Of a stretch of 57,745 bases of DNA, positions 1-57,745 are shown in pieces. The notes beneath the pieces are model-generated. The model worked only from the letters and a program-made list of their open reading frames with translations. It was not told the DNA's origin and did not search any database. The stretch comes from Helicobacteraceae bacterium. Lineage in GTDB: Bacteria > Campylobacterota > Campylobacteria > Campylobacterales > Sulfurimonadaceae. The DNA is taken from contig CANMJR010000017.1 in assembly GCA_947498025.1 (NCBI GenBank), forward strand, positions 1 to 57,745. The letters are read 5' to 3'. Each line of letters opens with the position of its first letter. Position 1 is the first letter of the stretch. A program made the position numbers and the translations under genes.

Positions 1-104
1 ATTATTGTAATCATAAGCACTACATCTATTTTATGTTGTTGTGCCTGTCCTCGTCTGCTGTCTTTTAGTGTTTTTAGCTCTTGGCGTAGTTTAAATTCTT
101 GCAT
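1..104 (-). CDS. Transposase, N-terminal fragment cut by the window edge
   Basis: An open frame on the minus strand starts at ATG 104-102 and runs off the left edge after 34 codons. The residues around 14-30 read KDSRRGQAQQHKIDVVLM. This resembles the start of ISAs1-type transposases, in which an Asp-x-Arg motif is followed by a basic, Gln/His-rich stretch and then a hydrophobic helix. The ORF is too short to assign safely. It could also be another helical protein. If it is a transposase, the insertion sequence lies almost wholly to the left, with its 5' end somewhere in 105-200. I found no clear terminal inverted repeat there. Confidence 0.45.
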   Translation of the reverse strand, partial: MQEFKLRQELKTLKDSRRGQAQQHKIDVVLMITI

Positions 105-202
105 AACTCACTTTAAGCAATAAGTGTTCTTGTATGAAACAGCCATGACCAACCGCTTGAAAAAGAGAGATTTATCATAAGAATGGGATATATCTTTTAA
201 TC

Positions 203-243
203 TTGATTGATATCAACGATAATAATATCAAAATCAGTACTAT
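203..243 (+). promoter_or_regulatory. FNR/DNR-type box and -10 element for the ABC-NnrS operon
   Basis: Positions 203-216 read TTGATTGATATCAA, a perfect TTGAT-N4-ATCAA palindrome, the consensus of FNR/DNR-like Crp-family regulators. A -10-like TACTAT lies at 238-243, which puts the start site near 250-251 and the box centre near -41.5. That is the class II activator geometry. The first gene starts at 276 behind an AGAGGA ribosome site at 261-266. Regulation by low oxygen or nitric oxide is inferred from the motif and from nnrS in the operon. Confidence 0.75.
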
Positions 244-275
244 ACAAAAAATTATTTTTTAGAGGAATTTTAATT

Positions 276-1262
276 ATGAAAAGAGTTATTTACAGTTTTT
301 TTACATTGATACTACTTAGCGCAAATCTTCTTCATGCCGAGGAGAAATTAGACAAAATAGTCATAGCCGGTCCATTTGCCTCAGTTTCACACCCAATTTT
401 GCGCATGATAGAGACAAATGCTCTCAAAGATGTAACAGATAAAATAGAGTTTAAACTATGGAAAAATCCTGATGAACTTCGCGCTTTAGCTATCAAAAGT
501 GATGTTGATTTCTTGGCTGTTCCTACAAATACTGCGGCTATTTTAAACAACAAAGGAATAGATATAAAGCTCTTAAATGTCTCTGTTTGGGGAATATTAG
601 GGATGATAAGCCGTGATGATTCTCTCAAAACTCTTAAAGATTTTAAGGGTAAAAAAATAGCTGTTCCTTTCCGTGGGGATATGCCGGATATTGTATTTAG
701 CCATCTACTAAAAAAAGAAGGTTTAGACCCAAAAAAAGATTTTGAACTTGTTTATGTTGCAAGCCCGATTGACGCTATGCAGATGTTGATTATGAGAAGA
801 ATCGACCACGCACTTTTAGCTGAACCTGCTATCTCTATAGCTCTTCGTAAAACAAAATCTTTTCCTATTAGCGTAGTTGCACCGGACTTGTTCCGAAGTG
901 TTGATTTGCAAGAAGAGTGGGCTAAAATATTTAATACCACAGGTGATATTCCACAAGCAGGTATTGCAGTCATGGGTCGTATGAAAGATAAACATGTAAT
1001 ACAAAGATTTCAAGAAGAGTATGACAAAGCTCTGCGTTGGTATATCTCTAATCCCAAAGAAGCTGGAAAGTTGGTTGTAAAAACACTTGATATGTTAAAC
1101 GAAGAGGGAGTAAATGATTCTATCGCGCATGTAAGATTTAAAAGTGTAAACGCTGTCGATGCAAAAAAAGATTTGGAGTTTTTCTTCAATGTACTCAAAG
1201 AAGAAGATCCTAAAAGTATAGGCGAAAAATTACCACAAGATAATTTCTATTATGGACTCTAG
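276..1262 (+). CDS. Periplasmic substrate-binding protein of an ABC importer (NMT1/SsuA-like)
   Basis: A 328-residue protein with a signal peptide over residues 1-21 (basic start, hydrophobic core, cleavage after LHA). The rest has the two-lobe pattern of NMT1/SsuA/TauA-type binding proteins, with alternating lobes such as KGKKIAVP and DAMQMLIMRRIDHALLAEP. These proteins deliver small organic or anionic ligands to an inner-membrane permease; the ligand here cannot be read. A longer frame opens at 207, but the ATG at 276 has a good ribosome site (AGAGGA, 261-266) and begins the signal peptide exactly. It is first in a tight operon with permease, ATPase, NnrS and a phosphatase-like gene. An FNR-type box precedes it. 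Nitrate, nitrite, taurine and thiamine precursors are all possible ligands. Confidence 0.8.
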   Translation: MKRVIYSFFTLILLSANLLHAEEKLDKIVIAGPFASVSHPILRMIETNALKDVTDKIEFKLWKNPDELRALAIKSDVDFLAVPTNTAAILNNKGIDIKLLNVSVWGILGMISRDDSLKTLKDFKGKKIAVPFRGDMPDIVFSHLLKKEGLDPKKDFELVYVASPIDAMQMLIMRRIDHALLAEPAISIALRKTKSFPISVVAPDLFRSVDLQEEWAKIFNTTGDIPQAGIAVMGRMKDKHVIQRFQEEYDKALRWYISNPKEAGKLVVKTLDMLNEEGVNDSIAHVRFKSVNAVDAKKDLEFFFNVLKEEDPKSIGEKLPQDNFYYGL

Positions 1263-1265
1263 TTT

Positions 1266-2048
1266 ATGAAATTTGCACTCAAAATTATCAAAGATTTTCC
1301 CGCTTATCTTTGGAGCGGGTGGGGAGCGATAGCCACAATATTGCTTTTTATAGCATTTTGGGACATGGGAAATCAAATATATGGTGATTTAGTTCTTCCT
1401 TCTCCTCTGGAGACTTTCAAAACGCTCAATCTGATGCTTCATGACAAAAATATTATTACTGAAATACAAACCACTCTCTATCGTGCATCTATAGGTTTTG
1501 GATTATCACTTTTAATTGGCACAATACTTGGACTTCTTGCAGGTTTTTTTGCAACAGCTTCTATGATGAGCCGCCCGATTGTAACCATACTTGTAGGTAT
1601 GCCGCCCATTGCATGGATAGTTCTTGCTATGATATGGTTTGGAATGGGCGATGAAACCGTCATATTTACGGTTATTGTAGCCTCCTTTCCTATCATTTTT
1701 GTCGGTGCGCTTCAAGGAACTCGCACACTTGATGGCGATTTAAAAGAGATGGCTGAGAGTTTTAAGTTGCCGTGGCATATGAAATTTTTTGATGTCTATT
1801 TTCCACATATCTTCTCTTATGTTTTTCCAGCTTGGGTCAGCGGTCTTGGTATGGCTTGGAAGATAGTTATTATGGCTGAACTACTTGCTACAAGTACAGG
1901 AATTGGCGCATCTTTATCTATTGCAAGAAGTCAACTAGACACCCCGACTGCACTAGCAATAGTAGTTATTATGATAGGTTCACTTATGTTTATCGAGTAC
2001 ATTATACTTGAGCCTATTAAAAGAGAGGTGGAGTTATGGAGAGATTAG
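1266..2048 (+). CDS. ABC importer permease (SsuC/TauC-like)
   Basis: A 260-residue inner-membrane protein with about six hydrophobic segments. The EAA cytoplasmic loop sits at about residues 160-181 (starting EMAESFKLPW), the site that docks on the ATPase. Size and layout match the SsuC/TauC/NrtB branch of the BPD_transp_1 family. It starts 3 nt after the binding-protein stop and overlaps the ATPase gene by 13 nt, so the three subunits are translationally linked. The substrate is unknown, as for the binding protein. Confidence 0.85.
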   Translation: MKFALKIIKDFPAYLWSGWGAIATILLFIAFWDMGNQIYGDLVLPSPLETFKTLNLMLHDKNIITEIQTTLYRASIGFGLSLLIGTILGLLAGFFATASMMSRPIVTILVGMPPIAWIVLAMIWFGMGDETVIFTVIVASFPIIFVGALQGTRTLDGDLKEMAESFKLPWHMKFFDVYFPHIFSYVFPAWVSGLGMAWKIVIMAELLATSTGIGASLSIARSQLDTPTALAIVVIMIGSLMFIEYIILEPIKREVELWRD

Positions 2049-2773
2049 AAGTCAAAAAACTTAACCATCGTTTTGGTTTTACTGAAATTTTAAAAAATAT
2101 AAATTTTTCACTCAACAAGGGAGAGGTTCTCTCTATTGTGGGACCAAGCGGAGGCGGAAAAACAACTCTTTTACATCTTTGTGCCAACATACTTGATGTT
2201 CAAGAGGGAAATATTACAAATACCTTTACAAGTAGTGCTTTTGCTTTTCAAGAGGCAAGATTACTGCCATGGAAAAATACAATTGACAACATTTCGCTTG
2301 GGCTATTGGCAAAAGGAGAAAACAGAAGTCAAAGTATTCAAAAAGCGCAAGAGATTGCTCTTAAATTTGGACTTACAGAAGATGATTTTGAGAAATTTCC
2401 CAAAGATTTAAGTGGTGGAATGAAACAAAGAGTAAGTTTTGCAAGAGCTTTGGTTGTCAAACCCTCTCTGCTTTTTCTTGATGAACCTTTTTCGGCACTT
2501 GATATTGGATTAAAAAAAGAGTTACAAGCAATTTTAATAGAAATGATTGTAAACAAAGAGATAAGCATACTTTTTATAACGCATGATTTGATGGAAGCAA
2601 TTCGCCTGAGTGATGTTATGTTACTTTTAAAAGCCGATCCGGGACATATTGTAAAAGAGTTTAGATTTGATGTAGCACAAGATAAACGAGATGACCGATA
2701 TGTTTATGGCAAAAGTGCAGAAATTTTACAAGATGAAGAGATAATAAATACCTTTGAACTGGAACTAAAATAA
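2036..2773 (+). CDS. ABC importer ATPase (SsuB/TauB-like)
   Basis: A 245-residue cytoplasmic ATPase. Visible motifs are Walker A GPSGGGKTT (36-44), a Q-loop near AFQEARLLPW (69-78), signature LSGGMKQ (124-130), Walker B LLFLDEP (144-150) and the switch His182. The LLPWKN after the Q-loop is typical of the nitrate/sulfonate/taurine ATPases. All catalytic motifs are intact, so it should be active. It starts inside the end of the permease gene and its TAA overlaps the nnrS ATG by 1 nt. This coupling suggests the transporter and NnrS are made together. Confidence 0.9.
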   Translation: MERLEVKKLNHRFGFTEILKNINFSLNKGEVLSIVGPSGGGKTTLLHLCANILDVQEGNITNTFTSSAFAFQEARLLPWKNTIDNISLGLLAKGENRSQSIQKAQEIALKFGLTEDDFEKFPKDLSGGMKQRVSFARALVVKPSLLFLDEPFSALDIGLKKELQAILIEMIVNKEISILFITHDLMEAIRLSDVMLLLKADPGHIVKEFRFDVAQDKRDDRYVYGKSAEILQDEEIINTFELELK

Positions 2774-4023
2774 TGAGCAATCAAACAGAAAAAGTACAAC
2801 AACTTCATGCTACAAACCACTATCTTTACTATCCTGATGAAAAAAATGTTCCCCCTTATTTAGCCTATGGTTTTAGACCAATATTTTTACTCTTAGCACC
2901 CTATTTGATACTCTCTATGTTTTTATGGGGTTTGGTTTTGGGCGGAGTGATACATATACCTTTTATGAACAATATTTTAGTTTGGCATGTGTATGAAATG
3001 ATTTTTGGAATCTTAACCGTAGGAACGATGGCATTTTTAACAACCGGACTTCCGGAACTTTTTCCGGGGACTGTTCCATTTATCGGTAAGCGTTTAAAAT
3101 ATACCATGATTTTATGGGTAGCAGGACGCTTTAGTTTTTGGTTTATTGATATTACGGGTATTTATTTAGCTGCTATACTTAATTTGTCTATGTTGGGCTG
3201 GCTTATTTGGTTTGCAAAAGATGCTGTTTTGGACAGATTACAAAGACATGCATCTTTGGGCTATGCTATGGTATCTCTTTTTATAATCGAAGGATGGTTT
3301 TATCTCTCTATGGCAGGCTACAGTGATACACCGCCCATGGAGATACTCAAAGTTGCACTTGGCGCAAGTGTAATATTAATACTTCTTGCCATGAGGCGTG
3401 TAAATATGGAAGCTATAAATGAGCTGATGGAAGATAAAGGCATTGATGATGTTTATATAGCGCGTCCGCCTTTAACAAATCTTGCCATATTTAGTGTGAT
3501 TGTTTTTACAACTATAGAATTTTTATATCCAAATAATTCAGCCCTTGGCTGGTTAGGATTAGCAACCGGTGCGGCTATTATTGCCATTACAGGCGACTAT
3601 ATTTTGAAAGATAAGTTCATCCTTAACCAACCGTATGTAATCTATTTGAGTTTAATTTTTATTCAGTTTGGACTCGGATATGCTCTGATAGGTTGGGCAA
3701 TTTTAAATGGAGATGTTCAGAATATTAGTAGTTTTAGACACTTCATAACAAGTGGCGGATATGGACTTACATATCTTATGGTTATGATTATTATCTCTTG
3801 GATACATACGGGTCGTCACTTGAGCGCAAATATATATACACATACAATGGTTGGTTTGATAATTTTAGCAACATTTATGAGGGCAAGTGTTCCCTTCTTT
3901 GAGGAATATTCAGCAGAGTTGTATCTGTATGCTTCTCTTATTTGGACAATACCTTTTATGCTCTATATAAAAATATTTTTCAAGTTTTTACTCTCACCTC
4001 GTGCAGATGGGATTAAAGGTTAA
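2773..4023 (+). CDS. nnrS: NnrS family haem/copper membrane protein
   Basis: A 416-residue polytopic membrane protein with about twelve hydrophobic segments and the NnrS family pattern: an N-terminal YGFRPIFLLLAPY stretch, then His- and Gly-rich helices (VWHVYEMIFG, TTGLPELFPG) and a late HTGRHLS. NnrS proteins are tied to nitric oxide stress and denitrification in other bacteria, and characterised members bind haem and copper. The family motif at residues 30-45 and the conserved histidines are present. It is the fourth gene of the operon and overlaps the ATPase stop by 1 nt. The FNR-type box at 203-216 fits expression under low oxygen or nitrogen-oxide exposure. Confidence 0.88.
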   Translation: MSNQTEKVQQLHATNHYLYYPDEKNVPPYLAYGFRPIFLLLAPYLILSMFLWGLVLGGVIHIPFMNNILVWHVYEMIFGILTVGTMAFLTTGLPELFPGTVPFIGKRLKYTMILWVAGRFSFWFIDITGIYLAAILNLSMLGWLIWFAKDAVLDRLQRHASLGYAMVSLFIIEGWFYLSMAGYSDTPPMEILKVALGASVILILLAMRRVNMEAINELMEDKGIDDVYIARPPLTNLAIFSVIVFTTIEFLYPNNSALGWLGLATGAAIIAITGDYILKDKFILNQPYVIYLSLIFIQFGLGYALIGWAILNGDVQNISSFRHFITSGGYGLTYLMVMIIISWIHTGRHLSANIYTHTMVGLIILATFMRASVPFFEEYSAELYLYASLIWTIPFMLYIKIFFKFLLSPRADGIKG

Positions 4024-4067
4024 TCTAGTAGTAAATAAGTGCCAAAAATAGTTCAAAGAGGCAAAAT

Positions 4068-4703
4068 ATGAACCCTAAAATAAATTTGTTATCAATCAAA
4101 AACATGTTGAAAGCTTTGTCGGTTTTTATATTTATAGCCGGCATATATTATGTATGGCATGTGCATTTTAATTATCGTTTTGAGGAGATAAGTAAAGATA
4201 AAGTTTACAAATCAGCCCTAATTTCCCCGGATAAACTAGAAAGTTTTTTAATAAAAAATAATATAAAAACTGTTATAGATTTACTAGACCCTCGAATACA
4301 GGATGAACTTGATCCTGAAAAACAGATAAATATTGATAATGAGGACAAAGCAATCAAAAATATAAATAGAAAACATGCTCTTGAAATTAAACATATAAAC
4401 ATTCCCTCAGGACAAGTGCCAACAGCAAAAACACTGAGTAAGTTTTATGAAGTATTGGACGACAAAGCCAACTATCCGATTCTTATCCACTGCTATCATG
4501 GGACAGGAAGAGCCCAAATATATAGTGCTATCTATAGAATAGAATATGAAAATTGGAGCAACGAAGAGGCGAGACAAAAAACGAGAGTATTAGTTGAAGG
4601 CTTTGGGTATAAAAGCAGTTTTGCAAAAGGAAAGGGAAAAGGTGATTTTCTTATAAATTATAAAACAAGAGAAGATACGATAACGGTAAATCCTTCATTA
4701 TAA
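4068..4703 (+). CDS. Membrane-anchored tyrosine/dual-specificity phosphatase-like protein
   Basis: A 211-residue protein with an N-terminal membrane anchor at about residues 14-31 (SVFIFIAGIYYVW) and an extracytoplasmic body. The catalytic loop of cysteine phosphatases is visible as HCYHGTGRA: Cys142, five residues, then Arg148 (C-x5-R). Asp71, Asp74 and nearby acids could supply the general acid. Related bacterial proteins act on phosphotyrosine, phosphoinositides or lipid A phosphates; the substrate cannot be read here. It follows nnrS after 44 nt with its own ribosome site (AGAGGCA). It may belong to the same transcript, because a strong hairpin comes only after it. Confidence 0.7.
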   Translation: MNPKINLLSIKNMLKALSVFIFIAGIYYVWHVHFNYRFEEISKDKVYKSALISPDKLESFLIKNNIKTVIDLLDPRIQDELDPEKQINIDNEDKAIKNINRKHALEIKHINIPSGQVPTAKTLSKFYEVLDDKANYPILIHCYHGTGRAQIYSAIYRIEYENWSNEEARQKTRVLVEGFGYKSSFAKGKGKGDFLINYKTREDTITVNPSL

Positions 4704-4725
4704 ATTCAATATTTTAAAATCATCA

Positions 4726-4754
4726 CAACATGCCAAAAAAAGCTTGACATGTTG
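4726..4754. terminator. Hairpin between convergent genes
   Basis: An 11-bp inverted repeat, CAACATGCCAA (4726-4736) against TTGACATGTTG (4744-4754), with one mismatch and a short A-rich loop. It lies between the ends of the phosphatase-like gene (+) and moeA (-). It could terminate both, although no long U tract follows on either side. Confidence 0.5.
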
Positions 4755-4764
4755 AAAGGTTCAT

Positions 4765-5976
4765 TTAAAAACTCTCCAATAAAATCACATTCACAAAAGT
4801 ACCCTGCTCTAAATCTCCATCCTCTTCGCCGCTTACCATCAAAGCACTATTATCTAAAAGGTTTGTCAAAATTGCAGAGCTTCCCACTTTTTTATCTTTA
4901 AAATTGACAAAATATTCGCCCTCTTCCAGCACAACATTACATGCTGTAAATTCTCTGAGATTACTTCGTTTTTGAAAATCTTCACCTAGTTTTGCTTCCA
5001 CCATTTTATAGGGCTTCTCTTTGCCTAACATTTTTGCAATAAGCGGAAGCACATAGAGTATGGCTGTTACAGTCGAAGAATAGGCGAATCCTGGAAGCGA
5101 TAAAATAAATTTATTCTCTTTGGAAGCTACCAAAACATGTTTGCCCGGTTTAATAGCAACGCCCTTAAAAACTATCTCGGCACCTATTCGAGGGACGATA
5201 TCTTTTACAAAATCGTAATCTCCGACACTCACTCCCCCTGTGCTTACCAAAATATCGGCAGACTCAAGTGCATTCTGGAATGCTTGAGTAATTGAGGCTT
5301 TGTCATCGGCAACCACTCCGAGTTGAATCACCTCGGCACCCGCCTGCTCAAAGAGTGCTGCGAGCGTGTAGTTGTTTGAGCTTCTTATTTGTGCAGGGTT
5401 ATCACTATCGACCCCTAAATCTAAGATTTCACTCCCCGTTGCTATAACTGCTACGCGTGGGCGAATGGCTACTTTTACCATCACACGGTTAAGCGCCGCC
5501 ATTACACCGATTTGAGCGAACCCGATTTTTGTACCTTTTTTTATCAGCACATCGCCGGCGCTGTAGCCCTCACCGATTGGGCGGACGGATGCGCCGCTTT
5601 TTACTTTAGAGTTTATAATTATATTGCCATTTTCTACGCTCACATTTTCTATCTGGATTAAAGTATCACTCCCGGCAGGCATTTTTGAGCCTGTAAAAGT
5701 TTTGATGCACGCACCCGATGAGACAACTCTCTGCTCATTGTTTCCCGCCGGATTCGTGCCTAAAATCTTGATAGACTCCAACTCTTGGTCTGCTGCAATA
5801 ATTGCATAGCCGTCCATTGAAGCGGTCGGAAATTGCGGATCGTTATATATTGCAACTTCATCTTCTGCCAGAACTCTTCCCAAAGATGCGCTAAGAGCAA
5901 CATTTTCACTTCTAGCTGCTCCGACATTTAACAAATTCAACATGTTTATACTTGTATCATACAAAAGCATTTTCAA
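4765..5976 (-). CDS. moeA: Molybdopterin molybdenumtransferase MoeA
   Basis: A 403-residue cytoplasmic enzyme that inserts molybdate into adenylylated molybdopterin, the last step of molybdenum cofactor synthesis. Family marks are SMDGYA near residue 53, VIATGSEILD (177-186), the MoCF-fold STGGVSVGDYDF (245-256) and KPGKHV further on. The length is normal. It overlaps moaE by 4 nt and follows moaD and moaE on the minus strand, so the three form a cofactor operon read leftward. The cofactor would serve enzymes such as periplasmic nitrate reductase or formate dehydrogenase, none of which is in this window. Confidence 0.95.
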   Translation of the reverse strand: MKMLLYDTSINMLNLLNVGAARSENVALSASLGRVLAEDEVAIYNDPQFPTASMDGYAIIAADQELESIKILGTNPAGNNEQRVVSSGACIKTFTGSKMPAGSDTLIQIENVSVENGNIIINSKVKSGASVRPIGEGYSAGDVLIKKGTKIGFAQIGVMAALNRVMVKVAIRPRVAVIATGSEILDLGVDSDNPAQIRSSNNYTLAALFEQAGAEVIQLGVVADDKASITQAFQNALESADILVSTGGVSVGDYDFVKDIVPRIGAEIVFKGVAIKPGKHVLVASKENKFILSLPGFAYSSTVTAILYVLPLIAKMLGKEKPYKMVEAKLGEDFQKRSNLREFTACNVVLEEGEYFVNFKDKKVGSSAILTNLLDNSALMVSGEEDGDLEQGTFVNVILLESF

Positions 5977-6419
5977 CTCTTCTCTCCCAAAATTCCGCTG
6001 CCTTTTATGGCTGTTGAACGCTCTAATGCGTAAATTCTTTTTCCGCCCTTTAAATCATATTTCCATATTGGGGCGGAAGCTTTAAAATCTTCTACAAATT
6101 CATCTATAAATTCTAGTGCCACTCGACGCTTTGGTGAGAATACTGCTGCTATGTATGAGGACTCATGGAGCATAACATCACCGCGGGAGTGCGCCATCTT
6201 TATAACCGCACCTCTCTCTTTTGCCCTCTCCTGCCATGCACTAAACCAACTCTCCAAAATAGGTTCATAAATATCAAAGCTAAGCCCTTCAATCTCATCC
6301 TCATCTCTTACGGTTCCCACAAAAGGTATGTATGCACCGTAGTTACTCTCTGCCTCTTGCTCATACCACTCTTTTAATATTGTCGAGACCTCTAATGCAC
6401 CGTTATAAAGATAAAGCAC
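5973..6419 (-). CDS. moaE: Molybdopterin synthase large subunit MoaE
   Basis: A 148-residue catalytic subunit of molybdopterin synthase. With thiocarboxylated MoaD it converts cyclic pyranopterin monophosphate to molybdopterin. Conserved parts seen are GAYIPFVGTVR (28-38), the RGDVMLHE segment (79-86) and APIWKYD (116-122), in which Lys120 matches the active lysine of the family. It starts 3 nt after moaD ends and overlaps moeA by 4 nt. Confidence 0.92.
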   Translation of the reverse strand: MLYLYNGALEVSTILKEWYEQEAESNYGAYIPFVGTVRDEDEIEGLSFDIYEPILESWFSAWQERAKERGAVIKMAHSRGDVMLHESSYIAAVFSPKRRVALEFIDEFVEDFKASAPIWKYDLKGGKRIYALERSTAIKGSGILGEKS

Positions 6420-6422
6420 TTC

Positions 6423-6644
6423 TCAGCCTCCGCAAACAGGAGGAAGAAGAGAGACTCTGTCTCCATCTTTCAAATCTACATTGAGCGAGCTAACAAGTGT
6501 GTCATTTACGGCTACTGCACAATTCTTCAGCCACTGGGACATTTCGTTATCTTTTTGTAAAACCGTTGCCAACTCACTTAAATTTGTTATCTCCAACTCT
6601 AGTGGTGCTTTTTGGATTGGACCTAAAAATTCTACTCGTACCAA
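6423..6644 (-). CDS. moaD: Molybdopterin synthase sulfur carrier MoaD
   Basis: A 73-residue ubiquitin-fold sulfur carrier. It ends in PPVCGG, so the terminal Gly72-Gly73 needed for adenylylation and thiocarboxylation is present. The hydrophobic DGDRVSLLPP before it is typical. It is the first gene of the moaD-moaE-moeA operon, next to a divergent promoter region shared with mqnA. Confidence 0.92.
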   Translation of the reverse strand: MVRVEFLGPIQKAPLELEITNLSELATVLQKDNEMSQWLKNCAVAVNDTLVSSLNVDLKDGDRVSLLPPVCGG

Positions 6645-6702
6645 AAGTGGCTCCTATGCTATTTTTTATGAGAATGATTATATCAAAATAAGTTAAGCGA
6701 TG

Positions 6703-6708
6703 TATAAT
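6703..6708 (+). promoter_or_regulatory. -10 element for mqnA
   Basis: A perfect TATAAT preceded by TG at 6701-6702 (extended -10) lies 30 bp before the mqnA start and 59 bp from the divergent moaD start. A GAGAGGAGAG ribosome site at 6722-6733 follows. Promoter assignment is by motif only. Confidence 0.5.
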
Positions 6709-6737
6709 TTCAGCAATAAATAGAGAGGAGAGAGCTT

Positions 6738-7385
6738 TTGGTTTTTGGAAAAATTGAGTATCTCAATCTTCTGCCTTTTCATGTCTTTATGAAACGATTT
6801 ACTTCAAACACTCAGCAGAGCATGAGCATGAACTACAAAAAAGGTGTACCTTCAGATATAAATAAAAAGTTCGCAACGCATAGAGTGGATGCGGCTTTTA
6901 TCTCTAGCATTACGGCGCAAAAGTATCGACATGTAGATTTAGGCATCATTGCCAAAAAAGAGGTTCGTAGTGTTTTAGTCATTCCGCATGCCCAGAGTAT
7001 CATCGACAAAGATTCTGCAACATCCAATGTATTAGCCCGCATTTTAGATTTAAAAGGTGAGGTTATTATAGGCGATAAAGCTCTGCGATATTATCTGCAA
7101 AACAGACCGCATGTCGATTTAGGCGCAGAGTGGAACAGAAGATACAATCTTCCCTTTGTATTTGCCTTGCTCTGCTACCACAGAGATAAAAAAATATACG
7201 AAAAAATAGAAAGAAATTTTCTTAAACAAAAGATTAGAATTCCTCAATACATGCTAAAACAGGCATCAATAAGAACAAACATAGCAACTAAAGATATTTT
7301 AGAATATTTGAAGTACATTTCGTATGATTTAGATACAAAAGCAAAACTTGGCTTAAAGAAGTTCTACAATAAAGTAAATTTTTAA
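6738..7385 (+). CDS. mqnA: Chorismate dehydratase MqnA, futalosine menaquinone pathway
   Basis: A 215-residue protein of the MqnA/MqnD fold. MqnA dehydrates chorismate to 3-enolpyruvylbenzoate, the first step of the futalosine route to menaquinone used by Campylobacterota. Family marks are the N-terminal FGKIEYLNLLPF, VRSVLVIP in the middle, IIGDKAL, and LGAEWNRRYNLPFVFALL. The start is TTG at 6738, the only start that keeps the GKIxYLN motif, and it has a strong GAGAGGAGAG ribosome site. It reads away from the Moco operon and ends 22 nt before the peroxidase gene. Confidence 0.85.
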   Translation: MVFGKIEYLNLLPFHVFMKRFTSNTQQSMSMNYKKGVPSDINKKFATHRVDAAFISSITAQKYRHVDLGIIAKKEVRSVLVIPHAQSIIDKDSATSNVLARILDLKGEVIIGDKALRYYLQNRPHVDLGAEWNRRYNLPFVFALLCYHRDKKIYEKIERNFLKQKIRIPQYMLKQASIRTNIATKDILEYLKYISYDLDTKAKLGLKKFYNKVNF

Positions 7386-7407
7386 GCCCAGTTCGCTAGA
7401 ATATTTT

Positions 7408-8334
7408 ATGCTTAAACTTATCTTACCTCTTTTTTTTATTATAATAAATGTTAATGCTATTGAACCGATTTCCCCAATTCCCATAGAAAGTATTGTCGAT
7501 ATAAAAAAAGCAATACTTGGAAAAAAACTTTTTTTCGACACTCTTTTATCCAAAGATAATTCCACGGCATGTCTGAGTTGTCATGATGTTTTTAATGGCG
7601 GTGCCGACTCCAAAATAGTTTCGGTCGGCTTTGAAAATAAAAAGGGAAATATCCAATCCCCAACGGTTTTAAATGCCAAATACAATTTTAGACAATTCTG
7701 GAACGGCAGGGCTGCAAACCTTCTTGAACAAGCCGATGGTCCAATGAACAACCCGCTTGAACATAATATGAACCCAAAAGCAATAGAAGAGAGACTTAAT
7801 AACTCGGACAAGTATAAAAAAGAATTTAATGAAATTTACGGTGTTTCACGCATAAAATATGAGTTGGTTTTAGATGCAATCGTAGAGTTTGAAAACAGTC
7901 TCACGACTCCCAATTCTAAATTTGACAAATTCTTACGACAAGAGGTTCAATTGAGCCCAAACGAGCAAGAGGGGTACACTATTTTTAAACAGCTTGGCTG
8001 TATAACATGCCATAACGGCGTAAACATCGGTGCAAACTCATTTCAGAAAATGGGTACATTTTTAGAGTATGACTCAAACAACACGTACCCTGACAGATTT
8101 GCTATAACAAAAAAAGAGAATCATAAAAATGTATTCAAAGTTCCTACTCTTAGAAATATAACGCTCACTGCACCCTATTTTCACGACGGAAGCGCTGCAA
8201 CGCTCAAAGAGGCTATAGAGATTATGGCAAAGTATAGTTTAGGAAGAAACTTCACCAACGAAGAGATAGAAAAAATAATATCTTTTTTAGAGACACTCAA
8301 GGGTGAAGCCCCTAAAATATTGGAAACATTTTGA
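7408..8334 (+). CDS. Di-haem cytochrome c peroxidase (CcpA/MauG family)
   Basis: A 308-residue exported protein with a signal peptide (residues 1-17, cleavage after VNA). Two c-type haem sites are present: C55-x2-C58-H59 (CLSCH) and C198-x2-C201-H202 (CITCH). The family motifs FWNGR (97-101) and PYFHDGSAATL are also seen. Such enzymes reduce hydrogen peroxide in the periplasm using cytochrome c electrons. The length is normal for bacterial CcP. Its TGA overlaps the TTG start of the GGDEF-EAL gene, so the two appear to be cotranslated. MauG-like functions cannot be excluded from sequence alone. Confidence 0.9.
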   Translation: MLKLILPLFFIIINVNAIEPISPIPIESIVDIKKAILGKKLFFDTLLSKDNSTACLSCHDVFNGGADSKIVSVGFENKKGNIQSPTVLNAKYNFRQFWNGRAANLLEQADGPMNNPLEHNMNPKAIEERLNNSDKYKKEFNEIYGVSRIKYELVLDAIVEFENSLTTPNSKFDKFLRQEVQLSPNEQEGYTIFKQLGCITCHNGVNIGANSFQKMGTFLEYDSNNTYPDRFAITKKENHKNVFKVPTLRNITLTAPYFHDGSAATLKEAIEIMAKYSLGRNFTNEEIEKIISFLETLKGEAPKILETF

Positions 8335-10415
8335 AACTAAGTCGACTCAATTTTACAGTTTTATTGGTTGGAATGATTTCATCAGCAATATTAATTTACT
8401 TTTATATGCTGCAAAGAGATTTTACAAAAAAACACAGAGAGTTTCTAATCTCCATTAATAATTTTGAAAACACTCAATCTGACTTATCCTATATTTTTTT
8501 AGAAAATTCTTTATATGCCTACAACAATCAAGATCAAATTTCACTTGAGATTAAAAAGTTATTAGAAGAGTATGAAAACTTAAGAAAATCAATTATTTTG
8601 CTTAATAAGAATTATAAGCCCATTCAAGAGAACCTCATAAAGCTAAAACAAAAGTTAACTCTCGACCTAGAAAATATTGAAGAGTATTTAATGTTAAATG
8701 CCGGAATTAAGAATTCTCTCATCTTTTTAACGCGGCATGTAGATGATTCTGCCGCTTTGAATGGAAATAGCGATATATTTTTAAAAGCAAATCAGATTTT
8801 AAAACATTTTAATGATACAACAAAAATGCAAGATTTAGATTACATTACCAACCTGCACGTTTTAACAGTATCAGATTCACAAAGCACTGATACAATAAAT
8901 TTTATAAATACTTTTAACATGCATGCCAACTATCTTATTCAAAAATATCCATTATTTATAGAAACCACGCAAGCTGTTGCACACAGTGATATTCACGAAT
9001 TAATCAAAAAAGTTAGAGAGGATTTTTCAAATATTGCTTTAAATGATTTTAAAGCACTTGATATTTTCGCCTTGATTGTTTTTAGCGTATATATAGTCTC
9101 ACTTTTTACTATTGTTTCCCTTTTTGTCAAAAACTCTCATGAAAACAAAAAACTCCAAGAGACGAAAAAATCTCTTGAATACTCACTTACATATGACATG
9201 CTCACCGGCTTATACAATAGAAAAGCCCTTGAAGCCGAGCTGAGCCGGATAGATTTTCCGCATGTGCTTATTTTAGATATTAACGGATTTAAAGATATTA
9301 ATGATATCTACGGAAATGATGTCGGAGACACTCTTTTAAAAGATTTGGCAACTTTTTTAAAAAACAATGGTACCAACAGTGCTGACTTTAAAATTTATCG
9401 CCTTGGCGGAGATGAGTTTGCAATTTTATTTGATGATATCGATAAGGATGTCGCACTGGGCATAGCCATTGAGCTTGAAAAAAATATTTCAGAACATATC
9501 TTTGCTATTGACGGACTTCGGCTGAATCTCACAGTCAGCATTGCAAGCAATAATATAGCTCCGATTTTAGAAAATGCAGACTTGGCTCTTAAGCTGATTA
9601 AAAAAGAGCATAGAAAACATGTAATTGCCTATAAAGAGAGCCTGAATCTCAAAAAAAGCGTTCAAGAAAATTTGGACACTTTAAAGTTAATAAAAGATGC
9701 TATTTCAAATGACAGAATTGTTCCCTTCTTTCAACCAATCGTGAATTTACAAACAGCCAAAATAGAAAAATATGAAGCTTTGGTGAGATTAAAACTTCAT
9801 GATGGGACTTTTTTACCTCCGATAAAATTTTTAGACACTGCTAAAAAGACCTCTTACTATCATGAGATTACAAAAATCATGATTGAAAAAACAATAAAAG
9901 TAGCCGAACAGTTTCCAAAATACAGATTTAGTTTAAATATTTCAATGCAAGATATATTGGATCAAGAGATAACAGATATGCTGCTTCAGAGCCTGAGACT
10001 CAATCCTTTGATATCCTCAAGAATAGATATAGAGCTTTTAGAAGTAGAGCATTTAGAAGATTTAGAAAAGGTTCAAGAGTTTATAAAAGAGCTGCATAAA
10101 TTTGGCTCAAAAATTCTTATAGATGATTTTGGCTCAGGCTACTCAAACTTCTCGTACTTCTCAGATTTAGATATTGACATAGTAAAAATAGACGGTTCGA
10201 TTGTATGTGAGATAACCACAAACACTAGAAAACTTCACATGCTAAGAAGTATTCGTAAATTCTCTAATGGAATGGATATGCAGAGTGTCGCTGAATTTGT
10301 TGAGACTAAAGAGATAGCCATACTTTTAAAAGAGATAGGCGTAGAGTACGGACAGGGATATTATTTTAGTAAACCGCTTCAAATGCCGTTAGATAGCGAT
10401 GATGTAATTATCTAA
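8331..10415 (+). CDS. Membrane GGDEF-EAL c-di-GMP protein
   Basis: A 694-residue protein with two membrane helices (about 8-27 and 243-265) flanking a helical periplasmic sensor region. It then has a GGDEF domain with an intact GGDEF at 359-363 and an EAL domain. EAL catalytic marks are present: FQPI (467-470), EAL (482-484), NIS near 536, ELLE (568-571), DDFGSG (598-603) and EYGQGYYFSKP near the end. The RxxD inhibitory site upstream of GGDEF is missing (SADF at 350-353). The phosphodiesterase half should be active; the cyclase half may be active or only bind GTP. The TTG start lies on the stop codon of the cytochrome c peroxidase gene, which suggests that peroxide or redox signals feed the sensor. 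Confidence 0.9.
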   Translation: MKLSRLNFTVLLVGMISSAILIYFYMLQRDFTKKHREFLISINNFENTQSDLSYIFLENSLYAYNNQDQISLEIKKLLEEYENLRKSIILLNKNYKPIQENLIKLKQKLTLDLENIEEYLMLNAGIKNSLIFLTRHVDDSAALNGNSDIFLKANQILKHFNDTTKMQDLDYITNLHVLTVSDSQSTDTINFINTFNMHANYLIQKYPLFIETTQAVAHSDIHELIKKVREDFSNIALNDFKALDIFALIVFSVYIVSLFTIVSLFVKNSHENKKLQETKKSLEYSLTYDMLTGLYNRKALEAELSRIDFPHVLILDINGFKDINDIYGNDVGDTLLKDLATFLKNNGTNSADFKIYRLGGDEFAILFDDIDKDVALGIAIELEKNISEHIFAIDGLRLNLTVSIASNNIAPILENADLALKLIKKEHRKHVIAYKESLNLKKSVQENLDTLKLIKDAISNDRIVPFFQPIVNLQTAKIEKYEALVRLKLHDGTFLPPIKFLDTAKKTSYYHEITKIMIEKTIKVAEQFPKYRFSLNISMQDILDQEITDMLLQSLRLNPLISSRIDIELLEVEHLEDLEKVQEFIKELHKFGSKILIDDFGSGYSNFSYFSDLDIDIVKIDGSIVCEITTNTRKLHMLRSIRKFSNGMDMQSVAEFVETKEIAILLKEIGVEYGQGYYFSKPLQMPLDSDDVII

Positions 10416-10422
10416 GCCCCTA

Positions 10423-11205
10423 TCAATAAAAAATTTTTCTCTTTATGAATAGAAATATTCCTAGAGCGGTAAGTATTGATATAATTATTAGGACTACAAA
10501 ATCTGTAGCATGTGGGTTTCCAGAAAAATAGAGCCCCTGCGTGTTTATGCCAAAAAAACCAACTACGATATTTATTGGTAAAAAAATAGCCGATATTACT
10601 GTAAGAAACAGCATTGTCTTTCTCATACTCTCATTTGCAATTATTGTGTAAAGGCTATATATATTGTCAAGTTTATCAATGTTCATAACGCAAAATCTAA
10701 AAACACGATTGAGGTGCTCTTCAATGTCCTCAAATCCTACCAGTAACTCGTTATCATGCATAATCACATCTGAACTTTTTATAAATTCCATATGAATTTT
10801 AGCAGCTTGCGATAAAAGCCTCTCCATTCTAACCATCTCTTTTTTAATGGTAAACCACTCCTTAATGGCATCTTTATTTTCATATATGCTCTCTTCAAGC
10901 TCCTCAATTAGCTCCACATAGTTCTCTATCTCTTCCATGGTTTTATCAACCAAAGTATCTAAAATATGGTAAAAAGATTTATAATTATCTATTTTTATAA
11001 ATCTTTCTTCATATCTATTAAAAGTAAAAATATTATTATCATTATCTATAATATAGGAATGGGATGTGACATTTAATTTATCCGAGTTTTTAGAAAAAAG
11101 TCTGTAAATCAGTAATTTATAATTCTTTTGTTGATAAAAAATAGATGGATGGTCACCATTATATATGTCTTCTTGATGTGGCTTTTCTAAAAATGACAAC
11201 TGCAT
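10423..11205 (-). CDS. CorA/ZntB-like divalent cation transporter
   Basis: A 260-residue protein with a charged, coiled N-terminal domain and two C-terminal membrane helices (about 199-217 and 234-254). The signature loop between them reads FFGINTQG. The GIN at 219-221 replaces the GMN of classical CorA magnesium channels and is seen in the ZntB branch. It is shorter than CorA (about 316 residues), mainly in the N-terminal domain. Magnesium, zinc or other divalent transport is possible; I cannot choose. It lies 21 nt downstream of the trkA gene in the same direction and may share its transcript. Confidence 0.75.
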   Translation of the reverse strand: MQLSFLEKPHQEDIYNGDHPSIFYQQKNYKLLIYRLFSKNSDKLNVTSHSYIIDNDNNIFTFNRYEERFIKIDNYKSFYHILDTLVDKTMEEIENYVELIEELEESIYENKDAIKEWFTIKKEMVRMERLLSQAAKIHMEFIKSSDVIMHDNELLVGFEDIEEHLNRVFRFCVMNIDKLDNIYSLYTIIANESMRKTMLFLTVISAIFLPINIVVGFFGINTQGLYFSGNPHATDFVVLIIISILTALGIFLFIKRKIFY

Positions 11206-11226
11206 TTTATTCCCTATTATTTACAA

Positions 11227-11874
11227 CTACACTTTCTTGCTAAGTGCCGCAACATGGCTACTGTTACCAAGCACAACAAGCAAATCGCCCTTTTCAAGAA
11301 TATCATCCTTCTCAAAGGATGTATGCCATTCGCCCTGATGTTTATAGGCAATTGGTTTTACCTCATACTCTTTCTCAAAACTAGAAGATAAAATGGAAGT
11401 CCCAACCCAAAAATTAGGAACTGTCATTTTTGCAATCTTCATGGTAATAGAGAGGTCGATTGTCTCATAATTCATATTTGCTACAATTTTTTTAACCAGC
11501 TTTTTAGCCGACTCCATCTCAGGATAAATAACTTTTGCGGCACCTAGTTTTGAGAGAATTTGACCATGTACGGGAGTAATAGCTTTGGCAATAATTGTTT
11601 CAATGCCAACTTCTTTGAGCGCCATAATAGTAAGAATGCTCGACTCAAGATGTTCTCCGATACTCACAATTGCAACTTCGGCATCTGCGATACCGGCTTC
11701 ACGCAACGCCTTTGCATCTGTCGAATCAAGCATAATAGCATCTTGAACGAATTCACTAATATTACGGATTTTATCCTCATCATTATCAATCGCAATCACT
11801 GTTTCACCCTGCTGGGCAAGCCCCTGAGCAACATGAAATCCAAATTTTCCTAATCCAATAACTACATATGTCAT
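11227..11874 (-). CDS. trkA: TrkA/KtrA-type potassium uptake regulatory subunit
   Basis: A 215-residue cytoplasmic RCK protein. The Rossmann glycine motif is IGLGKFG (6-12), followed by an acidic residue after the second strand (AIDND, 28-32), as expected for NAD(H)/ATP sensing. A TrkA-C domain fills residues about 135-215. One RCK-TrkA-C unit is the KtrA layout rather than the duplicated E. coli TrkA. It overlaps the membrane subunit gene by 4 nt, so the pair is a two-gene potassium system. Nucleotide-dependent gating is known for the family. Confidence 0.9.
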   Translation of the reverse strand: MTYVVIGLGKFGFHVAQGLAQQGETVIAIDNDEDKIRNISEFVQDAIMLDSTDAKALREAGIADAEVAIVSIGEHLESSILTIMALKEVGIETIIAKAITPVHGQILSKLGAAKVIYPEMESAKKLVKKIVANMNYETIDLSITMKIAKMTVPNFWVGTSILSSSFEKEYEVKPIAYKHQGEWHTSFEKDDILEKGDLLVVLGNSSHVAALSKKV

Positions 11875-13250
11875 ATAATAACCTTCCCTTCTGCATATTT
11901 AATACGGGTTTGCACCGCTTTTCCGACTATAACGATTGTAAAGGCAAAAACACCGATACGCCCCATCAACATCAACAAAATAATATTTAATTTTCCCAAG
12001 TCACTAAAAAGAGCACTGTAACTCAACACTCCGCCGTTTCCGGTAGAAACACCGACCGTACCAAATGCCGAGCAGGTCTCAAAAAGTGTACGAACAAAGT
12101 GAAGATGTTCACTCTCATTTAAAATAACCGTTGAAATAAGTACATAAAAAGATGCAACAAATATGACTGCATACGCTTTGTTAATTTGATACGGATTCAA
12201 ACTTCTACGAAAAATATGCGGATTATTTTGACCGCGAAGAGTAAACCAAACACCGATAATTGCAAGTGCAATGACGGTAGTTTTAATCCCTCCTGCAGTT
12301 CCTCCTGGGCTACCGCCCGTCATCATAAAAACAGTTCCAAAAAAGAGGTCAGAGTCGTTAAAGGTTGAGAAGTCAATACTGTTGAATCCTGCCGTACGGT
12401 AGTTTACAGAAGCAAACCATGCTGAGAGAAATTTTTCTGGCACACTCATGTTGCCGAGTGAGTTAGGATTATTCCACTCTAATGAGAGAATAATTGCCAT
12501 GGCAGCTACTATCATAATCCCCGATGTCCAGAGTACAATTTTAGTATGCGTAGAGAGACGGGTAAGCGATTTTCTGCGATAGTTGTAAAGCTCCAGCACA
12601 ACCAAATATCCCAATCCCCCGATAATAACAAGCAGTGGAATTGTTATGTTGATTATCAAATCTCCCCGATAATCCATAAAATTTGTACTAAAAAGCGAAA
12701 AACCGGCATTATTAAAAGCAGAGATGGAGTGAAAAAAGCCATACCACAACGCTTCTCCAAAGGACATATCAGCCCAAAATCGCAATGCGAGAATAAGAGT
12801 TCCAATGAGTTCAATAATGATAATACTTGCAAAGACTATTTTTAAAAAACGAAAAATTCCGCTCATTCCCGGATAGTTAAGCGACTCCTTAAGAATCAAA
12901 CGGTCACGATAAGTAAGTCTTTTGCCTCGCATTACAGCCATAAATGTAACTGCCGTCATATAACCGATACCGCCGATTTGAATGAGCATAAGAATAACAC
13001 TATGTCCAAAAGTTGTAAAATCAAGAGGAGTGTCTTTGACAATTAATCCCGTCACACAAACCGCTGAAGTGGCTGTAAAGATGGCATCTACAAATCGTAA
13101 ATCACCATTGTGTGCAAACGGTAACATGAGTAGCATTGCACCAACAAAGACGAGAGTAACAAAACTTATAAAAATTATTTTGACATCTTCTGTTTGCAGA
13201 TTAAGTTCCTTATAATAGCAGATTGAACGAATGAAAACGAAATGATACAT
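11871..13250 (-). CDS. trkH: TrkH/KtrB-type potassium channel subunit
   Basis: A 459-residue membrane protein with four pore repeats. Family filter-like segments are ATSAVCVTGLIV, NNAGFSLF, YRTAGFNSIDF and TCSAFGTVGVSTG, and the Gly-rich MTGGSPGGTAGGIKTT is diagnostic. It works with the adjacent TrkA-like subunit. The ATG at 13250 has no ribosome site. A good AAGGAA lies at 13206-13211, seven nt before an in-frame CTG at 13199-13197, so the true start may be non-standard and the product about 442 residues. A putative FNR-dependent promoter with a structured leader lies upstream (13333-13459). Confidence 0.92.
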   Translation of the reverse strand: MYHFVFIRSICYYKELNLQTEDVKIIFISFVTLVFVGAMLLMLPFAHNGDLRFVDAIFTATSAVCVTGLIVKDTPLDFTTFGHSVILMLIQIGGIGYMTAVTFMAVMRGKRLTYRDRLILKESLNYPGMSGIFRFLKIVFASIIIIELIGTLILALRFWADMSFGEALWYGFFHSISAFNNAGFSLFSTNFMDYRGDLIINITIPLLVIIGGLGYLVVLELYNYRRKSLTRLSTHTKIVLWTSGIMIVAAMAIILSLEWNNPNSLGNMSVPEKFLSAWFASVNYRTAGFNSIDFSTFNDSDLFFGTVFMMTGGSPGGTAGGIKTTVIALAIIGVWFTLRGQNNPHIFRRSLNPYQINKAYAVIFVASFYVLISTVILNESEHLHFVRTLFETCSAFGTVGVSTGNGGVLSYSALFSDLGKLNIILLMLMGRIGVFAFTIVIVGKAVQTRIKYAEGKVII

Positions 13251-13332
13251 CCGTTACACTTAAGTAATCATTTGAATTATTATTGTGTAAAATTTTACGA
13301 AAAAAAAGAATTTTAATTCAGGCAAAAAGAGC

Positions 13333-13410
13333 TAAGCCGTCAATAAAATTTGACTAAGCATTGCTTGAATTAGGGAGGCTCTCGGAAGGCTTTTTAACAT
13401 TGACGGCTTA
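13333..13410 (-). ncRNA. Candidate structured RNA or trkH leader with C/U-rich loop
   Basis: A perfect 12-bp inverted repeat, TAAGCCGTCAAT (13333-13344) and ATTGACGGCTTA (13399-13410), encloses a 54-nt loop. Read on the minus strand, the loop carries two C/U-rich stretches, CCTTCC and CCTCCC, within complement 13373-13390. It also has a small AAGCA-TGCTT hairpin (13356-13366). GCTCTTTTT follows the closing stem. An FNR-type box and a perfect TATAAT predict a start at about 13412, right at the stem. The element could be a free small RNA whose loops pair with Shine-Dalgarno sequences, or a 5' leader of trkH, whose ATG lies 83 nt beyond it. It matches no riboswitch I recognise. Confidence 0.5.
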
Positions 13411-13418
13411 TGAGTATT

Positions 13419-13459
13419 ATTATATAAAATTTTAAAATATTTTTCTTGATTTATATCAA
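13419..13459 (-). promoter_or_regulatory. FNR/DNR-type box with consensus -10 on the minus strand
   Basis: TTGATTTATATCAA at 13446-13459 is a second perfect TTGAT-N4-ATCAA site. On the minus strand a perfect TATAAT lies at 13424-13419. The predicted start near 13412 puts the box centre at about -40.5 to -41.5, the class II activator position. The transcript would begin at the inverted repeat of the structured element and could continue into trkH-trkA. Confidence 0.65.
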
Positions 13460-13465
13460 AAACTC

Positions 13466-14137
13466 TTATCTTATCCCTATATTTAGGGTAGAAAGTTTTA
13501 TTTTTGAAGCATCAAAACCTAATGATTTAGGTAACTCTTTTATAAATCTTAATTGCGGCATGTAGGGTTGTATAAAATATCTATTTTTGTACTCTTTTTT
13601 TTCTAAAAAATCTATCATTTCGTTAATATTTTCATAGCTTAAAAGTTCACTATGATAAGTCGTGCGAACTTCAAACTCTACTGGGGAGCCCAGCAACAAA
13701 TCGAGTGACTCTTCAAATTTACTGTAAAGTTTTGAGTGCGTTATTTCTAAAAACTTAAACTCTGTAGATTTAAAATCGAGTGCTACAAAATCAAGATATT
13801 GTAAAAGTGCATGTATAACTTCAGGCTTTGAGCCGTTTGTGTCAAGTTTGATTTTAAATCCCATTGATTTTATTTTTTGTGAAAGTTCCAAAATTTCTGG
13901 ATAGAGAGTAGGCTCTCCTCCGCAAAAAACTACACCTTCTAGTTTTCCCTTTCTAGTTTGTAGAAAAGTCAACACTTCTTCAATGCTTAAGCGCTTCTGG
14001 CTCTCATAAACCAAATCTAAGTTATGGCAATAAGAACAGAGCATGTTGCATCCGCTAAACCAAATAATACAGGCAACCGTATCCGGAAAATCTTGCAGAG
14101 TAAAAGGTGTAATATCACAAATATTGTAGTTATGCAT
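13466..14137 (-). CDS. nrdG: Anaerobic ribonucleotide reductase activase NrdG
   Basis: A 223-residue radical SAM enzyme from the chosen ATG. The cluster motif C-x3-C-x2-C is CNMLCSYC (Cys30, 34, 37 from this start), and FCGGEPTLYPE follows. It makes the glycyl radical on NrdD by cleaving S-adenosylmethionine. An earlier in-frame ATG at 14176 would overlap nrdD by 47 nt; the start at 14137 gives an 8-nt overlap and begins just before the family's conserved PFTLQDFP. Its target glycine here is probably on the separate peptide encoded at 16211-16354. The 3' end is 7 nt from an FNR-type box. Confidence 0.9.
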   Translation of the reverse strand: MHNYNICDITPFTLQDFPDTVACIIWFSGCNMLCSYCHNLDLVYESQKRLSIEEVLTFLQTRKGKLEGVVFCGGEPTLYPEILELSQKIKSMGFKIKLDTNGSKPEVIHALLQYLDFVALDFKSTEFKFLEITHSKLYSKFEESLDLLLGSPVEFEVRTTYHSELLSYENINEMIDFLEKKEYKNRYFIQPYMPQLRFIKELPKSLGFDASKIKLSTLNIGIR

Positions 14138-16214
14138 TATCTTCATCACACTTTGGGCAGAACTCATGCTCGCCATGCAGATAGCCGTGAATCGGACATA
14201 TGGAAAAGAGCGGAGTGACTGTAATATAGGGCAATCTATAATTTTCTATCACTGTTTTTACAAACTTCTTTGTCGCTTGTATGCTCGATATTTTTTCGCT
14301 CATGTAGAGATGTAAAACTGTTCCTCCCGTGTATTTGCACTGCAAATCATCTTGCAAGTCAAGCGCTTCAAAAGGGTCGGTTGTGTAGTTTACCGGTATC
14401 TGGGATGAATTTGTATAGTAAATATTTTGATCAAATCCTGCTTGAATAATATCTGAATATCTTTTTTTGTCCTCTTTTGCAAAACGGTAGGTCGTTCCCT
14501 CCGCCGGAGTAGCTTCAAGGTTGTAAAGGTTTCCGCTTTTTTCCTGATAGGAGATGATTTTTTCTCTCATAAAATCCAAGATTTCACCTGCAAATGTGAT
14601 GCCGCTTTGCGTTGTAATATCGTCCATGTCGTCGCTGAAATTTCTTATCATCTCATTTATTCCATTGACACCGATGGTTGAAAAGTGGTTGTTGAAATGG
14701 TGAAGATAGCGTTTTGTGTAGGGATAAAGCCCTTTATGAAAGAGCTCATTCACTACAACTCTCTTTTTCTCCAAAGTTGAGTAAGAGAGTTCCATAAGCT
14801 CTTCAATCCTTGCAAAAAGTGCTGTTTTGTCACCTTTATAGAGATAGCCAAGCCTTGCCATGTTGAGCGTCACAACTCCGATGCTTCCCGTCATCTCTGC
14901 ACTGCCGAAAAGCCCGCCACCGCGCTTGAGCAACTCTCTTAAATCTAACTGCAACCTGCAACACATGCTTCGCACATGCCCCGGCTTGTAAGCATGCGGA
15001 TTTTCACACAGATTACCATCGGCATCTCTTGTGTATTGACTCCCTATAAAATTCTGAAAATAGGCACTTCCTATTTTTGCCGTGTTTTCAAATAAAATAT
15101 CCGTATTTTCTCCATCAAAGTCAAACTCCTCAGTTATATTTACAGTCGGAATCGGAAAGGTAAAAGGCTGACCGCTTGCATCTCCCTCTGTTAGAATCTC
15201 AAAAAAGGCTTTATTAATCTGTTTCATTTCATGATAAAAATGTTTGTAGGTTAAATCGGTTAATGAGGTAACTTTCTCATCTCTCTTTTTTGCAGCTTCC
15301 AGCAGCTCTTCGTCATTTATTCCATGTAAAAGATGTTTTTGATTTTTTGTCGGGATCTGCTCTTTTAAATCGCTCGGCACTGTCCAATCAATCGTTACAT
15401 TCGTAAATGGACTTTGTCCCCATCTTGAGGGAACATTCAGGTTGTAAACAAAACCTTTGAGCGCTTTTTTTATCTCATCTTCGCTCAGCTTATCTTTAAA
15501 CAGATAGGGTGCAAGATAGGTGTCAAAACTGCTGAACGCTTGCGCTCCCGCCCACTCACTCTGCAGAATTCCCAAAAAGTTTACCATCTGCCCTAACGCT
15601 TCTCTAAAATGGCTTGGTGCAGTACTCTCAACTCTTCCTCGCACTCCGTTGAAACCCTCATCAAGAAGAACTCGCAAACTCCATCCGGCACAATACCCGC
15701 TTAAATTGTCAAGGTCATGGATGTGAATATCGCCGTTTCTATGGGCGTAACCTTCATCGCTTGAATAGACCTTGTCCAACCAGTAGTTTGCAACAACTTT
15801 TCCTGCAAGGTTATTTACAAGTCCTGCATTTGAGTAGCTGATATTTGCATTTGCGTTTATCCTCCAATCCTCTTTGTGGATGTACTCTTCAACACTTTGA
15901 GTAGAATTTATAAAGGTAGTAGAATTTAGGTTGCCGCAGAATTCCTCTCTTTGAAGTTTATGCAAGAATCTGTAGGTGATAAAAGATTTCATCACATTGA
16001 AGTGCCCGAATTTAAAGAGCTCCTTCTCTATGATGTCCTGCACCAACTCAACTTCAACTTTTTCAAGCTTTGAAATATATTCGATTGTATTTAGAAAAAC
16101 ATTCTCATCATAAAGTTCATTCACGCTTTCATACGCTTTTTTTATGGCATCTTCAATTTTATAGGAGTAAAAATTCTCCTGTGAACCGTCTCTTTTTAAA
16201 ATCAGAAAATTCAT
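14130..16214 (-). CDS. nrdD: Anaerobic ribonucleoside-triphosphate reductase NrdD lacking its glycyl-radical tail
   Basis: A 694-residue class III reductase body that makes deoxyribonucleotides without oxygen. An ATP-cone occupies about residues 3-90. The barrel has candidate catalytic cysteines in GYCAGW (Cys175) and SMCCRLQ (Cys418/419). The C-terminal zinc finger reads CPIHG (Cys673) and CPKC (Cys686, Cys689). In ordinary NrdD a glycyl-radical domain follows this finger at once. Here the protein stops five residues after it, and no Arg-x-x-Gly-Tyr segment exists in the chain. That missing domain is encoded by the small gene directly upstream, joined by an ATGA overlap. NrdG follows with an 8-nt overlap. 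Confidence 0.93.
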   Translation of the reverse strand: MNFLILKRDGSQENFYSYKIEDAIKKAYESVNELYDENVFLNTIEYISKLEKVEVELVQDIIEKELFKFGHFNVMKSFITYRFLHKLQREEFCGNLNSTTFINSTQSVEEYIHKEDWRINANANISYSNAGLVNNLAGKVVANYWLDKVYSSDEGYAHRNGDIHIHDLDNLSGYCAGWSLRVLLDEGFNGVRGRVESTAPSHFREALGQMVNFLGILQSEWAGAQAFSSFDTYLAPYLFKDKLSEDEIKKALKGFVYNLNVPSRWGQSPFTNVTIDWTVPSDLKEQIPTKNQKHLLHGINDEELLEAAKKRDEKVTSLTDLTYKHFYHEMKQINKAFFEILTEGDASGQPFTFPIPTVNITEEFDFDGENTDILFENTAKIGSAYFQNFIGSQYTRDADGNLCENPHAYKPGHVRSMCCRLQLDLRELLKRGGGLFGSAEMTGSIGVVTLNMARLGYLYKGDKTALFARIEELMELSYSTLEKKRVVVNELFHKGLYPYTKRYLHHFNNHFSTIGVNGINEMIRNFSDDMDDITTQSGITFAGEILDFMREKIISYQEKSGNLYNLEATPAEGTTYRFAKEDKKRYSDIIQAGFDQNIYYTNSSQIPVNYTTDPFEALDLQDDLQCKYTGGTVLHLYMSEKISSIQATKKFVKTVIENYRLPYITVTPLFSICPIHGYLHGEHEFCPKCDEDNA

Positions 16215-16354
16215 TTATCGGCCGTTTTTTGTTCTAAAAAATATTTTCTCTCCCTATGTTCACCTAGTTTGCCGATGTTAAAACTCTCTATTGGTCTATG
16301 GTAGCCCATCACTCTTGTATAAATAATGCATCTTGTTCTATTTTCTGTTTTCAT
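16211..16354 (-). CDS. Detached glycyl-radical domain of anaerobic ribonucleotide reductase
   Basis: A 47-residue protein, ATG at 16354-16352, TGA at 16213-16211. Residues 12-32 contain YTRVMGYHRPIESFNIGK, the glycyl-radical signature of class III reductases. Gly17 is the expected radical site, followed by the usual Tyr, Arg-Pro, an Asn, and an Arg/Glu-rich tail (GEHRERKYF). A good AGAAGGA ribosome site lies 7 nt upstream. The stop overlaps the nrdD start as ATGA, which implies coupled translation and roughly equal amounts. The order is permuted: the piece that normally ends NrdD is encoded before it. It should assemble with NrdD like a radical cofactor subunit and be activated by NrdG, by analogy to GrcA/YfiD for pyruvate formate-lyase. 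Confidence 0.85.
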   Translation of the reverse strand: MKTENRTRCIIYTRVMGYHRPIESFNIGKLGEHRERKYFLEQKTADK

Positions 16355-16371
16355 AATTTAATCCTTCTAAT

Positions 16372-16389
16372 TACTACTAAAAAGTAGTA
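16372..16389. promoter_or_regulatory. Palindromic operator 1, nrd/Rrf2 divergent region
   Basis: TACTACT-AAAA-AGTAGTA is a perfect 7-4-7 palindrome starting 18 bp upstream of the small glycyl-radical gene. The same pattern recurs at 16419-16436. Position and symmetry suit a homodimeric regulator such as the adjacent Rrf2 protein, which would repress by covering the nrd ribosome site or promoter. Confidence 0.6.
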
Positions 16390-16418
16390 TTTGAAATTTT
16401 AGACAAAAACAAATTATA

Positions 16419-16436
16419 TACGACTTAAGAGTAGTA
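16419..16436. promoter_or_regulatory. Palindromic operator 2, nrd/Rrf2 divergent region
   Basis: TACGACT-TAAG-AGTAGTA is a 7-4-7 palindrome with one mismatch, flanked on both sides by TATA so that symmetry extends over 26 bp. Its centre lies 47 bp from that of operator 1. It is about 60 bp upstream of the Rrf2 start and could control both the nrd operon and the regulator itself. Confidence 0.55.
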
Positions 16437-16498
16437 TATAATCTAACTTAAAAGAAATTACATGTAGAATGTCAAAAAATTATATTCGGATATATGAA

Positions 16499-16897
16499 AT
16501 GGTATTTAGTACAACGACGCAATACGCTCTAAAAATTTTAGCCTATTTAAATGAACATAAAGAGGGGCTTTGCAGCGCAAAAACCCTCTCTGAGGAGCTT
16601 GATATTCCATACAAATATCTTACAAAAATTATGACAAAGTTTACAAAAAATGAAATGATAGAGTCGGTACAGGGGCGATACGGTGGATTTAAACTTATAG
16701 ACTCAAAAATAATAACCATATATGACATTTTAAAGTTATGCGATGGAGATAGTGCGAAAGATTGTATTATCGGAAAAATAGAGTGTAATGAGAGAAAAAG
16801 ATGCCACTACCACGACGCTTGGCAAAAGCCGAGAGAGTCTATTAAAAAAGATTTTTTAGATGCTGATTTAAAGGGCTGCATCTCCAAAGAATCCTAA
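16499..16897 (+). CDS. Rrf2-family Fe-S transcription regulator (NsrR/IscR-like)
   Basis: A 132-residue winged-helix regulator. It begins MVFSTTTQYALKIL, the usual Rrf2 opening, and carries a recognition-helix region with YLTKIMTKF and GRYGGFKL. Three cysteines, Cys89, Cys96 and Cys102 (C-x6-C-x5-C), match the Fe-S cluster spacing of NsrR and IscR. The longer ORF start at 16469 adds ten residues without family similarity; the ATG at 16499 has a GGA eight nt upstream. It is divergent from the nrd operon, and two matching palindromes lie between. Control of anaerobic deoxynucleotide synthesis by nitric oxide, oxygen or cluster status is an inference. Confidence 0.85.
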   Translation: MVFSTTTQYALKILAYLNEHKEGLCSAKTLSEELDIPYKYLTKIMTKFTKNEMIESVQGRYGGFKLIDSKIITIYDILKLCDGDSAKDCIIGKIECNERKRCHYHDAWQKPRESIKKDFLDADLKGCISKES

Positions 16898-16912
16898 AAT
16901 TTATCTCAAAGA

Positions 16913-16951
16913 AAGGTAGGGAGTTCCGACTTATCTGGAACTCCCTACCTT
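16913..16951. terminator. Long perfect hairpin after the Rrf2 gene
   Basis: A perfect 15-bp inverted repeat, AAGGTAGGGAGTTCC (16913-16927) and GGAACTCCCTACCTT (16937-16951), has a 9-nt loop, 16 bp after the Rrf2 stop. No U tract follows, so it may be a terminator of weak type, an RNA-stabilising hairpin, or a trace of the rearrangement at 16961-17581. Confidence 0.55.
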
Positions 16952-16960
16952 CGCGCATGC

Positions 16961-17083
16961 TTAGGATTTATTTTTGGCATCTTTAATAGTGGCTTTTGCA
17001 TAAATTTCAAAGAGTATAGGAATAATCACAAGGCTCAAAACTGAGAAAATTCTAAAGAATATCTCTATCAGTACAAAGCAGCT
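16961..17083 (-). pseudogene. 3' remnant of an RND efflux-like membrane gene
   Basis: Forty in-frame codons end at TAA 16963-16961. They read as one hydrophobic helix, with IFSVLSLVIIPILFEIY in the middle, and a short basic tail ending DAKNKS. This is the pattern of the last helix of CusA/CzcA/AcrB-type exporters (…VIIPVLYE…). An in-frame TAG lies just upstream at 17086-17084 and there is no start codon, so it is a fragment. It points away from the kinase remnant at 17131-17581, so both lost their 5' ends. Another membrane family is possible. Confidence 0.45.
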
Positions 17084-17130
17084 CTACAGCATCTATCAGT
17101 CTGTTGCATATCTGAATTTTCGCATGCCGG

Positions 17131-17581
17131 GGCAAGGATGTAGAGCTTATAGAGTTAAAACCCCCTACTAAACCGTACGATAGAATATTACAGTGAATTA
17201 AGTGAAGCAAAAAACATAACTATTGACGCAAATATAAATGCCTCTGCATTAAAAATAATAGATACAAGAGCAGAACTGCTCTTCTCTAATCTTTTATCAA
17301 ACGCCATAAAATATTCTATGCCAAATACAACAATAACCGTCACTTTAACAAAAAGCTTTTTTAGCATAGAAGATGAGGGAGTAGGTATAGAAACAGAAAA
17401 ACTGCAGGAAATATTTAAACTTTATAAAAGAAGTTCAAACCTTGCAGGCGGATTTGGCGTTGGATTGAGTATTGTGAAGCAGATATGCGACGAATTTGGG
17501 ATTAAGGTAGAGGTAACTTCTGAACTTGGCAAAGGAAGTCTTTTTATACTTTTCTGGCCTACGCAAAGCGTAGTCGGCTAA
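17131..17581 (+). pseudogene. 3' remnant of a sensor histidine kinase, frameshifted
   Basis: Only the ATPase half of a histidine kinase remains. Seen in order are an LIELKPLLNRTIEYY start, the N box with LLSNAIKYS, the G1 box EDEGVGI, an F box IFKLYKRSS and the G2 box GGFGVGLSIVKQI. The phosphoacceptor His domain, sensor and membrane parts are missing, and there is no plausible start before ATG 17318, which falls after the N box. Upstream, the reading frame is restored by dropping one C from the CCCCC run at 17161-17165, so a frameshift is also present. The gene is dead as a kinase, although an 87-residue piece could be made. Confidence 0.8.
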
Positions 17582-17597
17582 CGAAGCCGACTACGCT
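17567..17597. terminator. Bidirectional hairpin
   Basis: A perfect 13-bp inverted repeat, AGCGTAGTCGGCT (17567-17579) and AGCCGACTACGCT (17585-17597), with loop AACGA. It spans the kinase-remnant stop and the last codons of the small minus-strand gene, and likely separates the two transcripts. Confidence 0.6.
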
Positions 17598-17797
17598 AGA
17601 ATATCAATTTTTTGTAAAGCCTGTTTATAGTTCTCAGTACTCCCTTTTTGGAGAGCCGTCTGAGTCTCTTGGACACTTCTTTGCACATCTCCAGCTATTG
17701 AAGCAGCTTTATTTGTATCAGTATTGCTCTTTGCAGCACTCTCATGCGACATTATGCTATAAATATTATTTGTACTTGTACTAAGAGATGAAAGCAT
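17591..17797 (-). CDS. Small hypothetical protein, 68 residues
   Basis: I do not recognise a family. The protein is polar, Ser/Thr/Asn/Gln-rich at its N terminus (LSSLSTSTNN), with a predicted amphipathic helix over about residues 28-62 and a short hydrophobic end, KIDILA. There is no signal peptide or membrane helix. It starts with ATG behind an AAGGAGT ribosome site (complement of about 17803-17809), which supports real translation. It is monocistronic between the scar and the ABC exporter. The composition resembles small flagellar- or surface-associated proteins, but this is only an impression. Confidence 0.6.
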   Translation of the reverse strand: MLSSLSTSTNNIYSIMSHESAAKSNTDTNKAASIAGDVQRSVQETQTALQKGSTENYKQALQKIDILA

Positions 17798-17882
17798 CTT
17801 GAACTCCTTACATCGAAAGATATATATAAGGGAATTATACTAAAAATAGTGTAAATTCAAGAATAATAGAGAGAAAAAAGTG

Positions 17883-19682
17883 TTAAATCAACTGATTTTT
17901 AATAAACTCCATATAATGCCCTTGCTCAGTTTCTAATTCAGCATGTGTACCTCTTTGGACGATTCTTCCGCCATCAAGCACATAGATGATATCTGCATGT
18001 TTGACCGTACTTAGCCTGTGGGCTATAGTTATGACTGTTTTACCCTTGAGTAGCGGCGTGATTGTGGAAAAAAGCTTTGCTTCGGTGTGAACATCCAGTG
18101 CGGATGTAGATTCATCAAAGATTACCACGCAAGGGTCTGCGATAATCATTCTTGCTATGCTCAGTCGCTGTCTCTGACCTCCGGAGAGTCTGATTCCATG
18201 TCGCCCGACTATGGTATCAAGCCCTTTTTCCATAGATTGTATCATCTCACCGAGTTGCGCCATGATGAGAGCTTTTAAAATCTCCTCATCGCTTACACTC
18301 TCATCTCCCATTGTGATATTAAATCTAAGAGTAGAGTTGAAAAGTATCGGCATTTGCAAGACCAGAAATATTTTCTCCCTTAAAGAGCTTTTATCCAAAT
18401 TTTCCATCTCGATGTTGTTGTAACTAAGCGAGCCGCTCTGCTTATCATAAAATCCGGAAATCACCTGAGCGAGCGTTGTTTTACCGCTTCCGCTTGCTCC
18501 GATGAGTGCTATTTTGGAGCCTGATTTTATATCAATCGAAATATCTTCGAGTATATTTTTGTCACGTATGTAAGAAAAGTAGAGATTTCTCAGTGATATA
18601 TCCACATGTGACGGATGCAAGGAGCTGCTCTTGGTGTGCAGAGGCGTTAAAATCGTATCCCCTGTTTTTTCGGTTTGCAGAGTGAGTATTTTATTGACCC
18701 TATTTAATGCACTCATGGCAGAGGAGTAGCTGTATTGAATAGATAGCATATCTTGGACGGGTGTCATGATAAACCAGATGTAACCGAACATTGCAAACAT
18801 CATTCCTATGCTAAGGTCGCTATAGACTACCAAAAGAAGTCCCGATGCTCGCAGGATTTCAAACATGATTAAAAATATGGTGTAGGAGAGTTTTTCATAC
18901 GCCATACTTTTGTATCCATATTCGTTTGAACTTCTTTGAATCTCCTCTGCATGTGTTAGAGCTTGATCAAAAAAATACTTCTCTTTATTGCTTGCTTTAA
19001 TCTGCCCGAAAAGCTCAAGCGTCTCTCCGACATTTTCTTGAAACTTCTCAATCGCTTCGTTCTCCTCCTTCTTGAGACGACCCACTGTTTTTGACATTTT
19101 TTTACTTATAAGCATGATAAGAGGCTGAATAACAAGTATCATAATGCCTAGAATAGGATCTATTACAATCATAACAATCCCTACTCCGATAAGGGTTAAA
19201 ACAGAGGAGACAAAACGGCTTGCGGCTGTAATTATAAAATTATCCAAAGTGTTCACATCGGTGATTAGGTTCGAGGTAATCGCACCGCTGCCGAGAGTTT
19301 CGTACTCGTTCATGGAGGCTATTTTTAGATGCTCGATTAATCTTTTTCGTATCATGAAGGTGACATATTTTGAGATTTTAGTGAAAATTTTTGTAATAAC
19401 CACGCCGAGAAAGTAGTAAATAAACCGCAAAAATACAACTGCCAGAGTAACGAGAGCGATATAGTAAAATGGCGTAGTCGAACCTACAAAATAGTTTATG
19501 CTGTTTACAAAATGGGATGGCTTATTGAGAAGAATCTCATCTACCATAATAGGGAGCATCAGAGGAACAGGGATACTTACAAGTATTGCAAGCAGAGTGA
19601 GTATCTGCCCATAAATAAGCGTGCGTTTATTATCCAAAATAAGGTTGAGTATAGTTTTAAGAGTGATTGGATTATTATTCAT
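17883..19682 (-). CDS. ABC exporter, fused membrane and ATPase domains (MsbA-like)
   Basis: A 599-residue half-transporter. A six-helix ABC membrane domain fills residues about 20-320, then the ATPase domain has Walker A GASGSGKTT (395-403), signature LSGGQRQ (499-505), Walker B VVIFDE (519-524) and switch His in TIAHRLST. It would form a homodimer in the inner membrane. Substrates of this family include lipids, drugs and peptides, and none can be chosen here. The gene stands alone on the minus strand, 85 bp from the small protein gene. All catalytic motifs are intact. Confidence 0.88.
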   Translation of the reverse strand: MNNNPITLKTILNLILDNKRTLIYGQILTLLAILVSIPVPLMLPIMVDEILLNKPSHFVNSINYFVGSTTPFYYIALVTLAVVFLRFIYYFLGVVITKIFTKISKYVTFMIRKRLIEHLKIASMNEYETLGSGAITSNLITDVNTLDNFIITAASRFVSSVLTLIGVGIVMIVIDPILGIMILVIQPLIMLISKKMSKTVGRLKKEENEAIEKFQENVGETLELFGQIKASNKEKYFFDQALTHAEEIQRSSNEYGYKSMAYEKLSYTIFLIMFEILRASGLLLVVYSDLSIGMMFAMFGYIWFIMTPVQDMLSIQYSYSSAMSALNRVNKILTLQTEKTGDTILTPLHTKSSSLHPSHVDISLRNLYFSYIRDKNILEDISIDIKSGSKIALIGASGSGKTTLAQVISGFYDKQSGSLSYNNIEMENLDKSSLREKIFLVLQMPILFNSTLRFNITMGDESVSDEEILKALIMAQLGEMIQSMEKGLDTIVGRHGIRLSGGQRQRLSIARMIIADPCVVIFDESTSALDVHTEAKLFSTITPLLKGKTVITIAHRLSTVKHADIIYVLDGGRIVQRGTHAELETEQGHYMEFIKNQLI

Positions 19683-19761
19683 GGTCGTATTATAGCTTTG
19701 CTGTGAGTAAAGTCACTTTTTTTTAATGTAAAATAGCACAAAATTTTTATAAAGAGCAACT

Positions 19762-20340
19762 TTGAGCAAGATGAAAAGAGTAGAGTTTGGCGACTTCTAC
19801 AGAGACAAAAAGAACGCCGTTTTTTTGGTTATCTATGTAAACGAAATATCGCCTTGGAAATATTTTAATGATGACATTAAAAGTATGAAGTGCCCTGCAA
19901 TCATCATGATAGACAGATGGGATGGGCGAATGGGCTTTCCCGGCGGGACGGTAGATGAGGGAGAAGAGCTTTTGGACGCGCTAGTGCGAGAGGTAAAAGA
20001 GGAGGTCGGTATCAACATCAAACCTGACAAAGTCCGTCCTATCGCTTCACATGAGTGGAAAATTGCAACGCATCTTTATGGGCTTGAAGTGCAAGAAGCA
20101 GAGTTTTTGCATATTTACTACCACATACTCAATAACTTCTCCCGTTCCATTTTGCTTCATGCCTACGAAGAGGGAGATAAATCGCACTTTATGTCAGAGA
20201 TAACGGGGATAAAAATCATCCCACTCGTGCAACATGCAGGCAAAGGAATTAACTATTTTTTAAAAAACAGTTTTGCAGGTTCTGCTAAAAATGAGTTGTT
20301 GATTTTGTTGAATGAGGTTTTTAATATCGAGGTGAAATAG
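19762..20340 (+). CDS. Nudix hydrolase
   Basis: A 192-residue protein with a perfect Nudix box at residues 62-84: Gly62, Glu68, Arg76-Glu77, Glu80-Glu81 and Gly83, fitting G-x5-E-x7-R-E-U-x-E-E-x-G-U. Nudix enzymes cleave nucleoside diphosphates linked to another group. The RFP-less N-terminal part and the length resemble NUDT16-type or CoA/NAD-capping hydrolases, but substrate cannot be read. The start is uncertain: TTG at 19762 or ATG at 19771, each with a weak GAG-type ribosome site. It is divergent from the ABC exporter. Confidence 0.85.
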   Translation: MSKMKRVEFGDFYRDKKNAVFLVIYVNEISPWKYFNDDIKSMKCPAIIMIDRWDGRMGFPGGTVDEGEELLDALVREVKEEVGINIKPDKVRPIASHEWKIATHLYGLEVQEAEFLHIYYHILNNFSRSILLHAYEEGDKSHFMSEITGIKIIPLVQHAGKGINYFLKNSFAGSAKNELLILLNEVFNIEVK

Positions 20341-20342
20341 TT

Positions 20343-20374
20343 ATTGGCATGCAAGGGAACTTCCACATGCCAAT
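20343..20374. terminator. Hairpin after the Nudix gene
   Basis: A 9-bp inverted repeat, ATTGGCATG (20343-20351) and CATGCCAAT (20366-20374), starts 3 bp after the stop codon. The loop contains TTCCACATG, a motif shared with hairpins at 36881, 43961 and 52463. Gene-end position suggests termination between convergent genes. Confidence 0.45.
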
Positions 20375-20442
20375 TCAATTCATCCTGAGAAGGGTGAGTT
20401 TATGATTCGGCAAGCCCACCACGAATGTGGGAGGGAAAAAAT

Positions 20443-21831
20443 TTATGAGTGCGCGGCTATCGCCTGAGCAATTCTAAGCATGGTCTCATTTTTTCCTATT
20501 ATCGCCATAACACTGTCAAGTCCTGGACCAGATAGTTTTCCTAAAAGTGCGATGCGAAGCGGTTGACCAATTTTTCCAAAACCGATGTTCATCTCATTTA
20601 CCACCTCTTCCATTATTTGATGATAATCACTTGGAAGATGAAGCTCTTCTGCTTTTGTGAGTTTGGCTCCAAAGGCATTTAAAACTTCAATCGAATCCTC
20701 TTTAAAAGCTTTTTTAACCGCTTTTTCATCATAAATTGTCGGTGTTTCAAGTATCTCTTTTGCAAGTTCTGCAAGCTCTTTGAGGGTTTTTGCTCTCTCT
20801 TTTATAGCATCTAAAAGTATCTCTTTCTTGTCATGCGAAGTTAAAATCAAATCATACTGTTTTAACAACTCTGCAAGCACGGAGTTTGACATGTTTTTAA
20901 TGTAGTGTGCGTTCAGCCAATCTAGCTTCTCAGTGTTGTAGATGGATGCCGATTTGTTTATATTTTTTGGATTGAAAAGCTCTTGCATCTCATCCATTGA
21001 AAATATCTCTTGATCGCCGTAGCTCCACCCTAAACGAACTAAAAAGTTCAAAAGTGCTTCAGGCGTGTAGCCCATCTCTTTATACTCCATAACATCGGTC
21101 GCACCGTCTCGTTTACTGAGTTTTTTACCGTCATGATTGTGAATCATCGGGACATGGTAAAAATTCGGTATCTTGAATCCTAAAGCTTCATAAACAACAA
21201 TCTGTTTTGGCGTGTTTGAGAGGTGGTCATCCCCGCGAATTACCTCATTTACCCCCATAAGTGCATCATCAACCGCTACAACAAAATTATAAGTCGGGCT
21301 TCCGTCGGCTCGGGCAATTACAAAGTCATCAAGAATATCAAGAGCATTGAAAACTACATCTCCTTTTACTCTGTCTTTTACGGTTATAGCTCCGCTTTGA
21401 GGAGCTTTTATACGGATAGCAGGCTCAATTCCCTCTGGCGGAGTACCCTTAAAATCACGATACTTTCCATTGTACATGGTTCGCTCTTTTGCCGCCATTT
21501 GCGTTTCTCTAAGCTCTGCAAGTTCCTCTTTGCTCATGTAGCAGTAGTAGGCTTTACCCTCATCTAAAAGCTGTTTTATATATTTTGCATAAATTTCATC
21601 TCTATTTGATTGGTAAATCACCTCGCCGTCATAAGAGAGACCCAACCACTCAAACGCTCTAACAATCGCCTCTGCAGCCTCTACAGAATTTCTTGCTTTG
21701 TCGGTATCTTCAATACGAAGAAAAAATTTACCTCCGTTTTTTTTAGCCCAAAGATAAGAAAAAAGAGCAGTTCTTAAACCGCCGATATGAAGATAGCCCG
21801 TAGGACTTGGAGCAAAGCGAGTAACAATCAT
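20443..21831 (-). CDS. gltX: Glutamyl-tRNA synthetase
   Basis: A 462-residue class I synthetase that charges tRNA with glutamate. The HIGH motif is seen as PSPTGYLHIGGLR (residues 8-20) and the KMSKS loop as KLSKRDG. The Rossmann core and the C-terminal helical anticodon-binding domain are of normal length. Many Campylobacterota carry two GltX copies, one working on tRNA-Gln for the amidation route; I cannot tell which type this is. It is transcribed alone, divergent from the SurA-like gene. Confidence 0.93.
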   Translation of the reverse strand: MIVTRFAPSPTGYLHIGGLRTALFSYLWAKKNGGKFFLRIEDTDKARNSVEAAEAIVRAFEWLGLSYDGEVIYQSNRDEIYAKYIKQLLDEGKAYYCYMSKEELAELRETQMAAKERTMYNGKYRDFKGTPPEGIEPAIRIKAPQSGAITVKDRVKGDVVFNALDILDDFVIARADGSPTYNFVVAVDDALMGVNEVIRGDDHLSNTPKQIVVYEALGFKIPNFYHVPMIHNHDGKKLSKRDGATDVMEYKEMGYTPEALLNFLVRLGWSYGDQEIFSMDEMQELFNPKNINKSASIYNTEKLDWLNAHYIKNMSNSVLAELLKQYDLILTSHDKKEILLDAIKERAKTLKELAELAKEILETPTIYDEKAVKKAFKEDSIEVLNAFGAKLTKAEELHLPSDYHQIMEEVVNEMNIGFGKIGQPLRIALLGKLSGPGLDSVMAIIGKNETMLRIAQAIAAHS

Positions 21832-21925
21832 TGAAATACCTTTATAAATAATTGCCGAATTTTAGGCAAAAATGGGTTAAAAATTGGTAAAATGCAGGCT
21901 TAAATTTTTATAAAGTGAATAAATT

Positions 21926-22762
21926 ATGTATAAAATCTTTTTGAGTCTTGTCTTTGTTGCATCTCTAAGTGCTGAAATGGTGGGCGGTGTCGCTATTGTC
22001 GTGAAGGGCAACGAAATAACTCTGCTTGATATAAAAAAAGAGATGATGGCATCAAAAGTTGACGCGAAGATGGCTTCGGATATTCTGATTCGTAAAAAGC
22101 TAGAACTGGCAGAGACAATAGAAAGAAACATTGATGTGAGCAATGAAGAGGTTTATGAAGATATCAAAAAAACAGCATCACGAAACAATTTGAGCATAAG
22201 CCAGTTTTATGAGGCTGTAAGAAACTCAAACGGCTTAACATCGGAAGAGATTAAAGAGAGTGTTAAAAGCAAACTATTAAGTCAAAAACTCTACTCGGCA
22301 ATATCTTTGGCTCAGATGGCTCAGCCAAGCGATTCCGAGATAGAGGAGTACTATAAACTTCATAAAGATAGTTTTGTTCATCCGGCTTCATTTAGTGTTG
22401 TAATCTATGAATCAAAAGATAAAGTAAAATTAAATCAAAAAAGAGAAAATCCAATGTTTATTTCATCAGATATTCAAAGTGATGAACAAACATTACCGTA
22501 CAACGGGTTAGCTCCGGAGCTGGCAGCATTGCTTGAAAAAACTGAAGAAAACAAGTTTACGCAGGTTCTTCCGGACGCCAAGGGAGGGTATGTCTGTTTC
22601 TACATGAAAAAGATGATATACAGTAAAGAGAGCAGTTTGGAGAGCATAAAAGAGCAAATCGCAAATCATTTAATGGGTCAAAAAAGAGAGCAGGTTTTGA
22701 GTGATTATTTTGCAAGACTTCGCATTGGTGCTGATATTAAAATATTGAGAATGCCGGAATAG
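21926..22762 (+). CDS. SurA-like periplasmic chaperone / peptidyl-prolyl isomerase
   Basis: A 278-residue exported protein. The signal peptide ends at SLSA (residue 16). The first domain is SurA-N-like (VNGNEIT-type strand then helices, here VVKGNEITLLDIKKEM), and a long helical linker leads to a parvulin-like region (about 145-240) that is shorter and more diverged than usual. A C-terminal helix follows. Such proteins help outer-membrane proteins fold in the periplasm. It is monocistronic, with a plain AT-rich promoter region. The isomerase activity is doubtful because the canonical parvulin motifs are not clear. Confidence 0.75.
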   Translation: MYKIFLSLVFVASLSAEMVGGVAIVVKGNEITLLDIKKEMMASKVDAKMASDILIRKKLELAETIERNIDVSNEEVYEDIKKTASRNNLSISQFYEAVRNSNGLTSEEIKESVKSKLLSQKLYSAISLAQMAQPSDSEIEEYYKLHKDSFVHPASFSVVIYESKDKVKLNQKRENPMFISSDIQSDEQTLPYNGLAPELAALLEKTEENKFTQVLPDAKGGYVCFYMKKMIYSKESSLESIKEQIANHLMGQKREQVLSDYFARLRIGADIKILRMPE

Positions 22763-22842
22763 GTTTTATAAATTCTCTATATTAACATAAATATTTAAGA
22801 TTAGTTTAGCTATTATTAAATCAAATATTAAAAGGGTGAAAA

Positions 22843-23232
22843 ATGAAAAAGATAGTCGTTAGTTTATGTGTATTGGTTACTTTGGGCTTACAGGCAGGTG
22901 ATATAGCATCAGATATGAAAACTATGAGAGACGGGCTTCAAGAGATGCAGGATGGTTTTTTATACAACAACAGCAAATCCGTTGTGAGTGGAATTGATAA
23001 AATAGAAAAAGTGAATGGCTCATTTAATACTAAAGAGTCGATTGAATCATTTTTGCCACAAGATAAGAAAAAATTAGTTGGAGTTACGCTTTTGAGTGCT
23101 AAAAGCTTAAATTCTGATTTAGAAGCAATGCGTGAATATATCAAACAAAATAAAATGTTAGAAGCGGCAGCTCTTCATTCAGATGTTATGAAAGATTGTA
23201 CTCGTTGCCATGCAATTGTAAGAGGTTGGTAG
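22843..23232 (+). CDS. Cytochrome c'-like monohaem protein
   Basis: A 129-residue exported protein with a signal peptide (residues 1-18, cleavage after LQA). The mature part is all helical, and a single haem site lies at the extreme C terminus: C119-x2-C122-H123, four residues before the end region. A four-helix bundle with C-terminal CxxCH is the cytochrome c' / c-556 design. Known members bind nitric oxide or carry electrons in the periplasm; the role here is inferred only. It has an AAAGGG ribosome site and is followed by a bidirectional terminator. Confidence 0.75.
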   Translation: MKKIVVSLCVLVTLGLQAGDIASDMKTMRDGLQEMQDGFLYNNSKSVVSGIDKIEKVNGSFNTKESIESFLPQDKKKLVGVTLLSAKSLNSDLEAMREYIKQNKMLEAAALHSDVMKDCTRCHAIVRGW

Positions 23233-23254
23233 TTTTTAGCTACCCCCTCTTTTT

Positions 23255-23278
23255 ATAACGGTTAAAATTAACCGTTAT
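23255..23278. terminator. Bidirectional terminator
   Basis: A perfect 11-bp inverted repeat, ATAACGGTTAA (23255-23265) and TTAACCGTTAT (23268-23278), between the convergent cytochrome and accC genes. The second arm includes the accC stop codon. T-rich DNA lies on both sides (TCTTTTT before and ACTTTTC after). Confidence 0.7.
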
Positions 23279-24608
23279 ACTTTTCTAAGTACTTAGTATT
23301 AAAATTATTCGATTTAAAATCTTCATTTTCCATCATTTTTAGATGAAACGGTATAGTGGTTTTTATACCAGTAATTGTAAACTCACTTAAAGCTCTATGC
23401 ATTCTTGCAATCGCTTCCTCTCTTGTCTTCCCATAAACTATCAGTTTTCCAATCATAGAGTCATAAATCATGGGCACCACATAGCCTGCATGTGCATGTG
23501 AATCTATACGAACATCTTTTCCACCAGGGGCTATCCAAGAGATAATTTTACCGGGACATGGCAAGAACTTAATCGGGTCTTCTGCTGTAATACGGCACTC
23601 AATGGAGTGCCCCTTAAGTGTAATAGTATCTTGTGCCGGAAGTTCTTTACCCTCAGCAACTTCAATCATCATTTTAATGAGATCCAAATCACTTACCATT
23701 TCTGATACTGTATGCTCAACCTGAAGCCTTGTATTCATCTCCATAAAGTAAAAGTCTAAGTTGGCATCTAGCAGATACTCAAATGTACCGGCACCCTCAT
23801 ACTTGATAAATTTAGTGGCACGAACTGCTGAATCCCACAATCTTTCTCTTACTTCTTGCGTTAAAATAACCGCTGGAGACTCTTCGATAAGCTTTTGGTG
23901 ACGGCGTTGCATAGAACAATCTCGTTCTCCTATATGAAGAACATTTCCATGTGCATCCGCCATAACTTGTACTTCAATATGGCGAGGATTTTTTATGAAT
24001 TTTTCCATATAGATAGTGCCATCGCCAAAGGCTGTAATTGCTTCGCTCTCTGCCGCAAGAAACGCGTTTTCAAGGTAACTCTCCTCTTCAACAACACGCA
24101 TTCCTCTACCACCGCCGCCTTGAGCAGCTTTAAGAATAACAGGATAACCAACTTCTGCAGCTCTTTTTTTTGCATCCGCTATATCGCTTATTGCTCCGTC
24201 ACTTCCAGGAACAACAGGCACGCCCGCTGCAACCATTACATCTTTGGCTTTTGATTTATCGCTCATGAGAACCATAACTTCGGGAGTCGGTCCAATGAAT
24301 TTAATATTGTGGTGTGTACAAATCTCTACAAAGTGCTGATTTTCACTTAAAAAACCATATCCCGGAAAGATTGCATCACAATGACTGATTTCAGCGGCTG
24401 ATATGATTGCAGGAATATTCAGATAACTTTTATTGCTTGGTCCATCACCGATGCAAATAGAAGCATCTGCTAATTTTAGATATTCGCTACCTTTATCTGC
24501 TTTTGAGTAAACCGCAACTGCCTCTTTCCCCATCTCTTTAATAGTTCGAATCGCGCGAAGAGCAATTTCGCCGCGATTAGCAACTAAAATTCTTTTTATT
24601 TCTCGCAT
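23268..24608 (-). CDS. accC: Acetyl-CoA carboxylase biotin carboxylase subunit AccC
   Basis: A 446-residue ATP-grasp enzyme that carboxylates biotin on AccB, the first half of malonyl-CoA synthesis. Family marks are the start ILVANRGEIALRAIRT, the glycine-rich ATP lid KAAQGGGGRGMR, HIEVQVMAD, GERDCSMQRRHQK and EMNTRLQVEH near residue 290. The length is standard. It follows accB by 4 nt in the same operon. A second biotin carboxylase at 35407-36873 is more like the PycA subunit and lacks an adjacent carrier gene. Confidence 0.95.
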   Translation of the reverse strand: MREIKRILVANRGEIALRAIRTIKEMGKEAVAVYSKADKGSEYLKLADASICIGDGPSNKSYLNIPAIISAAEISHCDAIFPGYGFLSENQHFVEICTHHNIKFIGPTPEVMVLMSDKSKAKDVMVAAGVPVVPGSDGAISDIADAKKRAAEVGYPVILKAAQGGGGRGMRVVEEESYLENAFLAAESEAITAFGDGTIYMEKFIKNPRHIEVQVMADAHGNVLHIGERDCSMQRRHQKLIEESPAVILTQEVRERLWDSAVRATKFIKYEGAGTFEYLLDANLDFYFMEMNTRLQVEHTVSEMVSDLDLIKMMIEVAEGKELPAQDTITLKGHSIECRITAEDPIKFLPCPGKIISWIAPGGKDVRIDSHAHAGYVVPMIYDSMIGKLIVYGKTREEAIARMHRALSEFTITGIKTTIPFHLKMMENEDFKSNNFNTKYLEKYNG

Positions 24609-24612
24609 AAAT

Positions 24613-25056
24613 TTATATCTTTTCTACTATGAAGAGTGGCATGTCATACTCAACAGCTTGACCGTTTGAAGCTAAAACTTTGAGAATTTTACAATCAAAA
24701 TCAGCCTCAAGCTCATTCATGATTTTCATAGCCTCTAAAATAGCTATTACTTGCCCTTTTTTAACACTGTCGCCAACTTTTACAAATTCCGGAGAGTCAG
24801 GGGATGGAGAAGAGTAGTATGTTCCTACCATAGGTGAGAGGATAGCATCGCCGCTCATTTCATCCGGTGTTGCGCTAACAGTTGCTATTTGTGCAACAGG
24901 AGCTTGAGCAACTGCAACCGGGGCATGAATCGGTGCAGCGATTAAACCAGTGTTTTTTTCGAGTTCAATAGAAAAACCTTCCTGTTTAATTCTTAGCTTA
25001 GAAAGACCGCTTTCATCGAACTCACGCATTAACGCTTTTATCTGTTTTGTATCCAT
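24613..25056 (-). CDS. accB: Biotin carboxyl carrier protein AccB
   Basis: A 147-residue carrier. The N-terminal 35 residues are conserved, a Pro/Ala-rich linker spans about 40-62, and the biotinyl domain holds the EAMKIMNE motif with Lys111 as the biotin site. It is first in the accB-accC operon. The promoter region toward the divergent dCMP deaminase gene is short and AT-rich. Confidence 0.95.
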   Translation of the reverse strand: MDTKQIKALMREFDESGLSKLRIKQEGFSIELEKNTGLIAAPIHAPVAVAQAPVAQIATVSATPDEMSGDAILSPMVGTYYSSPSPDSPEFVKVGDSVKKGQVIAILEAMKIMNELEADFDCKILKVLASNGQAVEYDMPLFIVEKI

Positions 25057-25183
25057 TGGTAAGACTCCAAAATGTGTATAATTTTGCGATATAATAGCAT
25101 AAAAATTATAATAAATACGTTTAGGAAATGAAGATTATGAGCTTAAAAACAAATAAAAATGAGTTAAAAAAAGCGAAAAATAG

Positions 25184-25618
25184 ATGCTGAGTGATCAAAA
25201 TTTTATAAATATTGCTACAGAGTTGGCAAAAGCTTCAAAATGCGTATCCAAGCAGGTTGGTGCTGTAATAGTCAAAGATGGAAGAATTCTTAGCACCGGA
25301 TATAACGGTACCCCTGCCGGATATATAAATTGTAGCGAGCACTGGGATGGTGAATATACGAGTGAACACCATAACTGGTCGAAAACTTATGAAATTCATG
25401 CAGAGATGAATGCAATAATCTGGGCAGCAAGAAAAGGCATTTCGATTGAAGATGCCACAATATATGTAACGCTTGAGCCATGTAGCGAGTGTAGCAAAAA
25501 TCTTATTGCAAGCGGCATCAAACGAATTGTATATGCCAAGGAATACGAACATACGCATTCAGAGACAATTTCAAAGTTTATAAAAGATAATGGCGTGAGC
25601 ATCGAAAGGCTTTTATAA
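25184..25618 (+). CDS. Deoxycytidylate deaminase (dCMP deaminase)
   Basis: A 144-residue zinc enzyme of the cytidine deaminase fold that turns dCMP into dUMP for thymidylate synthesis. Zinc ligands and acid are visible as H72-A-E74 and P99-C100-x2-C103. The insert NGTPAGYINCSEHW (41-54) is typical of ComEB-type dCMP deaminases. The ATG at 25184 has only a weak ribosome site, and a 17-codon overlapping ORF precedes it in another frame. Confidence 0.85.
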   Translation: MLSDQNFINIATELAKASKCVSKQVGAVIVKDGRILSTGYNGTPAGYINCSEHWDGEYTSEHHNWSKTYEIHAEMNAIIWAARKGISIEDATIYVTLEPCSECSKNLIASGIKRIVYAKEYEHTHSETISKFIKDNGVSIERLL

Positions 25619-25704
25619 AATATTTTATTGAACTAACAACTTAATAAAAAATTTCATACAATTTCGTTAATATGGTTTCATCAAAAAGAAAAAAGGTAGT
25701 GTAA

Positions 25705-26067
25705 TTGAAAATTTTGATTGTAGATGACTCAAAACTTGCTCGAACAGTTGTGATAAATAGTTTGAGAGAGATAGAACCCGGAGCTGAACTGTTCCAGGCA
25801 TCTAATGGCGCTGAGGCTGTTGATATTTTTAAAAGCGAGAGACCTAGAGTTGTTTTTTTGGATTTAACGATGCCCGTTATGGATGGATATGAAGCACTCA
25901 AGCAGATTATGGCATTAGATAAAAATGCGCAGGTTATTGTCATCAGTGCAGATATTCAAAGTGAAGCAAAACTTAGAGTTTTACAAGCCGGCGCCAGAAA
26001 TATGTATCCGAAACCTATTAGCAAAGAGAAGATGTTGCAAATTTTTCAACAAGACCTATTAATATAA
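25705..26067 (+). CDS. Single-domain response regulator (CheY-like)
   Basis: A 120-residue receiver domain with the full phosphorylation set: acidic pair Asp7-Asp8, phosphoacceptor Asp53 in FLDLTMP, Ser81 and Lys103 before Pro. The start is TTG at 25705 behind AAAAGGTAG. No output domain is present, so it acts through protein contacts. It is first in a three-gene module with a CheC-like phosphatase and a PAS-GGDEF protein, which suggests that it passes a kinase signal to c-di-GMP synthesis or to the motor. Confidence 0.9.
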   Translation: MKILIVDDSKLARTVVINSLREIEPGAELFQASNGAEAVDIFKSERPRVVFLDLTMPVMDGYEALKQIMALDKNAQVIVISADIQSEAKLRVLQAGARNMYPKPISKEKMLQIFQQDLLI

Positions 26068-26078
26068 AGGTAGCACAA

Positions 26079-26693
26079 TTGAATATAGAATTTAACGAAG
26101 ACCAGATTGATGCTTTAAAAGAGTTTATGAATGTCTCAATCGGTGCTGCTACCGCAAATCTGGCAGAACTTCTGGATGCGTTTGCGACAATGCATATTCC
26201 GGAGATTGATATTTGCAATAGCCATGAACTTATGTCGAGGGTTAAGTCAACGATAGATTCAGATTCTATGTATTATGTAACAAAACAGCTCTTTACCGGC
26301 AAATTCGGTGGTGAGTGCATGTTTATCATGAGCCATAATTCTGCAGAAAATTTAGGGAAACATCTTTATAATATAAGAACTCCCTCTGAAGATGATATAA
26401 GTGATGCGGTTATAGAGTTAACAAATATCTTATCATCTACCATAATTAGCAAATTAACTCAAGAACTTGATGCTCAAGTACAATTTTTTGCACCGTCATC
26501 GCAATTTGTCGATGCAGATTCAATTATCAACAGCGATGATTTGAATCACTATTCAAAAATTATTATAATTAGTACTATCTTGGAATTCGAGGATCAAAAA
26601 ATAAACGGCAGCGTCTATATTTTGACAAAAGACGAAGCAATAGAGAGTCTAAAAATGTTGATAAACAAAAAAATAGAAGAGATTTACGGATGA
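26079..26693 (+). CDS. CheC/CheX-like phosphatase
   Basis: A 204-residue protein with the two CheC active-site motifs: E15-x2-N18 (EFMN, with IGAATANLAELL after) and D109-x3-E113-x2-N116. In CheC and CheX these pairs remove phosphate from CheY. The start is TTG at 26079, 12 nt after the receiver gene. Its stop overlaps the GGDEF gene by 4 nt. The receiver next door is the likely partner. CheC usually binds CheD, which is not seen here. Confidence 0.8.
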   Translation: MNIEFNEDQIDALKEFMNVSIGAATANLAELLDAFATMHIPEIDICNSHELMSRVKSTIDSDSMYYVTKQLFTGKFGGECMFIMSHNSAENLGKHLYNIRTPSEDDISDAVIELTNILSSTIISKLTQELDAQVQFFAPSSQFVDADSIINSDDLNHYSKIIIISTILEFEDQKINGSVYILTKDEAIESLKMLINKKIEEIYG

Positions 26694-27973
26694 TATTGCT
26701 AAAGTGTCCCGATGTATTGTTGGACTCTCTTGAAAATGGTCACATGGTTATTGATGACAAATTTATAGTAAGCTATTGGAATAGATGGCTTGCTATAAAT
26801 ACACAAATTACCAAAGAAGAGATAGTTGGCAAGAGCCTAGAAGAGTTTTATCCGGATTTAAATTATAAAGTTCTTCACAGAAAAATCAGAACAGCATTAA
26901 CTCTCAGTACACCCACATTTTATGACGCGAATAGCAGTACAAAATTTATATCAATAAATAGAAACAAAGTGACTACCTCATCCCTCTCTCTTATGCAACA
27001 ACAAGTTACTATCTCGCCCTATCTGCCACATGAGAATAAAGTAATGGTTTCTATCTACGATATAAGTGAACTTTACGAAACAAAACTCTCACTTAGAAAA
27101 GAAATATCTAAAGTAAATAAACTAAATGATATATTAGAGGCTGACCAAGAGATAATTGACAAAAATATTATGATGATGAAAACATCTCTGAACGCGGATA
27201 TAATAGATATCAGTACCTTCTTTTGTGAGTTTCTAGGGTATAAAAAAGAGGAGCTAATCGGTAAGAATGTATCAATATTTAAAAGCGGTGATTTGCCGGA
27301 TACAACCTATAAAGAGTTGTGGGATACAATAAAAAGCAAAAAAGCATGGAGCGGAGAAATAAAAAATAAAACAGCGAGTGGCGGAACAAAGTGGGTTCAA
27401 TCAAGAGTAACACCTATTTTGGATGAAAATGGAGAAATTATTGAATTTAGTGCCGTCTATTATGACATAACAAATGCAAAACTTCTTGCAGAGCTCTATA
27501 TTACCGACCCATTGACAAAACTTTATAATCGCGCACATTTTGATGATACGATAAATTCTATTACTAAACATCAAAGAAAAGCAGATATAAATTTTGTATT
27601 GGCAATCACGGACATTGACCATTTTAAATCAATTAACGATACCTATGGACATCAAGTTGGCGATGATGCTCTCATAGCGATAGCCAATACACTCAAAAAT
27701 TCTCTGAGAGAAAATGATCTTATTGCCAGATGGGGCGGTGAAGAGTTTGTAATAATGCTCAAAAATGTAAGTCTAGATGAAGCAAAAATGATTATAGAAA
27801 AAGTGAGAGCGAGCGTAGAAGAGACAAAAATAAACAATAGCATCAGTGTAACAGCCTCTTTCGGTCTTACGAAATATATCATAGGCGAAGATACTCATAA
27901 AACTTTTAAAAGAGTGGATGACGCGCTGTATGAAGCAAAAAAGAGTGGCCGCAATAGGGTTGTAGTAAAATAA
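26690..27973 (+). CDS. PAS-PAS diguanylate cyclase
   Basis: A 427-residue cytoplasmic protein without membrane helices. Two PAS-like domains (about 10-125 and 155-265, the second ending with the PAC-like VTPILDENGEI stretch) precede a GGDEF domain. The active site is GGEEF (349-353), the metal Asp is in DIDHFK, and the inhibitory site R340-x2-D343 is present five residues before it. It should make c-di-GMP and be feedback-inhibited. Translational coupling with the CheC-like gene links it to the receiver module. Confidence 0.92.
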   Translation: MILLKCPDVLLDSLENGHMVIDDKFIVSYWNRWLAINTQITKEEIVGKSLEEFYPDLNYKVLHRKIRTALTLSTPTFYDANSSTKFISINRNKVTTSSLSLMQQQVTISPYLPHENKVMVSIYDISELYETKLSLRKEISKVNKLNDILEADQEIIDKNIMMMKTSLNADIIDISTFFCEFLGYKKEELIGKNVSIFKSGDLPDTTYKELWDTIKSKKAWSGEIKNKTASGGTKWVQSRVTPILDENGEIIEFSAVYYDITNAKLLAELYITDPLTKLYNRAHFDDTINSITKHQRKADINFVLAITDIDHFKSINDTYGHQVGDDALIAIANTLKNSLRENDLIARWGGEEFVIMLKNVSLDEAKMIIEKVRASVEETKINNSISVTASFGLTKYIIGEDTHKTFKRVDDALYEAKKSGRNRVVVK

Positions 27974-27981
27974 TTTCAATT

Positions 27982-30750
27982 CTAAAAATCTTTTACATAG
28001 ACTATACTTACACCCTGCCCCGTCTCTCGAACATCTACATCTATCCTCATTGATTTATTGAGACTATACTGCACGATTACGCTTGAAACGGTGTCATTTT
28101 TGTAAACAACCCGAATCTGCTTGTTAAATCTTGAACCTATTTCGTATCCTAGTGTTCCCTCTTTGTTCGTTAAAATATTGAGAGTATCTACTTTTATTCC
28201 TGTTGCAGAGTTAAATATCTGTTTTAGCCCTGCTCCAAGAAGCAGTGTACTGACAGAGAGTTTATTTCCGGTACCCGTTGTATCAAAAATTGAACTTGCA
28301 CTCTCCCCAAAAAGTATATAGGACATTATGTCATTCTGGCTCATAGCGGGTTTGGATGCAAAGATGAGAACAGGTGCACTGAGAGTGTTTGTTACATAAA
28401 TTTCTATGTCGATATAATCCAAAGTGTAGTAGTGCATGTTTAGATTCAGATATGGATTCATGGGCGTGGCTCCATAAAAATAGATTTCACTTTTGTCAAA
28501 CTCAAATGTCTTATCGCCTCCCGTCACTTTTCCCTCGTTTACAGTTACCATTCCCAAAACCTTTAATTCAGATTTTGGCTCCTCAAAAAGCGTTATATCG
28601 GGGGTAAAAAGAACATCTATCTCCCTAGCTTTGTATTGAATTGGCTTGGATGAATCTATGTGAATATTTAAAAAACGGTTATACACTTTTTTCTGTTTCA
28701 TCTCTTGTATAACGATAATATCACTATCCAAAACAGCATAATCACTCTGAGGCACATAAGTAATTAAACCATCTAGCAGTGTGATGTTTCCCTCTATTTT
28801 TTGAGCTCCATCCGCATCAAAAGCTGCTTTTATCTCGCCTTTGAGAGTAACATTTCCATCGTCGCCCTCATACGTAAACTTTTCACTTCTGAGGTTTAAA
28901 TTTCCACGCATGTCGGCTGGGTTCAATATGCCGCTCAAAAGCAAATTATCATAAATCCAAAACTCTTTAAAATGTATATTATTATTGACATCAAAGAGAA
29001 GTTTTGATGGCTTTTTTGAGTAAACTTTCTGATTCATAAACTCAAAGCGATAGCTATCTATGGTTATCTCTCTGTCCACACTGCTCAGTTTTACAAAAAT
29101 ATCTTTTACGCTATAAGTCGTCTCTGAGTCTAATTTTATAATACTCCATGGCATGGAGATGTTACCGGTTACCCTAACTTTATCCGCAAAATGCACGGTG
29201 GCATCAAAATTCACTTCACCATCATAAAATCTATTATCATCCTCCGAACCAAGATTGAAATCATGAAGTAATCTTTTTAAAGAGGGGAGCTTTGCCGAGA
29301 GTTTTATATTTGCATCTGAATCTTTGGAAAGACTACCGCTGATAGTAAAGTTGCTTGAACTAAAATTCCCCCCGCCACTTAGAGCTTCACCTTTTTTTTG
29401 AAGAGTTGCATTGAGCAGATTTGCATCAACATTGAGTATTTGCGACTCATAATCATCATATAAAGTAAGAGATATTTGCGAAAACTTTTTCATGTCATAA
29501 TTTTTAAAAAGGTCGCTTTTTGGTTTTGGACGCATCTCTACCTGATAGAGAGAACTATTTTTATCCATCTCAAACACTGTCCTTTCTTTGCCGTAAAGCC
29601 CATCACTCTGCACAGTTCCAGAGAGCGACAAGGGAGAAATTTTCAGAGTGGCATCGCCCTCAAATGAGACTACATTTTTTTTAAATATTTCCGGAAAAGT
29701 ATCTAAAAAGGAGAGGGAGAGTTTTTCCCCCTTTGCATGAATAAGAAAATTTTTATAATCTTTTGAGAGAAAATTCAGTTTTAGTTTCTGCGTATCTATA
29801 TTTGCCGTCATGCTCTGCGTATCTCCGGCTGCCTCCACACTGAAATTTTCAAAGGGCAAAGAGATAGGGTGTTTTTTAAGCTTTGCATCCAACTTGGTAT
29901 AAAAAGCTCCATTTTCATCAAAGAGTGCGGTCTGATTTAGCGTAGCTTCATAACCGCCATAAGAGAGTAAATAAGCAGCATTTGCACTGAAATAGCCATC
30001 ATCTATAAAATAGGTAAGGTTTAAATCCCCATGTTTTATGCTCAGGTTTTCGTCTGCTTTAACTCCCAAACTCAGCCCTTTTGTGGCGACATTTATTCTC
30101 TGCAGAGTGGCATCAAGTTTTACATCTAAAATTTTTGGAATACCTTTAAAAGCAGCAAGATACTCTTTTAAAAAAGATGGGCTTAGCTCAAGAGTTGCAT
30201 CGCCTTTTAAGGCATTGGAGTCGATTTCTCCCTCTTTTATTACTACATAAGCGAAAGAAGATTTTAGATTCAGTGCCACTTTTTTGGCATCAAACCCGTT
30301 GTTATAGTGAACCTCATGTGTCTCTAAATCAAATTTATAGCTTTTACTGCTGACTATTAACTCAACATTTTTGAGATTTAGCTTTGCTATATTAAACGGC
30401 GGAATCGGGATTTTATTTGCATCAGAAGATAGCACTTTGTCCATGTTAAAAGAAACACCATCAACATTAATATCTGAAAAACTAGGCGTATTCGTAAAAA
30501 GCATTAAAAAATCATAATTGACCTCAACTTTTTGAATACTGACTAAATCGCCATATTTCAAATCATGCACACTTACTCCGCCAAAGAGGGAACCTTGAAC
30601 TCTAGAGTATTCAACTCCGAACTCTTTTAGATATTCTTCTGCTAGAAATGGGAGTAGCTTCTCCGTTGTCAATAAAAATCCGAGAATGGTCATGGCTGTT
30701 ATAAGCAGAAGTATTATATTTCTAAAAAATAGATAGGTTTTTTGAATCAA
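27982..30750 (-). CDS. tamB: TamB-like translocation and assembly module protein
   Basis: A 922-residue protein. An N-terminal membrane helix (about 10-30) anchors a long periplasmic body rich in short beta repeats, and the C-terminal DUF490/TamB region carries the marks SYILFGESAS and VLLGAGLKQ-like Gly-rich strands. TamB-like proteins span the periplasm and move phospholipids or help outer-membrane proteins insert, together with TamA. Its ATG overlaps the tamA stop by 4 nt. It is shorter than E. coli TamB (about 1259 residues), as is common in this phylum. Confidence 0.85.
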   Translation of the reverse strand: MIQKTYLFFRNIILLLITAMTILGFLLTTEKLLPFLAEEYLKEFGVEYSRVQGSLFGGVSVHDLKYGDLVSIQKVEVNYDFLMLFTNTPSFSDINVDGVSFNMDKVLSSDANKIPIPPFNIAKLNLKNVELIVSSKSYKFDLETHEVHYNNGFDAKKVALNLKSSFAYVVIKEGEIDSNALKGDATLELSPSFLKEYLAAFKGIPKILDVKLDATLQRINVATKGLSLGVKADENLSIKHGDLNLTYFIDDGYFSANAAYLLSYGGYEATLNQTALFDENGAFYTKLDAKLKKHPISLPFENFSVEAAGDTQSMTANIDTQKLKLNFLSKDYKNFLIHAKGEKLSLSFLDTFPEIFKKNVVSFEGDATLKISPLSLSGTVQSDGLYGKERTVFEMDKNSSLYQVEMRPKPKSDLFKNYDMKKFSQISLTLYDDYESQILNVDANLLNATLQKKGEALSGGGNFSSSNFTISGSLSKDSDANIKLSAKLPSLKRLLHDFNLGSEDDNRFYDGEVNFDATVHFADKVRVTGNISMPWSIIKLDSETTYSVKDIFVKLSSVDREITIDSYRFEFMNQKVYSKKPSKLLFDVNNNIHFKEFWIYDNLLLSGILNPADMRGNLNLRSEKFTYEGDDGNVTLKGEIKAAFDADGAQKIEGNITLLDGLITYVPQSDYAVLDSDIIVIQEMKQKKVYNRFLNIHIDSSKPIQYKAREIDVLFTPDITLFEEPKSELKVLGMVTVNEGKVTGGDKTFEFDKSEIYFYGATPMNPYLNLNMHYYTLDYIDIEIYVTNTLSAPVLIFASKPAMSQNDIMSYILFGESASSIFDTTGTGNKLSVSTLLLGAGLKQIFNSATGIKVDTLNILTNKEGTLGYEIGSRFNKQIRVVYKNDTVSSVIVQYSLNKSMRIDVDVRETGQGVSIVYVKDF

Positions 30751-32444
30751 AACAGCTCTCCCACATGAAAATGGAGTGCATACTGCTCCGTAGGATGTGC
30801 CATGTCAAACCCGAAATCGATTGCAACAGACCCGATTGGAGTCATGTAGCGAATACCGACTCCGGCGCTAAAGTAACCTTTGTTATAATCCGGAATCTCT
30901 TTTTCGCCTAAGTAGGTGTTGTCGTTAAAGAGAACCCCTTTAAAATCTCCATACACCGGAAACCTGTACTCAATAGTGCTGTCCAATATAGAGTCCGAAC
31001 CTATCGATTCGCCCGAGCTACTTGTTGGACTTAGTCTGCGATAGCCGTAGGCACGGTTACTATTCATTCCACCGCCATAAAAGAGATAAGATTCAGGAAG
31101 ATTGCCCTGATAAAGATGCAGAGAACCAAAAGTGGCTTTGAGAGCAAGAATAGAAGAGTTAAGAGGTAGAATATATCCCCCTGTGAGCTTGAATTTATAG
31201 TATGTGGCATCGGAGATATCCGACATCCATGAACCTGCAATTTCAGAGTTAAAAAAATAGCCATGGCTGGGGTCTAAAACTTTATCTCTTACATCATATC
31301 CCCACTCTAATTTTGGCGATAATACAAACAAGACACCCTCTGGAAAAAGCAGTTTGTCACCACTGTCGTAGGTGTTAGAGCTGTCAAAAAGCAGACTCTC
31401 TTTAAAAGTGTGCGGGCTCTCTCTCTGCTTAAGATAGAGAGTGCCAAATATTCTGCTCTCTTTATAGCCGATAAAATTTTCATTCTCAAACCCTAACTCA
31501 GCACCGGTAGAACTTCGATTTTCTATCGGCATGTCAAAGTTTGTCTTGATTGTCTGTTTAATCTCTGTGACTCTTGTAGTTAAACCTGCTGTTTTTAAAT
31601 TTCCATACAAATTCCTATGATTAACTCCGAGCAAAGCCATGACCCCCTCATCACTGCTCGCTCCGACTCCGGCTTGGAAGCGAACAGGCTTCTCATTTTC
31701 ACTTACAATTATCGTAGTTTTTACGCTGTTGTTGTCATCTACTGCCGTATCAATAATTACCTTTGATATTCCCTCGTAACGATAGAGGCTCTCATAACTT
31801 TTTGTAATTTCGATTGGTGAAAATGGCTCCTTTTCTTTGATATAGAGCAGTGATTTTATGATTTCTGCATCAATATTTGTTGGTGGAGTAACGACAATCT
31901 TACCAAAAAAACATGGCTCATTTTTAACAGCTTCATAGACCAAATAAGCACTATTTGTCTCTATATCGACCCATGCCTTGGCATCAAGCCCTGCACTACA
32001 GTAGCTGCTGTTTTCGTACATGCGTTTAATATCTGCTTTACTTTGCGTGAATTTATTAGAATCAAACACCTCTCCTTTTACAAAAGGGATATTTTTACTA
32101 ATATCCAACTCTGATATTTTCGCAATATCGGCAACTGTGACGGGTGCTTCTTCGCTAATTTCAATAACAACGGAGTCATCTTGCATCGCATGTGTAACTA
32201 TTGCAAGAAAATAGCCTCTGCTTCTATAATAATCTTTAATGGCTTGGGCTAATAACGGTACCGTTTTTGATTCAACCGCCGGTTGGTCTTTGTAAAATTC
32301 ATAAAAGAAGGGTTTATAGAGATTGATAGAGTTGTACAAATCTCTCTCTGAAATTTGTTGGTTACCTTGGAAAAAAAGCGGTAATGTTTTGGCAAGAAGA
32401 AGTGGTGAGCAGAAGATAAGAAATATAAACTTTTTGTTCACCAC
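30747..32444 (-). CDS. tamA: TamA-like Omp85 outer-membrane protein
   Basis: A 565-residue protein with a signal peptide (about residues 1-18), POTRA-like repeats up to about residue 245, and a C-terminal 16-strand barrel. The barrel starts near GVGASSDEGVMALLG, and the ending GSVAIDFGFDMAH…LHFHVGELF has the terminal Phe used for barrel assembly. It is the partner of the TamB-like gene that overlaps its 3' end. It is smaller than BamA and is paired with tamB, so TamA is the better name. Confidence 0.85.
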   Translation of the reverse strand: MVNKKFIFLIFCSPLLLAKTLPLFFQGNQQISERDLYNSINLYKPFFYEFYKDQPAVESKTVPLLAQAIKDYYRSRGYFLAIVTHAMQDDSVVIEISEEAPVTVADIAKISELDISKNIPFVKGEVFDSNKFTQSKADIKRMYENSSYCSAGLDAKAWVDIETNSAYLVYEAVKNEPCFFGKIVVTPPTNIDAEIIKSLLYIKEKEPFSPIEITKSYESLYRYEGISKVIIDTAVDDNNSVKTTIIVSENEKPVRFQAGVGASSDEGVMALLGVNHRNLYGNLKTAGLTTRVTEIKQTIKTNFDMPIENRSSTGAELGFENENFIGYKESRIFGTLYLKQRESPHTFKESLLFDSSNTYDSGDKLLFPEGVLFVLSPKLEWGYDVRDKVLDPSHGYFFNSEIAGSWMSDISDATYYKFKLTGGYILPLNSSILALKATFGSLHLYQGNLPESYLFYGGGMNSNRAYGYRRLSPTSSSGESIGSDSILDSTIEYRFPVYGDFKGVLFNDNTYLGEKEIPDYNKGYFSAGVGIRYMTPIGSVAIDFGFDMAHPTEQYALHFHVGELF

Positions 32445-32473
32445 TGTCCTTTTTATACTTCAGAACAGAATTA

Positions 32474-32680
32474 CTATACATAAACATCTAAAGCTTCTTT
32501 AGAATCTACCTTTGGAGTAACCTCTTTTATTTGAGTAGCTTTAAAATTTTCCGCATTTTTCAACGCCTCATTCGTACTTTTTGGGAGCTCCGCATCACCC
32601 TTCAGAGTAGTGACATCAGGCTTCCCGATTTGAATTTGACTAGAATAAGGTGACTGAAATGTATAATGGGTAATTTCCAT
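32474..32680 (-). CDS. Small hypothetical protein, 68 residues
   Basis: No family is recognised. The protein is polar and acidic with a few short helices and ends in KEALDVYV. It has no signal peptide or membrane helix. A GAGGAGG ribosome site sits on the complement of 32686-32693, just before the ATG, which is strong evidence that it is translated. It precedes tamA by 29 nt in the same direction and may be cotranscribed. The short hydrophobic C terminus recalls the ends of flagellar filament or exported proteins, but that is only a resemblance. Confidence 0.65.
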   Translation of the reverse strand: MEITHYTFQSPYSSQIQIGKPDVTTLKGDAELPKSTNEALKNAENFKATQIKEVTPKVDSKEALDVYV

Positions 32681-32755
32681 AATATCCTCCTCTTCGTTTG
32701 CAAAAATTATAACATATAAATAAAAAGCAAAATTTAAAATTTAAAATTAATTTCG

Positions 32756-34201
32756 TTACTTTCTATTTGAAATCGGAGCCAACTCACCAACTATCCCATC
32801 AAGAATAATGAAAAGTTTATCACTCTCTGCTTCCATCTCTTTAAAGTTGCTGATAATTGCATCTTCGTTTGCAGGATTCATTGCAACACCCTTTTTAACA
32901 AACTCTGCATTTTTAAGTACATTATTGTGGACTTTAGCATGGGGAATATCAATAAGCTTATATCCGTTTGTGTGTCCATAATGCTCTTTGCCAGCACCAA
33001 GATACCATTTACCTAGGCGACAGCTTGAATGGTTAGAAAATTCTGCTGCCTTGTCCTCTGAAAGAATTGCTGAATAAGCATTTGACTTAAATAGAATATG
33101 GTCAATTTTTACTAAAACCATAAAGAGTGAGTTGCGGATATAACTTGCATAATCAGCAGAATCTTGGGCATTCACTTGGAAACCATCAAGCGTACCGGCA
33201 AACTCTTCAACCGTATGCGTCGCATCCTTGGCGATGCTTGCCATCTCTTCAGAATTTTGCTGAATGTCTCGAGTCTCTTGCTGAAGCGTTGAAATAGTTA
33301 TAGAAATCTCTTGGGTTGCCTTTTGTGTTCGCTCTGCCAGTTTTCTAACCTCATCGGCAACGACCGCAAACCCTCTTCCATGTTCTCCTGCCCTTGCTGC
33401 TTCAATCGCAGCATTGAGCGCCAATAGATTTGTCTGTTCAGCAATATCTTTAATAAGACCTGCGATAGTAGATATTTCATTGGAACGCTCAGAGAGGGAG
33501 TTTATATTATTATGCGTTGCGTCAATTTTTTCTATCAAATCCCCAAAAAGATTTTGAACATTTTCCATAGAATCCATGCTTCTTCTTGCCTCTTCTGAGG
33601 TACTTTGCGACATTTTAGATATTTTCTCTACCTCTTGAGAGTTATTGAGTAAGTTGTTTTGAATGATTTGCAAACCATGTGCGATTCCTCCGCCTAAATC
33701 ATGAAGTTTTTGAGTAAATCTGCCATGCATTTGAAGCTTATAACCCTTTTCAATTTCTATCACAGATGTATTGATAAACTCCACTGCACTGCTCAACGTA
33801 GGATTTAAATTATCACTTCTTGCATGGTACGAAGCACTCTTGTTATCTCCTGCCGAATCAACAGCTTTCCTAATCTCGCATATGAAAAATGTAAATTGTG
33901 AAAGAAGAGAATTAAATTCTATAGAGAGCTGTTTTATTTCTCCCTCACCCATAACTGAAGCAACTGTTTCAAAATCTCCACCGGAAGCTTTGGATATTGT
34001 TTTTGTTAAATTCTCGATTGAATGTTTAACTATCATAAGCTGTGAACGAAGATAGAGAGCCAATGAAATATGAACTATCGTTAGTATTACAACGAGAGCA
34101 GAAAAACCAAGAAAAAAGGTCTCAATTGCAAAACCTAAAACAAAGATTATAAGTTGCCAGAGATTGGAGAGTGCAACATTTTGGAGAGTCGAAGAGTTCA
34201 T
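32756..34201 (-). CDS. Methyl-accepting chemotaxis protein with C-terminal CZB domain
   Basis: A 481-residue chemoreceptor from the ATG at 34201, which has an AAAAGGA ribosome site; a longer frame opens at 34282. Two membrane helices near the N terminus (about 12-50 of this start) leave almost no periplasmic domain. The signalling domain has the highly conserved tip [21 protein letters not shown] region. The C-terminal CZB zinc-binding domain shows [10 protein letters not shown] and HAKVH, the expected His/Cys ligands. CZB receptors are known to sense zinc or hypochlorous acid. The receptor is monocistronic. Confidence 0.92.
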
Positions 34202-34364
34202 AAAAAGTCCTTTTAAGATTAATTCTTTTACATAAAAAATAATTAAGATTTGTATCTTACCTTTTGATTGAAAAGATGTCAATAGTACATTGCTAACATA
34301 TAGATTCTATGGTTTCAATCAAAAAATGATACAATTTACCTACAAATTACTTAAATGGATACTT

Positions 34365-35414
34365 ATGGAACACTTTAAATTTTCTTTGATTTTTTCTGCT
34401 GTAGCACTCGCATGTGCCGGTTGGTGGGGATATAGCAGTGGCGGAGTAACATTAGCGCTTAGCATGGTTTGGCTCGCTCTGATTTTGGCAGTCATGGAAG
34501 CTTCACTCTCCTTTGATAATGCGGTTGTGAATGCTTCCATTTTAAAAACGTGGAATAAATATTGGAGAACGCTCTTTTTAACGGTCGGTATGATAGTCGC
34601 TGTTTTTGGGATGAGACTCCTCTTTCCAATTGTTATAGTAGCACAAACGGCCGACATGGGAATGTTAGAGGTTTGGAATCTTGCTATCAACAGTCCTCAT
34701 GAATACTCTTTAAAATTAACCTCACACCATGCGGAAGTATCTGCTTTTGGAAGCATGTTTTTAATGCTTGTTTTTCTTAATTTTCTTTTGGACGAAGAGA
34801 AAGAACTCCATTGGCTAGGCGTGATTGAACAAAAGTTAGGACTGCTTGGAAAAATAAATGCAATTTCAATTTTTGTAGCACTCTCCGTTCTCATGACTTC
34901 TTTAACATTAGTGGATGATGCAAATAAATTTGTTGTTTTGACAGCCGGTATTTGGGGCATTCTTGTCTATTTGGGTGTAGATTTGATTGGACAGATATTA
35001 GAAACAGAAGAAGAGAGTCCGGAGATTGGCAGCATGGTTAAGAAGGGAAGTGTCGGAGGGTTTCTTTACTTGGAAGTTTTAGACGCCTCCTTCTCTTTTG
35101 ATGGGGTAATCGGAGCTTTTGCTATTACAAAAGATATTGTTGTAATCATGATAGGGCTAGGAATTGGAGCTATGTTTGTAAGGTCTATGACTATTTACCT
35201 TGTAGAAAAAGGCACCTTAGACGGCTATGTTTATCTCGAACATGGGGCTCACTATGCAATAGGCGCTCTGTCTCTCATCATGCTTTTGAGCATAAAATTT
35301 CATATTCCGGAAGTTGTAACAGGGCTAATAGGAATAGTTCTTATAGCCATTTCGGTTTGGTCTTCAATTAAATATAATAAATTCATAAAAATACTAGACT
35401 CAACTGATGAATAG
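34365..35414 (+). CDS. TerC-like integral membrane protein, DUF475
   Basis: A 349-residue membrane protein with about nine hydrophobic segments. The paired acidic motifs EASLSFDNAV and EVLDASFSFDGVIGAF, typical of TerC/DUF475 proteins, are both present. Family members are linked to metal export or metal loading of secreted proteins; the role here is not known. The ATG at 34365 has a GGA upstream; the frame extends to 34290 without family similarity. It overlaps the next gene by 8 nt. Confidence 0.8.
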   Translation: MEHFKFSLIFSAVALACAGWWGYSSGGVTLALSMVWLALILAVMEASLSFDNAVVNASILKTWNKYWRTLFLTVGMIVAVFGMRLLFPIVIVAQTADMGMLEVWNLAINSPHEYSLKLTSHHAEVSAFGSMFLMLVFLNFLLDEEKELHWLGVIEQKLGLLGKINAISIFVALSVLMTSLTLVDDANKFVVLTAGIWGILVYLGVDLIGQILETEEESPEIGSMVKKGSVGGFLYLEVLDASFSFDGVIGAFAITKDIVVIMIGLGIGAMFVRSMTIYLVEKGTLDGYVYLEHGAHYAIGALSLIMLLSIKFHIPEVVTGLIGIVLIAISVWSSIKYNKFIKILDSTDE

Positions 35415-36873
35415 TATTGCAAAAAGAAAAATATCAAAAATATTAATAGCAAATCGCGGTGAAATAGCCCTGAGAATAGTACGGGCTTGTAAAGAGATGG
35501 ATATCATCAGTGTAGCTATCTTTTCTGAGGTTGATGTTGAGGGTATTTGGATAAAAAAAGCGGATGAATGTTATCCGATGATGGGCGACCCGATGCAAGC
35601 CTATTTGAACTACGACCCGATTATAGCATTAGCAAAAAAAGCTTCATGTGATGCTATCCATCCCGGTTATGGATTTCTATCTGAAAATGCGGAGTTTGCA
35701 CAGGCATGTGCAGATAACGGGATTATTTTTATCGGTCCAAAACCTGAACATATTGCCCTTTTTGGCAATAAAATGGCCTCAAAAATTGCTATGAAACAGG
35801 TTGGAGTTCCTATTTTAGAGGGAACAGACGAGCCAATTATTGACAAAAAAGAGGCTGCTAAAATAGCAGCAGAGATAGGTTTCCCGGTAATACTCAAAGC
35901 AGCTTTTGGCGGTGGCGGAAGAGGCATGCGAATAGTTAGAAAGGCAGATGAGTTTGAGGGATTGTTTGATTCTGCGACTCAAGAAGCTATAAAATATTTT
36001 AAAAAAGGTGAGATGTTTATAGAAAAATATGTAGAAAATTCTCGACATATTGAAGTTCAAATCATTGCCGATAAACATGGGAATGTTCTGCATTTGGGCG
36101 AGAGAGATTGCTCTATTCAGCGAAGACATCAAAAAGTTATAGAGATTTCGCCATCTCCTCGACTTAACAGCGAAGTGAGAAAAGAGTTGTTGAGAATATC
36201 CACTAAAGCGATGTTCAAGCTAGGCTATGAGAGTGTTGGCACGATTGAATTTTTAGTGGATGATAATGATAATATTTTTTTTATAGAGGTAAATACGAGA
36301 GTTCAGGTAGAGCATCCTGTAACTGAGCTTATAAGCGGAATCGATATTGTTCAAGAAATGATTGAAATAGCCGAGGGTGAAAAACTGAAGTTTCTGCAAG
36401 AAGAGATACAGTTCCGCGGTTATGCAATAGAGTTTAGGATAAATGCCGAAAATCCGAATAATAACTTTATGCCCTCATCAGGAACTATAACAAGCTACAT
36501 TACTCCTGGAGGTCCGGGAGTGAGGCTGGACACAAGTGCTTATGCAGGCTATACAATGCCGACAAATTATGATTCGATGATTGGCAAGCTGATAGTTTGG
36601 GCGATGGATTGGGACGGTGCCGTGAAAAAAGCAAAAAGAGCTTTGGATGAGTACTATATAGATGGATTTCCGACGAACATAATACTTCACAGAGAGATAG
36701 TAAAAGATAAAGATTTTATTGACGGTTTTTTAACGACTAACTATCTCGACAAGAAAATGGAGTTATTCAATCTTAACAGTGAAAAATCTGCAAAAGAGGA
36801 AGAGGAGAGAATGTCTGCTCTTATTAGTTTTATAGAAAGATTAAAATTAAATAAGGTTATAACTAGATATTAA
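35407..36873 (+). CDS. pycA: Biotin carboxylase subunit, probable pyruvate carboxylase subunit A
   Basis: A 488-residue ATP-grasp biotin carboxylase. Visible marks are ISKILIANRGEIALRIVRA, the ATP lid AAFGGGGRGMR, HIEVQIIADKHGN, GERDCSIQRRHQK and EVNTRVQVEHPVTE. The length and the extra C-terminal 40 residues fit the separate PycA subunit of two-part pyruvate carboxylases known in Campylobacterota, rather than AccC (446 residues, found here at 23268). The PycB partner is not in the window. It would feed oxaloacetate into the reductive TCA cycle. It overlaps the TerC-like gene by 8 nt. Confidence 0.75.
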   Translation: MNSIAKRKISKILIANRGEIALRIVRACKEMDIISVAIFSEVDVEGIWIKKADECYPMMGDPMQAYLNYDPIIALAKKASCDAIHPGYGFLSENAEFAQACADNGIIFIGPKPEHIALFGNKMASKIAMKQVGVPILEGTDEPIIDKKEAAKIAAEIGFPVILKAAFGGGGRGMRIVRKADEFEGLFDSATQEAIKYFKKGEMFIEKYVENSRHIEVQIIADKHGNVLHLGERDCSIQRRHQKVIEISPSPRLNSEVRKELLRISTKAMFKLGYESVGTIEFLVDDNDNIFFIEVNTRVQVEHPVTELISGIDIVQEMIEIAEGEKLKFLQEEIQFRGYAIEFRINAENPNNNFMPSSGTITSYITPGGPGVRLDTSAYAGYTMPTNYDSMIGKLIVWAMDWDGAVKKAKRALDEYYIDGFPTNIILHREIVKDKDFIDGFLTTNYLDKKMELFNLNSEKSAKEEEERMSALISFIERLKLNKVITRY

Positions 36874-36880
36874 AAATTTT

Positions 36881-36904
36881 TGTATGTGGAAAACTCCACA
36901 TGCA
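36881..36904. terminator. Hairpin after the biotin carboxylase gene
   Basis: A 10-bp inverted repeat (one G-T pair), TGTATGTGGA (36881-36890) and TCCACATGCA (36895-36904), with loop AAAC, 8 bp after the stop codon. It carries the TCCACATG motif shared with other gene-end hairpins in the window. Confidence 0.55.
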
Positions 36905-36954
36905 AGCACCTCATTTTAAACAAATAGTAAGAATATGTTTCAAAACTACGCATA

Positions 36955-36972
36955 TGTGATAATTTTATCACA
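36955..36972. promoter_or_regulatory. 18-bp palindrome upstream of fadL
   Basis: TGTGATAA-TT-TTATCACA is a perfect palindrome. Half of it, GCATATGTGAT (36950-36960), recurs in inverted order as ATCACATATGC at 37088-37098, 138 bp downstream. The 354-bp stretch 36874-37227 holds no gene that I can support; it contains these repeats and the fadL promoter. A looping or cooperative regulator site is possible. The spacing differs from CRP (eight instead of six bases between TGTGA and TCACA). Confidence 0.4.
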
Positions 36973-37164
36973 AAACAAAAATCAATCGCATTTTTATATC
37001 AATTATTAATTTATCTAATATATTAATAATTAATTACACTATTATCTACTTTAGTTATGGACCTCTGCACTATTTATAATAATAATCATCACATATGCAG
37101 TTATTACAAAAGAGTCGCTATGTAAATTTAAAAGTTTTTAAGATTAGATTAAAATTAACTCTTC

Positions 37165-37170
37165 TATAAT
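37165..37170 (+). promoter_or_regulatory. -10 element for fadL
   Basis: A perfect TATAAT lies 58 bp before the fadL ATG. A second perfect TATAAT at 37075-37080 could serve as another start. A ribosome site AAGGAAT precedes the ATG at 37228. Confidence 0.45.
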
Positions 37171-37227
37171 CTCCCTAACGCAAGTAGTCAAACTATTTGA
37201 TAATTTACTTTTTTACAAGGAATAAAA

Positions 37228-38517
37228 ATGAAAAAAACAATTAAGTTAGCGGTGGTAGCTGTATTGGCTTTAGGTGCAACATCTGCGTTTGCAACAAATG
37301 GATCAAATATGATAGCAACAGGTGCAAAGGCAACTGGTATGGGTGGTGTTGGTATAGGTATGAGTCACGGTGCAGAGTCAGCTCTTGTGAACCCTGCTTT
37401 AATTACATCTGTAGAAAGTAGTGAGATTGCTTTTGGCGGTACTCTGTTTATGCCAAATGTTAAAAATACAAATGGATTGAACATGGATTTAACGCCTATG
37501 GGTGGACCAAATTTAGGTGATGAATCAAGCAGTGCAACAAGCGAAGCAAAAATAAATGTTATACCGGAAGTTTCTATAGCAAGTAAAATTAATGATAATT
37601 TCTACATGGGTGTTGGAATGTGGGGAACTGCCGGAATGGGTGTTGATTATCGTGATGCGGCAGCTAGCGGTCAAATGAATATGGTTACAAATTTACAACT
37701 TATGCAGTTTGGCGTACCATTAGCATATAAAGTGAACAACTTTAGTGCTGCAATCACTCCAATTTTGCAATATGGCTCATTAGATATAAATTATAACATG
37801 TCAACTGCATTGCAAAATACAATGTCTATGATGAACGGCGGGATGGGTGGTGCAACAGCACCTATGAATATTGGTTCCGGAGTAGCTCAAAATTTAAAAT
37901 TCGGATATAACTTAGGCTTAGCTTATGAGACTGCCGGAGTTACTCTTGGTGCAACTTATAAGTCTCAGATAGACATGAACTACAATGGAGTACTATCAAC
38001 TTCGGTTGGTGCAATGACAGGTGGTGCTTATAAAAATGATGCACTTTCCACTCCGGCTGAAATGGGCGTAGGTATTAGCTACAAATTCAATGCAAATACT
38101 ATTGCTCTTGATTATAAACAAATTAAATGGACTGCAGCAAAAGGGTATCAAGATTTTGAGTGGGAAGACCAAAGTGTAATCGCAGTAGGTTACCAGTACA
38201 CTGCAAAATCTTGGGCTGCTCGTCTAGGTTACAATTATTCAAAAAGTCCTATAAGTGAGCAAACTTACGGCGGAAATAATGGTGCCGGATTAAATAGTGG
38301 TCTTGTAAATACATTTAACTTACTTGGTTTTCCCGGTATAGTTGAGTCTCATATGACAGTGGGTGGTTCATATAACATAAGTGACAAAACATCAGTTGAT
38401 TTAGCTTATGTTTATACTCCTGAAGTAAGCAATACTTATAAAAACTTTGCTGCTCAAGATATTACGACTACACACAGCCAAACAGCTTTAAGTGCTCAGC
38501 TTAGCTATAAATTCTAA
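37228..38517 (+). CDS. FadL/OmpP1-family outer-membrane transport protein
   Basis: A 429-residue outer-membrane protein. The signal peptide ends at SAFA (residue 22). The mature N terminus TNGSNMIATGAKATGMGG matches the FadL hatch region, and Asn-Pro-Ala (NPAL) near residue 57 is the family NPA mark. A 14-strand barrel follows, ending in LSAQLSYKF with terminal Phe. FadL proteins move hydrophobic molecules such as fatty acids or aromatics inward; the ligand is unknown. It is followed by an intrinsic terminator, then two DUF302-like genes. The two upstream palindromic half-sites suggest regulation. Confidence 0.88.
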   Translation: MKKTIKLAVVAVLALGATSAFATNGSNMIATGAKATGMGGVGIGMSHGAESALVNPALITSVESSEIAFGGTLFMPNVKNTNGLNMDLTPMGGPNLGDESSSATSEAKINVIPEVSIASKINDNFYMGVGMWGTAGMGVDYRDAAASGQMNMVTNLQLMQFGVPLAYKVNNFSAAITPILQYGSLDINYNMSTALQNTMSMMNGGMGGATAPMNIGSGVAQNLKFGYNLGLAYETAGVTLGATYKSQIDMNYNGVLSTSVGAMTGGAYKNDALSTPAEMGVGISYKFNANTIALDYKQIKWTAAKGYQDFEWEDQSVIAVGYQYTAKSWAARLGYNYSKSPISEQTYGGNNGAGLNSGLVNTFNLLGFPGIVESHMTVGGSYNISDKTSVDLAYVYTPEVSNTYKNFAAQDITTTHSQTALSAQLSYKF

Positions 38518-38547
38518 TCTTTAAATAGATTTCTTTCCTCCTGTTTT

Positions 38548-38572
38548 GAGTGTCGCGTTTTCGGCGACACTC
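38548..38572 (+). terminator. Intrinsic terminator after fadL
   Basis: A perfect 9-bp stem GAGTGTCGC (38548-38556) and GCGACACTC (38564-38572) with a 7-nt loop is followed by TATTTTTAT. Position and tail fit a Rho-independent terminator. Confidence 0.8.
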
Positions 38573-38681
38573 TATTTTTATACACAAATAAGCAATAATA
38601 ACTTTAGCCCGTGGAAATTTGTATTACTCATGTTGTTTTATGATACAATATCCACTATTTAAAATTAAAAAAAGGGAAAAA

Positions 38682-39683
38682 ATGACAAACAAAATGGTAA
38701 AGAGCATAGCTGCACTCTCAATTGCTGCTACTATGGCTTTTGGTGCACAAGGTGTTATGTTTAATGTCGTAGGCGGAAATGCTGAAGCAAAATATAACAC
38801 TATGGTTAATGAAAAAATCAAAACTATCGGGTTTGTTCTCTCAGATCCGCATGAAAGAATTAACGATGCGTATGCAACGAAATACGGATCAAAAATATTG
38901 GCAGACGGAAAACCAAATCCAAAGTATGACCCTGCATGGGCTAAAAACCTTGACAATCTCGGTTTTTTCTCTGTTTCTAACGATGCTAAAATCCGTGAGT
39001 TACTTTTAAAATATCCTGAGCTTGGCGGTTTTTCTCCGTTCAACCTTCATGTGTATAAAGCTGCAAATGAAGACAAAACTTATGTTGGACATATCGTTCC
39101 TCAGACAATGCTAGACATCGTAGGGATTAAGGATGAAGCTGCAAGAAAAGAGTTTATCGCAACATTTCCTGAATTAGATGCAATGGTTGCAAAAGAGATA
39201 GGGGGAACGATTCAATTTAGTGAGTACAAATCACTTCCTGCAAAGCCTATGATGCAATTTGAGATTACATTTGAGAGACCTGCCGATTTAAGCAGTTATT
39301 TAGATTCATTTCAAGAGCAGTTTGAAGCTGCATTTGAGAAGAACGAATATATTATCGCAGGATTTAAAAACTACAAAGATGCTTATACCGACAAAAAGTT
39401 AGAGTTTAGCAAGTACGATGCTTACTTTACTTACTCCTTATGTCACTTTACATTCTCATACAATATATTTAACAAAGGTCGTCCGGACGCCGGCGCATTC
39501 GCTCCATGCTCTATGTATATGTACATCCCAAAAGGGACAAACAAACTAGTTATCGGTATGCCTCGTCTTGCTAACTGGACTTCAGTTTTAAATATAGAAG
39601 ACAAAACTATGCAGAAATCCGTGACAGACCTTGATGCAGATATTATAAAAATTATGTTAGGTTTAGGAGCGAAAGAGCTATGA
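38682..39683 (+). CDS. Periplasmic protein with DUF302-like C-terminal domain
   Basis: A 333-residue protein from the ATG at 38682, which has an AAAGGG ribosome site and starts a signal peptide (hydrophobic 9-21, cleavage near AFGAQG). The frame opens at 38619, but that start spoils the signal. The C-terminal third (about 195-333) looks like a DUF302 fold, with APCSMYMYIPKG in the place of the family's Leu-Pro-Cys strand. The N-terminal two thirds, with the FELDAMVAKEIG and LPAKPMMQFE strands, may be a second, diverged copy. Its stop overlaps the next gene by 4 nt. The function is unknown; a role with the FadL porin next door is possible. Confidence 0.6.
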   Translation: MTNKMVKSIAALSIAATMAFGAQGVMFNVVGGNAEAKYNTMVNEKIKTIGFVLSDPHERINDAYATKYGSKILADGKPNPKYDPAWAKNLDNLGFFSVSNDAKIRELLLKYPELGGFSPFNLHVYKAANEDKTYVGHIVPQTMLDIVGIKDEAARKEFIATFPELDAMVAKEIGGTIQFSEYKSLPAKPMMQFEITFERPADLSSYLDSFQEQFEAAFEKNEYIIAGFKNYKDAYTDKKLEFSKYDAYFTYSLCHFTFSYNIFNKGRPDAGAFAPCSMYMYIPKGTNKLVIGMPRLANWTSVLNIEDKTMQKSVTDLDADIIKIMLGLGAKEL

Positions 39684-40507
39684 GAAAATTACTTACATTC
39701 ATATTATATGCTACATTGGCATTTATTGCACCAACACAGGTTGTTGCGGGCGATACGGGCTTAGAGGGAAAAGAGGTCAGTACCTATTTAGTGGGGGGAT
39801 ATGTAGATGTTGAAGCTGCTAAGGGTAAGTTAAAAGATGCAGGTTTTGAGGTGCTTGCGACATATGCCCCTGTAGAAAACGGCACAACTATTGTATTTAC
39901 AAATGCAGCACTCAAAGCTGAAGCTGCTAAGCCTAAAAGAGCCCATGCAGCTGTTTTGCGTCTATTTATAGATAATCAAGCCAAATCAATCAGCATTACA
40001 AATCCGGTTTATTTCGGAAAAGCTTTTATGCAGGATGATTACAATCATAAAGTATTTAATGCGCAACTTGAAGCAATCAATAAAGCTTTTGCAGGTCTTA
40101 CGCCATCTGCAGATAAGTTAAAGTTTAATGATTTAGAGGGGTATCATTTTATGATAAGCAGACCTTACTATGAAGATACTATTGAGTTGGCAAAATCAAC
40201 AAATGAAGAGTTAATCGCAAAAGCTAAAGGCAAACTTTTGATATTTGAGCTTAAACTTTCAAATAAAAGTACACTTTTAGGATACCAGTTGGATGAAAAA
40301 ACTAATAAGTTTGTAGAGAAGATAGGAAGAGCAAATGCTGCCATACTCCCTTACTGCGTATCTGTGGAAGATGGAGCCGCTACTATGCTTCATGGCGAGT
40401 ATTATCTTGCTATCTCTTATCCGCTTCTAGACATGGGAACATTCATGACAATATCAGGTGTTCCAAGTGCAATTCAAAAAGATTTAGAAAAACCGTTTAC
40501 TAACTGA
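39680..40507 (+). CDS. Second DUF302-like periplasmic protein
   Basis: A 275-residue protein with a signal peptide (residues about 1-23, cleavage after VVA). The tail INRANAAILPYCVSVEDG-like region (about 222-240) resembles the DUF302 core strand, as in the gene before it, and both carry a Cys in that strand. The N-terminal part has the DUF302-like KLKDAGFEVLATYAP helix and strand. It overlaps the previous gene by 4 nt, so the two are made together and may form a heteromer. A strong hairpin follows. Confidence 0.6.
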   Translation: MRKLLTFILYATLAFIAPTQVVAGDTGLEGKEVSTYLVGGYVDVEAAKGKLKDAGFEVLATYAPVENGTTIVFTNAALKAEAAKPKRAHAAVLRLFIDNQAKSISITNPVYFGKAFMQDDYNHKVFNAQLEAINKAFAGLTPSADKLKFNDLEGYHFMISRPYYEDTIELAKSTNEELIAKAKGKLLIFELKLSNKSTLLGYQLDEKTNKFVEKIGRANAAILPYCVSVEDGAATMLHGEYYLAISYPLLDMGTFMTISGVPSAIQKDLEKPFTN

Positions 40508-40514
40508 TATTACG

Positions 40515-40542
40515 CACCTAAACGAACACGTTCGTTTAGGTG
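40515..40542. terminator. Hairpin after the DUF302-like pair
   Basis: A perfect 12-bp stem, CACCTAAACGAA (40515-40526) and TTCGTTTAGGTG (40531-40542), with tetraloop CACG, 8 bp after the stop. No U tract follows, so termination may be Rho-aided; purM reads toward it from the other side. Confidence 0.6.
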
Positions 40543-40607
40543 GCTGCTGCTTATGTGCCTACCACCCCTAAAGCTTTTCGCATACATGTGAAAGAATAAC
40601 ATAGTAA

Positions 40608-41603
40608 CTAAATCATTACCGCTTCTCTCTTACCCTCTTTTATCTCGCCGATTAGATAACCATTTGTCTTAGAAAGTATTGTTTGAACATTCGCTTCATC
40701 CACGACCAAAATCATTCCGACACCCATGTTGAATGCTCTGTACATCTCATCTATTTCTACATGTTGAGAGATGAGTTCAAAAATAGGGAGAACTTTTATA
40801 GAATCTTTTTTAATCTCTGCTCTAAGATTTTCCGGAAGTACGCGAGGCAGGTTTTCAACAATTCCTCCACCGGTAATATGAGCCATGGCTATGATGTTCT
40901 CTTTTTGCTCTTTGAACATCTTTACATAAATATTTGTAGGTTCAAGGAGCGTTTCAATCAGCGGTTTGCCGTTGAATTCATCACTGAACTTCATTCCCAT
41001 TTTTTCAAACAGCACTTTTCTTGCAAGTGAAAAACCATTAGAGTGAAGTCCTGAACTTGGAAGCGCAATAAGTTTGTGTCCGGCGCGAACAAGAGCAACT
41101 CTATCCATTTCACCCTTCTCTGCAACACCTACTGCAAAACCAGCCAAATCGTAATCATCACTGGCATACATACCCGGCATCTCAGCAGTTTCTCCGCCGA
41201 TAAGTGCGCACTCTGCTCTGATACACCCTTCTGCAATACCTGCTACAACACTCGTTGCAGTTTTTACATCCAGTTTTCCGGTTGCATAATAATCTAAGAA
41301 AAAAGAGGGTGTTCCAAAGTTGCAAAGAAGGTCATTTACACACATGGCAACCAAATCTATTCCAACAGTGTTGTGTATGCCGGAATCAATTGCAAGTTTA
41401 AGTTTTGTTCCAACCCCGTCTGTAGCAGCCAACATAACCGGTTCTCTAAACCCTTTTGGCAGTTCAAAAGCTCCTGCAAAAGAGCCTATACCGCCGATAA
41501 CTCCGGGTATTTTAGTTGACTTAACTAAGGGTTTGATATTTTCTACAAAACTGTTACCGGCATCTATGTCAACGCCGGCATCTTTATAGCTTATTTGGCT
41601 CAT
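40608..41603 (-). CDS. purM: Phosphoribosylformylglycinamidine cyclo-ligase PurM
   Basis: A 331-residue enzyme of purine synthesis that closes the imidazole ring to give aminoimidazole ribonucleotide. Family marks are SYKDAGVDID at the start, ATDGVGTKL, GGETAEMPGMY and ITGGGIVENLPR. The chosen ATG at 41603 has GGAG seven nt upstream; the frame opens four codons earlier at 41615. It is monocistronic, convergent with the DUF302 pair. Confidence 0.95.
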   Translation of the reverse strand: MSQISYKDAGVDIDAGNSFVENIKPLVKSTKIPGVIGGIGSFAGAFELPKGFREPVMLAATDGVGTKLKLAIDSGIHNTVGIDLVAMCVNDLLCNFGTPSFFLDYYATGKLDVKTATSVVAGIAEGCIRAECALIGGETAEMPGMYASDDYDLAGFAVGVAEKGEMDRVALVRAGHKLIALPSSGLHSNGFSLARKVLFEKMGMKFSDEFNGKPLIETLLEPTNIYVKMFKEQKENIIAMAHITGGGIVENLPRVLPENLRAEIKKDSIKVLPIFELISQHVEIDEMYRAFNMGVGMILVVDEANVQTILSKTNGYLIGEIKEGKREAVMI

Positions 41604-41691
41604 AAAAGACTCCATTTTAAAATGCGAAATTATAGCTTATGAGAGTTGAGAGAAGTGTTAAGATTTCAAGAAAATGGAATCTCTGTTGGTA

Positions 41692-41883
41692 CTACTTTGC
41701 TTGGGGCAAATCGCACTTTTTGCTGATTATACAGAGTGGACAGAAATTTGCAATGCCTGCAATAAGGGGAATTACGCCTAAAAAGAACCAATATACACCC
41801 GTTACTACACCGGCAACAATCAATCCTAAACCTATAAGAATTCGAAAATTTCTGCAAAATTTTCTTATATTATTAAAATTCAT
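41692..41883 (-). CDS. Small DUF2892-family membrane protein
   Basis: A 63-residue protein with two membrane helices (about 14-34 and 36-50). The N-terminal NIRKFCRNFRILIGLGLI and the Cys-Pro motif NFCPLC near residue 46 fit DUF2892, a small inner-membrane family often next to rhodanese or sulfur genes. Two plus-strand or other minus-strand frames over the same DNA look like shadows. Its function is unknown. Confidence 0.7.
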   Translation of the reverse strand: MNFNNIRKFCRNFRILIGLGLIVAGVVTGVYWFFLGVIPLIAGIANFCPLCIISKKCDLPQAK

Positions 41884-42051
41884 TTCTTAAGCCTTTTATG
41901 ATAAATTGTGCGCAATTATACCTATTATTTGTAAAAGAAAATACGCTTAATCCCCATCTTTTATCTATCTATCTATAAGTTGTAATCTTTTGAAAAAATA
42001 TCAGTGCAAATATGCTAAAATCATCTTTTATTATACACAAGGAATTTTAAA

Positions 42052-42597
42052 ATGAAATCTTTTATTTACCCTGAGATGATGGTGCATGTAGCTCTATGCA
42101 CAAACAAAGATCCAAAAAACGTTTTAATTATTAGTAACAATGCGGAGTTATTAATGGATGAAATGAAAAAACATAAAGTCGTCTTTTCAAAAGTTATAGG
42201 ATGCAGCATGGATGAGCTCCGTGATGAGGCTGATGGAAGTTACGATGTAGTCATTAGTGAGATGTATGGTGATGAGGCTGTTGTAGCACATATAAGCCGT
42301 ATTTTAAAAACAGATGGACAGCTTGTAATTAATAACAAACCTTTGGAAGATGTAGAATCAAACAAAGTACTCATGCAAGATTTAGCTAAATATTTTAAAA
42401 TTATAATGCCTTACAATTTAGGGAATGACAATAGTGCAATACTTGCATCAAAAGAGTACCATCCGACAGCAGATATTATTTTGCAAAGAGCCGACATGCT
42501 TGATAATTTGGACTATTACAATACTGAAATTCATCTTGCCTCTTTTGCAATGCCCAATTATATCCGTAAAGAGTATCTAGGAATTATAAAAAACTGA
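42052..42597 (+). CDS. Degenerate spermidine synthase-like protein
   Basis: A 181-residue protein that follows the SpeE fold from PEMMVHVALCTNKDPKNVLIISNN to the C-terminal DYYNTEIHLASFAMPNYI. The SAM-binding GGGDG motif is replaced by ISNNA at about residues 26-30, and the N-terminal beta domain is missing (normal SpeE is about 260-290 residues). The putrescine-binding and catalytic acidic residues are not clear. It may be an inactive paralogue or have a new role. It starts the operon with coaE, which it overlaps by 1 nt, and dapF. Confidence 0.65.
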   Translation: MKSFIYPEMMVHVALCTNKDPKNVLIISNNAELLMDEMKKHKVVFSKVIGCSMDELRDEADGSYDVVISEMYGDEAVVAHISRILKTDGQLVINNKPLEDVESNKVLMQDLAKYFKIIMPYNLGNDNSAILASKEYHPTADIILQRADMLDNLDYYNTEIHLASFAMPNYIRKEYLGIIKN

Positions 42598-43211
42598 TGG
42601 CTTTTAGTTATGCTATTGCCCTAACCGGAGGAATTGCCACCGGGAAGAGTACGGTTGCCTCTTTATTGGCACTCAATGGAATGAGAATTATAGATGCAGA
42701 CACAATCTCTCATGAGATATTAGACGCATCCGTCTCCTGGGTTGAAGAGACTTTTGGCAAAGAGTTTGTTGACGGTGCAAAAGTAAATCGTGCAAAATTG
42801 GGAAGTTTAATTTTCTCAGATGAGAAGAAAAAAAGGATTTTAGAGGAGTTTTTGCACCCTAAAATACGAGCTGAAATAGAACAAAGAAGTATAAAACAGG
42901 ATAGTTTTAAGTTTCCCTATCTTATAGACATTCCGCTTTTTTTTGAAAAAGGCTCTTACGATATAAAGAATAGTGTAGTAGTTTACACGCCGAGAGATAT
43001 ACAACTTGAGCGATTTATAAAACGAAACGGCTACACAAAAGAAGAATCACTCAAGAGAATAAACTCCCAAATGCCCATAGAAGAGAAGAAAAAAAGAGCT
43101 ACATGGGTCATTGACAACTCTAAAGACTTGAAACATCTTCAAAAAGAGTGTGAAGAGTTTGTAAATAAAATAAAAGCTATATACTTGGAGAAAAAAAGTG
43201 ACGGTATCTAA
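42597..43211 (+). CDS. coaE: Dephospho-CoA kinase CoaE
   Basis: A 204-residue P-loop kinase for the last step of coenzyme A synthesis. The Walker A motif is GGIATGKST (11-19), and DADTISHE and the DIPLFFEKG lid are typical. It is the second gene of a tight operon, overlapped by dapF by 14 nt. Confidence 0.93.
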   Translation: MAFSYAIALTGGIATGKSTVASLLALNGMRIIDADTISHEILDASVSWVEETFGKEFVDGAKVNRAKLGSLIFSDEKKKRILEEFLHPKIRAEIEQRSIKQDSFKFPYLIDIPLFFEKGSYDIKNSVVVYTPRDIQLERFIKRNGYTKEESLKRINSQMPIEEKKKRATWVIDNSKDLKHLQKECEEFVNKIKAIYLEKKSDGI

Positions 43212-43956
43212 ATATAGTGCAAATGGAAATGACTTTGTTGTTTTTCATACATTTATAAAAAAAGATAGAAGCCAAACAGCACAAGAACTTTGCCATAGAC
43301 AAAATGGTGTAGGAGCGGACGGTTTAATAGTTTTAATTCCCTATTTTGCAGAGCCTGAAAACCAATCAAAGATTGATTTTGAGTGGCAGTTTTATAACTC
43401 AGATGGAAGCATTGCCGAGATGTGCGGCAATGGAAGTCGTGCATGTGCCCACTATGCTTTTGTGAATTCTCTTGCACCAAATAAAATGAGCTTTTTGACT
43501 TTGGCAGGTGTTATACATGCTGAAGTAGAAGATAATATGGTTTCGAGTGAACTCACACCTCCAAAAATTTTGGATAAAACAATTGTAGAAAATGACAAAT
43601 CATGGTGGAAGATAGATACAGGAGTACCGCATTTAGTTCATTTTACAGAAAACATTGACATGTTTGATATAAACGAAGCAAGAGAGCTAAGATATAAATA
43701 TAATGCAAATGTAAATATCGCTTTTGTTGAAGGTAAAAATCTAAAAGTTCGCACTTACGAGCGAGGAGTTGAGAATGAAACCTTGGCATGCGGAACCGGA
43801 ATGGCGGCTTGTTTTTACAGAGCATATGAAGAGGGTTTAGTTTCAAACAACATAGAAGTCTATCCTAGAAGCGGTGATACTCTCTATTTGGGAATGAATG
43901 AAAAAACTATAACATTTAAAGGTGAAGTGAAAAAAGTATTTGTTGCAGAAATTTAA
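43198..43956 (+). CDS. dapF: Diaminopimelate epimerase DapF
   Basis: A 252-residue epimerase that converts LL- to meso-diaminopimelate for peptidoglycan and lysine. Both catalytic cysteines are present: Cys76 in MCGNGSRA and Cys198 in ACGTGMAA. The start is GTG at 43198 within the end of coaE, in keeping with YSANGNDF as the conserved N terminus. Confidence 0.94.
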   Translation: MTVSKYSANGNDFVVFHTFIKKDRSQTAQELCHRQNGVGADGLIVLIPYFAEPENQSKIDFEWQFYNSDGSIAEMCGNGSRACAHYAFVNSLAPNKMSFLTLAGVIHAEVEDNMVSSELTPPKILDKTIVENDKSWWKIDTGVPHLVHFTENIDMFDINEARELRYKYNANVNIAFVEGKNLKVRTYERGVENETLACGTGMAACFYRAYEEGLVSNNIEVYPRSGDTLYLGMNEKTITFKGEVKKVFVAEI

Positions 43957-43958
43957 AA

Positions 43959-44025
43959 TATTTCCACATGTGCCCGAGTGAAGCAACAGATACACTCGGG
44001 GATGCCGAGTATAAGCATATGGAAA
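43959..44025. repeat. Intergenic repeat, copy 1, with nested hairpin
   Basis: This stretch begins with ATTTCCACATGTGCCCGAG, found again at 52461. It has an outer inverted repeat, TTTCCACATG (43961-43970) against CATATGGAAA (44016-44025), with one mismatch, and an inner one, CCGAGTG (43974-43980) against CACTCGG (43993-43999). It lies between the convergent ends of dapF and prfA and may act as a terminator. Confidence 0.55.
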
Positions 44026-44040
44026 CAAAAAAGAGAAAAA

Positions 44041-45108
44041 TTACAGTCCGGCAGCTTCTACTATTTTAGCTTGATGGTCTGTAATTAAAGGCTCTATAAT
44101 CTCATCCAAGAGTCCGCCTTGCATAATTTCAGCAAGTCTGTAAAGTGTCAGAGTGATTCTATGGTCACTTATACGATTTTGCGGATAATTATAAGTTCTA
44201 ATTCTTCCGCTTCTGTCACCTGTTCCAACTTGAGAAGCACGGTTTGCACTATCTTTTGCAAGTGCCTCTTGCATTTCAAGGTCATAAAGTCTGGCTTTGA
44301 GAACTTTCATAGCCTTGTCTTTGTTTTTATGTTGGGACTTTTGGTCTTGATTTGTCACGACTATACCTGTCGGCAAGTGCGTAATACGAACAGCAGAGTC
44401 GGTTGTATTAACGCTCTGCCCACCACAACCGCTCGAACGCATAACATCGATTTTTAGGTCATTTTCATTTATCTGAACTTCAACATCTTCAACTTCAGCC
44501 ATAACTGCAACTGTAATTGCAGAGGTGTGAACACGACCTTGTGACTCTGTTGCAGGAACTCTTTGCACGCGGTGCGTTCCGCCCTCGTATTTCAACCTGC
44601 TATAAACCTGATCACCTTTAATAAGTGCTATAACCTCTTTATACCCGCCGGCATCGGATGGCGAAGTACTCATAATCTCGACGCTCCAACCTTTAAGGTC
44701 GGCATAACGAACATAAGCATCAAAAAGATTTCCAACAAAGATTGCAGCTTCATCTCCACCCGCACCGGCACGAAGTTCCACGATAATATTTCTATCATCA
44801 TTTGGGTCTTTTGGCAGAAGTAAAAGTTTTATCTGCTCTTCAATCATCGGAATTTTAGGCTCAAGCTCTTTTAACTCTTCTTTTGCCATGTCAATCATTT
44901 CTGGGTCGCCAAGCATTGCTTTTGCGTCTTTGATTTGATTAATAGTATCTTTATACTCATGCGCTTTTTCAACGATGTGCATAAGTGAAGATTGTTCTTT
45001 TGAGAGAGCTGTCATTCGTTTGATGTCGGAGGTGATGTCAGGAGAACTTAGCAAGTTGCTAAGTTCGTTATAACGATTGATAAACGGTGTAAGTTTATCG
45101 GCTAACAT
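44041..45108 (-). CDS. prfA: Peptide chain release factor 1
   Basis: A 355-residue release factor for UAA and UAG. The GGQ motif sits in [10 protein letters not shown] around residue 225, and the PxT-type codon reader region PATESQG lies before it. The N-terminal coiled coil and C-terminal domain are normal. It follows rpsT by 12 nt on the minus strand, so they likely share a transcript. Confidence 0.95.
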
Positions 45109-45120
45109 TAATTGTTAACC

Positions 45121-45381
45121 TTAGAGAGCGTTAACAGATTTGTGAAGACGGCTAACTTTTCTTGCTGCAGTAGCTTTTTTTAATATACCTTTGCTAACAA
45201 ATTTGTGAATTTGTTGGTTTGCTAATTTAAATGCTGTTGTAGCTACTTCTTTGTTACCTGCTTCAACTGCAGAAATAACACTTTTTACAATGTTTTTAAG
45301 ACGAGTTCTGTAGAAACGATTTCGTTCTGCACGAACGATAGTCTGGCGAATTCTCTTAATTGATGACTTGTGATTTGCCAT
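45121..45381 (-). CDS. rpsT: Ribosomal protein S20
   Basis: An 86-residue, very basic three-helix protein of the small subunit. The start [14 protein letters not shown] is diagnostic. It is first in an operon with prfA, an arrangement known in other Campylobacterota. It is divergent from glmM across a 145-bp AT-rich region that must hold both promoters. Confidence 0.95.
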
Positions 45382-45526
45382 GTATGAGTCCTTCTCATGA
45401 AATTTAGTGCGGAATACTAGCTTAAAAATAATTAAATTTAAGTTAAAGACAAGCTAAAATGAAAATATCTCATCTTTATTCTATTATTATGTTAAAATAC
45501 AACACCTTAAAAAATGGAAATAAACT

Positions 45527-46867
45527 ATGAAATTATTTGGAACCGATGGTGTACGAGGCGAGGCTGGCTCCTATTTAAGTGCTGAGCTTGCTATGAAAAT
45601 TGCTATGGCGGCCGGAATATACTTTAAAAAGCACTCAACAACTAATAAAATTTTAATAGGCAAGGACACGAGAAGAAGTGGATACATGATAGAAAATGCT
45701 ATCGTAAGCGGTTTGACTGCAATTGGTTACGATGTGATTCAAATAGGTCCCATGCCGACTCCTGCCATAGCTTTTATCACTGTAAATATGCGATGCGATG
45801 CAGGAATCATGATAAGTGCTTCGCACAACTCCTATGAAGATAACGGCATAAAGTTTTTTGACGGATATGGGGATAAACTCTCAAGCGAAGCAGAAGAGGA
45901 GATTGAAGCTATATATAGAGATGCAGAGGCTCTTCAAGATGCACAGGTTACAGCTAAAAAAATCGGTAAAGCTAAAAGAATTGACGATGTAATAGGTCGA
46001 TATATTGTTCAACTCAAAAACTCATTTCCTAGAGAAATCTCACTCAAAGGAATAAGAATAGTTTTGGATGCCGCAAACGGAGCCGGCTATAAAGTAGGTC
46101 CAACCGTATTTGAAGAATTGGGAGCGGATGTGATTGTGCTTCATGATAAACCGGATGGGTTTAATATAAACGAGGCTTGCGGGGCACTTCATACAAAAGA
46201 TCTTTGCGAGGCGGTTGTAAAATTCAGAGCAGATTTAGGTGTTGCGCTTGACGGTGATGCGGATAGACTTGTGGTGGTCGATGAAAAAGGAGAGGTTGTT
46301 GACGGTGACCAGCTTTTGGGTGCTTTGGGTGCGTACATGCATAAGCAGGGCACTTTAAAGGGCGGAGGAATCGTCTCTACCGTTATGAGTAATCAAGCCT
46401 TGGAAGACTTTATGAACACGCAAGGACTAAAACTATTTCGCTCCGATGTAGGCGATAAAAATGTTTTAGAGATTATGAAAAAAGAAAAAATAAACTTTGG
46501 CGGCGAACAGAGCGGACATGTAATAATCAGCGATTATGCAAAAACGGGAGATGGACTTGTGAGCGCTCTACAGACATTAGCTCTTCTGATTAAAACAAAA
46601 CAGCAGGCTTCTAAAGCACTTCGCCCGTTTAAGCTCTATCCGCAAAAACTTGTAAATATAAATGTTAAAGTAAAAAAACCGCTTGAGGCAATAGAGGGTT
46701 TGAATGCAAAGCTCAAAGAGTTAGATGATAATAATATCCGTCATCTCATTCGCTACTCAGGAACAGAAAATAAGCTAAGAATTTTACTGGAGTGTAAAGA
46801 TGCGAAAGTCATGAATTTCCACATGCCCCTCATTGTAGAATTCTTTCAAAAAGCTCTAAATGCGTAA
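45527..46867 (+). CDS. glmM: Phosphoglucosamine mutase GlmM
   Basis: A 446-residue mutase that makes glucosamine-1-phosphate for peptidoglycan and lipopolysaccharide. The phosphoserine is Ser98 in ISASHN, the metal loop is DGDADR near residue 245, and the substrate-binding GGEQSGH and [10 protein letters not shown] motifs are present. It overlaps lspA by 8 nt and starts a plus-strand block glmM-lspA-tig-clpP. Confidence 0.95.
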
Positions 46868-47315
46868 CCATACACTTCGCCTTCTTGTGATACTGCTCTT
46901 AGCACTTAGTGGAATTTTTATAATAGACCAGTACATTAAAATGCTTTTTGTGGATGGTTTTAGATATTACACACAGTGCATTGACTTTATTTTGGTTTAC
47001 AACAAAGGTGTTGCATTTTCTATGCTCTCTTTTTTGGATGAGTCTCTAAAATATATACAATTAGTAATGGTAGGCGGGATTTTAATCTACATGGTTTACT
47101 TGCAAAAAATTTGTTATGCACTTCCGGCCGGAGTTATGTTGGGGGGCGCATTTTCAAATATATACGACAGATTTATTCATGGCGGAGTTGTTGATATGGT
47201 CTATTGGCACTGCGGATTTAATTTTGCGGTGTTTAACTTTGCCGATGTAATGATTGATGTAGCAGTTGCTTGGATACTTTTGCTGAATTTTAAACCAAAC
47301 CTGTGTAAAAGCTAA
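46860..47315 (+). CDS. lspA: Lipoprotein signal peptidase LspA
   Basis: A 151-residue membrane aspartyl protease with four helices. The catalytic motifs are NIYDR and FNFADV, each giving one Asp. It cleaves prolipoprotein signal peptides. The start ATG lies inside the glmM end, an 8-nt overlap. Confidence 0.93.
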
Positions 47316-47384
47316 TTAAAAGCACTTTTTTGGTAATATTGCCAAAAATAATAGTTAAAATTAAAAACTGACTAAAGGAAATTG

Positions 47385-48686
47385 ATGGAAATCAAATCAA
47401 ACAAAATCAACAGTGCGAATGCTGAGATTAAAGCTACAATCTCAATGGATGAAGTGAATGCAAATGTAGACAAAATCGCTAAAAGCCTAACAAAAACTGC
47501 TAAAATAGCCGGTTTTCGCAAGGGAAAAGTTCCGATGGCTACTGTTAAAAAACAGTATGGTGAAAGATTAGTTCAAGATGCTGAAGCGGAAGCTCTTCGT
47601 GATGTTTTAAGCAAAGGTTTAGAGGAGATGGGTATCTCTAACGACTCCTTAATCGGTGAGCCGACTATCTCCGTATTTGACAAAAGTGCCGATAAAATTG
47701 ATGTGACTGTAAAAATTGCTATGCGTCCTGTTATTGAGATGGGCGACTATGCGGCATTAGTGAAAGAGTTTGATAAACCAGCTGTAAGTGATGCAGATAT
47801 TGATGAGAGAATCAAAAGCTTAGCTGAGTCTCAAGCTCCACTTGTTGATATTGCAGAAAATCGTGCAACGGTAGATGGAGATACTGCTGTAATCGACTTT
47901 GAAGGTTCAGTTGACGGCAAGCTTTTTGATGGCGGCACAGCAAAAGATTTCGCTCTTCGCTTAGGTTCCGGTCAATTTATTCCAGGCTTTGAAGAACAAG
48001 TTATCGGCATGAAAAAAGAAGAAGAGAAAGTTGTAAAGGTTACATTCCCTCAAAATTACGGCGGCAAAGAGTTAGCCGGTAAAGATGCTGAGTTTAAGGT
48101 AAAAGTAAACGGGATTAAAACAAAAGAAGCCGTAACTATTGATGATGAACTAGCTAAAAAAATGCTTCCGGGCGAAGAAGATGCAACTTTAGAAAAACTA
48201 AGAGCTTTGGTAAAAACTCAAATTGAAAATGAAGAGTTGTCAAAACTCTATAATGACGAGCTCAAACCTGCCCTTTTAGAGCTATTTGTTGAAACTTTTA
48301 CATTCGATTTACCGGAGTTTGTTGTTGAACAAGAGATAGATATGGCTCTCAACAAAAAAGCCGGCACAATGAGCGAAGATGAAATTGAAGAAGTTCGTAA
48401 TAGTGAAGAAAAACTCAATGCACTTCGTGACACCTTCCGTGAAGATGCGCTAAGAAGCGTAAAAGCTACATTTATTATAGACGCTCTGGCGCAAGCAGAA
48501 AAAGTAAAAGTACATGAGCAAGAAGTTATGCAAACTATCTACTATGAAGCAATGCAGATGGGTCAAGACCCTCAACAAGCGTATGAGCATTACAAAAAAG
48601 CCGGATATATCCCTGCTATTCAGATGTCAATGGTAGAAGACAGAGTTTTATCAGGACTTCTAAATCCAAAGATGAAAGAGGCGTAA
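47385..48686 (+). CDS. tig: Trigger factor
   Basis: A 433-residue ribosome-bound chaperone. The ribosome-binding loop is GFRKGKVPM (around residue 44), the FKBP-type isomerase domain spans about 150-235 ([16 protein letters not shown]), and a long helical C-terminal domain follows. The ATG at 47385 has AAAGGA five nt upstream; a TTG one codon earlier is in the same frame. It precedes clpP by 4 nt, the usual tig-clpP pairing. Confidence 0.95.
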
Positions 48687-48690
48687 GGAT

Positions 48691-49281
48691 ATGAGCTATA
48701 TTCCTTATGTAGTAGAAAAGACGGGACGCGGAGAACGCTCTTATGACATCTACTCTCGTCTTTTAAAAGATAGAATTGTAATGCTAAGCGGGGAGGTAAA
48801 CGACTCCGTTGCCTCTTCCATAGTTGCACAGTTTCTTTTTCTTGAAGCTGAAGATCCGGAGAAAGATATTTACTTCTACATCAACTCTCCAGGCGGAGTT
48901 GTAACAGCAGGAATGGCAATATATGACACAATGAACTATATTCGTCCGAATGTTGCAACTATCTGTATTGGGCAAGCTGCCTCGATGGGTGCTTTTTTGC
49001 TTTGTAGTGGGCATAAGGGCAAAAGATATGCTCTTCCACATGCAAGAATCATGATACACCAACCACTAGGCGGTGCTAGAGGTCAAGCTACAGATATTGC
49101 AATTCAGGCAAAAGAGATTCTTCGAATGAAAGCGGAACTGAATGAATTGATTGCAAAAAATACAGGACAAAGCGTTGAGACTATAGAAAAAGATACAGAT
49201 CGTGATAATTTTATGAGTGCTAGCGAGGCTCTTGATTATGGCATGATTGATGAAGTTCTAGTTAAAAACGAAAAAGAGTAG
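48691..49281 (+). CDS. clpP: ATP-dependent Clp protease proteolytic subunit
   Basis: A 196-residue serine protease forming a 14-mer chamber. The triad is Ser98 in GQAASMG, His123 in MIHQPLGG, and the Asp in the DRDNFMSA segment. The opening [14 protein letters not shown] is standard. It follows tig, and the partner ClpX is not adjacent. The next gene starts 9 nt later. Confidence 0.96.
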
Positions 49282-49290
49282 GAGGATACT

Positions 49291-50346
49291 ATGTCAGGAA
49301 CATTAAGAAGTAGAAATCGTCGTGAGATTGGCGGTGATAGCGATTCTGCTCTTGGGATGGAAGAACCGACGAGCGATATAGAGATATATGCAAAAGAGGT
49401 TCTAAGCGCTCTTATTAATGATAACCTGCCTCCTACTCCAGATAATTTTTCACTCTATTTTGACAGGCTCTTGGAAAAAAAAAGTGAAAGTGTTCGTAAA
49501 CAGATAGTTTCAATGCTAGAACTTGAAGAGGATAATGATGGCGAAAAAACCATCATACTTGAGCAGAGCCTTAAACAAGGATTTTCTTCAATAAAGAATA
49601 TTTTGGCTATAACGGCAAGTTTATACAAGAATATGGCTTTAATGACGAAAATTCTTGATAAAAGAAAAGATGAGCTAAAACAAGGCAATGATGTTCATTC
49701 AGTAGCCGGAATTGTCGGTGTTTTAGAGGGTGATATATCTAAATTAAACACCATATTGTCAAAACAGAGCACACAGCTGAAAGAGCTTTATGATGAAACA
49801 GCGACAGTCGTAAAAAGCGTAGAGAATGAGACTATATTTGATAACAAGTTTGGAGTCTATAATAAAAGATACCTTTTGACAAAAATTGCCGGTGAAATAG
49901 GTTTAATCAAGCAGTTTAACCACAAAAGCTCTCTTATTATGATAGAACTTGACCGTAATCTTCAAGAGAGCGTAAACAATGAAAAAGCAATTGTGCTTAT
50001 GACAAGAACAATTGCCAGACTTTTGCTGAAAACCTCAAGAAGAAGCGATGTAGTTGCACACTATGGTAATGGAATATTTTCGATGTTGCTAAAACACACC
50101 GATATAGCGAGTGCAAAACATGCCAGCGGAAGACTCTGTGATCTGGTCTCCAACAGCAACTTCTTCCTAGCTGACCGAGAAATTCAACTAAAGATTGCTA
50201 TCGGCATTACTAATGTTGCTCCGGAAAACTCCGTTGAAGAGACAATAGTAAGTGCGATGAGCGGAATTGAAAAAGCATACACGGAAGAAAATGTAGATTA
50301 TGCAGTTGTAACAAGAGGTGACGAGACACCAGAAGAAAAAGAGTAA
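49291..50346 (+). CDS. Degenerate GGDEF protein with intact I-site, probable c-di-GMP receptor
   Basis: A 351-residue cytoplasmic protein. The first 165 residues are helical and unassigned (Arg-rich start, acidic patches), then a GGDEF fold spans about 183-345. The active-site motif is GNGIF at 259-263 instead of GGDEF, and the metal Asp of the DxDxFK strand is changed (IELDRN). The inhibitory site R250-x2-D253 is kept exactly five residues before it. This pattern is known from proteins that bind c-di-GMP but do not make it. It lies between clpP and def in the same direction, with 9- and 4-nt gaps, so it may link c-di-GMP to protein turnover or simply hitchhike. Confidence 0.8.
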   Translation: MSGTLRSRNRREIGGDSDSALGMEEPTSDIEIYAKEVLSALINDNLPPTPDNFSLYFDRLLEKKSESVRKQIVSMLELEEDNDGEKTIILEQSLKQGFSSIKNILAITASLYKNMALMTKILDKRKDELKQGNDVHSVAGIVGVLEGDISKLNTILSKQSTQLKELYDETATVVKSVENETIFDNKFGVYNKRYLLTKIAGEIGLIKQFNHKSSLIMIELDRNLQESVNNEKAIVLMTRTIARLLLKTSRRSDVVAHYGNGIFSMLLKHTDIASAKHASGRLCDLVSNSNFFLADREIQLKIAIGITNVAPENSVEETIVSAMSGIEKAYTEENVDYAVVTRGDETPEEKE

Positions 50347-50350
50347 TCCA

Positions 50351-50872
50351 ATGAATTTGAGCATAGTAGAATATCCTGATAAAAAACTGCGAGAGAAATC
50401 TTTTAAAGTTGAAAAATTTGATGAAAGTTTGCATAAGCTTTTAGATGCGATGCACCATATGATGATTAAAACAAATGGCATAGGGCTCGCTGCCATTCAA
50501 GTAGCACATGCTAAACAAGTTCTTATTTTGAATATTCCTGATGAAGATGGTGAACAGCCTATAGAGAATCTTATAGAGATGGTTAATCCGATTCTTGTCT
50601 ATAAAGAGGGTGAAACTATCTATCAAGAAGGCTGTCTGAGTGTTCCTAGTTTTTATGAAGATGTTACACGCTATGAAAATGTTACGGTTCACTATCAAGA
50701 TAGAGATGGAAATACAAAGACATTAGAGGCAACAGGGCTTTTAAGTATTGCTATTCAGCATGAGATGGATCACTTAGTTGGTGTTTTATTTATTGATAAA
50801 TTATCTTATGCGCGAAGAAAAAAGTTTGAAAAAGAGTTCAAGCGCGTTCAAAAAGAGAAAAAAGGCTCTTAA
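50351..50872 (+). CDS. def: Peptide deformylase
   Basis: A 173-residue metalloenzyme that removes the formyl group from new proteins. Motifs are GIGLAAIQV, EGCLSVP with the metal Cys, and QHEMDHLVG with two His ligands and the catalytic Glu. The start MNLSIVEYPDKKLR at 50351 is standard; the frame opens at 50318 inside the previous gene. It is 4 nt after that gene. Confidence 0.95.
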   Translation: MNLSIVEYPDKKLREKSFKVEKFDESLHKLLDAMHHMMIKTNGIGLAAIQVAHAKQVLILNIPDEDGEQPIENLIEMVNPILVYKEGETIYQEGCLSVPSFYEDVTRYENVTVHYQDRDGNTKTLEATGLLSIAIQHEMDHLVGVLFIDKLSYARRKKFEKEFKRVQKEKKGS

Positions 50873-50951
50873 AATATGACAGATTGTCATATTTATTGAT
50901 AGAACCAATTAAAATGCTACTATCATACTAACTAAAATAGAGGTTAGTATT

Positions 50952-52460
50952 ATGAAAGTTGTTTTTTGCGCCACATACGAAGGGATTGATGCTAAAGTTG
51001 TTCAAGTTGAATCCACGCTTACAAAAGGTCTTCCCTCTTTTTCTATTGTCGGTATGGCATCTGCATCTATTACCGAAGCAAAAGAGAGAGTAAAATCTGC
51101 ACTTTTAAGTAATGAGTTCTCCTTTCCGCCAAAACGGATAACAATCAATTTAGCCCCGAGTGATGTCAAAAAAGAAGGCTCTCAATTTGACCTCAGCATA
51201 GCTCTTATGATAGCACTTGATTATTTGGAGAGTGATTTTAGTCAATGGTTTGTTTTTGGTGAACTTGGGCTTGATGGAAATGTAAAAGAGAATTTACAAC
51301 TTTATCCACTTCTATTGTCTCTTGCAAATCAAAAACTTATTAAAAAAGCAATAGTTCCACATGCCGCACTTTTGAAGCTTTCCAAAATACCAAATGTTGA
51401 ATTTTACGGTGTTCATGATTTAAACGAAGCGATAGAACTTTTAAAAAATCATGAAAATGCCACTCCAAGCATAGAACAAAGTGATATCGCGTATCCATTT
51501 TATGAAATCAATGGTGAAAAATATTACTATACCAAAGAGTATGATGATGACTTTTTAGATGTAAAAGGGCAAGAAGTTGCCAAAAGAGCAGCCCTAATCA
51601 GTGCAGCGGGGTTTCATAATATCCTCTTTGAAGGAAGCCCTGGGTGTGGAAAGAGTATGATAGCCAAACGAGTTCGGTACATTCTCCCACCTATGAATAT
51701 CAATGAAATTCTTGACATCGCGAAACTAGATGCTCTCCAAGCTAAAGAACCACTCTTTAAACCCCATAGAAATCTAAGACATCCTCATCATACTTCCACT
51801 TTAGCAAGTGTCTTTGGCGGTGGCTCGCATCGTGCAATGATTGGCGAAGTGGGACTTGCCAATGGCGGAATTCTGTTTTTTGACGAACTTCCGCACTTCT
51901 CAAAGAATATTTTAGAGGCTCTAAGAGAACCTATGCAAGACAATAAAATACGCATATCAAGAGTAAATTCAAAAGTAGAATATCCGAGTGATTTTTTATT
52001 TATTGGAGCGATGAATCCCTGTCCATGTGGAAATCTTCTCAATGAAAAGTTAGAGTGCAGATGCAGTGATTTGGAGATACAAAGATACAAAAACAAACTC
52101 TCCGACCCATTTCTTGATAGGATTGATTTAACAGTAGTGATGCAGAGTGCAAACGCTGATGACACTCCGAGTTTTAGTTCAAAAGAGTTTCATAAAAAAG
52201 TGGTAGAAGTGCATATATTTTCTAAAAATCGAGGGCAAAATAGTTTTAATGCAAAGCTAAGTGACAACGAAATAGAGAAGTTTTGTCTATTGAGTGAGGA
52301 AGCAAAAGCAACTTTAGATATGGCGATAAGCAGATTTACTCTCTCTTTTAGGGCTATAAAAAAGATGCAAAAAGTAAGTCGTACCATCGCTGATTTGGAG
52401 AGTTGTGAGATTATACAAAAAGCACATATTTTAGAGGCTTTGAGTTATAGAAGAAGATAA
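50952..52460 (+). CDS. comM: YifB/ComM family AAA ATPase
   Basis: A 502-residue protein of the Mg-chelatase-like ComM family. An N-terminal Lon-like domain (SLPSFSIVGMAS, LAPSDVKKEGSQFDL) precedes an AAA domain with Walker A GSPGCGKS (about 230) and Walker B ILFFDELPHF. A Cys cluster, CPCGN and CRC, is typical. ComM helicases aid branch migration in natural transformation and are conserved beyond competent species. It is monocistronic and followed by a repeat copy. Confidence 0.92.
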   Translation: MKVVFCATYEGIDAKVVQVESTLTKGLPSFSIVGMASASITEAKERVKSALLSNEFSFPPKRITINLAPSDVKKEGSQFDLSIALMIALDYLESDFSQWFVFGELGLDGNVKENLQLYPLLLSLANQKLIKKAIVPHAALLKLSKIPNVEFYGVHDLNEAIELLKNHENATPSIEQSDIAYPFYEINGEKYYYTKEYDDDFLDVKGQEVAKRAALISAAGFHNILFEGSPGCGKSMIAKRVRYILPPMNINEILDIAKLDALQAKEPLFKPHRNLRHPHHTSTLASVFGGGSHRAMIGEVGLANGGILFFDELPHFSKNILEALREPMQDNKIRISRVNSKVEYPSDFLFIGAMNPCPCGNLLNEKLECRCSDLEIQRYKNKLSDPFLDRIDLTVVMQSANADDTPSFSSKEFHKKVVEVHIFSKNRGQNSFNAKLSDNEIEKFCLLSEEAKATLDMAISRFTLSFRAIKKMQKVSRTIADLESCEIIQKAHILEALSYRRR

Positions 52461-52490
52461 TATTTCCACATGTGCCCGAGCAAAGCGACA
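52461..52490. repeat. Intergenic repeat, copy 2
   Basis: Starts with TATTTCCACATGTGCCCGAG and matches 43957-43986 at about 26 of 29 positions; the two copies then diverge. It lies directly after the comM stop. The 130-bp gap to metH also holds CTAAC-TGGC-GTTAG and a TGCCAAG hairpin, and no gene. Confidence 0.55.
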
Positions 52491-52552
52491 ACTAGCCTAA
52501 CTGGCGTTAGACCATGTGAGCAACTAAATTACGAATCGGCATGCCCTTGAGG

Positions 52553-52574
52553 TGCCAAGATAATAAGCTTGGCA
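52553..52574. terminator. Hairpin between comM and metH ends
   Basis: A 7-bp inverted repeat, TGCCAAG (52553-52559) and CTTGGCA (52568-52574), with an 8-nt loop. It lies 17 bp past the metH stop and could terminate that minus-strand transcript. Confidence 0.45.
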
Positions 52575-52590
52575 TATAAGTTAGAACTAT

Positions 52591-55500
52591 TTACACATTA
52601 TAATAAGTAGCATTTGGATGATACACAACCAAAGCACTTGTGGACTGCTCAGGATGAATCTGGAAAGTTTCACTCAGTTCTATGCCAAACTCTTCGGGTT
52701 TGAGTAGGTCAAAAAGTGGACGATTGAGTTCTAAATCCGGACATGCGGCATAGCCAAATGAGTATCTTGCACCTTGATATCTGTTCATTTGAACATCGCC
52801 GAGTTTGCTTCCCTCATTTTGGCTTATGTTTAAATCGAGTCGGATTTGCTTATGCACCATTTCGGCTAATGCTTCTGCTAGTTCCACCCCAAGACCGTGA
52901 AACTGATAGTACTCCGTGTAGTTTCCACTCTCATAAATCTCTCTTTCCACTTCGCTTAGTTTTGCTCCCGCACTTACACAAGTGAGCGCTAGAACATCGT
53001 GTCTCTCCGAGTGAAAAAAGTCACTCAAAGCACGATGTGGAGCTTTACTTTGTCGTGGAAAAGTAAATATTGTTTTCGCTCTTCCTATAACATTTTTGAG
53101 TGGCTCATGGTTGATTTCATCTGACGCATTGTACCCTTCACTCTCATCAAAAATAAGCAGAGTGTTGTCATCACTTCGACATGGCCAATAGCCATAAACG
53201 ATGGTCGGGTCAAAGAGATTTTCATCCAAAAATCTTTTTTTCAGTTTCTCATACGCAGGGTAAACAACCTCATCCATTTGCTTTTTATACGCCTCTTTTG
53301 TCATCCCTTTGGAGCTGTATCCCCAACGCGATTTAAAGAGAATTTTGTGATTCACCCACTCAAATGCCAACTCTTTTTGTGCACGGGTGAGCTTCATCTC
53401 TCTTCTTCCCCAAAATGGCGGAGTAGGAACTTTTACATCACGGCTTGGCATGTGGAGTTCATGAAATGGCGGGATGATTACCTCTTTCTTCTCTCTGACA
53501 ACTTTTTCTTCGTCGTCCTTACCATGTAAGTTGGTATCAAGATTTCCTTTTTCAATTCTACTCATTGCAGTCACGCCATCAAAAGCATCTTTGCAGTAAA
53601 AAATCGGTCCATCATAAAAAGGTCGGCAAAAATCATCTATAAACGACCTCGTAAGTGCTGCTCCACCCAAAAGCACGGGGATACTGATTCCCTCAGCTTT
53701 AAGAGCTTCAAGGTTTTCTTTCATCACTTGTGTTGATTTTACCAAAAGTCCGCTCATCCCCAAGGCACTTGCATTGGACTCTTTGAGGGTTTTTACAAAG
53801 TTTTCTAAATCTACTTTTATCCCAAGATTTATAACTTTAAAGCCATTATTTGAGAGGATAATATCGACAAGATTTTTACCCACATCATGCACATCGCCTT
53901 TGACTGTTCCCAGAATCAAGGTTGTATCCACGGCTTTGTCTATCTTCGGCAGATAGGGGTTGAGATAATCCACCGTTTTTTTCATGGTCTCCGCACTCTG
54001 AAGCACAAAGGGGAGTTGCATCTGCCCTGAGCCGAAAAGCTCACCCACGACTTTCATCGCATCAATCAAAATCTCATTCACTATTTTCTCAGGTGCAATT
54101 GTTTTTCGCGCCTCTTCTACGAGGGGAATCATCCTCTCTTTATCGCCGTCCATAAGAAGTTTTGCGATTTTTTGCGCATCATTCATCGCCAAGTACGCGG
54201 CATCCTCAACAGCATTATCCACCGCTTCTTTGGTACTAAAATGCTCTATAAAAGTAAAAAGTGCCTCGCCATTTGGTTTGCGGTTAAAAATCAAATCATC
54301 ACATAATTCTTGGTCTTCTTTGCTGATTTTATTTAAGGGAATAATGTGTTGCACATTGATAATAACGCTCGTAAGTCCCGCTTCAATACAGTGATTTAAA
54401 AACATTGAGTTGAGATACGGTCGTGCATCTTTATCTAGTCCAAAAGAGATGTTTGAAAGCCCTAAAACTGCACCCACTTCTGGATGTCTTTTTCGTAGTT
54501 CTCGTATGGCTTCAATAGTGTTAATCCCCGCATCACGGTACTCTTCATCGCCGCTTCCAAGAGTAAAGGTGAGCAAGTCAAAAACCAAATCTTCCGGGTT
54601 TATCCCATGCTTTTTTGTAGCAAGGTCGTAAATTCGCTCCGCAATCTCTATTTTTCTCTCAACTGTTTTTGCCATTCCGATTTCATCTATGGTCAGACAA
54701 ACTAAAGCCGCACCATATTTTTTGGCGAGTTGACAAACCGTGTCAAACTTTTCTATCCCGTCTTCAAGGTTCACAGAGTTGATAATAGGTTTGCCACCGA
54801 TAAGTTTGAGTGCCTCTTCAAGTGCCGGAGTTTGCGTAGAATCGGGCATAAGAGGAAGAGCCAATTTTTGAGCGTAGAGGCTCATAACAGAGTTCATATC
54901 TTTTGTTTCATCGCGTCCGGCAAAACCAACACTCACATCCAAAACATGTGCGCCAACACGGACTTGCTGTTGTCCAACGCTCAAAGTTCCCTCATAATCT
55001 TCCGCCAAAAGAAGTTCTCTAAAAGCTTTTGAACCCGTGGCATTGCTTCGCTCTCCGATGAGAAGAGGGGCTGGTTCTTGCATAAGCGGTACGGTTGAAA
55101 AAAGGGAAGCAAGAGAGTTTGCCTGAGTTCCACATGCCACCTTTGGAGTTTTATTACTCACACGATTGACTAATGCACGGATGTGTTGCGGTGTTGTTCC
55201 GCAACATCCGCCTAGAAAACTCACACCGCTAAAGTCTAAAAATGCCTCCTGTTTGTCAGCAAACTCTTCGGGTGCCATCGGATAATAGGTGTAACCGCCG
55301 CGATTTTGAGGAAGCCCTGCATTTGCATGTACACTTATGGGTTTGCCCCAAAGTTCACTGAGGGTCTTGACATGTTTAAGAACCTGCTCTGGACCTGTCC
55401 CGCAGTTAAAGCCGAGGCTTAAAATATCAAAAGGCTCTAAAATGGTCGCGATAGTTCCTGCATCCGTTCCGATAAGCATCGTTCCACTAAGCTCTATTGT

Positions 55501-56082
55501 CACAGAGACCATTATCGGTATTTGAGTATTTCTTTCTCTGTTAGCCTCAGCGCAGGCATGCAGAGCCGCTTTAATTTGAAGCGGGTCTTGACATGTCTCG
55601 AGTAAAAAAACATCGACTCCTCCATCGATAAGCGCCAAACAAAATTCTGTATAACCGGCGAACATCTCATCATAATGGATATGTCCAAGGGAAGGAAGTT
55701 TTGTTCCGGGACCGATAGAGCCTAAAACAAAGCGGGGATGTTCAGGTGTGCTAAATTTTAAACACTCTTTTTTTACAAGTTCCGTTCCTGCTTTTGTCAA
55801 CTCATACGCACGATGCCCGATTTGGTACTCATCAAGCACCCAAGAGAATGAACCAAAAGTATTGGTCGTAATAAAGTCCGCTCCCGCAGTGAGATACGCA
55901 TGAAAAATTTCACTCAAAACCTCGGGACATGTAACATTAAGAAGCTCATTACACCCCTCATTTCCTTCCCACACTGCATGCGGAATTTTATCGTCCCGCT
56001 GCTGGAGCTGTGTTCCCATGGCACCATCTATGATGAGCGGACGACTTTTTATAGTGTTTAAAATATACTCTTTTGTTGTCAT
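52591..56082 (-). CDS. metH: Cobalamin-dependent methionine synthase MetH
   Basis: A 1163-residue four-module enzyme that moves methyl groups from methyltetrahydrofolate to homocysteine. The homocysteine domain has the zinc Cys pair in LGGCCGTTP near residue 293. The pterin domain follows (from IGERSNATGS). The cobalamin domain shows GDVHDVGKN, in which His is the lower cobalt ligand. The C-terminal activation domain ends in the SAM-binding RYSFGYAACPD. The length is near the usual 1200 residues. I see no cobalamin riboswitch in the 188-bp upstream gap. Confidence 0.96.
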   Translation of the reverse strand: MTTKEYILNTIKSRPLIIDGAMGTQLQQRDDKIPHAVWEGNEGCNELLNVTCPEVLSEIFHAYLTAGADFITTNTFGSFSWVLDEYQIGHRAYELTKAGTELVKKECLKFSTPEHPRFVLGSIGPGTKLPSLGHIHYDEMFAGYTEFCLALIDGGVDVFLLETCQDPLQIKAALHACAEANRERNTQIPIMVSVTIELSGTMLIGTDAGTIATILEPFDILSLGFNCGTGPEQVLKHVKTLSELWGKPISVHANAGLPQNRGGYTYYPMAPEEFADKQEAFLDFSGVSFLGGCCGTTPQHIRALVNRVSNKTPKVACGTQANSLASLFSTVPLMQEPAPLLIGERSNATGSKAFRELLLAEDYEGTLSVGQQQVRVGAHVLDVSVGFAGRDETKDMNSVMSLYAQKLALPLMPDSTQTPALEEALKLIGGKPIINSVNLEDGIEKFDTVCQLAKKYGAALVCLTIDEIGMAKTVERKIEIAERIYDLATKKHGINPEDLVFDLLTFTLGSGDEEYRDAGINTIEAIRELRKRHPEVGAVLGLSNISFGLDKDARPYLNSMFLNHCIEAGLTSVIINVQHIIPLNKISKEDQELCDDLIFNRKPNGEALFTFIEHFSTKEAVDNAVEDAAYLAMNDAQKIAKLLMDGDKERMIPLVEEARKTIAPEKIVNEILIDAMKVVGELFGSGQMQLPFVLQSAETMKKTVDYLNPYLPKIDKAVDTTLILGTVKGDVHDVGKNLVDIILSNNGFKVINLGIKVDLENFVKTLKESNASALGMSGLLVKSTQVMKENLEALKAEGISIPVLLGGAALTRSFIDDFCRPFYDGPIFYCKDAFDGVTAMSRIEKGNLDTNLHGKDDEEKVVREKKEVIIPPFHELHMPSRDVKVPTPPFWGRREMKLTRAQKELAFEWVNHKILFKSRWGYSSKGMTKEAYKKQMDEVVYPAYEKLKKRFLDENLFDPTIVYGYWPCRSDDNTLLIFDESEGYNASDEINHEPLKNVIGRAKTIFTFPRQSKAPHRALSDFFHSERHDVLALTCVSAGAKLSEVEREIYESGNYTEYYQFHGLGVELAEALAEMVHKQIRLDLNISQNEGSKLGDVQMNRYQGARYSFGYAACPDLELNRPLFDLLKPEEFGIELSETFQIHPEQSTSALVVYHPNATYYNV

Positions 56083-56270
56083 TGTTCAAAATCTTTTATT
56101 AAATTATGGAGGGTTATTTTATCAAAAATGAGCATAAAAAGAGGCTTGTATCTTTTCTGAGCCCCTAGCTAAAAAAGGAACTTAAAAATAAGAAATTGAG
56201 CAATTTAATTTAGAATTTTTTATGCTATATTATTCGCTCGTAATTTTAGTAAAGCTTAAGGGGGTTTATA

Positions 56271-57674
56271 ATGTTGGAAAGTGTTTCTATTAGAATAAAA
56301 ATGGTGTTTATGGTTTTTATCCCTGTTCTTATAATTTTTATATTGTTAGGATTAAATGGATACAAGAGCTATAAAAAAGTTGAAGAGCTCTCAGCCATAA
56401 AAGAAGTATCAATTTTATCAACAAAAATCGGTGCAATGCTTCATAACAGCCAAAAAGAGAGAGGTGCTTCTTCTGGTTTTGTTGGCTCAAAAGGGGTGCA
56501 ATTTGCTGATGATTTAACCAATATAAGAAAAAATACCGATGATACAAAAATGGACATGGAACTATTTTACAAAAGTATGAATTTCAGTAAATATCCAAAA
56601 GAGATGCAAGAGAGAATGGGTGATGCAATGCAACAGCTGTCTCAATTAAAAGATAAAAGAGATCAAATCAGCTCTTTAAAAATAAGCGTTCCGGATACCG
56701 TAGCCTATTATACAAATATGAATGCCTCCTTTTTGGATGCCGTCGCTTATGTAGCCAAAATGAGTACAAATCAAGAGATGAGTACATCTTTAAATGCATA
56801 TAGTAACTTCTTATACTCCAAAGAGAGAGCCGGCATTGAGAGAGCTGTTATGACGGGAACATTTGCCAAAAACTCCTTTCCTGATGGTTTTTATCCGAAA
56901 TTTATTAAACTTATAAGTGAACAAGATGTATTTATGGGTAGATTTTTATTCTTAACTTCTAAAGCAAACGGTGATTTTTATAAAAGCACTCTCGTCGGAA
57001 ATGATATTGATGAAGTGAACCGAATGAGAAATGTTGCAATGACACACATGAATGGCAATTTTGAGATTGATGCGGCATATTGGTTTAAAACTATAACAGC
57101 AAAAATAAACTTACTAAAAAAAGTTGAAGACTATCTCTCTGAATCTGTTTTAGCGAATGTTGATAACTTAAAGAATAGTGCGCAATCAGATATGATGCTC
57201 AATATTGCGGCAAATATTATAATACTATTTTTCATAATTACCTTTGGTTTTTTAGTAGCGAATGGATTAATTAAAAGAATTTCACTGCTTAGACATGAAC
57301 TCGATGAGATAATTTCCTCTAAGAACTTCTCACAAAAGATTACACAAACCGGAAATGATGAGATATTTTCTATTCAGAGTGCAGTTAATCATACTATTAA
57401 AGCTGCATGTGGAGCAATTAATAGTGCAAAAGAGAGTTTAGAGGAGTCCAATAAACACTCCCAAGAGAGAGCTGAGCAGCTATCAAAAAATAGATTAACA
57501 TTGGCTCTCACCGAACTGCTTACAAAAGGTGTCAATCTTGGCGTTACATCTACGCAGCATGGGCTTTCAGACAACATGCAGTCACTTCAAAATATAAATA
57601 GACTTCTTGCAAAACTCATTTTACGGGCACCTCAAATCCACGATCAAAATTTACCAATCCACATATCAAATTAA
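56271..57674 (+). pseudogene. NIT-domain membrane sensor, truncated by an insertion sequence
   Basis: A 467-residue frame, probably a chemoreceptor cut short. A membrane helix (about 11-30) is followed by a NIT nitrate/nitrite-sensing domain with QKERGASSGF (about 62-71), then a second helix (about 305-328) and a HAMP-like region. Coiled-coil residues up to NINRLLAK (about 435-442) match the start of a chemoreceptor signalling region, but no signalling tip follows. The last 25 codons read through the edge of an IS5-like element encoded on the other strand, so they are not native. The ribosome site is AAGGGGG. A truncated sensor might still be made. Confidence 0.75.
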
Positions 57675-57745
57675 ATCGTAAATTAAAGTATTTTCGGCGG
57701 TTACGATATTTTTGCGTCAGGATTTGAAATGTTTTCAGTTTAGCG
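57600..57745 (-). mobile_element. Right-edge IS5-like insertion sequence, partial
   Basis: From about 57600 the DNA reads ATAGACTTCTTGCAAAACTC, which resembles the GACTT-TTGCAAAA-type ends of IS5-family elements, followed at once by the 3' end of a transposase gene. The other end and the target duplication lie outside the window. The exact junction is inferred. Confidence 0.5.
57616..57745 (-). CDS. IS5-family transposase, C-terminal fragment
   Basis: The last 42 codons of a minus-strand gene that enters from the right edge, ending TGA at 57618-57616. The sequence contains QKYRNRRKYFNLRFNLICGL, the Tyr-Arg-Asn-Arg-Arg … Leu-Arg-Phe-Asn-Leu ending common in IS5-type DDE transposases. The catalytic core is outside the window. 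Its 3' end lies about 15 bp from the putative IS terminus, a normal distance. Confidence 0.7.
   Translation of the reverse strand, partial: AKLKTFQILTQKYRNRRKYFNLRFNLICGLVNFDRGFEVPVK

Follow-up and report, generated by a model that had tools for sequence, protein, structure and literature searches.

The window, a stretch of 57,745 nucleotides, very probably encodes a two-chain class III ribonucleotide reductase (RNR) with an exchangeable radical subunit that is also supplied by phages. The first-pass annotation of this DNA, made from its letters alone, had proposed that the glycyl-radical part of the anaerobic reductase NrdD is made separately as a small subunit. Gene anatomy and homology agree with this proposal, which is supported by the way the two products divide one protein profile, by conservation of the peptide across phyla and by its own start codon and ribosome site, and further by purifying selection, by unlinked or permuted gene orders and by copies in prophages and viral contigs.

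Locus anatomy, profile coverage and structural comparison

Three genes lie on the minus strand of the window in the order peptide, nrdD, nrdG, and the positions in this paragraph are on that strand unless stated otherwise. The peptide ORF (16211..16354) carries the motif YTRVMGYHRP within its 47 codons and is predicted, from the ORF call, the Pfam NRDD match and homologues in the phylum, to encode a separate radical subunit of NrdD. Its predicted radical glycine, Gly17, is encoded at 16304..16306 and was assigned through an alignment of the fused relative L094 with Prevotella copri NrdD. An AAGGA ribosome site (16362..16366) precedes the peptide ATG by 7 nt, and the peptide stop (TGA) shares an ATGA overlap with the nrdD start (16211..16214), the two ORFs being in different reading frames. 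The nrdD body (14130..16214, 694 residues) comprises an ATP-cone, the catalytic barrel and a zinc finger according to Pfam and NF006126, and lacks the glycyl loop: its C-terminus, ...CPKCDEDNA, ends five residues past the last zinc-finger Cys and the RVxGY motif is absent. The first-pass annotation had described the body without a radical motif and the separate motif ORF with its ribosome site and overlap, and the sequence and ORFs bear this out. The body retains the finger-loop motif SMCCRL (14952..14969), of the double-cysteine type in the motif classes given in the accessible part of PMC9669993, and the zinc finger C673xxH676...C686xxC689 with the following Asp (14145..14198, from sequence and alignment); the finger-loop cysteine and the Cys/His equivalents of the zinc finger are invariant in 46 aligned body rows. 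The start of nrdG (13466..14137, 223 residues from MHNYN) overlaps the end of nrdD, and its product is a radical-SAM activase with a CxxxCxxC motif that scored 180 bits against the NCBIfam profile TIGR02495 (NrdG2; cut-off 131). Upstream of the operon, an inverted repeat (TTATATAC-N12-GTATATAA, 16414..16441) is its probable operator; the core of this repeat is present in L063 and L064, and was looked for and not found in L065. A divergent gene of the Rrf2 family of regulators follows on the plus strand (16469..16897; Pfam Rrf2, 83 bits).

Profile searches showed that the body matches positions 2-530 of the 562-position Pfam NRDD profile (530 bits, over cut-off) and that its ATP-cone scores 54 bits, also over cut-off. 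A search of the peptide against the glycyl-radical part of NRDD, the check proposed in the first-pass annotation, gave a match at 530-562 with 23.8 bits and E 2e-5, slightly below the 26.2 cut-off; NRDD was the sole Pfam family that the peptide matched at E<=1. Similarly, the body covers 5-650 of the 684 positions of NF006126 (1058 bits) and the peptide 650-682. Body and peptide thus cover the NRDD profile once, which argues against chance, and both profiles break at the same place, so that the product is divided between the zinc finger and the glycyl loop. Among class III RNR features, the NRDD catalytic profile, ATP-cone, finger-loop Cys, zinc finger and NrdG activase are all found at the locus, and the body chain itself lacks a C-terminal glycyl-radical loop, which sits on the separate upstream ORF. 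No intein, intron or homing endonuclease lies between the parts, as nothing separates the overlapping ORFs and their order is permuted. A scan of the window's own genome (99.8% complete) matched NRDD at these two places alone; a fused nrdD elsewhere in the genome, which the first-pass annotation had named as one case against its reading, was therefore looked for and not found. PF01228, the Gly_radical family of pyruvate formate-lyase (PFL) and GrcA, matched neither the genome nor the peptide. The genome holds one further RNR large subunit, NrdA-like by eye.

The position of the radical glycine was derived from the fused relative L094, whose alignment with P. copri NrdD runs from one end to the other, radical loop included, and sets its glycine on the ITGYL motif. 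The glycine of ITGYL was counted as residue 715, in a construct that exceeds the paper's numbering by four residues, and was hence taken as the radical Gly711; in P. copri NrdD, as described in the accessible text, the zinc site and Gly711 lie in one chain within residues 676-739 (PMC11226230). An alignment with the peptides as separate rows misplaced them onto the body and was not used. An AlphaFold model was made for a relative with both ORFs in one frame, reading its two TAA stops as Gln, from an alignment of 46 rows chosen from bodies. Its mean pLDDT was 72.8 and fell below 50 from residue 733, the glycine, onward, so docking is not established by this model. VIA-align ranked T4 NrdD first (1h7b; Z 26.5, rmsd 3.3, 471 aligned; rows within 1 Z count as tied), spanning 115-740 of the model and 26-587 of 1h7b. 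These end points would place Gly733 at about residue 580, which we take to be the radical glycine of T4 NrdD; the correspondence is only suggestive.

Distribution, linkage and selection

The split is widespread in the genus of the window, in which NRDD matches were obtained in 87 of 135 genomes, the window's own included. We read the DNA of 41 further genus genomes (the 30 best-scoring others plus 12 more, with one repeat), and YTRVMGYHRP was on its own ORF in 40 of them; in the remaining genome the body begins at a contig edge and the peptide was not seen. None of the 41 contained a fused NrdD. Five genus genomes (G027, G132, G089, G055 and G073) had appeared fused, as one long frame, in the profile search, and stops separate the ORFs in all five. 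In some genus members both ORFs share a frame that is interrupted by one to three stops.

A survey of Campylobacterota, suggested in the first-pass annotation and performed with a 12-row peptide alignment as query, found the peptide in 186 of 397 genomes and 42 of 68 genera, and all copies listed were in open frames of 51-90 residues. Many genomes of phylum and genus thus gave no match (186/397 and 87/135 did). A scan of named genomes gave at least 583 confirmed places; the matches listed include Sulfurimonas, Sulfurovum, Sulfurospirillum, Arcobacter, Helicobacter and Nitratiruptor in Campylobacterota, and Flavobacterium, Algoriphagus, Sphingobacterium and others in Bacteroidota. The named relatives identify the phylum as Campylobacterota, as the first-pass annotation had assumed. 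In the phylum of Flavobacterium antarcticum, 17 of 296 genomes matched, eight with at least 99 bits in frames of 55-92 residues, eight with 41-51 bits within frames of 714-805 residues, and one weakly. Plasmids gave 28 matches among 72,556. Among the records opened, Cupriavidus necator H16 pHG1 (L143) has a body of 676 residues, then a peptide of 66 and then nrdG; split loci were also seen in Bradyrhizobium ottawaense, Sulfuricurvum kujiense and C. metallidurans, and an Acidithiobacillus plasmid carries the fused form. The split enzyme is apparently spread across whole bacterial groups, a breadth that the first-pass annotation had not foreseen, any more than the phage copies described below.

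For parsing, 80 of the named-genome loci were combined with six added records, five from plasmids and one from a virus, giving 87 rows (one locus gave two). The peptide was downstream of the body in 76 rows, upstream in three, fused in two and without a body in view in six; it is therefore 3' of nrdD in 76 of the 79 linked split rows. The three upstream rows, L063-L065, are the nearest relatives of the window locus. The order noted in the first-pass annotation as permuted relative to the fused enzyme is indeed so, and is also permuted relative to nearly all other parsed split loci. In the 84 split rows, the peptide started with ATG in 83 and GTG in one; with starts chosen so as to favour ribosome-site-like sequence, AGGA, GGAG or GAGG preceded the start in 71 of 71 rows not titled Bacteroidota and in 0 of 13 titled Bacteroidota.

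Linkage is not universal. The peptide and nrdG of G209 lie about 95 kb from the body, those of G504 (L196) lie about 5 kb from it behind other genes, and in the draft G506 peptide and body are on different contigs. Given the permuted order and these unlinked genes, the peptide must act in trans.

The evolution of the body was examined with a quick maximum-likelihood tree of 60 bodies picked by hand, with the glycyl segment removed; a search of 58 relatives of a PVC genome had contributed, besides that genome, one fused NrdD. One clade (SH-aLRT 99) held 51 split enzymes together with two that are fused, Arcticibacter L094 and Acidithiobacillus L147, and the other seven fused NrdDs were outside it, in a tree for which the tool warned of long branches near the root. 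The split/fused label required 3 changes on the tree; shuffled labels required 8.5, and so low a count was reached in 0 of 500 shuffles. L094 looks like a re-fusion because it is nested inside Bacteroidota, and L147 may be a re-fusion or the ancestral state; since both are inside the clade, separation is not indispensable. The window's body clusters with L064 and L065 and stands apart from the five further members of its genus that the tree includes, and the body end of G124 (L329), a further genus genome, resembles that of the window. This grouping, read from body sequences, suggests transfer into the window's lineage, where the peptide came to precede nrdD.

Codon comparisons also distinguish the peptide from noise. 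In 31 loci found through the body, the 33 codons around the glycine had a pN/pS of 0.10 (mean pS 0.609, pN 0.061), as against about 2 in the two shifted frames of the same DNA, and by these figures the peptide is under purifying selection; values from a pattern fixing the motif residues were set aside. Among 99 distinct host peptides, whose selection required GYH, R-11, C-8, T-4, R-3, V-2 and M-1 before the glycine and G0, Y+1, H+2, R+3, P+4, S+7, F+8, N+9, G+11, K+12, E+15, R+19 and F+22 from the glycine onward were 100% conserved. Identical sequences were left out of the peptide sets, L002, a second copy of the window's locus, was dropped, and nine of 125 far ORFs were removed from the control set.

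Extra copies, prophages and viral contigs

Two or three peptide matches were present in 20 of the 186 matching phylum genomes. Six of these with a single body were inspected, and showed three peptides in G209 and G339 and two in G302, G330, G360 and G458. Phage genes adjoin an extra copy in five of the six: a holin gene in G209, Rz-like spanin and endolysin genes in G339, genes for a transposition protein, Mu Gam and GemA in G302, an endolysin gene in G330 and an integrase gene in G458. For the extra copy of G360, a recognised phage neighbour was looked for and none was seen. Of the other 14 genomes, G350 carries a pair of operons, the body of one being broken, and in G112 the NRDD profile gives a single place as against multiple peptide matches, so that its further peptide matches are putative.

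Among 2.9 million IMG/VR contigs, 137 confirmed relatives of the peptide were found and 80 of them were taken for analysis. In 79 of the 80 loci the peptide stood without body or nrdG in the examined stretch (at most 6 kb on each side, less at contig ends, where some peptides were located), and these 79 formed 65 clusters by shared DNA; the remaining locus (L267) has both body and nrdG and was left out of the stand-alone counts. Whole viral records, which may be fragments, contained an NRDD match in 49 of the 50 searched, out of 80, and a body in one, that of L267; the record of L213 had no NRDD match, and that of L228 had an extra 15-bit match at profile positions 503-529. Because the first viral scan partly used the glycine motif, it was repeated with a pattern solely downstream of the motif. 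In the resulting 28 stretches, one of them the contig with a body, GYHRP was present in all 28 and RVMGY or RCMGY in 27, the exception having an altered sequence preceding the glycine. The glycine and its flanks were also invariant in all 54 distinct viral peptides, a set whose selection required GYH.

The window's peptide and all seven viral peptides scanned matched phrog_4132, which PHROGs lists as a family of unknown function. Among the families listed, ORFs adjoining the viral peptide match endolysins, portal, terminase, baseplate and single-strand binding proteins, and more distant ORFs match head, tail and helicase families, which identifies the contigs as viral. Several peptides are flanked on one or both sides by holin, spanin and endolysin genes, some of them named by eye, and the lysis-gene neighbourhood is a tendency only, judged from the 25 of 147 and 25 of 239 PHROG families listed. 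No close stand-alone copy came up when the peptide was sought in 50,697 isolate phage records, the matches being ANMV-1, with another NrdD type, and one record with fused NrdD and NrdG; the phage case consequently rests on prophages and IMG/VR contigs.

Proposed mechanism, rival readings and known systems

In the mechanism that we propose, the NrdD body would provide nucleotide binding, the catalytic barrel and the zinc finger, with the radical glycine not on this chain, and the separately translated 47-residue peptide would bring the glycyl-radical loop. NrdG would install the radical on Gly17, whether the peptide is still free or already docked, the peptide would dock in the vacant C-terminal place of the body, and the radical would then move from Gly17 to a finger-loop cysteine, C418 or C419. 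In class III enzymes, according to the portions of the papers available, the glycyl radical made by NrdG yields a thiyl radical on the finger loop (PMC9531940, PMC9669993) and is the site at which oxygen cleaves these enzymes (PMC3019208). As no covalent bond ties the radical part to the body, a peptide cut by oxygen could in principle be replaced and the 694-residue body kept. Oxygen cleavage would cost the peptide only, and this limited loss would be the likeliest advantage for bacteria that meet some oxygen and for phages that need DNA precursors fast. The stand-alone extra copies fit replacement of this kind, and temperate phages may bring the peptide alone and depend on the body and activase of the host.

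We lean slightly towards the full form of this reading, in which a diffusible, interchangeable radical peptide serves an essential enzyme and a widespread class of temperate phages and other viruses brings phrog_4132 alone to maintain, increase or redirect the anaerobic synthesis of DNA precursors in hosts with the split enzyme. An obligate two-chain enzyme, arisen by neutral gene fission and with the peptide permanently bound, would involve neither repair nor supply by phages. We consider this unlikely, though worth serious thought: the usual close linkage, with ATGA or short-gap coupling, would ensure matched amounts of peptide and nrdD, but extra unlinked peptides beside a single body and peptide-only viral loci are hard to explain without interchangeability. 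The phage peptide might instead be a decoy or poison that shuts down the host's synthesis of DNA precursors by binding its NrdD body or NrdG; in favour of this are phage genes for the peptide only, several of them in or beside lysis genes, a late region. A decoy has no need of the glycine, yet viral peptides keep it and its flanks as strictly as host peptides do (54/54; GYHRP 28/28), and we regard this explanation as improbable.

Two further readings deny the split itself, and we give practically no credence to either. Stop-codon read-through or frameshifting could yield a fused NrdD and make the split merely apparent, as the genus members with both ORFs in one frame might suggest. In the window, however, the peptide is upstream and in another frame, so that gene order refutes this reading there; in other genomes the peptide is unlinked, and it has its own start (ATG in 83/84) and, outside the Bacteroidota rows, ribosome-site-like sequence. 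The peptide ORF could also be a decayed remnant beside a body active without a glycyl radical, and its own Pfam score just under the curated cut-off points that way; against decay are the pN/pS of 0.10, the invariant core and the presence across phyla, and a pseudogene is rejected by pN/pS, gene order and frames.

A split class II NrdJ reportedly occurs in Pseudomonas aeruginosa. Class III NrdDs such as those of P. copri, Thermotoga maritima and phage T4 have the barrel, finger loop, zinc finger and neighbouring NrdG in common with the present locus, and the ATP-cone is shared by the window's body and P. copri NrdD. The peptide is the counterpart of the C-terminal glycyl-radical loop of these fused enzymes; unlike in them, the loop is on a second chain, with the zinc finger still on the body. 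Other RNR splits include the phage Aeh1 NrdA in two pieces and interrupted phage nrdD genes; as far as the accessible part of the paper goes, introns, inteins or homing endonucleases account for the phage splits, apart from unexplained ones (phiAS4 nrdD, three pieces), and none is described as releasing the radical glycine as an interchangeable peptide (PMC3653736).

A functional likeness is seen to GrcA/YfiD and T4 Y06I, likewise small free glycyl-radical proteins for a larger enzyme, with a phage copy too (PMC8683613). GrcA/YfiD is a different family, given that the present peptide does not match PF01228. Moreover, YfiD backs up an enzyme with a radical domain of its own, and its robust charging requires its cut partner according to the text available (PMC8683613), whereas the body here ends at 530/562 of the profile and the peptide would be its sole source of the radical loop. 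In that same text, the validated spare parts are PFL ones only and the existence of others is speculated (PMC8683613). Across the literature consulted, much of it available in part, class III RNRs have the radical loop within the catalytic chain and free radical domains are validated as PFL back-ups. Two papers count NrdD as an auxiliary gene in prophages or archaeal viruses, with no mention of a split in the accessible text (PMC12013270, PMC9894754).

Already known, then, are other RNR splits, the YfiD/Y06I spare part and, in the records seen, the RefSeq label for the peptide. The literature searched, which covered few subscription papers, contained no description of a detached NrdD radical subunit or of phages carrying it alone, and to that extent both are new. 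A reductase without its own radical loop would belong to much of Campylobacterota and parts of Bacteroidota and Proteobacteria, and a small gene beside a truncated-looking nrdD would be an active centre and not noise. Radical installation, docking and oxygen repair become studiable with a peptide short enough to synthesise. The results give the phage family phrog_4132 a likely function, and suggest that a peptide of about 50 residues lets phages steer the supply of DNA precursors in their hosts.

Cupriavidus necator H16 pHG1 has the same split, and its RefSeq record is silent on a subunit role. The original H16 nrdDG paper is said to report an NrdD of about 76 kDa, a mass that would be consistent with the body alone. 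According to the accessible part of the C. metallidurans genome paper, vitamin B12 counters the defect of an H16 strain that lacks pHG1 (PMC2864759); since H16 has a split locus, this implies that such a locus works in vivo. The same source gives the NrdDG of C. metallidurans as Rmet_5137 and Rmet_5139, omitting 5138 (PMC2864759), and Rmet_5138 is presumably the peptide gene. In the three annotated split records, RefSeq names the body 'ribonucleoside triphosphate reductase' and the peptide 'nrdD'.

An invariant cysteine in the glycyl-radical peptide

The 47-residue glycyl-radical peptide carries a cysteine, Cys9, eight residues N-terminal of its predicted radical glycine, and an equivalent cysteine was invariant across the distinct peptide sequences collected (99 host and 54 viral). 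Alignments with the fused NrdDs of P. copri and T. maritima revealed no equivalent in either enzyme; other fused NrdDs listed do carry one. Cys9 may serve as a zinc ligand across chains, or it may have a redox function.

A putative operator beside a divergent Rrf2 gene

Between the split ribonucleotide reductase operon and a divergent gene for an Rrf2 regulator (window 16469-16897) lies an inverted repeat, TTATATAC-N12-GTATATAA (window 16414-16441), which is likely the operator of the operon. Comparison with the window's nearest relatives identified the repeat core in L063 and L064; it was not found in L065.

Variation of the locus and additional peptide copies

In two genomes of the order, a gene for a NifU-like iron-sulphur scaffold separates the peptide from the NrdD body (L192:3085-3588 and L198:3426-3914), and its product may serve the activase NrdG. 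In six relatives (L011, L017, L020, L021, L023 and L030), the body ahead of the peptide gene terminates in ...AEGNLALA, a C-terminus that, as a sequence, looks like an inserted mobile repeat. At locus L325 of the single-contig genome G117, the body is broken into two frames and the peptide ORF is intact.

Genome G360 encodes a second copy (L188, G360:C1:1739500-1745500) distant from its single body, and no recognised phage genes were seen near this peptide. In G505, titled Gastranaerophilales (locus L102), a fused NrdD coexists with a split-type peptide on a different contig, which is possibly a stray contig.

Viral loci

In ANMV-1, a virus of an uncultured archaeon, a short ORF annotated as anaerobic ribonucleoside triphosphate reductase (L148, 3192-3626) contains CPKC and a radical loop, and no NrdD body was annotated in the 7-kb stretch that includes it. 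The ORF is a predicted stand-alone radical domain of an NrdD type differing from that of the window.

The viral peptide gene often lies within the lysis region, with a holin or spanin on one side and an endolysin on the other (for example, L231, L238, L241 and L223), a late region for a gene that encodes a radical subunit.
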